DNA of 27,355 bases, taken from positions 1-27,355 of the IMG/VR virus record IMGVR_UViG_3300046542_000011, one strand, 5' to 3'. This DNA is from a virus. A model generated the notes under the pieces. It saw nothing but the letters and a program-made list of their open reading frames with translations. It did not search any database and had not been told where the DNA came from. Position numbers and translations under genes: made by a program. Shown in pieces: positions 1 to 27,355 of the stretch (the first letter of the stretch is position 1; every line of letters starts with the position of its first letter).

Positions 1-1277
1 CAGTCGTACGCACACGTACTAACCCTAGCAGTCCAACAAAGATGTATGGAAGCGACTCTATTCAAGGAGCTAAATGGAGAGAGCTACTTCACTCCAGAGG
101 GCTTCCAGAAGAGTATGAAGGCTCACTTGAAGAAGTCATCGGATACGATGAACCAAATCCAAACTCTCATGAACAAATTAAACAGTGGCTCTACAGCTTA
201 GGCTGGGAACCTGCAACATTCAAGACGAATAAGAAGGGTGTAGATGTTCCACAGATCAACAAAGCTAAGCAGGACGGAGGAGGCATATGTGAATCTATTA
301 CTCTTCTGTACCCCAAAGAACCGAGACTCGAACTGCTCGACAGGCTCTTTGTTTTGGGTCATCGGATTGGTATTCTTCATGGCTTCCTTTCTGCGGTAAG
401 TGATGACGGGTATGTTACTGCTCGTGTGCAAGGACTTACTAATACCCTTCGCTTTAAGCATGCTGAGTGTGTCAATCTTCCTAAAATCGATGCACCATAT
501 GGTTCCGATATTCGTGGGTGTCTTGTGGCTCCTGATGGTTACGAGCTCTGTGGTTCAGATATGTCTTCCCTAGAGGACAGAACCAAGCAACATTATATGT
601 GGAAGTACGACCCCGAGTACGTAAAAGAAATGATGACCCCTGACTTTGATCCTCATCTGGATATTGCGGTCATCGCTGAGTTAATGAGTAAAAAGGACGC
701 AGATAATTACAAGGCAGGGACTTATACGCCGGAACTCAAAACTGTCCGAACAATTGCAAAGAATACGAATTATGCAGCGGTCTACCTTGCGGGAGCTGCG
801 AAGATTGCAAAGACGGCAGGCATTACTATTAAGAAGGCAGCGAAAATCCTTGAAGCATACTGGAAACGAAACTGGTCAGTAAAGGCGGTAGCCAATGCGT
901 GTAAAACTAAGGTCGTCACTATTAATGGGAAATCTGGGGAAAGTATTCCTTATGCCTCCCAGACTTCCACTTGGCTATTCAATCCTGTATCGGGTTTCTG
1001 GTATTCTCTCAGGAATGAAAAGGATAAATTCTCTACCCTTAACCAAGGGACAGGGGTATACTGTTTCGATACATGGGTTGCATTCGTGCGCCAAAGGCGC
1101 AGCCAGTTGACTGCACAGTTCCATGACGAAATTGTCCTCTGTATCAAGAAGGGGTATCGTGAAGAGTGTACTAAACTCTTGAAGGATGCAGTAAAAGAAG
1201 CAAATGATTTCCTACAGCTTAATCGTGAGCTTGATGTAGGTGTAGACTATGGCAACAACTATGGAGAAATTCATTAA
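1..1277 (+). CDS. polA: DNA polymerase I (family A), C-terminal part; 5' end outside the window
   Basis: Replicative phage DNA polymerase of family A. The frame is open from base 3 with no stop before the first internal ATG (base 42), so the gene enters from the left. Visible palm and finger motifs: motif A CGSDMSSLEDR, with the metal-binding Asp at 558-560; motif B R-x3-K-x3-Y (Arg 747-749, Lys 759-761, Tyr 771-773); motif C FHDEIVLCI with His-Asp-Glu at 1122-1130. The residue matching E. coli Phe762 is Tyr, as in T7 polymerase. The usual Gly after it is Ala (YAAVY), and the Gly after the second Tyr is Leu. An exonuclease domain, if present, lies outside the window. The stop TAA shares its last A with the ATG of the ssDNA-binding protein gene, so the two are probably translationally coupled. 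Family assignment is firm. Confidence 0.95.
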   Translation, partial: VVRTRTNPSSPTKMYGSDSIQGAKWRELLHSRGLPEEYEGSLEEVIGYDEPNPNSHEQIKQWLYSLGWEPATFKTNKKGVDVPQINKAKQDGGGICESITLLYPKEPRLELLDRLFVLGHRIGILHGFLSAVSDDGYVTARVQGLTNTLRFKHAECVNLPKIDAPYGSDIRGCLVAPDGYELCGSDMSSLEDRTKQHYMWKYDPEYVKEMMTPDFDPHLDIAVIAELMSKKDADNYKAGTYTPELKTVRTIAKNTNYAAVYLAGAAKIAKTAGITIKKAAKILEAYWKRNWSVKAVANACKTKVVTINGKSGESIPYASQTSTWLFNPVSGFWYSLRNEKDKFSTLNQGTGVYCFDTWVAFVRQRRSQLTAQFHDEIVLCIKKGYREECTKLLKDAVKEANDFLQLNRELDVGVDYGNNYGEIH

Positions 1278-1810
1278 TGAAAATCACTGGTAAAGCATTC
1301 TGGGCTCGTGTCTATGAGGGTAATCATGACGAATACGGTGGTAAGGAACAGTACAAGATTACCATCGCACCGAATGATGAAGGTTGGGTAAAGTTCAATA
1401 AATCTGGTCTCACACTGAAGCCTAAGCCTGTAGGTGACGATGACGAACTCTCTGTGACCTTCCGTCGTGACGTCCAGCCTAAGAAGGGTGTCGACAAGAA
1501 TGGTAAGGCATGGTCTATGGGTGGTGGTGTACCACAGGTAGTCGATGGAGACGGTGATGAGTTCACTAAGCTCATTGGTAATGGTTCTGTAGTCGAGGTA
1601 GCTATTGACGTGTATACGATCAAGGCTGGTCCTATGAAGGGCAAGAAGGGTCATCGACTGGATGGTGTCAAGGTTCTTGAACACATTGCCTACGAGGCCC
1701 CTGATGAGGATGATGAGAGCGATAGCGACGTGCCATTCGAGCAGGAAGAACCTGCTAAGGAAGAACCCAAGGCTGGTACCAAGCCTGCAAAAAAGAAGTT
1801 GCCCTTTTAA
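1277..1810 (+). CDS. single-stranded DNA-binding protein (OB-fold type, acidic tail)
   Basis: Likely coats ssDNA at the phage replication fork and recruits partners through its C-terminus. The 177-aa protein begins MKITGKAFWARVYEG. It has a basic/aromatic core of about 135 residues, then a strongly acidic stretch (roughly residues 138-160, rich in Asp and Glu and containing DSDVPFEQEE), a Lys/Pro segment and a terminal LPF. An acidic tail ending in Phe is typical of T7 gp2.5 and of bacterial SSB (which ends in DDDIPF). Here an SSB-like DVPF occurs inside the tail and a second PF at the very end. It overlaps the polA stop by one base and is followed directly by the exonuclease gene, a normal replication-gene order. 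Assignment rests on tail chemistry, size and context rather than a sequence search. Confidence 0.82.
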   Translation: MKITGKAFWARVYEGNHDEYGGKEQYKITIAPNDEGWVKFNKSGLTLKPKPVGDDDELSVTFRRDVQPKKGVDKNGKAWSMGGGVPQVVDGDGDEFTKLIGNGSVVEVAIDVYTIKAGPMKGKKGHRLDGVKVLEHIAYEAPDEDDESDSDVPFEQEEPAKEEPKAGTKPAKKKLPF

Positions 1811-2656
1811 TTGAAAACAATTGATACACTAGTAGCAGACTTAGAGCATACCCTTCTAAACGGCTCACAGGACCTCACTGACGAGCTTTGTGACAAGTAT
1901 GGTACACAGTTCTCACAATTGCTTAAGTCTCGTCTGGGGCCTCGTACGCCCCGAGAAGGGACACTACGTATGAGTAACGTGGGCAAACCCTGTGAACGAC
2001 AACTGTATTACTCTGTAAACAACCAAGGGGAGGGGGAGACACTCCCTCCTTCTGCTCACATGAAATTCCTCTTTGGAGATTGTATTGAACTTCTTCTTCT
2101 ATTCCTAACGGAGGCTAGTGGACACAGTGTTGAGGGTACGCAAGACGAACAAGAAATCGAAGGTATCAAGGGACACAGAGACGCAGTTATCGATGGCACA
2201 GTGGTCGATGTCAAGTCGGCGTCGAGTTACTCGTTTCGTAAATTTTCAGAGGGCACGCTATCTGAGAACGACTCCTTTGGGTATGTCGATCAGCTACAGT
2301 CGTATCTATATGCTGGCCAGACCGATGATAAAGTCACGGACAAAGATCGTGGAGCCTTCCTTGTAGTCGATAAGACTCTTGGTCACATCTGCCTTGACGT
2401 CCATGAACGGAAGCATGTCCCATATGACAAAATTTACGCACACAAAAAGGCTATGGTGGCATCCAGCGTACCTCCCGAACGAGGATTTAGTCCAGTCCCT
2501 GAAGGAAAGTCTGGAAACGAGAAGCTCGGGATCAATTGTTCTTACTGTGATTTCAAAAAGAAGTGTTATCCCGATCTACGTACTTTCATATACTCAAGTG
2601 GGCCCACATTCCTAACTAAGGTGGAGAGATTGCCTAATGTCACAGAAATCACTTGA
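1811..2656 (+). CDS. Cas4/RecB-like PD-(D/E)XK exonuclease with probable 4Fe-4S cluster
   Basis: Predicted exonuclease acting on phage or host DNA during replication and recombination, at the position of gp6 in T7-like phages. The 281-aa protein has GHRDAVIDGTVVDVKS with Asp124, Asp133 and Lys135 as the PD-(D/E)XK core, followed by QLQSYLY (Gln161-Tyr165), the RecB-family motif with Gln and Tyr. Cys61 (GKPCERQLYY) together with Cys243, Cys246 and Cys252 (CSYCDFKKKC) reproduces the one-plus-three cysteine layout that holds an Fe-S cluster in Cas4 and AddB nucleases. The start is TTG, directly after the SSB stop. The alternative ATG at 1970 would remove about 53 residues and leave only a few residues before Cys61, so TTG is preferred. 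No CRISPR genes are nearby, so the Cas4 resemblance concerns fold only. Confidence 0.86.
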   Translation: MKTIDTLVADLEHTLLNGSQDLTDELCDKYGTQFSQLLKSRLGPRTPREGTLRMSNVGKPCERQLYYSVNNQGEGETLPPSAHMKFLFGDCIELLLLFLTEASGHSVEGTQDEQEIEGIKGHRDAVIDGTVVDVKSASSYSFRKFSEGTLSENDSFGYVDQLQSYLYAGQTDDKVTDKDRGAFLVVDKTLGHICLDVHERKHVPYDKIYAHKKAMVASSVPPERGFSPVPEGKSGNEKLGINCSYCDFKKKCYPDLRTFIYSSGPTFLTKVERLPNVTEIT

Positions 2657-2795
2657 CAAACTATACGACCAACTCTTCCAAGCACAGATAGAGCACCGAT
2701 GGAAGGATGCATGTGAAACCCAAGAAGAAATACGTAGGATTGAAGATCGGGAAGAAGACTACAAAGAACCCGTTCGAAAGTGGGACGTGGCTTGA
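2637..2795 (+). CDS. 52-aa charged protein overlapping two nuclease genes
   Basis: Small open frame beginning MSQKSLDKLYDQLFQAQ and ending VRKWDVA. It is rich in Glu, Lys, Arg and Asp with regular hydrophobic spacing, suggesting a helical or coiled-coil protein. The ATG at 2637 lies within the end of the exonuclease gene and is preceded by a purine-rich GGTGGAGAG at about 2619-2628, a good ribosome site. Its last 89 bases overlap the first part of the endonuclease I gene in another frame. It fills the gap that would otherwise lie between the exonuclease stop and endonuclease I. No function is recognised. It could instead serve only to deliver ribosomes to the endonuclease start. Confidence 0.62.
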   Translation: MSQKSLDKLYDQLFQAQIEHRWKDACETQEEIRRIEDREEDYKEPVRKWDVA

Positions 2796-3147
2796 GCTTT
2801 CAAAAGCAAATGTGGTGGTTGAATATGAGTCCGTTAAACTCCCGTACACCACCGAGCACGTCTATATCCCAGACTTCAAAGTGGGACGAAAGACAAAAGG
2901 AAATGGACCTCCATTTTTCTTCATTGAAACAAAAGGCAATGGGAGGTCATGGACTCCCCAAGTCAGGGCCAAGATGCTTGCAGTTAAAGATCAATGGCCA
3001 GAGCTTGACATTAGACTACTCTTCTACACCGATGGAGAGTTTGGAACTAGACGTAAAGACGGATCGCGTCAGCGTCAAAGTGAATGGGCAATTAAGCATG
3101 GATTTCCATATGCCATCCGAAACATTCCCGAGGAGTGGTTAATTTGA
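2707..3147 (+). CDS. T7 endonuclease I-like Holliday-junction resolvase
   Basis: Cuts branched DNA (four-way junctions) and helps degrade host DNA and mature replicating phage DNA. The 146-aa protein matches T7 gp3 (149 aa) along its length: FESG near residue 23, VEYESVKLPY, YIPDF with Asp56, FIETKGN with Glu74 and Lys76, PELDIRLLF, EWAIKHGFPYAI and a final IPEEW. Asp56, Glu74 and Lys76 correspond to the catalytic Asp-Glu-x-Lys set; the upstream catalytic Glu is probably Glu24 or Glu30. The ATG at 2707 directly abuts GGAAGG (2701-2706), too close for a Shine-Dalgarno. GTG at 2713 is spaced 6 bases from it and may be the true start, with no domain lost. The 5' part overlaps the 52-aa gene. Confidence 0.93.
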   Translation: MHVKPKKKYVGLKIGKKTTKNPFESGTWLELSKANVVVEYESVKLPYTTEHVYIPDFKVGRKTKGNGPPFFFIETKGNGRSWTPQVRAKMLAVKDQWPELDIRLLFYTDGEFGTRRKDGSRQRQSEWAIKHGFPYAIRNIPEEWLI

Positions 3148-3911
3148 GTACATATATCCTCCTACCAGATCAACATGCAGTCTCATACTGGAACAACGAC
3201 AGGGCCGACTGGGCTGCTAAGTTGATCATCGATATCCGCCCTGATGTTGTTGTGAACATGGGAGATGCCATTGATCTTGAGTCTCTCTCATCCTATGACA
3301 AGGGCAAGCGTTCCTTCACAGGGAAGTCTTACAAGAAAGACTTGGATGCTCACCTAGACTTCCAAGAACGTCTCTGGGGTCCTGTAAAGGCTACCAAGAA
3401 GAAGCTACCTCACCGAGTATTCCTAGAGGGGAACCATGAAAACAGAATTGAGCGAGCCCTTGACCTTAGTCCTGAGTTGGCTGGAACCATCGGGTTCGAG
3501 GACTTCCTGTTCGATAAGTACTACGACGATGTTATCCGATATGACGGTGGGTTGCCGGGTATTTACCAACGAGACGGAATACTCTTTGCGCACTTCTTTC
3601 CTACTGGAGTCTCGGGAAGACCTATTGGTGGCGAAAGACCGGCTCACATGCTTCTTGCTAAGAATGGGATGTCCACAGTCGCGGCTCACTCGCATACTCT
3701 CGATTTTGCCACTCGAAGAACAGTTGCAGACAAGCACTTGAATGCTCTTGTTGTAGGTTGTTACCAAGATTATATCAATCCTTGGGCAGGCTCTATAGGT
3801 AAGTTCTGGCAGGCAGGTATCCCTATTCTACGTAATGTAGAGGATGGTAACTTTGATTTTCAATGGGTGAGTATTGAAGCTTTGAAAAAGGAATACGATA
3901 GTGGTTCTTGA
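3144..3911 (+). CDS. calcineurin-like metallophosphoesterase
   Basis: Predicted metal-dependent phosphoesterase. Seen in order: Asp9-x-His11 (LPDQHAV), Gly-Asp41 (VNMGDAID), Gly-Asn97-His98-Glu (EGNHENR), His150 (FAHFF) and His182-x-His184 (AAHSHT). Together these are the full metal-ligand set of the two-metal calcineurin-like fold. The substrate (DNA end, nucleotide, cyclic nucleotide or RNA) cannot be read from the sequence. I chose TTG at 3144, which forms a TTGA overlap with the endonuclease I stop and lies 8 bases after GAGGAG (3130-3135). An in-frame GTG at 3135 would add three residues but sits on that Shine-Dalgarno. Such genes are frequent in phage replication operons, and this one leads into a set of nucleotide-related genes. 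Confidence 0.88.
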   Translation: MSTYILLPDQHAVSYWNNDRADWAAKLIIDIRPDVVVNMGDAIDLESLSSYDKGKRSFTGKSYKKDLDAHLDFQERLWGPVKATKKKLPHRVFLEGNHENRIERALDLSPELAGTIGFEDFLFDKYYDDVIRYDGGLPGIYQRDGILFAHFFPTGVSGRPIGGERPAHMLLAKNGMSTVAAHSHTLDFATRRTVADKHLNALVVGCYQDYINPWAGSIGKFWQAGIPILRNVEDGNFDFQWVSIEALKKEYDSGS

Positions 3912-4083
3912 GAAGGAGCTGAAAAATAAGATTGCGAGAGTCGTGTCTATGGCACTGGAGGATGAAGACTTCGGTACATTCCTAGAACGATTCGATATTA
4001 CACCTGAGGATGCTTTCCTCCACCTATACGAAGAGGGCCTAGTAGACCCCGAAACATTTGAGGATTTTTTGATTAATGACTGA
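3901..4083 (+). CDS. 60-aa acidic conserved-type protein, function unknown
   Basis: The protein begins MVLEKELKNKIARVV. It is acidic towards the C-terminus, with helical-looking segments and a repeated Asp/Glu-Phe pattern (EDFGTFLERF, then PETFEDFLIND). There is no membrane segment, signal peptide or catalytic motif. The GTG start at 3901 has AAGGA at 3888-3892, 8 bases upstream, and overlaps the metallophosphoesterase stop. The stop overlaps the next ATG by 8 bases. Its place inside a tightly overlapping operon, with a good ribosome site, argues that it is a genuine gene. It may be a small adaptor or inhibitor protein, but nothing in the sequence shows a partner. Confidence 0.75.
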   Translation: MVLEKELKNKIARVVSMALEDEDFGTFLERFDITPEDAFLHLYEEGLVDPETFEDFLIND

Positions 4084-4426
4084 GATATTTGTCTTTGGTA
4101 GTAATTTAGCTGGTAGACACGGCAAGGGTGCGGCTAGGTATGCCCTCGATTACCATGGAGCCATCTACGGCAAGGGGGTGGGTATACAAGGAGACTCCTA
4201 CGCTATTCCGACCAAGGATAAGCAATTGAAACCCTTACCTCTGAGAGAAATCAGGGGTTATATCAATGGATTTATTTCTTTTGCTTGTCGTAACCCAGAT
4301 GTGACTTTCAACTTGACTCCTGTGGGATGTGGACTTGCAGGTTATAAACAAACAGATATTTTCCCTATGGTTGCACATCGACCCAATAATGTAAAACTAA
4401 CAAAAGAGTGGGCTCTTAATGACTAA
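4076..4426 (+). CDS. A1S_2505-type phage protein, macro-domain-like
   Basis: This is a recognisable small phage family. Features are an N-terminal strand IFVFGSNLAGRHGKGAA, YGKGVGIQGDSYAIPTKD, LPLREI, TPVGCGLAGYK and a final PNNVKLTKEW. The glycine-rich GSNLAGRHGKGAA and GCGLAGY loops resemble the ADP-ribose-binding loops of macro domains, so a nucleotide-diphosphate-ribose ligand or hydrolysis role is plausible. No enzymatic activity is established for the family to my knowledge. At 116 aa it is shorter than a typical macro domain (about 130-190 aa), so binding pockets may be trimmed. The ATG at 4076 overlaps the upstream stop and follows a GAGGA. It lies among phosphoesterase, diphosphohydrolase and deoxyribosyltransferase genes. 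Confidence 0.85.
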   Translation: MTEIFVFGSNLAGRHGKGAARYALDYHGAIYGKGVGIQGDSYAIPTKDKQLKPLPLREIRGYINGFISFACRNPDVTFNLTPVGCGLAGYKQTDIFPMVAHRPNNVKLTKEWALND

Positions 4427-4598
4427 TTTTATCGCCAGTGTTTCCCTTAATAACTTTGATGCAATTATGACTGCCTTCTTCCGTAATATCGGTATGATTG
4501 ATTCTACCTCTGAGCTAAGTATTAAAGACGTCATTGTAGATGTAGAGGATGAGTCAGTAATGATGGAAGCAGAGAAGACCAACGAAAGTATTCAGTGA
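4419..4598 (+). CDS. 59-aa protein, function unknown
   Basis: Short frame starting MTNFIASVSLNNFDAIM and ending MMEAEKTNESIQ. It is acidic in the C-terminal half (DVIVDVEDES) and has no transmembrane stretch or known motif. The ATG at 4419 overlaps the stop of the macro-like gene by 8 bases, and its TGA (4596-4598) overlaps the ATG of the HNH-like gene (4598). It therefore occupies the whole space between two recognisable genes, with the operon's usual overlaps at both ends, which is the main reason to accept it. The upstream ribosome site (GAGTGGG) is only moderate. No function is proposed. Confidence 0.68.
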   Translation: MTNFIASVSLNNFDAIMTAFFRNIGMIDSTSELSIKDVIVDVEDESVMMEAEKTNESIQ

Positions 4599-4846
4599 TG
4601 CCCCGTGACTACAAAAAAGAGTACCAAGATTACCACGGAAAACCTGAACAGATCAAACGACGAGCCCAACGAAATGCAGCGAGAGCAAAGGCTGCAAAGG
4701 ATGGTTCAGTCCATAAGGGAGATGGAAAAGAGGTTGATCACTTGGGTTCCAATAGGAAAGGAGCCCTTGACAATGGAAGAGTTCGCGTTGTTTCAAAACG
4801 AGCTAACCGGAAGCGTCAACCTAAACGAGACGGAAGTGACGACTGA
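4598..4846 (+). CDS. small basic HNH-like protein
   Basis: An 82-aa, very Lys/Arg-rich protein. The centre carries KGDGKEVDHLGSN followed by GRVRVVSKRANRKR. The Asp-His of VDH and the later Asn resemble the His-Asn core of compact HNH-type proteins common in T7-like and marine phages, where they are often annotated as putative HNH endonucleases. The final His of a full H-N-H set is not visible, so it may be a DNA-binding relative or an inactive enzyme. The start is taken as ATG 4598, overlapping the previous TGA; a GTG at 4595 would add one residue. A second open frame over the same bases (4605-4856) is discussed under rejected items. A non-nuclease nucleic-acid binder is the main alternative. 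Confidence 0.72.
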   Translation: MPRDYKKEYQDYHGKPEQIKRRAQRNAARAKAAKDGSVHKGDGKEVDHLGSNRKGALDNGRVRVVSKRANRKRQPKRDGSDD

Positions 4847-5218
4847 ATGGACCTAGATCAAGTTAAGGAATTTCACGGACGGTACTTGGATAGGGTTCTT
4901 AAGGAGCTCCATCATGAGACAGAACTTCTTAGTAAGTGGTTTAAGCAGGACTTTCCTGAGTCCAATCTTAAAGTCATCATTGATGTAGATAATATCAAAA
5001 GGTCCTTTACCATCACCACTAGGGTGCTCATGGGAGCAGAGATGGTAGATAACATGGGCTTCTTCCAGAATATTATCAAGCTTCAGGAGAAGGAGATTAT
5101 TAACCCCTCGTTTATGAGGGCCTTCTTTAAGCAGTTCAACGGTAAGTACCGTGAGCAGATTGCTGGGGCCATTAATCGACATTACTTGCAGGAGAAAGAA
5201 ATTGAATCAGCCAACTGA
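4847..5218 (+). CDS. 123-aa protein, function unknown
   Basis: Starts MDLDQVKEFHGRYL immediately after the preceding stop. It has mostly helical composition with two central strands (LKVIIDVDNIKRSFTITTRV) and then helices ending in LQEKEIESAN. There is no Cys cluster, membrane segment or recognised catalytic motif. Length and composition fit a compact alpha/beta protein. It overlaps the start of the diphosphohydrolase gene by 17 bases, and the AGGAGAAAGAA near its 3' end serves as the ribosome site for that gene. It sits in the accessory part of the replication operon, but no specific role can be assigned. Confidence 0.78.
   Translation: MDLDQVKEFHGRYLDRVLKELHHETELLSKWFKQDFPESNLKVIIDVDNIKRSFTITTRVLMGAEMVDNMGFFQNIIKLQEKEIINPSFMRAFFKQFNGKYREQIAGAINRHYLQEKEIESAN
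5190..5194 (+). promoter_or_regulatory. ribosome binding site that fixes a TTG start
   Basis: AGGAG lies 7 bases upstream of TTG 5202 within the end of the preceding gene. It selects this TTG over the GTG at 5151, giving a protein that begins just before the conserved diphosphohydrolase block. Confidence 0.7.
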
Positions 5219-5516
5219 GGGACTGAAGTTTGATTCTGAGAAATCCATTCGTCCAGAGCTTATCCCCCCAGAAGCTATCGAAGCTCTCGGGACTGTTCTG
5301 GCATTCGGTGCCAAAAAGTACGCTGATCGAAACTGGGAACTCGGGATGGGTTGGGGCAGAGTCTTCGGAGCTACCATGCGACACCTCTGGGCTTGGTGGA
5401 AGAAAGAGGACAAAGACCCGGAGACAGGTTACTCTCACCTATGGCACGCCTTTACATGTATCGCATTCTTGATTAGTTATGAACAACGAAAAGTGGGAAA
5501 GGACGACCGTCCATGA
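5202..5516 (+). CDS. dATP/dGTP diphosphohydrolase-like protein (DUF5664 / dGTP_diPhyd_N type)
   Basis: Predicted to act on purine dNTPs. The 104-aa protein contains LKFDSEKSIRPELIPPEAIE, then LAFGAKKYADRNWELG, MRHLWAWWKKEDKDPETG and SHLWHAFTCIAFL, ending VGKDDRP. This is the recognisable signature of the small all-alpha phage family annotated as dATP/dGTP diphosphohydrolase; relatives (MazZ) supply dGMP-type precursors in 2-aminoadenine phages. The His/Glu/Asp residues of WKKEDKDPETGYSHLWHA are the likely metal and substrate ligands. The start is TTG 5202, placed 7 bases after AGGAG (5190-5194); an upstream GTG at 5151 lacks such a site and adds a non-conserved N-terminus. No purZ-like gene is visible in this window, so base modification is not shown. 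ATGA overlap couples it to the next gene. Confidence 0.85.
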   Translation: MNQPTEGLKFDSEKSIRPELIPPEAIEALGTVLAFGAKKYADRNWELGMGWGRVFGATMRHLWAWWKKEDKDPETGYSHLWHAFTCIAFLISYEQRKVGKDDRP

Positions 5517-5890
5517 AGAAAACATATCTTGCAGCACGTTTCCCCCGTCGTGAGGAAATGGAGTCTTATGTAATAGCATTTAGGGGTTGTGGCTATGATG
5601 TAACAGCCCGGTGGGTCTTCGGTGGTGAGAATGGGCTGACTCGCTCGGACATTGCGCTCCTCGATCTTGAGGATGTTGCAGAGGCAGACGCCATTGTGCT
5701 CTTTACAGAGGGGTATGGCACTCATCAGACTGGTGGTGGGCGCTTTGTAGAATTTGGCTACGCTATTGCCCTTGGCAAGGAATTGAATATTATTGGAGAC
5801 AGAGAGAATGTCTTCATGCATCACCCAAATATTAACTGCTTTAGCACACTGGATGAGTTCCTTCGTGCCAAGGAAAAGATAGCAGCTTAA
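5513..5890 (+). CDS. nucleoside 2-deoxyribosyltransferase-like protein
   Basis: The family transfers the deoxyribose of a deoxynucleoside to another base, or hydrolyses nucleosides or nucleotides. Visible elements: N-terminal strand KTYLAARFPRREEM, a GCGYDVTARWV segment, LDLEDVAEADAIVLFTE (the AD...V.FTE loop) and GGGRFVEFGYAIALGK, whose Glu is the usual nucleophile position. REN(V)FMHHPNI follows near the end. Length (125 aa) is normal for phage members. The ATG overlaps the diphosphohydrolase stop (ATGA), so the pair is probably co-translated and may act on the same purine deoxynucleotide pool. It is the last gene of the + operon, 5 bases before the shared terminator hairpin. Substrate specificity is not readable from the sequence. 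Confidence 0.86.
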   Translation: MKKTYLAARFPRREEMESYVIAFRGCGYDVTARWVFGGENGLTRSDIALLDLEDVAEADAIVLFTEGYGTHQTGGGRFVEFGYAIALGKELNIIGDRENVFMHHPNINCFSTLDEFLRAKEKIAA

Positions 5891-5895
5891 ACGAT

Positions 5896-5945
5896 AAAAG
5901 CCCCCGGCGCTCTTGGAAATTAATCCTTGAGTACCGGGGGCTTTT
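5896..5945. terminator. bidirectional intrinsic terminator between convergent operons
   Basis: Left arm AAAAGCCCCCGG (5896-5907) is exactly complementary to right arm CCGGGGGCTTTT (5934-5945), with a 26-base loop. On + the stem is followed by TTTTT (5942-5946). Read on -, the stem is followed by TTTT, so transcripts from both operons can stop here. It lies between the last + gene (stop 5890) and the last - gene (stop at 5947). Confidence 0.9.
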
Positions 5946-5946
5946 T

Positions 5947-6072
5947 CTATTTGGACCTTCTCGATTTCGAGAGGGCTATGGCCACTGCTTGTTTCTGAGG
6001 TCTACCCTCTTTCTTAAGCAGTCTGATGTTAGCTGAAACAGCTTTCTGTGACTTACCTTTCTTGAGTGGCAT
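5947..6072 (-). CDS. 41-aa very basic protein ending the late operon
   Basis: Reads [20 protein letters not shown], continues through [14 protein letters not shown] and ends SRRSK. The protein is about one third Lys/Arg. Small proteins with a start like [10 protein letters not shown] and a [12 protein letters not shown] block are common in tailed phages, usually with no assigned role. The ATG overlaps the stop of the 889-aa virion gene (TAATG), and the stop TAG (5947-5949) lies two bases past the stem of the shared terminator. Basic charge suggests nucleic-acid or capsid DNA contact, but this is only inference. The pattern [10 protein letters not shown] is helical and could also bind protein. 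Confidence 0.75.
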
Positions 6073-8741
6073 TATTCACCTGCAAATGCAGTTAGTACTG
6101 CAGAAGGAGTTGTTCCAGAACGTCTCTGTCCTGCGTATGCACCTTGACCAGATGTAGTCGGGAGTGACGCCCATTCTTTAGCTAGGTTGTTGATGAACTG
6201 ATCACCACTGATCTCACCAGCACGATACCTAGACAATCCCCTACGTTCGAGTAGAGCCTGTGCTAGTCTATCCTGTAGTTCAGGTGTGAAGATTTCATCA
6301 CCACTTAGGCCAAGTTCTTTCTTGAGACCACGAAGAGTAGTTCTTATGATTTGGTATCGACCTAGTGCAGAAGAGTTCCACTTGTTGTTAGGATGAGCAA
6401 GCATGTCAGTCTGGAGAGCATCTACGTCATCAAGACTCATGCTAGTGATATCAACATCACCTCCAGTGAAGGCCCCATATCCAAGTGTTTCATTATAACC
6501 CCTGCCTCGGTCAGTCCCCTCAGTTTTACCCAAGAGATTCAGAATTGCAGCTTGACCACCACTGGCACTAGCTTTCTCCAATTCAGGAGCAGTAAAGTTA
6601 ATTGGGGTGAAGGTTACGTTATTATCTCGTTCATCTTTTGGCGTGGTGTTAGATGTCTCACCGATTTCCTTGAAGTTTGTGTCGGACTCAGCAGCATCCA
6701 TCTGACGACCACGTTCTGCAGCGATCTTGCCCAACTTGGAGTCAGGTGCAATCAGACCAGTTCCCTTACGGGGGTCAGGTGCAATGATGTTATCCAAAGA
6801 CTCGTTGAGCCAACCGAAGAAGCCCTGCTTAGGGTCCTTCTGGAGATCAGCAGCAACAGACTGCATGAGAGTCTTGATACCCTCGGTTTCATCTGCACCA
6901 TTAGCTTCGATAATCGGAGCCATGACTGCAAGACCTTGGTTGAAAGCATCCTTAGCCTTGATCGCAGCTTGTAGCTGAAACTTCTGACCAGACATAACAC
7001 CACTGCCAGTTTCGAAGAATCCAAGGTTATTGATCGCCTCTTCGTTGGCTTCAAGGATTACTCGGTTCCTCTGGGGATCATAGTGAGCCCTGAGGTACTT
7101 GGTGTAATCAATGTTCTCCGTCAAGTCAGCAGCAGCCCTACGGAACTCAGGAATCTGCTGGAACTTATCTACTGCAGCAGCAGTGTAAGTAGCCAGAGCC
7201 TTAGGATCATTGAGTGCAGTGATCTCCTTGGTGATCTTCGGATTGAACATCTTGTTGTAGAGCCGGAACCTCTGAGAGGTGCCCTTGGCCCCAACAGAGT
7301 CATCCACGACATCCCAAGTAGCATCGAGGTTATCCCCATACACATTCTGTACAGTGTTAGCCTTGATATCAGGAGTGGCCTCAGGAGCAGTAAGTGTCCC
7401 TACAGCCCCGTCAAGGACCGCTGAGAGCAACTGTTCCTTTTCCTTACCAGTCTTACCCTGAGCAGCGAGAACGTTGCCAGTGACCTGGTTCATGGTCGTC
7501 TTGCCACTTGTAAGTGACTTAGTGATATCCTTCCCAAGAGTCTTGTTGATGAAGGACATACCTCCACCAGCGTTCTCGATAACCATGTCGATGATCTTAT
7601 CTGCACCAGCCTCAGAGATATTCCGTACAGCAGAAGCTACACGAAGGTCGGGGAAGGTTTTGTAGAGATCGGCAGTAGCCTGATCAGTCATCGCCTTGTT
7701 ACGAGCAGCAATCTGAGAGGCAGCATTGATGTTACCAGAGTTCACTAGTTCGATCATAGAGTCGATCTGGGAAAGACCATTCTTGACTTCATCATTAAGT
7801 TCAGAAGAAGAGAAGTTAGAGCCCCAGTCAGATGTCTGGTAGCGCTGTCTCATATCCTGCTCTGCCTTTACACGAATCTGTGCAAGGAAGCCATTAATCT
7901 GTTCCTGTTCTTCAGGTACGATCTTACCATCTGCAAGAGCAGTCTGGAGGAGGTTCTGTACATTCGGAGAGTCAACCCCTGCAGCCTCAGAGCCACCAAC
8001 GATGTAGCCAGAACCAATGGTTCCGAAGAGTTGACCAAGCTGTTGCTTTGCCACTACCTTGTCATTGCTCCGAAGCTTAGTGGTGTCTTCAGAGAGGCGA
8101 ATACGTCCCTGATACTGAGAGACGTTAGCCTTAACTTGGTTACGCATCTCCTGATCAGAGTATTTGTCAGGGTTACTATAGAAGTCAGGATACAGGATAC
8201 CAAGGACCTCAGAGTTTTCTTTAGTCTGAGCCCAGCTATCGAACTTACCCTGTTGGGAAGCCATAGCCTGTTGCTGGTTCTCAATGTTCTGCATAAGAGC
8301 ATTACGGTAGGCATTAGCAGGGTTGACACCAGTTACAGACTGAACAATAGAGTCCACCTGTTTCTCATAGCCAGGATACCGAGAACGAAGCCCCTTTAGC
8401 GTAGAGGCTAGACGCTGGTAGTAGTATTCATTGGTCACATTGCCCTGCATGTGGGCAGCAGCCAGTTTCTGTAGACCTTCCTGAGACTGAGTGAGTTCAG
8501 AGGGCACGGTATCTACATCAAGATTCATTTCTTGATTAATAGACTCGTAGCCATACCTAGCGTCGTTCTCAATCTTACCTTGGACATAGGTATCCGCAGT
8601 CTGCACACCATTACTGATGGCTTCCCCCAACCCAGAGAAGAGGGCTTCAAACGCTTGATTAGGTCCTGTACCTCTTGAGACCCCTAGATTACTAGGAGCC
8701 TGTTGTTCATTAGTCTGGGTTGAAGGATTGAACTCAGCCAC
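6072..8741 (-). CDS. internal virion protein with C-terminal lysozyme/transglycosylase domain
   Basis: An 889-aa ejection protein, probably stored in the head and delivered into the periplasm to open peptidoglycan during DNA entry. Residues 1-700 are Gln/Asn/Ala-rich and mainly helical. The last 159 residues form a muramidase-like domain: [20 protein letters not shown] with likely catalytic Glu741 (codon 6519-6521), [34 protein letters not shown] and LAKEWASLP. These resemble phage lambda-type lytic transglycosylases and COG4678 muramidases. In T7 the transglycosylase is at the N-terminus of gp16, so its place at the C-terminus of a different core protein is notable. The start is GTG, overlapping the TAG of the 1546-aa gene (TAGTG), with GGAG 10 bases upstream. 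Confidence 0.88.
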
Positions 8742-11700
8742 TATTCTTGTGCTCCAGTTTCAGAGAAGAGTTTGTATTTCCTGTTATACTCGATTGCTCT
8801 TTCGGCAATGGACTCAGTAACAGGAGTTTCATCAAAGTATCGTTTGTTGATCGAGTGTACCTCTTGTGGGGTCAGATCGTAGGCAATCCTCACAGCATCT
8901 CTACGCTTGGCATAGATGTGGTAGGAGTCCTCATCACCGGCCACTAGGGCACGTACCGCACTTCTATGTGCTTCCTCGAACTGCTTAAGACCAGTCTCTC
9001 TTGTTGCCTTGAGTGACTTGAGTGCAGAGGCAGTAGCAAAGGACTCAGCGACACGTTCAGGTGCCACACCAAGAATGCCTTGTAGGACAGCCTCAGTCTC
9101 CGATACATCCGTCAGATACGTTCCCTTACGAGAGATGTACTTACCAGTGTTCAGAGCGATGTACGTCTTAGCTAGGTTATCAACAGTAGACACGTTACGT
9201 AGTACTGCGAGTAGATCATTCCCTGTGATGTTCTCAACACCTCCACCATACCCAAAGGCATAGCCAAGGTTAGACAGAGAAGAACTGATGTCCATGCCAA
9301 CTCCAAAGGAGGCACCCATCATAGTCTCACCCCAAGTCTTGTCTTCATTCATGAGGTCATACAGAGTAGGTAGACCAGTCGGACCATAGCCCGAGAAGTC
9401 CATCTCTGCACCAGTCATGGATTCAACACCTGTGGCAATAAGACCATCTAGAAGAACATCAGAGATTGGGTAGTTCTCCATATCCACACCAGCTTCTGCC
9501 ATCCAATCCCTTAAGACTTCCTTTGTAGGAATGAAAGGGATACCAGCAGAGACAGCGACACCACCTCCGTAGAGAGTGGACATCGTGGCAAGGAAGCGTA
9601 CCTTCTCGCCCTGAGTTAGTTTCTTGCCAGAGCCTAGCCCACCATCCCAGAGTTGTTCTGCAACACGCATGTTGTAGCCCATGAACTGAGTAGCAACAGA
9701 GTACCAACCCTTCTGCCACTGAGAGTTAGACTCTCTCGTCATGTTCTGGGTAAAGGTCTTTGCTCGGTTAAGGATATTAGCCTCAGCGAACCGATCAAGT
9801 GCCTTAGTCGGGTTAAGTGTCTTCCATTCACGATACGCGGTAGAGTAAGCTACGATACGAGCGCTAAGTTCACCCTGAGTAAAGAACACAGTATGAGTGC
9901 TAGCGATCTTACCTAGTGGGCTGTTCTTGAGACGACCCATAGCCTGTTTCCCAGAGCCCTTGACAGCAACATCATCCATATAAGATGTGTCACCACCGAC
10001 CTTCGAGAAGCCAGACTGTTTCATGGAACGAACCATCTCAAGCCACTCATTCTTCTCCCATCCCATAATCTTCCCGAACTTATTGTGTAGACCACGGATA
10101 ACCGCATCATCCCCAGAGTGGAGAGCAAACCAAGTCGGAGTAAGAGCCCTCATACCGGACCAGCCAGCACGAGGAGAGATTGCTACGGTAGCAGCAATAG
10201 CAGAAGACTGGAGGAAGAGCTGCTTCGTATTCCAGAAGTTAAGTTTAAGGTTAGAGGTAGTTCTACGTAGGAGTGTTTGAACATCCCTAGCAGATGTCCA
10301 GTTGTCGTCTAGGAATGCACGAGCCTTCTCTCCACCGACATCGAACACTTTCGACATCACCTTGTCCCTAAGGACAGATCGGCCAGCGTCCAAGGACTCT
10401 ACTTGTGAGAATAGAGAAAGCGCGGACAACCGGGAGGCTTCAGCCTTATCAATACCGATGTTACTCTTGTACCGAGGGTTCTGAAGGAAGTATCGAGGAT
10501 TAGACTTTAGCTCCATAGGATTTACATCCATCAGGTGTCCAAACTCTTGCATCCAATCATTGGTAGTCTTGATGGCATAATCTTCTAGGACACGAACATC
10601 AAGCATGTTACGAGAGGCAGAAGAAAGAGCTTCGAAGGGAGCGAGAACTGATTCCCACTCTTGCTTGAAGACTGCACCCTTCTCTGTGGTGTAAACGTCC
10701 AAGAGGTTCTCGGAGCGTTCAGTAGTAAATTTAGAGGATGTATCGGCTAGAAGATTACGGTTAGAGCCTTGGTAGTCGTGGTAGTTATCACCCCACAGTT
10801 CCCGGTAACGAGCCACCTCTGAGGACCTCTGCCCCTTTGCAGTAGCGACGATGGGGACATCAAGATCAATAGCCTTGAGCTTTACCTTTTTGATGAAGTC
10901 CCCATAGGAGAACGGAAGGTTCTCATCGATGAACTTGCGTGCACCAGGATCACCATTCTTCACCATGACACGAGCTTGATCCATGATCTTAGCGATCTCA
11001 TCAGCCTGAGCCTTAGTGGGGACAGTAGCAAGGTTGATGTCACCAGTGAGTACCTTGGCACCCTCCATGTCGTCGATCTTACCCTGACGGATATAGAAGT
11101 CATACTTAGGTTCTGCGTGACCACCACCAATGTACCCGAGGGTCTTCATCTTGATGGAGTTACGCTTGAAGTCTTTTATAAGAACATAGGTATTAGACTC
11201 AGCTTCCTGAACGATCTTGTAACCATCAGTCAAGAGCTTCTCGATAAGTGTCTTGTTCTTGTCCCACTTAGCCATCATGTTGGGGAAGTTATTAGTTTCC
11301 GAACCATTCTGGATGATCTTGACACGGAAGGGAATCTTGTCTTCAAGAGGAAGACGATCAACCACCTTACCGATGACATTCTTGATCTGTGGGGGACCTG
11401 AACCATTTGCGGTCTTCTCCACAAACTTATAGGAGAAATCCTCAAGACCCTTGGCAGTCATACGCTTTACCTTATCGGCGTCACGAACGATGTAGTCAAG
11501 GTCAGACAATTGGACATAACGATAATAGGCATCGTATTGGTCTGGTGCCGGGGGCTTCTTAAACTTCTTAAAGAAGGAGTTCTCGAAGTCAGCAGCAGTA
11601 GAGAAGGTCTGTTTAGCAACTCGGTTCTCACGGAACATAGCTTCCATCTCATCGTACCATTGAGCGGACTTACCACGGAATGGCTTGGTCTGCTCGTCTA

Positions 11701-13381
11701 GGATTTGAGATAGATACTCTGTGGTGGCAACAACCTGACCACGAGCCTTGACATTCTGTTCTGCTACAAGGTAGTCAGGGGAACGAAGGGCACGAGCAAA
11801 CTTGTTGTTGAATGTGTTCGGAGTTGCTAGGGTAGTGTCGATAGTAGCATTACGGAAGTCACCAATATCATTGATGGGCTTCTGAACTTCTACGTACCAA
11901 CCACCAAGTTGATCTTGCTTAACTGCAAAGTCATCCGTTTTAATACCGATGTACTTCTCTGCGTAACGTTTAGCAGTAGCTTCATACTTAAAGAAGGAAC
12001 CATCTTGCCTACCGAAACGGACAGCAAGGACAGCAGTATTCGTGATCTTATCTGCACTGGCAGGGATCACATTAGTATCAATAATCTTGTGAGCGTTACT
12101 CGGGAATGCCTGAGTTAGTTCATCGTATCGTTCGGATACAGCAGCAGCTACCTGAGACTCTTCCAGACGATTGATCTGGTTTCCCTCTTGGAGAAGTCCA
12201 AGGACCCCTTCTGCGTTGTTTTGTACCTGTTCAGCAAGACGAGCTTCACCCTCTGCAGTAAGATATTTAGTCCCACCAGTCATCCACTGTTTCGGTGCAA
12301 AGAGTGAAGGAACCTGATCCCCCACCTCTTGGATACGACGTAGTGTAGTGACACCAGAGAAGTCACCAGCGAGCAAGTTCTTAGTCACAGTACCGATGTT
12401 AGCAGCTTTGTTAAAACCTGCTGCAGCGGCTACCTTAGCCACCTGTGTAGGGTTAGTGAGGACTGCCTTACCTGCAGTGGCCATGCCCTTTGCTAGAGAG
12501 GCTACTTTACCAACAGGAACAATAGAAGCTGCATCGAGGACGGTTCCGAGGTTAGCCCACTCTTGGTCAGAAGACGAGTAGCTAGAGACATCAGATGCGA
12601 AAGACATAGCCTCCACCATATTGTCTGCAGCCAGTTCGTCAATAATTGTCTGGAGAGTTTCTTTGAAGTCCTTCGGAGGAAGAGCGTAGAGTTGAGAAAC
12701 TTGTTCTTCACGGTTGTTACCTGACAAGAGAGAGGCAGTAGGAGTTTCAATACGTTCACGGCCTTTGATCGTGGTATACAAAGGAATAAAGCCCTTTGCC
12801 ATGTCAACACCCCAAGAAGCCCAAGACGTGGCCTGGTAACGTGCCCCAGTATTCTGGAGGACATCATTAGCGATCTGAGCCCTTTGCATAGGAGCTTGTA
12901 CACGATCAAGTACATCCATAGCAGCCTGATCATCCTCTTGGAGAGCCTGTTGAGCAACAGCATTCTCTTCGTGAGAAGTCATCAAGTTGGTGTACATGTC
13001 AGAATACTTCTGTTCAAGGACAGTACCAAGGTCAGAAGAGTACAACTCATCTTGTGAGAGAGACTCTATAATACCGAGCTCATCCAAGGAAACAGGAGTC
13101 TGAGGATCACGGTTACTCGCGATCTCACGTAGGATGTCATTACGACGCTGGAGAATTTTAGTGTCTTCGCCAATCTTAAGCATCTCCTGATACTTGCCCT
13201 GATCACCATTAGCGATATCAGAAGATAGTACATCAACACCGGGAGAAGATTGACCTAGAACCAGAGAGAACTTTTCAGCCTTATCTTTTGCGTACTCCGG
13301 GTTATAAATAGTAGCAGGAGCTTCTGGGAAGAGCGTGAGGTTCGGGGAAGTTGCTTCGTCTGATTCAAGAGTCAGTTGCAT
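8741..13381 (-). CDS. giant internal virion (ejection) protein, gp16-like role
   Basis: The largest gene, 1546 aa. It lies just after the gp14-like gene, as T7 gp15/gp16 do, and by size and position should be the large core protein that helps translocate DNA across the cell envelope. It has several hydrophobic or amphipathic stretches: around residues 280-340 (AASIVPVGKVASLAKGMATAG), near the SSAIAATVAISPRAG segment, and STLYGGGVAVSAGIPFIP. These could insert into membranes. No lysozyme active site was recognised in it; that activity seems to have moved to the neighbouring 889-aa protein. The ATG at 13381 has AAGGAAATATA upstream. Function is inferred from context and size. Confidence 0.82.
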   Translation of the reverse strand: MQLTLESDEATSPNLTLFPEAPATIYNPEYAKDKAEKFSLVLGQSSPGVDVLSSDIANGDQGKYQEMLKIGEDTKILQRRNDILREIASNRDPQTPVSLDELGIIESLSQDELYSSDLGTVLEQKYSDMYTNLMTSHEENAVAQQALQEDDQAAMDVLDRVQAPMQRAQIANDVLQNTGARYQATSWASWGVDMAKGFIPLYTTIKGRERIETPTASLLSGNNREEQVSQLYALPPKDFKETLQTIIDELAADNMVEAMSFASDVSSYSSSDQEWANLGTVLDAASIVPVGKVASLAKGMATAGKAVLTNPTQVAKVAAAAGFNKAANIGTVTKNLLAGDFSGVTTLRRIQEVGDQVPSLFAPKQWMTGGTKYLTAEGEARLAEQVQNNAEGVLGLLQEGNQINRLEESQVAAAVSERYDELTQAFPSNAHKIIDTNVIPASADKITNTAVLAVRFGRQDGSFFKYEATAKRYAEKYIGIKTDDFAVKQDQLGGWYVEVQKPINDIGDFRNATIDTTLATPNTFNNKFARALRSPDYLVAEQNVKARGQVVATTEYLSQILDEQTKPFRGKSAQWYDEMEAMFRENRVAKQTFSTAADFENSFFKKFKKPPAPDQYDAYYRYVQLSDLDYIVRDADKVKRMTAKGLEDFSYKFVEKTANGSGPPQIKNVIGKVVDRLPLEDKIPFRVKIIQNGSETNNFPNMMAKWDKNKTLIEKLLTDGYKIVQEAESNTYVLIKDFKRNSIKMKTLGYIGGGHAEPKYDFYIRQGKIDDMEGAKVLTGDINLATVPTKAQADEIAKIMDQARVMVKNGDPGARKFIDENLPFSYGDFIKKVKLKAIDLDVPIVATAKGQRSSEVARYRELWGDNYHDYQGSNRNLLADTSSKFTTERSENLLDVYTTEKGAVFKQEWESVLAPFEALSSASRNMLDVRVLEDYAIKTTNDWMQEFGHLMDVNPMELKSNPRYFLQNPRYKSNIGIDKAEASRLSALSLFSQVESLDAGRSVLRDKVMSKVFDVGGEKARAFLDDNWTSARDVQTLLRRTTSNLKLNFWNTKQLFLQSSAIAATVAISPRAGWSGMRALTPTWFALHSGDDAVIRGLHNKFGKIMGWEKNEWLEMVRSMKQSGFSKVGGDTSYMDDVAVKGSGKQAMGRLKNSPLGKIASTHTVFFTQGELSARIVAYSTAYREWKTLNPTKALDRFAEANILNRAKTFTQNMTRESNSQWQKGWYSVATQFMGYNMRVAEQLWDGGLGSGKKLTQGEKVRFLATMSTLYGGGVAVSAGIPFIPTKEVLRDWMAEAGVDMENYPISDVLLDGLIATGVESMTGAEMDFSGYGPTGLPTLYDLMNEDKTWGETMMGASFGVGMDISSSLSNLGYAFGYGGGVENITGNDLLAVLRNVSTVDNLAKTYIALNTGKYISRKGTYLTDVSETEAVLQGILGVAPERVAESFATASALKSLKATRETGLKQFEEAHRSAVRALVAGDEDSYHIYAKRRDAVRIAYDLTPQEVHSINKRYFDETPVTESIAERAIEYNRKYKLFSETGAQE

Positions 13382-13393
13382 TATATTTCCTTA

Positions 13394-13930
13394 TTAAGCG
13401 AAGAGATAAGCACCAAGTCGTCCAATTTCCTGCTGGTTCTTTACGAGAGCACCACCAAGAGAAGAGATGCCAGAACCTACAGACTGCTGAGTCTGTGCCT
13501 GAGAGATACGACGATTGACACCAAACATTTGAGTACCAGTGTCTTGGTTCTGATTGACAGCAAGGGTAGAAGTACCTGCTTCATTCTGTACCTGAGCGAG
13601 ACCACCTTGTAGACCAGAACCCTGTGCAGCACCCTGACGAGCGATAAGAGCTTGCCTCATGATCTGACGTCGAGACCTAGTAGCCTCAAGGTCCATCTGA
13701 GCCTTACGCATGTCCTCTGCCGTCTGTTGGGCAGCAGCAGCCTTACTGGCACCGGACATCTGTTGTACAGTACCCACTAGCCCAGCAGCAGTGCCAACCG
13801 CTCCAGCAAGCCCTGAGAGCCCTGTAGCAGCACCACCTGCAGCGGCAGCACCACCTGCAGCGGCAGCGGCACCTGTACCTGCGGCAGCAGTACCACCTAG
13901 TGCAGCAAGAAGAGATGAGAATATAGCCAT
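13394..13930 (-). CDS. internal virion protein, gp14-like
   Basis: 178 aa. The first 55 residues are almost entirely Ala/Gly with a few Thr/Ser (AAAGTGAAAAAGGAAAAGG), giving a long hydrophobic helix suited to membrane insertion. A Gln/Arg-rich helical part follows (RKAQMDLEATRSRRQIMRQ), then a Gln/Gly tail. Small proteins of this composition immediately before the giant ejection proteins play the T7 gp14 role, forming the outer-membrane end of the DNA channel. The start overlaps the GNAT stop (TAATG). The Ala/Gly region contains a perfect 18-bp tandem duplication. Sequence identity to gp14 was not tested; gene order and composition support the call. Confidence 0.78.
   Translation of the reverse strand: MAIFSSLLAALGGTAAAGTGAAAAAGGAAAAGGAATGLSGLAGAVGTAAGLVGTVQQMSGASKAAAAQQTAEDMRKAQMDLEATRSRRQIMRQALIARQGAAQGSGLQGGLAQVQNEAGTSTLAVNQNQDTGTQMFGVNRRISQAQTQQSVGSGISSLGGALVKNQQEIGRLGAYLFA
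13827..13862. repeat. 18-bp perfect tandem duplication in the Ala/Gly coding region
   Basis: Two exact adjacent copies of GCAGCACCACCTGCAGCG (13827-13844 and 13845-13862), followed by a degenerate third copy. In the - strand gene they encode a repeated Ala/Gly hexapeptide. The unit is a multiple of three, so copy-number change would keep the frame. Confidence 0.85.
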
Positions 13931-14376
13931 TATGTTATGTCCTTAATGTAGCTTCTCTCGGCTGGTCTGTACCCCTGCTTCTCATAGAAGGCAGCAAGGT
14001 TGGTTACATCATCGAGCATGGCCATCTGTTTAATCTTAGCCCCCACTCGGAGTGCCCAATCTTCATACGCCTTAAAGAGCAGGAGAGAGTCCCTTGACCC
14101 ACGCTTGTCTTCATCCACCCACCAAGCAAGCTCTGTGGCCACTCGGTCAAATGAGAAGGGCAATGAGTCGGAATAACCAATGATCATCCCATGGGGCCTC
14201 TCTCCTGTAGCAAGGATAATGACCAGAGATTTTTTGTCTCCAGCTAAGTAGCTCTTAAAGAGTCCATTACACTTTTCCTCGCTAAACTCTAAGGAGCTGT
14301 AGGGTGATGCCTCATGGAAAGCTTTTGCCATCCTGATGACATCATTGTAGTCAGAAGCTTCTGCTAGTTTCAACAT
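13930..14376 (-). CDS. GNAT-family N-acetyltransferase
   Basis: Predicted acetyl-CoA-dependent acyl transferase of 148 aa. Visible: N-terminal LKLAEASDYNDVIRMAKAFHE, central strand GMIIGYSD, ELAWWVDEDKRGSRDSLLL (the acetyl-CoA pyrophosphate loop, with RGS in place of the common RGxG), then EDWALRVGAKIKQMAMLDD and FYEKQGYRPAERSYIK. That is the standard GNAT strand-loop-helix order. Acetyltransferases of this type recur between tail tube and internal virion genes of T7-like podoviruses, where their target is unknown; they may modify a virion or host protein. ATG overlaps the nozzle gene stop (TAATG). The family is firm, the target is not known. Confidence 0.86.
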   Translation of the reverse strand: MLKLAEASDYNDVIRMAKAFHEASPYSSLEFSEEKCNGLFKSYLAGDKKSLVIILATGERPHGMIIGYSDSLPFSFDRVATELAWWVDEDKRGSRDSLLLFKAYEDWALRVGAKIKQMAMLDDVTNLAAFYEKQGYRPAERSYIKDIT

Positions 14377-16535
14377 TATGGCATTGCATCCGATGTTTCA
14401 AATCCGGCCCAGCCTACAATAATAAATGGCTTACCTGCCTCCCCAATGAATTTAAACTGGAGAGACCAACCAGAACCACGCATCTGTAGTCGAGACCTTT
14501 GGTAGTTTCTATAGTTTCTATATCGGTAGACTTGTTGTGGGTTGGTGAATCTACCTGAGTTAGCATTGTAAGAGTAGTCCCAGAGTCCCTGTACAAAACA
14601 GGAGCCATCAGTTACTTCCTCTGTGATAACGGTCAAGTAGTTTGTTTGGAACTTCTTGAGGAGATCACCACGAATACGATAACCAGTAACAAAGTAGTGG
14701 GTATAGGAAATTGAACCCCAGTCAAGATAACTATCGTCTGTAATCTCAGCAAAGGCAACATTACCTCCACTGTAGACAACAAACTTGAACGTCTTGGACT
14801 TAGACGAGAGGCCCAGTGAAACTGGGATCGTCACTGTGTCCCCCAATCCATCTGTTACGATACCAGCAGATGCTGTAACTGCCTCGTCTACAAAGACTTC
14901 ACCAACACCACGGACTGCTATAATACCAGCAATCTCTCGGGTAGCATGGGTTGTCGGGACGGTGAGTGGGTAGAACGCTCCGGTCACAACATCGAGAACT
15001 AGGATACTAGTGTATTTGTACGCTCCATCATCCGGCATAATATTGTACAACCAGTAGACAAGTCCAGTCTGGTCATTGAAAGAGCCCTTGGATGTCAGCT
15101 TAGACCCCTGTGGGATAGCATCATAGAAGGCTTGGATGGTCGTCTGTGTGAGGTTAGTCACCTCTGATGTCAGACCTACTTCAGTCTTCTTAAGTGAGAA
15201 GATACCCTCATAGTTCCACCAAACAGGTAGACCACCTACATCAACGATACTGGTCTTTGAGATTGCAGGAAATGAAGAAATCTTGGAGACTGTATAATCA
15301 GTTGCCCTAAAGGGACCATTGTCTGTACCAGTGACAGCCCAAACACCATTGGTAGCAAAGATATACAGAGCATCACCGATAACTCTCATATCTAGTACAG
15401 TGTTGATGTCCTGAATCTTGATTGTCCCACCGTCTGATGCGAGAAGATCGAAGGACTCCCGAGAGGTAGGATCATTAAGTTGGTAGCAACGACCAAGCTG
15501 GTCATCATTCTCAATGATCTGAGAGAAGTAAACAGTCGAAGAATATCCTGACTTACCTACACCACCATAGAAGGCACGACCAGTAAAGAAGGCTACGACA
15601 GAAGGACGATAACCATCTGAGTCTACTTCAGTGACACCTGGGATACCTGAGAGGGTGGACCGGTTAGTCTCCAGAGCATTAACGATGTAATGACCCTTAG
15701 GGGCAGGTACGTTACCGTACAGGTCCTTACGAGTATCAGCTAGCTCAGGGTTAAACTTGTCCAGAGAGGATGCGGGACCACCAGAGCTACCAGAGATACC
15801 AGTAGTCGTGTAGTACCACCAGACATCAGCACTTGATGGGTAATCACTTCTGTTTAGGTCCCAGTAGTCGAGTGCTTGAACAGGAGAGACACTATCTGTG
15901 CCATCCCTCTGGACCATCGCGTACCAACCCTGGTTATAAAGGTTATATTTATGAGTAGTATTTAGTACCGTGGGACGAGTGTCAAAGTCTGTTACCTCGG
16001 GAATGCCCTCAAAGTCACGAATTTGAAGAGTGATCTCACTGACAGTGATTGTGTCGGTTCCGTTGTTATAACGGATATAAATCGTCTCACAGTTGGGGTG
16101 AGTAACGAAGAGATAACCCTTGCCTGTAGCAAATGTAGCTAGTGTACTCCTGACCTGTGTATCGTAGAACCCAAGCACTTTGTAGTCTGTTAGATCAACA
16201 GAAAATCCTTTAAGGCCAGCAGAAAGAGAGTCATCGCCAGTTACTTCAAAGAAACGAAGGAACTCTCCGATCTGCAGAACCACGAAGTCTTTAGAGTTGT
16301 TATCAGAGATTGTTTCCCAGAGGTATTCATTACGAACACCATCCTGAGCTATGACCTGCTGATCAACACCCTCTTCATACTCAAAGCCCTTACGGGTGAA
16401 GGCACGACCTCTCCGGTCGTAGATGACATTGGTGGTTTCAGTGACAGAGTTCTCCGGGGAGTTAACGCCAGTGACTTCTGTAATGAGACCTTTATTAAAG
16501 TTAGTCTCAGTAGATACCCCAGCGTTCCTCGCCAT
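14376..16535 (-). CDS. tail tubular protein B (tail nozzle), gp12-like
   Basis: 719 aa. The N-terminus MARNAGVSTETNFNKGLITE, followed by NVIYDRRGRAFTRKGFEYE, is characteristic of phage nozzle proteins. The body is beta-rich with many Gly/Thr/Tyr-containing strands and segments such as GDALYIFATNGVWAVTG and VGGLPVWWNYEGIFSLKK, consistent with a beta-propeller-like nozzle. T7 gp12 is 794 aa, so size fits. It is encoded two genes downstream of tail tubular protein A, matching the order of T7 gp11-gp12 apart from the inserted 85-aa gene. The protein forms the distal end of the short tail and gates DNA exit. ATG at 16535 follows AAGGGGAATAATTA. Confidence 0.88.
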   Translation of the reverse strand: MARNAGVSTETNFNKGLITEVTGVNSPENSVTETTNVIYDRRGRAFTRKGFEYEEGVDQQVIAQDGVRNEYLWETISDNNSKDFVVLQIGEFLRFFEVTGDDSLSAGLKGFSVDLTDYKVLGFYDTQVRSTLATFATGKGYLFVTHPNCETIYIRYNNGTDTITVSEITLQIRDFEGIPEVTDFDTRPTVLNTTHKYNLYNQGWYAMVQRDGTDSVSPVQALDYWDLNRSDYPSSADVWWYYTTTGISGSSGGPASSLDKFNPELADTRKDLYGNVPAPKGHYIVNALETNRSTLSGIPGVTEVDSDGYRPSVVAFFTGRAFYGGVGKSGYSSTVYFSQIIENDDQLGRCYQLNDPTSRESFDLLASDGGTIKIQDINTVLDMRVIGDALYIFATNGVWAVTGTDNGPFRATDYTVSKISSFPAISKTSIVDVGGLPVWWNYEGIFSLKKTEVGLTSEVTNLTQTTIQAFYDAIPQGSKLTSKGSFNDQTGLVYWLYNIMPDDGAYKYTSILVLDVVTGAFYPLTVPTTHATREIAGIIAVRGVGEVFVDEAVTASAGIVTDGLGDTVTIPVSLGLSSKSKTFKFVVYSGGNVAFAEITDDSYLDWGSISYTHYFVTGYRIRGDLLKKFQTNYLTVITEEVTDGSCFVQGLWDYSYNANSGRFTNPQQVYRYRNYRNYQRSRLQMRGSGWSLQFKFIGEAGKPFIIVGWAGFETSDAMP

Positions 16536-16538
16536 TAA

Positions 16539-16796
16539 TTATTCCCCTTCAGATGCGCTTACTTTAGGCTTCTTGTAGACAATAGATCGTTGAGCATGAC
16601 CATCTAGATAATTCTTAATATCTTTAAGAGCATGCTTATGACCTGTGTAATTCTTATCTCTGAGAGCCACAGGGAGTGGACCAGAGGCTACTTCGATACG
16701 CCAGAGGTTAGTAGATCGGTCACATACAATCTTATAGGACGAACTGCCTGCCATTACGACCCGGAAACCTTCGCCCTGTTCTGCGTATTCACTCAT
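16539..16796 (-). CDS. 85-aa protein between tail tube genes
   Basis: Begins MSEYAEQGEGFRVVMAG. The centre has strand-like SSSYKIVCDRSTNLWRIEVA and then basic YTGHKHALKDIKNYLDGHAQ. There is no membrane segment or metal motif apart from scattered His. ATG overlaps the stop of tail tubular protein A (ATGA), and the stop is 3 bases before the nozzle start, so it is translated as part of the tail block. It could be a minor tail or assembly protein, but no family is recognised. Confidence 0.74.
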   Translation of the reverse strand: MSEYAEQGEGFRVVMAGSSSYKIVCDRSTNLWRIEVASGPLPVALRDKNYTGHKHALKDIKNYLDGHAQRSIVYKKPKVSASEGE

Positions 16797-17551
16797 CGGC
16801 CATAGCCCTTTCTTTTTTGTACAGGTGTGCGGGGATCAGTATTATCCTTAGTCTTGTAACCAAGGGCACGATGCCTCCGTTCCTTACGTTCTGCTTTTTC
16901 ATTCGTGGTTTGTTTTAGTTCAACGAAAGCCTGAGCCTTAGAGGCATTCAAAAGTAGTTGGAACTGTCTGGGATCAAGCTTGGGGACAAAGACATCAGTC
17001 ATCGTAAAGACTGGGACTAGGCCACCATATCCGTATGTTCGAGAAGATGTTAGTGTAGTCTCATAGGTACTGTCGTAAGCGTCAAAGATTAGTGTCAAGT
17101 CATCAGGGGATGTCCAATAACGAGGGGACTCATCACTTCTGAACTTGAATACGAAATCCTGTCCTTGTACCTCTACCGTCTCGCTCCCGACCCAAGTCTC
17201 TGCAGGATCAAGTCCATCGGTAATGTTGAGGAACTCAGACACAGGAAGATAGCAAAGGTCTCGAAAAGTAGGATCATCTACAGAGTCTCCAATATTATAT
17301 TTTAGCCATTGAATATTAGATACCTCTGAGGGGAGATACATAATAGTAGGGAGTAGGTTGTCACCAGAAGCATCTAGATGGAAGAGGCCTTCAGTCTCCT
17401 TGAATTGGAGTTCAGAGACAATTTCGAAGTAGCACTCTTTTACAATATTAGCTACAGCTAGTGACTCTGCAGTGTCAGCGATTGTGTTGACTTCATCGCC
17501 ACCCATAGACTCTAGGATGCGATCAACTAGTTCCTTTAGGGTATAACGCAT
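16793..17551 (-). CDS. tail tubular protein A (head-tail adaptor), gp11-like
   Basis: 252-aa protein beginning MRYTLKELVDRILESMGGDE, then VANIVKECYFEIVSELQFKE, a pattern of paired N-terminal helices typical of podovirus tail tubular protein A/gatekeeper. A beta-rich middle (MYLPSEVSNIQWLKY, VEVQGQDFVFKFRSD) follows, then a long C-terminal helix region with LLLNASKAQAFVELKQTTNE and a basic tail. T7 gp11 is 196 aa, and marine relatives are often longer. It forms the ring joining the portal to the nozzle. The gene is preceded by GGAGAG and lies one base after the upstream stop. Confidence 0.88.
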   Translation of the reverse strand: MRYTLKELVDRILESMGGDEVNTIADTAESLAVANIVKECYFEIVSELQFKETEGLFHLDASGDNLLPTIMYLPSEVSNIQWLKYNIGDSVDDPTFRDLCYLPVSEFLNITDGLDPAETWVGSETVEVQGQDFVFKFRSDESPRYWTSPDDLTLIFDAYDSTYETTLTSSRTYGYGGLVPVFTMTDVFVPKLDPRQFQLLLNASKAQAFVELKQTTNEKAERKERRHRALGYKTKDNTDPRTPVQKRKGYGR

Positions 17552-17752
17552 TTACTCTCCAAACCTACGAAAGATTTCGAATAGACCAAGGAGACTTAGT
17601 AGACCACCAGCAATCCAAAAAAGCTTTGTGAGAAGCTTCTTAATCCCATTCATGGCCTGTCGTTCTTCGATCATCTCCCTCATAATTTTATAGTCTTTAA
17701 GGGGAAGTCGAACTTCGATGATCTCGTCGTCCTTGGTCACATCTTGTGTCAT
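17552..17752 (-). CDS. small single-span membrane protein, possible holin or holin partner
   Basis: 66 aa. A charged N-terminal half forms a likely helix or coiled coil (LKDYKIMREMIEERQAMNG). One transmembrane segment follows (LFWIAGGLLSLLGLFEI), ending with a short basic tail. This layout resembles XhlA-type holin accessory proteins. The ATG overlaps the stop of the upstream holin-like gene (ATGA) without a strong ribosome site, implying coupled translation. Next to the endolysin and holin-like gene it completes a lysis cassette. It could be a second holin, an antiholin, or a spanin-like protein, though no lipobox or signal peptide is seen. Confidence 0.7.
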   Translation of the reverse strand: MTQDVTKDDEIIEVRLPLKDYKIMREMIEERQAMNGIKKLLTKLFWIAGGLLSLLGLFEIFRRFGE

Positions 17753-18111
17753 TTTTTGAACCGGCCTATAATCGCTTTTGTTCCATCAATAAGGAAGGTA
17801 CTGGAGACGATCCAGCCTGCCCACTCATCTAGTGGACTTGGGAGTGCAGCCACATTCCAAGTGAACTGGAACACACTATCCACGATAACAGCAGACCACC
17901 AGAATCCCAATGGGATTACGAAGAATAACTGGAACCACCAAGTGCGTCCTACGAGTAGGTTGGCTTGTGCATTAATCCAAGTCTTAGTTACCTCAGCTTT
18001 AATTTCTTCCTTGGTAACTTCATTATCCATTTTCCTCTCGATAACATCGAGAATCTTCTCTAGGCTACCTCCTGTAACAAGAGAGAGTAGCCACTTACCT
18101 ATTGCCCACAT
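17749..18111 (-). CDS. holin-like membrane protein
   Basis: 120 aa. It has a short hydrophobic N-terminus (IGKWLLSLVTGG), a charged helix (EKILDVIERKMDNEVTKEE, followed by IKAEVT), then QANLLVGRTWWFQLFFVIPL running into a strong transmembrane segment to about residue 82, a second hydrophobic segment (WAGWIVSSTFLIDGTKAI) and a basic end (IIGRFKK). The architecture is close to three-segment holins associated with phages and gene-transfer agents. It follows the endolysin gene within 1-2 bases and precedes the 66-aa membrane protein. Its expected role is to permeabilise the inner membrane so endolysin can reach peptidoglycan. Confidence 0.76.
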   Translation of the reverse strand: MWAIGKWLLSLVTGGSLEKILDVIERKMDNEVTKEEIKAEVTKTWINAQANLLVGRTWWFQLFFVIPLGFWWSAVIVDSVFQFTWNVAALPSPLDEWAGWIVSSTFLIDGTKAIIGRFKK

Positions 18112-18112
18112 T

Positions 18113-18652
18113 CTATTTTCCTCGTAGGAGCCTCAGGAGAAGCTTTAGCCACCACGGGGTATCATCTACCACCACAGATGTCGGGACGCTCTCTACGGGC
18201 TTCTGTGGCTGTTTATTCCACGCATCTAGTGCCCTCTTAGACCAAGTGTACCTTGCGTCCATGTGGGGGATTCCCGGACGCAGGAAAGTCTCAGAGAATA
18301 CCTTAGTCTTCTGCTCTAGGGTAGTTGCTTGCTTTAGTTTAGAAAGAACCCTGCCTTCAGGACCCCTTAGTTCTACAAAGAGGAATTTATAGTTGGCATC
18401 CATGTCAGTGGGACTGAGGTTATTTCTTTTCCAGTATGCTTCAGCCTCTCGTCTCCGAGGACCAGTCCACTGCATAATACCCCAACCACCTTTGGAACCA
18501 GCTACAAGAGGTTTCAATTCCTGTAGCTGCTTAAACCCACCACTTTCATGTCCTGCATTACCTATAATGGAAACAGCGGACAGGAGGTCAAGATCGAAGT
18601 CCTTCATTAGGCGATCTATAAAGATCACAGACCACTTATTAAAGAATTCCAT
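18113..18652 (-). CDS. endolysin (Phage_lysozyme2-type)
   Basis: 179-aa cell-wall hydrolase. SIIGNAGHESGGFKQLQELK followed by GGWGIMQWTGPRRREAEAYW matches the signature of phage tail-lysozyme type enzymes; Glu36 in GHES is the likely catalytic residue. There is no signal peptide, so holin-dependent release is expected. The last residues (PWWLKLLLRLLRGK) form a cationic hydrophobic helix separated from the domain by a Pro/Val-rich linker, unusual for a small endolysin and perhaps membrane-active. The start ATG at 18652 has AAGGAG at 18658-18663. A GTG/ATG start further up at 18721 would overlap the tail spike end and has no good site. Confidence 0.86.
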   Translation of the reverse strand: MEFFNKWSVIFIDRLMKDFDLDLLSAVSIIGNAGHESGGFKQLQELKPLVAGSKGGWGIMQWTGPRRREAEAYWKRNNLSPTDMDANYKFLFVELRGPEGRVLSKLKQATTLEQKTKVFSETFLRPGIPHMDARYTWSKRALDAWNKQPQKPVESVPTSVVVDDTPWWLKLLLRLLRGK

Positions 18653-18653
18653 T

Positions 18654-20390
18654 CTATCTCCTTGAGATGTCTGCTGTCCATGCAAATGCAATAGTGTTCC
18701 CACTAACATTTGTATTGACATTGATTTTGAATGTTGTAGATGTCAGTGTGTCCACCCAATAACGAGCTACACCACCCAAGTTAATATCAAATCTAGGCAC
18801 GATCATGATATCACCATTAACTGGAGTCTCAGCTAGGCCATGAGTTACAGTTGTACTTGAAGTACCGATGGCAACATCTGAGGTCCCAGAATTATGTGTT
18901 CTGTATCCACCACATCCGTCAACGATTGTCCGAGCACCAACTCTAGTAATACCATTGGGATCTACATCAACACCGATAATACGATTAAAGTCGGTTGTCC
19001 CAGAAACTACCTCTTCAAGAACACCCTTACTTGCACGGTCCGGTACATAAATATCCCCGCCTATCAACCCGACACGACTTGAGTCAGTTAGTCGAATTGC
19101 AGGATGGCTCGCGTTAGCGCGATCAGTAGTGTCGATATTAACCCCGGTAATATTCATACGGGAGCATCTGGTCAGCCGGATACCAGACTTGTTAATATTC
19201 GCAATCTTAAGGCCAGTAATTTCAATCAACGAAGCATCATAGATCGCCAGTCCGTCCCCCGCAGAGGATGTCCCAAGCCAGAGATTATTAATCCCAATCT
19301 GCTTGACATCACTAGAGGCTCCCTTTTCCATACGCCACAGATCATTGGTGACTGTATCCGAAAGGATATTAGAGAAGTGACCCCACTGGACTTCTCCAGT
19401 AGCAGCATCAGGATCACCGAGATGCCATCCATGATTACCTGCGCCAGCTAGCTCACAATTTACAAACTTTGACCCATTGAAGTACTGCAGACGGTATCCA
19501 GTGTCAATGGTGTTTTGTACCATGACATTTGATGCGATGACTGCGTTGTTGGGATTAGTAACATCGTGCCCAGTAGCGTGGAGACCACGAAAACTCTGGT
19601 CATCCCCCCCACCATCCACACTAAGTTTGTCCATCCACACTTGCCATACATCGTGGTAGTTTAGTGCATCGTAGCAGGCATGAAACCTGAGACCTTCCAG
19701 AACAAACCTATTAGACCACTCCATTTGAACACCGTGGGCATTGGTGAGGGCGTTCCCCCCACCCCTAATCGTCATGAATTTAATGCCACCACGATTTCTA
19801 CCACTTGCAAGAGTGCCAATGTTAGTAAAGACTGGGTAATCCCCCAACGCCGTTACTTCTGTAGCACCATCCCCATCCCCATAGATGAAGACATTATCTG
19901 GGACTGCAATAGAGTCTCCAACCGCAAACACAGTATCCGTTCGATAAGAATTTAGATGAAATCTGCCCCCACCCCAAGAGGCGATGTCAGTGAGTACATT
20001 CATAATCTCTGGTTGATCGTCTGTAGCACCATCACCAGCCAATTTAATAGAGGTGGCATCGAGATTCACCCTCAGACGGTTTCGCATAGACACATACGGA
20101 GCTACAACACCTGTTACTCCAGGGTTGTAAGATGCGTCTGCTAATTCAGTAGTAGTCTCGATTGGTATTCCTGCAATGGTAAGTGACTCGACATCGACAT
20201 CCCCCGCATTTAGGAGGTCATTATTATTCATGTCGATATCGGCCTCCATTTGATTAGGAGTCGTACCGTCACGAGAAAGAGTATTTTCTAAAGCAGTCTC
20301 GATAAGAGTGCTATTTGCGTTAATTGTCGTCGCGGCAGAGGTCGGGTTCCCCATGAGGCTGGAGACATCTGCAAGGGTAAGTTTAGCCAT
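18654..20390 (-). CDS. tail spike / tail fibre with probable beta-helix domain
   Basis: 578-aa receptor-binding protein. N-terminal adaptor region MAKLTLADVSSLMGNPTSAA with many Asn/Thr. From about residue 120 a pectate-lyase-like right-handed beta-helix is suggested by GDGATDDQPEIMNVL, GGGRFHLNSY, repeated short strands (RFVLEGLRF, VQWGHFSNI, IEITGLKIANI, RMNITGVNI, RVGLIGGDI) and Gly/Asn turns. The C-terminus is a separate beta domain ending in AFAWTADISRR. GDGATDDQP is the classic N-cap of phage spike helices. Whether it degrades polysaccharide is not shown. The ATG at 20390 (TAATG overlap, GGAGAATTTA upstream) is preferred to an in-frame upstream start at 20429. Confidence 0.88.
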   Translation of the reverse strand: MAKLTLADVSSLMGNPTSAATTINANSTLIETALENTLSRDGTTPNQMEADIDMNNNDLLNAGDVDVESLTIAGIPIETTTELADASYNPGVTGVVAPYVSMRNRLRVNLDATSIKLAGDGATDDQPEIMNVLTDIASWGGGRFHLNSYRTDTVFAVGDSIAVPDNVFIYGDGDGATEVTALGDYPVFTNIGTLASGRNRGGIKFMTIRGGGNALTNAHGVQMEWSNRFVLEGLRFHACYDALNYHDVWQVWMDKLSVDGGGDDQSFRGLHATGHDVTNPNNAVIASNVMVQNTIDTGYRLQYFNGSKFVNCELAGAGNHGWHLGDPDAATGEVQWGHFSNILSDTVTNDLWRMEKGASSDVKQIGINNLWLGTSSAGDGLAIYDASLIEITGLKIANINKSGIRLTRCSRMNITGVNIDTTDRANASHPAIRLTDSSRVGLIGGDIYVPDRASKGVLEEVVSGTTDFNRIIGVDVDPNGITRVGARTIVDGCGGYRTHNSGTSDVAIGTSSTTVTHGLAETPVNGDIMIVPRFDINLGGVARYWVDTLTSTTFKINVNTNVSGNTIAFAWTADISRR

Positions 20391-20935
20391 TAAATTCTCC
20401 TGAGGAGCATCTGTACGAATGTCCGGCAAGCTGTAGTCGAGCCACCATCGGATACTAATTTTACATACTTATGAGATGCATAAGTCAGGGTATTATTTCC
20501 TGAGGGAGTCAATGAGAAAGTTGTTCCCTCTGCAGAACCTGCTTGGGTAATTGTCTGAGTTCCCATTGCTGCTCCGTCTGAACGAGTCACAGTAACAATT
20601 GAGTTAGCTACAGTAATACCGTTTAGTAGGATGAAATTAATTCTCTCCACAGTGCAGTTAAATGGGACTGGGATTAGGACTGTCTCCGCATTAGAGATAT
20701 CCAAAAAGGTGCCATCTGCCACTGACTGTCCTCGATACAATTCGAGGAGTACAGTCTCAACATTAGTCCCAGTGAAGACACCAGCAGTATCAAGTACTGA
20801 AGTGTTAGTTGCACTGGCCTTGGTCCAAGTCCCCGACCCAGCCCCATCAGATATGTAAATAGTGTCGATAGCGGCTGCACTCGCACCCTTAGGTTCATGA
20901 AGATCAGCACCAGTTAGACTTGAATGTGCAGCCAT
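20390..20935 (-). CDS. beta-rich virion appendage protein with LTG-HEPKG N-terminus
   Basis: 181 aa. MAAHSSLTGADLHEPKGASA and the following IDTIYISDGAGSGTWTK form an N-terminal anchor motif seen in phage head-fibre and tail-fibre proteins. The remainder is strand-rich (AETVLIPVPFNCTVERINFI, IVTVTRSDGAAMG, KYVKLVSDGG). No enzymatic motif. ATG has AAGGAACGATA upstream, and the stop overlaps the tail spike start (TAATG), so it may be a fibre adaptor or trimer partner of the spike. It could equally be a head fibre. Structural role is likely, exact location unknown. Confidence 0.72.
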   Translation of the reverse strand: MAAHSSLTGADLHEPKGASAAAIDTIYISDGAGSGTWTKASATNTSVLDTAGVFTGTNVETVLLELYRGQSVADGTFLDISNAETVLIPVPFNCTVERINFILLNGITVANSIVTVTRSDGAAMGTQTITQAGSAEGTTFSLTPSGNNTLTYASHKYVKLVSDGGSTTACRTFVQMLLRRI

Positions 20936-20944
20936 TATCGTTCC

Positions 20945-21550
20945 TTAATCGAGTGCCGTGATGATTGCATTAACCTTTGCACTAAGCGATGCAAGGGCAT
21001 TTACAGTATCCATGTTACGGAGTTTCAGGAGCAAGAAACCTGCACCTGCAGTAAAGACAGTGCCACCAGCAGCAACCTCAACAGAAATCGTATCTGCTGC
21101 GGTACCAGTGTTAGCGGCAGTAATTGCAGTTGCTGCCTTCTTTTCACCGAGTACATCGGTATCAGCAAGGGCAATCGTTAGTACACCACCTGTTACGTTA
21201 GTCGTACCAATTTCAAGATTAAGAATCTGACTAGCAGATGCACCAGTGCCAAGGGTAGTCGTCACGAACTCAAGAGAGAGAAGTTCGAAAGCATAGCCTG
21301 GAACATAGTTCGTAGCTAGATCAGCAGCAGCAGTGGTCATAGAAGCAAGTTGGATCGGGATCGCCACAGTCTGGATGCCCACAGTAGCTGCAAGAGTATT
21401 ACTTGCTGTACCTGTAGAACTATCCGTAAGTTGCGTCACTGAAGCTAGAGCACCAGCTACCGTACCATTAAAAGTACCAGTGAAGTAGGTGGCTTCAAGT
21501 TCCAGACCATTAAAGTCAAGTCGTTTGTGTTTGGGAAGGACAGTTGCCAT
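20945..21550 (-). CDS. beta-rich virion protein, probable head decoration or fibre
   Basis: 201 aa, very rich in Ala, Thr, Gly and Val and poor in charge. It begins MATVLPKHKRLDFNGLELEA. It has strand pattern AFELLSLEFVTTTLGTGAS, ILNLEIGTTNVTGGVLTIALAD and a final GAGFLLLKLRNM, a likely jelly-roll or immunoglobulin-like sandwich. AGGAGACTTAA lies upstream of ATG 21550, and a stem-loop precedes it. Composition resembles capsid decoration proteins and the neighbouring 168- and 181-aa genes. No specific homologue is recognised. Confidence 0.72.
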   Translation of the reverse strand: MATVLPKHKRLDFNGLELEATYFTGTFNGTVAGALASVTQLTDSSTGTASNTLAATVGIQTVAIPIQLASMTTAAADLATNYVPGYAFELLSLEFVTTTLGTGASASQILNLEIGTTNVTGGVLTIALADTDVLGEKKAATAITAANTGTAADTISVEVAAGGTVFTAGAGFLLLKLRNMDTVNALASLSAKVNAIITALD

Positions 21551-21572
21551 TTAAGTCTCCTAAAAGAGGGGA

Positions 21573-21590
21573 GGGGTCATTCGCGACCCC
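21573..21590 (-). terminator. stem-loop between virion genes, weak or partial terminator
   Basis: GGGGTC (21573-21578) pairs with GACCCC (21585-21590) around a 6-base loop in the 47-base gap between two virion genes. On the - transcript it is followed by TCCCCTCTTTT, so the T run is displaced. It may attenuate transcription or mark an RNA processing site rather than stop transcription fully. Confidence 0.5.
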
Positions 21591-21597
21591 AGAGAGA

Positions 21598-22104
21598 TTA
21601 GTCGACTTCAGTCGGCACTGGAGCAGCAGCCGGTACATACAGCTTTACCTGTAGGATACCATGGCCGACACCTGCCGTACCCGTGCGCGTGCCCGAGAAG
21701 AGACCTGCACGAGTCGTCGTCGCACCCACCAGAGCACCTGCACCAGACGAGCCCGGAGTATACGTATTCTGTTCACCGTTGACATTAAGTGATGCAAGAA
21801 GAACATCGTTAATGAGACCATCGTGGTCAAGTTCAGTCGTACCGTCAAGACGGAAGAGACCAAAGTCAAATGACGTGGCTGCAGTAGCCGCCGTCTCAGC
21901 AATCAGGACAACTTCCTGAATCCGAGAGTTCGACGGGACAATAATATTGTAGTCAAGAACCGTTGCCGAAGTACCAACGTTAGCAAAGTCAAACTCGACT
22001 TCAACAATACGAAGAGTACCAGCACCCGGATATTCACCACCATGTACAATACGGTCATCGCCCGGAAAGAGGACGCGGAGGCCGTCAGGATTAACCCATA
22101 CCAT
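21598..22104 (-). CDS. beta-rich virion protein next to the capsid gene, probable decoration protein
   Basis: 168 aa, starting MVWVNPDGLRVLFPGDDRIV. Strand pattern TLRIVEVEFDFANVG, LDYNIIVPSNSRIQEVVLIA, FDFGLFRLDGTTEL and GILQVKLYVPA; rich in Gly, Ala, Thr and Val. It is the first gene after the major capsid gene and shares that gene's C-ending, relatively GC-rich codons, suggesting similarly high expression. A capsid cement or decoration function is therefore most likely, but a head-fibre role is possible. Ribosome site AAGGAATATAA precedes ATG 22104. Confidence 0.74.
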   Translation of the reverse strand: MVWVNPDGLRVLFPGDDRIVHGGEYPGAGTLRIVEVEFDFANVGTSATVLDYNIIVPSNSRIQEVVLIAETAATAATSFDFGLFRLDGTTELDHDGLINDVLLASLNVNGEQNTYTPGSSGAGALVGATTTRAGLFSGTRTGTAGVGHGILQVKLYVPAAAPVPTEVD

Positions 22105-22125
22105 TATTTATATTCCTTCTGTTAA

Positions 22126-23091
22126 TTAGGCTACTACGTCTTCGTTCGTCAGAACGGTAACGAGTGCTTCCGGGCGGTAGAAGCCGAAGCCCCAACGAGC
22201 AGTCGTAACGTATTCGTCACGCTGGTAGTCCTTGTTACGCTCAGACTCAACCTTCGGGGGCTGACGCATCGCACCGATAAACGGATTGGAGTCACCTTCG
22301 GTCGTGAAGAAGAGGTTAGCAACACCAGTCGTGGTCGAGAGACCATCAATGGTTTCGTTAACGTTCTTCGGGAGCCAGTCAGAGATATATACGTCAAAAC
22401 CGTAGATGTTCATCTTGAACTGCATACCAGTCGTGATACCGTCACGAACGATACCTTCCCACTTCGGGTTGAACGAAACGTTCACAAGGTTCGTAAGTGT
22501 GGACAGGGTGTACTCTACCGAGGGGTCTACAATGGCGACGAGGTTATTCATCGGCACGAGAGCCTTACGGAGTGCATACTTAGCACGAGCAAAGTCCTGC
22601 GGAGCGATGGCAGACGACGTACCCGAACCCACAAAGCGGTGATCGCCACCATTGATCGTATTGAGGTTCGATGCAGTCTGTGCACCGTTAACGCCACCGG
22701 GCTGGCCGATTGCAAGTACACCAGCTTCCATGCGTTCAGCAATAGCGCGAGCCTGCTTAGGAACGAATGCAGATTCAAGACGGGACGTGTAGAACGAGTC
22801 CTGCTTCATCTTGTCAGTGATATAGGTAGCCGATGCTACGTAGTCCGTGATACGGAACTGGAAGTTACCGGTATCGATTGCAGTGTAGCGGATAGCCTGA
22901 CCTTCTTCGTAGTCATAGGTATCCATCTGACCGATAGACGGGATATTGATAATCTCGCCATCAGGGAAGTCATTAAGCATTTCGACGTAACGCATTGCGA
23001 AGAGATCGGCCTCGAAGATTTCCTTGAGGCGGGTAGACCAGATTTCCGAACGGATCAGGTGATCTACAGTGGTGGTCATTACACCAGACAT
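22126..23091 (-). CDS. major capsid protein
   Basis: 321-aa capsid subunit, expected HK97-type fold. The N-terminus has TVDHLIRSEIWSTRLKEIFE and AMRYVEMLNDFPDGEIINIP, followed by RITDYVASATYITDKMKQDS (E-loop to P-domain region), RAIAERMEAGVLAIGQPGG, and FARAKYALRKALVPMNNLVA with VDPSVEYTLS. It ends in a beta-rich region with ARWGFGFYRPEALVTVL, a conserved capsid ending. It directly follows scaffold, the normal order. Preceded by a small hairpin and AAGGAGTTTAAAAT at a good distance from ATG 23091. Codons are more C-ended (CGT, AAC, TTC, ACC, GAC) than in neighbouring replication genes, fitting the most highly made protein. Confidence 0.92.
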   Translation of the reverse strand: MSGVMTTTVDHLIRSEIWSTRLKEIFEADLFAMRYVEMLNDFPDGEIINIPSIGQMDTYDYEEGQAIRYTAIDTGNFQFRITDYVASATYITDKMKQDSFYTSRLESAFVPKQARAIAERMEAGVLAIGQPGGVNGAQTASNLNTINGGDHRFVGSGTSSAIAPQDFARAKYALRKALVPMNNLVAIVDPSVEYTLSTLTNLVNVSFNPKWEGIVRDGITTGMQFKMNIYGFDVYISDWLPKNVNETIDGLSTTTGVANLFFTTEGDSNPFIGAMRQPPKVESERNKDYQRDEYVTTARWGFGFYRPEALVTVLTNEDVVA

Positions 23092-23105
23092 ATTTTAAAC
23101 TCCTT

Positions 23106-23119
23106 GGACTAGTGAGTCC
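23106..23119 (-). promoter_or_regulatory. stem-loop just upstream of the capsid ribosome site
   Basis: GGACT (23106-23110) and AGTCC (23115-23119) form a 5-bp stem with a 4-base loop, located between the scaffold stop and the AAGGAG of the major capsid gene. It could shield the 5' end of a capsid message or leave the ribosome site exposed. No promoter was recognised. Confidence 0.4.
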
Positions 23120-23126
23120 GTTGTTA

Positions 23127-23864
23127 TTACCAAGGAAGTCCCTTGGAACGAATGAGGGCCATGTCCTTCATCATCTGAGATGTAGTCTTCTTGTCCCAGT
23201 ATGCTTTCGGGTCATTCAGCTTCATCTTCTCGTAGTACTTGGAGTCACGAAGAACTGTGTTCTGTTCCTGACCGAAGCTATTAACACCGTTACGGGCGAC
23301 CTGAGGGGCCTGACCAGCGGATGCTGCTTCGGTGATACCTACGAGACGAAAGAATGCATCAGGCGACTGTTCAGCGATCTGTCGAAGAGCCTGAGGGGTC
23401 ATGCCAACTTCTTTGGCTTTGTGATTGATGACCAGCTTAGCTTGTTCTGCACCACCGAATTGGCTGGTGAGAGAGTCGATAACTTTGGTCATGTTCTTCT
23501 GTGCAGAGGTCTGCTGTTCTCTCTTAGAGAGGATTTCAGCAAGCTTCTGTTCTAGTACGGAGTCGTCTAGGTCCTGAGTCTGGCCACTTGGTGTAGGGGT
23601 CACTATAGGTTCCTGTTGCTGTTGGCCACTCTTCATTTTGTCCAGAAAAGTGTCAAGCGATGTGCGAGTGTTCAACTCCTTAACGGCGTCGTCGAGTTTT
23701 TTCGTGAGAACTTCAATGTAGAGGTCAGACTCTTTCTTGCCTTTAGCAAGGTCTTTGATCTCTTTGAACTTCTTACCTTCGCCGACGAGTTCGGCAACGT
23801 AGTCTACAGAATCATCGAGGGTTACGATGTCATCTTCAGATACGGTGTCAAAAATATTACTCAA
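23127..23864 (-). CDS. scaffolding protein
   Basis: 245 aa, highly charged and helical with few aromatics. The N-terminus is acidic (SEDDIVTLDDSVDYVAELVG), the middle is Lys/Gln-rich with probable coiled coil (SVLEQKLAEILSKREQQTSA), and the C-terminus is basic with KYYEKMKLNDPKAYWDKKTT and MMKDMALIRSKGLPW, suited to bind the inside of the capsid shell. Location between portal and capsid matches podovirus head modules. The start is TTG at 23864, overlapping the previous TGA (TTGA), with GGAG about 8 bases upstream. No protease motif is seen, so it is not a fused scaffold-protease. Confidence 0.86.
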   Translation of the reverse strand: MSNIFDTVSEDDIVTLDDSVDYVAELVGEGKKFKEIKDLAKGKKESDLYIEVLTKKLDDAVKELNTRTSLDTFLDKMKSGQQQQEPIVTPTPSGQTQDLDDSVLEQKLAEILSKREQQTSAQKNMTKVIDSLTSQFGGAEQAKLVINHKAKEVGMTPQALRQIAEQSPDAFFRLVGITEAASAGQAPQVARNGVNSFGQEQNTVLRDSKYYEKMKLNDPKAYWDKKTTSQMMKDMALIRSKGLPW

Positions 23865-24124
23865 TGGGTGGTCTCCATTTGAAATAGTTGTTTGATCTTT
23901 CGGTATGCCCGACGGGCTCCGTTCCGATCAGCTTGTTTGTGGGACCATGACGGGTTATCATATTCCGTCAGGTTAGTCTCTGCTCTTGCTTCCTCATTAT
24001 CCAGTTGGTCTAGGATGTGGAGGATTTCGTGGATCAGAGCGGAACTGTTACTCAGAAGAGACCTTATAGCAGCCTGCTCCTGTTCTGTCTTACCCTTGAG
24101 CCACGTTTGCGGGAGCTTGTTCAA
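23861..24124 (-). CDS. 87-aa protein between portal and scaffold
   Basis: Starts KLPQTWLKGKTEQEQAAIRS (after the initiator and Asn) and continues with a helix LIHEILHILDQLDNEEARAE, ending in basic SHKQADRNGARRAYRKIKQL. His-Glu-x2-His (HEILH) matches the zinc-metallopeptidase HExxH pattern, but the protein is short and this could be chance. The TTG start has an ideal AGGAGGT at 24129-24135, 4 bases upstream, inside the portal gene, which it overlaps by 35 bases. The stop overlaps the scaffold start. Role unknown; position suggests head assembly. Confidence 0.73.
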   Translation of the reverse strand: MNKLPQTWLKGKTEQEQAAIRSLLSNSSALIHEILHILDQLDNEEARAETNLTEYDNPSWSHKQADRNGARRAYRKIKQLFQMETTH

Positions 24125-25937
24125 GCATACCTCCTAGATCAGGTTGTGGTTCAGAGTAATCATCAGGTGTCAATCCTGTGGGAGCTTGAGACTCAGCCAT
24201 CAAGGACTCCTGTGCAGCCAGAGTAAGTCGTTGTGCCTCAGCCTGTTCAGAGATACGTACATATGGCATAACCACATCGTAGTCTTGAAGATTGAGTACA
24301 TCTTCGACAAGCTCAGATAGTTTGACAGAAGAAAAGTGTTGTTTGATCTCTGGGTCCTGCCCGAGAGGACTATTGGCCCAGTTGTTAATGTTCTGGATCA
24401 TCTCTGCTTGTTCAGCAAAGTGTCTTGCAGCGACTGGCTTCAAGCGACCGTTAGCAGAAAGATCACCACGAGAGATGCTCCTAAAGCCAACCACGCCATA
24501 CTCGTCGTCAATAGTTCGAATTGAGGTATCAGTCAGGTTCTCCTTTGCGAGGACCAACATAGCATTCAGAAGAGGTTCTACGACCTGTTCTTCAAACTGT
24601 GCGATCTTATTCTGGAAGATACGTGATGCTGCATTCTCTAGTCGTTGGACTTCGTAAGCTGTCTTCTCACCGGGAGTACGGAAACCCATAGCTTCCTTGG
24701 GTGAACCAGCCATCTCTTCCATACGAGACTCAATTGCAGCGATCTCGATGTTAGACTGGAGGACCTGGACATCAGGTGCAACCATATCAACATCACCATC
24801 AGAGTCTACGTAGATACGAGCACCAGGTTCCCACTCGAAGTCACCTACTGCACCAGAACCTCTAATCTTGAGGACAGGGTAGCGTGTGAGATCGAAGATG
24901 TCAGCCTTCATGTTCTCGATGTGGTCAAGTCTGTACTGAAGCCCCACAAGATTGTCGAGTGGTCCCATTGCCCAGAGGTTATCCTGTCGTACTCGCCATC
25001 CCGCGTGGTACACTGGAATCTCTGCAAGAGGGTAGGGGTAGGGTTGTTTGACGGCGACTTTGTGTCGGTCAACGACAACGACCATGTGGTTCTTAAGGAA
25101 GACATTGTTCTCTCTGTCGTAGATATCACCAACGAAAGTGAGAAGTTCTACATAGTCTGATTGTAGATAGTGTCTAAACGACGTAAAGCCGTCCACAGAG
25201 AAGGAATCATCAGTGTACTGGATACTAGCGTCACCAACAGACATCGCGTTGCTACGGACGTCCATGAGGTAATTAAAGACCTCATTGGCTACAAGCTTAT
25301 CAGTCTCAGTAGAAGACATCCTCTCTAGCATCTCTTTAGCTTCACCGATAGACATCAGTGATTTCCAAATCTTTGGAGTATTACTAAAGGATGGAGCGAT
25401 GGGGTTAAATACTATGTCTTGAGGAGCAATACGAACAACGCGAGGACCAATATAACCAAGCTTAATGCCTGTAGCGGGGTTCTCAGTTGACTCATCAACC
25501 CACTCAACGGTTCCAACGCAATTGCCAAAGTCAATATAGTCGAGGACAAGTTTCTTAATCTCCTCCTTGAATTGACGTTGACCAACGGCCCACATCATAT
25601 AGTCTTTGATTGCTTCTCGCTTGGCCTTGTTCTCATCTGCACGAGACATACCTTCCCAGTTCAACCACCTGCGCTTGGGGAACATCGTAGCGATGTAGTT
25701 AGCATAGAGGTTATCACGAATCTGAGTTAGCTTGGGGAGTGTCGTGGAGTTGGACCAAGGGAGTTTATTATTGGTGGTCGTTGTAGTGTCAGTAGCATAG
25801 ATATAGTTACGAAGCTCTTTCCATGCATCCATCTTAGGTTGACGACCTGTGTTCCAGTTCATCCACATATTGGCAATAGCACAGCCAAGAGTATCCTTCT
25901 GGATCAGGTCGTCAAGGTTGAGGACTTTGCCTACCAT
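24090..25937 (-). CDS. portal protein (head-tail connector)
   Basis: 615 aa, forming the dodecameric portal at the capsid vertex through which terminase packages DNA. N-terminal region includes LGCAIANMWMNWNTGRQPKM and WKELRNYIYATDTTTTTNNK, then LYANYIATMFPKRRWLNWEG, IDFGNCVGTVEWVDES and GPLDNLVGLQYRLDHIENMK. The C-terminal part has SPKEAMGFRTPGEKTAYEVQ and AASRIFQNKIAQFEEQVVEP, the conserved crown/wing helix region, and a Gln/Pro-rich end. Placement between terminase and scaffold is standard. ATG at 25937 directly follows the stop of the 50-aa gene; T7 gp8 is 536 aa, so this one is somewhat longer. Confidence 0.92.
   Translation of the reverse strand: MVGKVLNLDDLIQKDTLGCAIANMWMNWNTGRQPKMDAWKELRNYIYATDTTTTTNNKLPWSNSTTLPKLTQIRDNLYANYIATMFPKRRWLNWEGMSRADENKAKREAIKDYMMWAVGQRQFKEEIKKLVLDYIDFGNCVGTVEWVDESTENPATGIKLGYIGPRVVRIAPQDIVFNPIAPSFSNTPKIWKSLMSIGEAKEMLERMSSTETDKLVANEVFNYLMDVRSNAMSVGDASIQYTDDSFSVDGFTSFRHYLQSDYVELLTFVGDIYDRENNVFLKNHMVVVVDRHKVAVKQPYPYPLAEIPVYHAGWRVRQDNLWAMGPLDNLVGLQYRLDHIENMKADIFDLTRYPVLKIRGSGAVGDFEWEPGARIYVDSDGDVDMVAPDVQVLQSNIEIAAIESRMEEMAGSPKEAMGFRTPGEKTAYEVQRLENAASRIFQNKIAQFEEQVVEPLLNAMLVLAKENLTDTSIRTIDDEYGVVGFRSISRGDLSANGRLKPVAARHFAEQAEMIQNINNWANSPLGQDPEIKQHFSSVKLSELVEDVLNLQDYDVVMPYVRISEQAEAQRLTLAAQESLMAESQAPTGLTPDDYSEPQPDLGGMLEQAPANVAQG
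24129..24135 (-). promoter_or_regulatory. near-perfect Shine-Dalgarno fixing a TTG start
   Basis: AGGAGGT lies 4 bases before TTG 24124 inside the last codons of the portal gene. It is the strongest ribosome site noticed in the window and supports translation of the 87-aa gene from TTG. Confidence 0.65.
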
Positions 25938-26090
25938 TTATTTATTCACCCTCTTAGCAGTTGCTTTAAATTCACCACCAGCTTTTTTCTGAGTTTGATT
26001 TGCCTCATAAGTCTTGTTGCCGTACGAGAATTTCTTGCGCTTATTTTTTACAGCAGAATCTAAGGCATCTTTAAACCTAGTAGCAGCCAT
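25938..26090 (-). CDS. 50-aa basic protein upstream of portal
   Basis: Reads MAATRFKDALDSAVKNKRKK, then FSYGNKTYEANQTQKK, ending ATAKRVNK. Very Lys-rich, with no membrane segment. ATG overlaps the stop of the 84-aa gene (TAATG), and its TAA lies immediately before the portal ATG. It is too small to be recovered by length-filtered gene calling but fills the only gap between two genes. Small basic head-associated or DNA-contacting protein is a guess. Similar short basic genes commonly lie between terminase and portal in podoviruses. Confidence 0.73.
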   Translation of the reverse strand: MAATRFKDALDSAVKNKRKKFSYGNKTYEANQTQKKAGGEFKATAKRVNK

Positions 26091-26344
26091 TAGCGTTTAC
26101 CTTTATAAACATTCCCTGAACTAGTGGGGAGTTTTTTCTTCTTCGAGGCTTTATCAACACCTTCAAGTCCAGCGTCTTTAGCCATCTTAGACTTAGATGC
26201 AGTAGCAAGCTTACCCTCGAAGAACTTGTCTGCCATCTTACGGTCACGGGCTGCAGAAAGGTTTGTTGTGTAGTCATTTGACCCAACACTGCGCCCACGA
26301 GCGTCCTGGATGTTCTTGGATTTACGTAGGCCCGTGGTCTTCAT
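26090..26344 (-). CDS. 84-aa basic protein between terminase and portal
   Basis: Starts MKTTGLRKSKNIQDARGRSV and has a Lys-rich C-terminal half (LATASKSKMAKDAG, KASKKKKLPTSSGN). No catalytic motif, membrane segment or Cys. ATGA overlap with the 32-aa gene and TAATG overlap with the 50-aa gene. Another open frame over the same region (26077-26298) lacks this linkage and is treated as a shadow. Function unknown; position suggests a head or packaging accessory. Confidence 0.75.
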   Translation of the reverse strand: MKTTGLRKSKNIQDARGRSVGSNDYTTNLSAARDRKMADKFFEGKLATASKSKMAKDAGLEGVDKASKKKKLPTSSGNVYKGKR

Positions 26345-26439
26345 TTCTTTTTGCCACTCTTCTTGGGCTTCTTGTCCTTGACCTTGGTCTTGGTTTCTTT
26401 AGTAGCTTTGTTATAACCGAATGGATTATCTTTAGGCAT
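26341..26439 (-). CDS. 32-aa Lys-rich micro-protein after terminase
   Basis: Reads MPKDNPFGYNKATKETKTKV and ends DKKPKKSGKKK, nearly half Lys. ATG at 26439 overlaps the terminase stop (TAATG) and is preceded by GGAGGAATTACTTA, a strong ribosome site. Its TGA overlaps the ATG of the 84-aa gene. The ribosome site plus overlaps on both sides support a real gene in spite of its size. May be a nucleic-acid binding peptide. Confidence 0.65.
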   Translation of the reverse strand: MPKDNPFGYNKATKETKTKVKDKKPKKSGKKK

Positions 26440-27355
26440 TAAGTAATTCCTCCGAAGCGGGAGTGTTGAACATTTTGTTTAGGCTTCTGCATGAACATAC
26501 CACCCGAGGGAGGGACACAAATCTCAAAGCAGGAAGCGAGGCAGTCTTTAACGTCATCATGTGCTGGGTTCTGGAGAACAAGTTCTTCTTCAAGAATCTC
26601 GCAGTTACCACCCTTGTAGTGCCAGACCTGTCTATTCTCGTATCGAGGATTGAGTGCAGCGAACATACGCTCCTCTTTCGTTCCGATGTGACGAGTAGGT
26701 CTGTGTTCATCAATACTGAGGGCTAGGCCCCACTGACGAATGTAGTTGTCTTTAAGTTCCTTGACAATGATTGACTGTGCTGCAGTTACCTCGGCCCTGA
26801 TCTTACGGAAGTACCACTGGTTATGCAGAGAAAGAATCTTGTCGAAGTAATCCTTGATCTTATCAGTCTTGAACCGCTCGATATCTAGGACGTAGTAGTT
26901 ATTGAAGGAGTCAACTCCCACGACCACGATTGCAGTGAAGTCAGCCTTCTTACTCAGAGAGTACGCAAAGTCAACGGCAGCGAATACGTTAAGCCTGCGT
27001 GAGTTATAGTAGACTCCGCCATTCTGTCTTTGGACAAGTCCCTTGTTGAAGTACTGGAAAAGGTCTCGTTGTATCGGGGCTGACTCAGCATCATTGGGAT
27101 CATTGTAGTACTGTGCTCTAAATTGAGTTTTATCAAGGTACTTGGCCCTTTTCTGTGCTAGAATCCTCTGGTCAAAGCCATACCACTTACCATCTGAACG
27201 CTGTTGACGTGGCCAGAGATATTGCCCGGAGCCATCACCGATATCTTCTACCTGACGTTAAAATACTTCATACAGTTTAAATTCAGAGGTTTGATCACCA
27301 TTCGCGTCGTATTCCTCAACGCTCATGGACAGCATGTCATTGTATAGGTCTGCAG
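26439..27355 (-). CDS. terminase large subunit, C-terminal part, interrupted by an in-frame TAA
   Basis: DNA-packaging motor and nuclease; the 5' part lies beyond the right edge. Downstream of 27257 the frame encodes 272 residues, including YLWPRQQRSDGKWYGFDQ, TQFRAQYYNDP, the nuclease motif FAAVDFAYSLSKKADFTAI with the first catalytic Asp, IRAEVTAAQ, and AHDDVKDCLA with later Asp residues. Upstream, ADLYNDMLSMSVEEYDANGD to KLYEVF continues in exactly the same frame to the window edge. The two are separated only by TAA at 27258-27260, where a Glu codon (GAA) would fit the family pattern. No in-frame ATG, GTG or TTG occurs between the stop and GTG 26927, which lies past the nuclease Asp. Either a sequencing error, a true nonsense mutation, or readthrough. 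The stop overlaps the next ATG by one base. Confidence 0.85.
27258..27260 (-). other. in-frame TAA within terminase
   Basis: Single stop triplet separating otherwise continuous terminase coding sequence (KLYEVF before it, RQVEDIG after it). One base change from GAA would explain it. Listed separately so that the interruption is not lost. Confidence 0.85.

Follow-up and report, generated by a model that had tools for sequence, protein, structure and literature searches.

The large-terminase gene at the right end of the window (the whole stretch of DNA analyzed, 27,355 bases) is interrupted by a single in-frame TAA that is probably a base error at the contig edge. This reading is favored because the stop lies near the contig end and is an isolated single substitution at a column otherwise occupied by Glu or Gln. 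One wrong base, from a sequencing error or from low-coverage consensus calling near an end of the linear metagenomic contig, would explain it. The phage itself would then encode an ordinary, uninterrupted T7 gp19-like large terminase, with an ATPase and an RNase H-like nuclease, and the true residue at the column would be Glu or Gln.

The interrupted large-terminase frame

The minus-strand translation from 27353 to 26439 reads ADLYNDMLSMSVEEYDANGDQTSEFKLYEVF, stop, RQVEDIGDGSGQYLWPRQ...GGIT, stop. The TAA at codon 32 is the single internal stop of this terminase fragment, and the terminal TAA is at 26441-26439 (Table 1). The contig does not reach the 5' part of the gene, the first 210 or so codons, and the Walker A and B motifs of the ATPase fall in these absent N-terminal ~210 residues. 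The initial annotation had described a frame continuous on both sides of the stop, with flanking residues (LYEVF and RQVED) that look adjoining within one family, and both points are borne out by the alignments. When read through the stop, the fragment aligns to residues 209 to 513 of the 514-amino-acid terminases of Lentibacter phage ICBM1 and Celeribacter phage P12053L, and the residues on the two sides of the stop fit without a gap.

Over its C-terminal part, the fragment matches the T7-like large terminases of the T7 gp19 type, with PHROG 38 (terminase large subunit) covering the part after the stop (E value of 1.4e-40, residues 10 to 260). The AAVDFAYS motif, whose Asp we take to be the catalytic one, and the family columns are conserved as in an RNase H-like nuclease, and the Pfam terminase RNase H-like models give weak matches below their cut-offs. 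One unbroken reading frame is what the assembled sequence lacks, and this interruption is judged to be an error and not a family difference.

Table 1. Coordinates of the interrupted terminase frame and of the codons discussed in the text
Feature	Position in window	Strand	Basis
Large terminase, 3' part, ~305 codons	26439..27353	-	Translation; PHROG 38; alignment to ICBM1/P12053L terminases
In-frame TAA at Glu/Gln column	27258..27260	-	Translation; column in 80 homologues; most likely a base error
Conserved Asp codon (AAVDFAYS), RNase H-like nuclease domain	26970..26972	-	Codon 128; weak Pfam matches
First ATG/GTG/TTG past the stop (GTG)	26925..26927	-	Codon 143, beyond the nuclease Asp

The closest known systems are found among the Siovirus terminases of ICBM1 and P12053L (Zobellviridae, Cobavirinae), which share about 59 to 62% identity with the part present in the window (59% for ICBM1). 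These terminases likewise lie upstream of the portal gene and have an equal C-terminal length but form one open frame of 514 codons without an internal stop. The resemblance extends to T7 gp19, or DNA maturase B (PDB 4bij), which is matched by the ATPase part of a close homologue (E value of 5e-7), although its sequence is distant and uninterrupted.

The stop column in relatives

The column occupied by the stop was surveyed in 80 homologues retrieved from IMG/VR, with identities of 56 to 76%. It holds Glu in 69 and Gln in the remaining 11, encoded by GAA (42), GAG (27), CAA (7), and CAG (4), and all four of the closest homologues (70 to 76% identity) have GAA. TAA is one substitution away from these codons. 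The surrounding sequence is otherwise that of the family, with the strongly conserved columns matched at 6 of 6 positions upstream of the stop and at 97 of 98 downstream. Neither an interruption nor a gene boundary occurs at this site in the 80 homologues, in six homologues from genome contigs, or in ICBM3 and P12053L.

A motif scan of IMG/VR (F, stop, R or S, x, V, E, x, x, G, D, G) returned no contig with the stop other than the window, although records closely similar to the window may be missing from such a scan. Cases of this kind were within its reach: the pattern recovers the window itself, and the version with Glu hits 53 of 170 loci. The alignment with other large terminases and the search for the same TAA in close relatives, both proposed with the initial annotation, thus gave Glu or Gln in every homologue and no second example of the stop. 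No near-identical contig covering the same site was found in IMG/VR by a search that may likewise omit records very near the window.

Position of the stop relative to the contig ends

The IMG/VR record is a linear virus fragment of exactly 27,355 bases, and its gene order is colinear with approximately 3.4 to 32.3 kb of the 47.5-kb relative IMGVR_UViG_3300048929_000021. Judged from sequence comparison, the stretch is an interior piece of a genome resembling this relative, and both of its ends are assembly breaks, the left one truncating the DNA polymerase and the right one the terminase. The TAA is 95 bases from the right contig end, a distance that a single short read would probably cover. 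The chance of a randomly placed lesion falling this close to either end is approximately 0.7% (2 x 98 / 27355).

The left end shows no second edge lesion; the DNA polymerase frame there is open, follows that of relatives from the very start with no stop, and can be aligned to 80 contigs. Within the terminal 95 bases at the right end, no other anomaly was seen except one residue, at a variable column, that is unseen among the homologues. No other broken gene was found in the window by comparison with ICBM1 and P12053L, a comparison in which some small or divergent genes lack a homologue. Literature searches on contig-end errors and on Zobellviridae terminases returned nothing bearing on the question.

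Start codons, gene boundaries, and the SIO1 precedent

A normal gene boundary, with ATPase and nuclease made as two proteins, is given next to no probability. In the window, no in-frame ATG, GTG, or TTG occurs between codon 33 and codon 142, the interval from the stop to GTG 26927 offering only ATC 27242, ATT 27164, ATA 27074, CTG 26957, and ATC 26930. The codon check agrees with the initial annotation, which had stated that no restart is available before the first nuclease Asp. That annotation had also left room for a normal boundary at this site; none was seen, the homologue alignment showing one continuous gene. What speaks for two proteins is that PHROG 20726 (199 positions) covers the nuclease half only and that Roseobacter phage SIO1 is annotated with separate gp1 and gp2. 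This SIO1 split, however, comes from a frame break that does not appear in the second SIO1 record. With no usable start before the Asp and with continuous homologues, a split terminase with a separate nuclease protein is largely refuted.

SIO1, a cultured member of the Zobellviridae (Cobavirinae), is a direct parallel to the window in that both of its GenBank sequences show a broken terminase. In AF189021, the terminase frame breaks, leading to the gp1/gp2 annotation, while the terminase of FJ867910 is interrupted by two in-frame stops and contains long stretches of N. The lesions are mutually exclusive, neither record's set being present in the other wherever both are readable. They differ from the window in lying elsewhere in the gene, in not being equal between records, and in coming from a viable isolate. 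The likeliest explanation for them is sequence error, culture variants being possible, and the gp1/gp2 split in the annotation is doubtful. The nuclease half of the terminase (window 26442-26991, minus strand) is matched by PHROG 20726 with an E value of 1.9e-54. This PHROG, labelled as unknown function, is probably a family of terminase fragments and may have descended from such split annotations.

Mutation, readthrough, or base error

The window uses all three stop codons among its 31 listed genes (TAA in 18, TGA in 10, and TAG in 3), a list drawn from open frames in which some small frames are uncertain. Because 18 of these 31 genes end in TAA, this codon is not recoded, and a change of genetic code is ruled out by stop usage in the window. 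The pattern of a recoded phage, a stop lying inside several genes and avoided as a terminator, is absent. Recoding in crAss-like phages has been reported for TAG or TGA, and many of these phages encode suppressor tRNAs (PMC7886860). In some of them, in-frame stops in TerL mark the recoding (PMC7886860); the likeness to the window ends there, as their stops (TAG or TGA) fall mainly in late genes and often come with suppressor tRNAs. The window has one such TAA, with no other found elsewhere in it, and no tRNA was found.

This precedent gives some ground for a genuine stop that is overcome by readthrough or by a suppressor tRNA, with full-length terminase still made, and so does the intact, conserved frame downstream; a suppressor tRNA could also be encoded in the part of the genome outside the record, or one could be supplied by the host. 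Such decoding is nevertheless very unlikely. With TAA ending so many listed genes, suppression would lengthen many proteins, and the stop is present at this column in no relative examined. The search for a suppressor tRNA suggested initially found no tRNA gene in the window, nor any in three relatives with complete or near-complete genomes (the 47.5-kb relative, ICBM1, and P12053L), and an Rfam search of the window gave no match. The narrower version, a real TAA with site-specific readthrough or a host suppressor, in which the stop would limit the amount of terminase, is extremely improbable.

A true nonsense mutation is possible but considerably less likely than a base error. It would mean a genome, or one strain in the sampled population, whose defective terminase retains the ATPase motifs but not the nuclease domain, so that packaging would be impossible unless co-infecting intact relatives complement it. 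The stop is present in the assembled sequence, one substitution from the codons of relatives, and other contigs of the family also contain broken structural genes, such as the portal gene of IMGVR_UViG_3300044472_000001, although those may be errors themselves. Two further points count against a base error: a genuine nonsense mutation of recent origin would be indistinguishable from it in the consensus, and the rest of the terminal 95 bases is otherwise near-normal. Against a mutation, the stop is the sole lesion found in 27 kb and falls within 98 bases of the contig end. The terminase is essential for packaging, and a genome with a defective one should therefore not reach consensus-level abundance and assemble as the consensus. 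From these observations, we infer a wrong base and not a true mutation. Of the initial proposals (suppression, genome defect, or miscalled base), the evidence points to the last, a miscall or an assembly-edge error, given that the stop, the sole lesion seen, is only 95 bases from the end of a linear record. Suppression lacks support, TAA being the commonest stop in the window and no tRNA having been found there or in the three relatives searched.

Other observations in the window and in related contigs

In IMGVR_UViG_3300044472_000001, the portal gene (about 2292-2672) is broken into two frames and contains a TGA, which may reflect an error or a true lesion. The 4.1-kb contig IMGVR_UViG_3300038492_000294 has portal matches on both strands, which suggests an inverted assembly chimaera. 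Within the window, an 889-amino-acid virion protein is encoded at 6072-8741 on the minus strand, and its C-terminal part resembles, by eye, a candidate lysozyme-type domain; there seems to be a candidate second lysozyme-like gene at 18113-18721. A tail-fibre search gave weak matches with no bearing on the terminase stop.

Implications

The terminase stop in this phage carries little biological weight. Where single in-frame stops lie near the ends of metagenomic viral contigs, the reads should be checked before recoding, readthrough, or defective phages are claimed. The two SIO1 records illustrate this pitfall in a cultured phage, again in the terminase gene.
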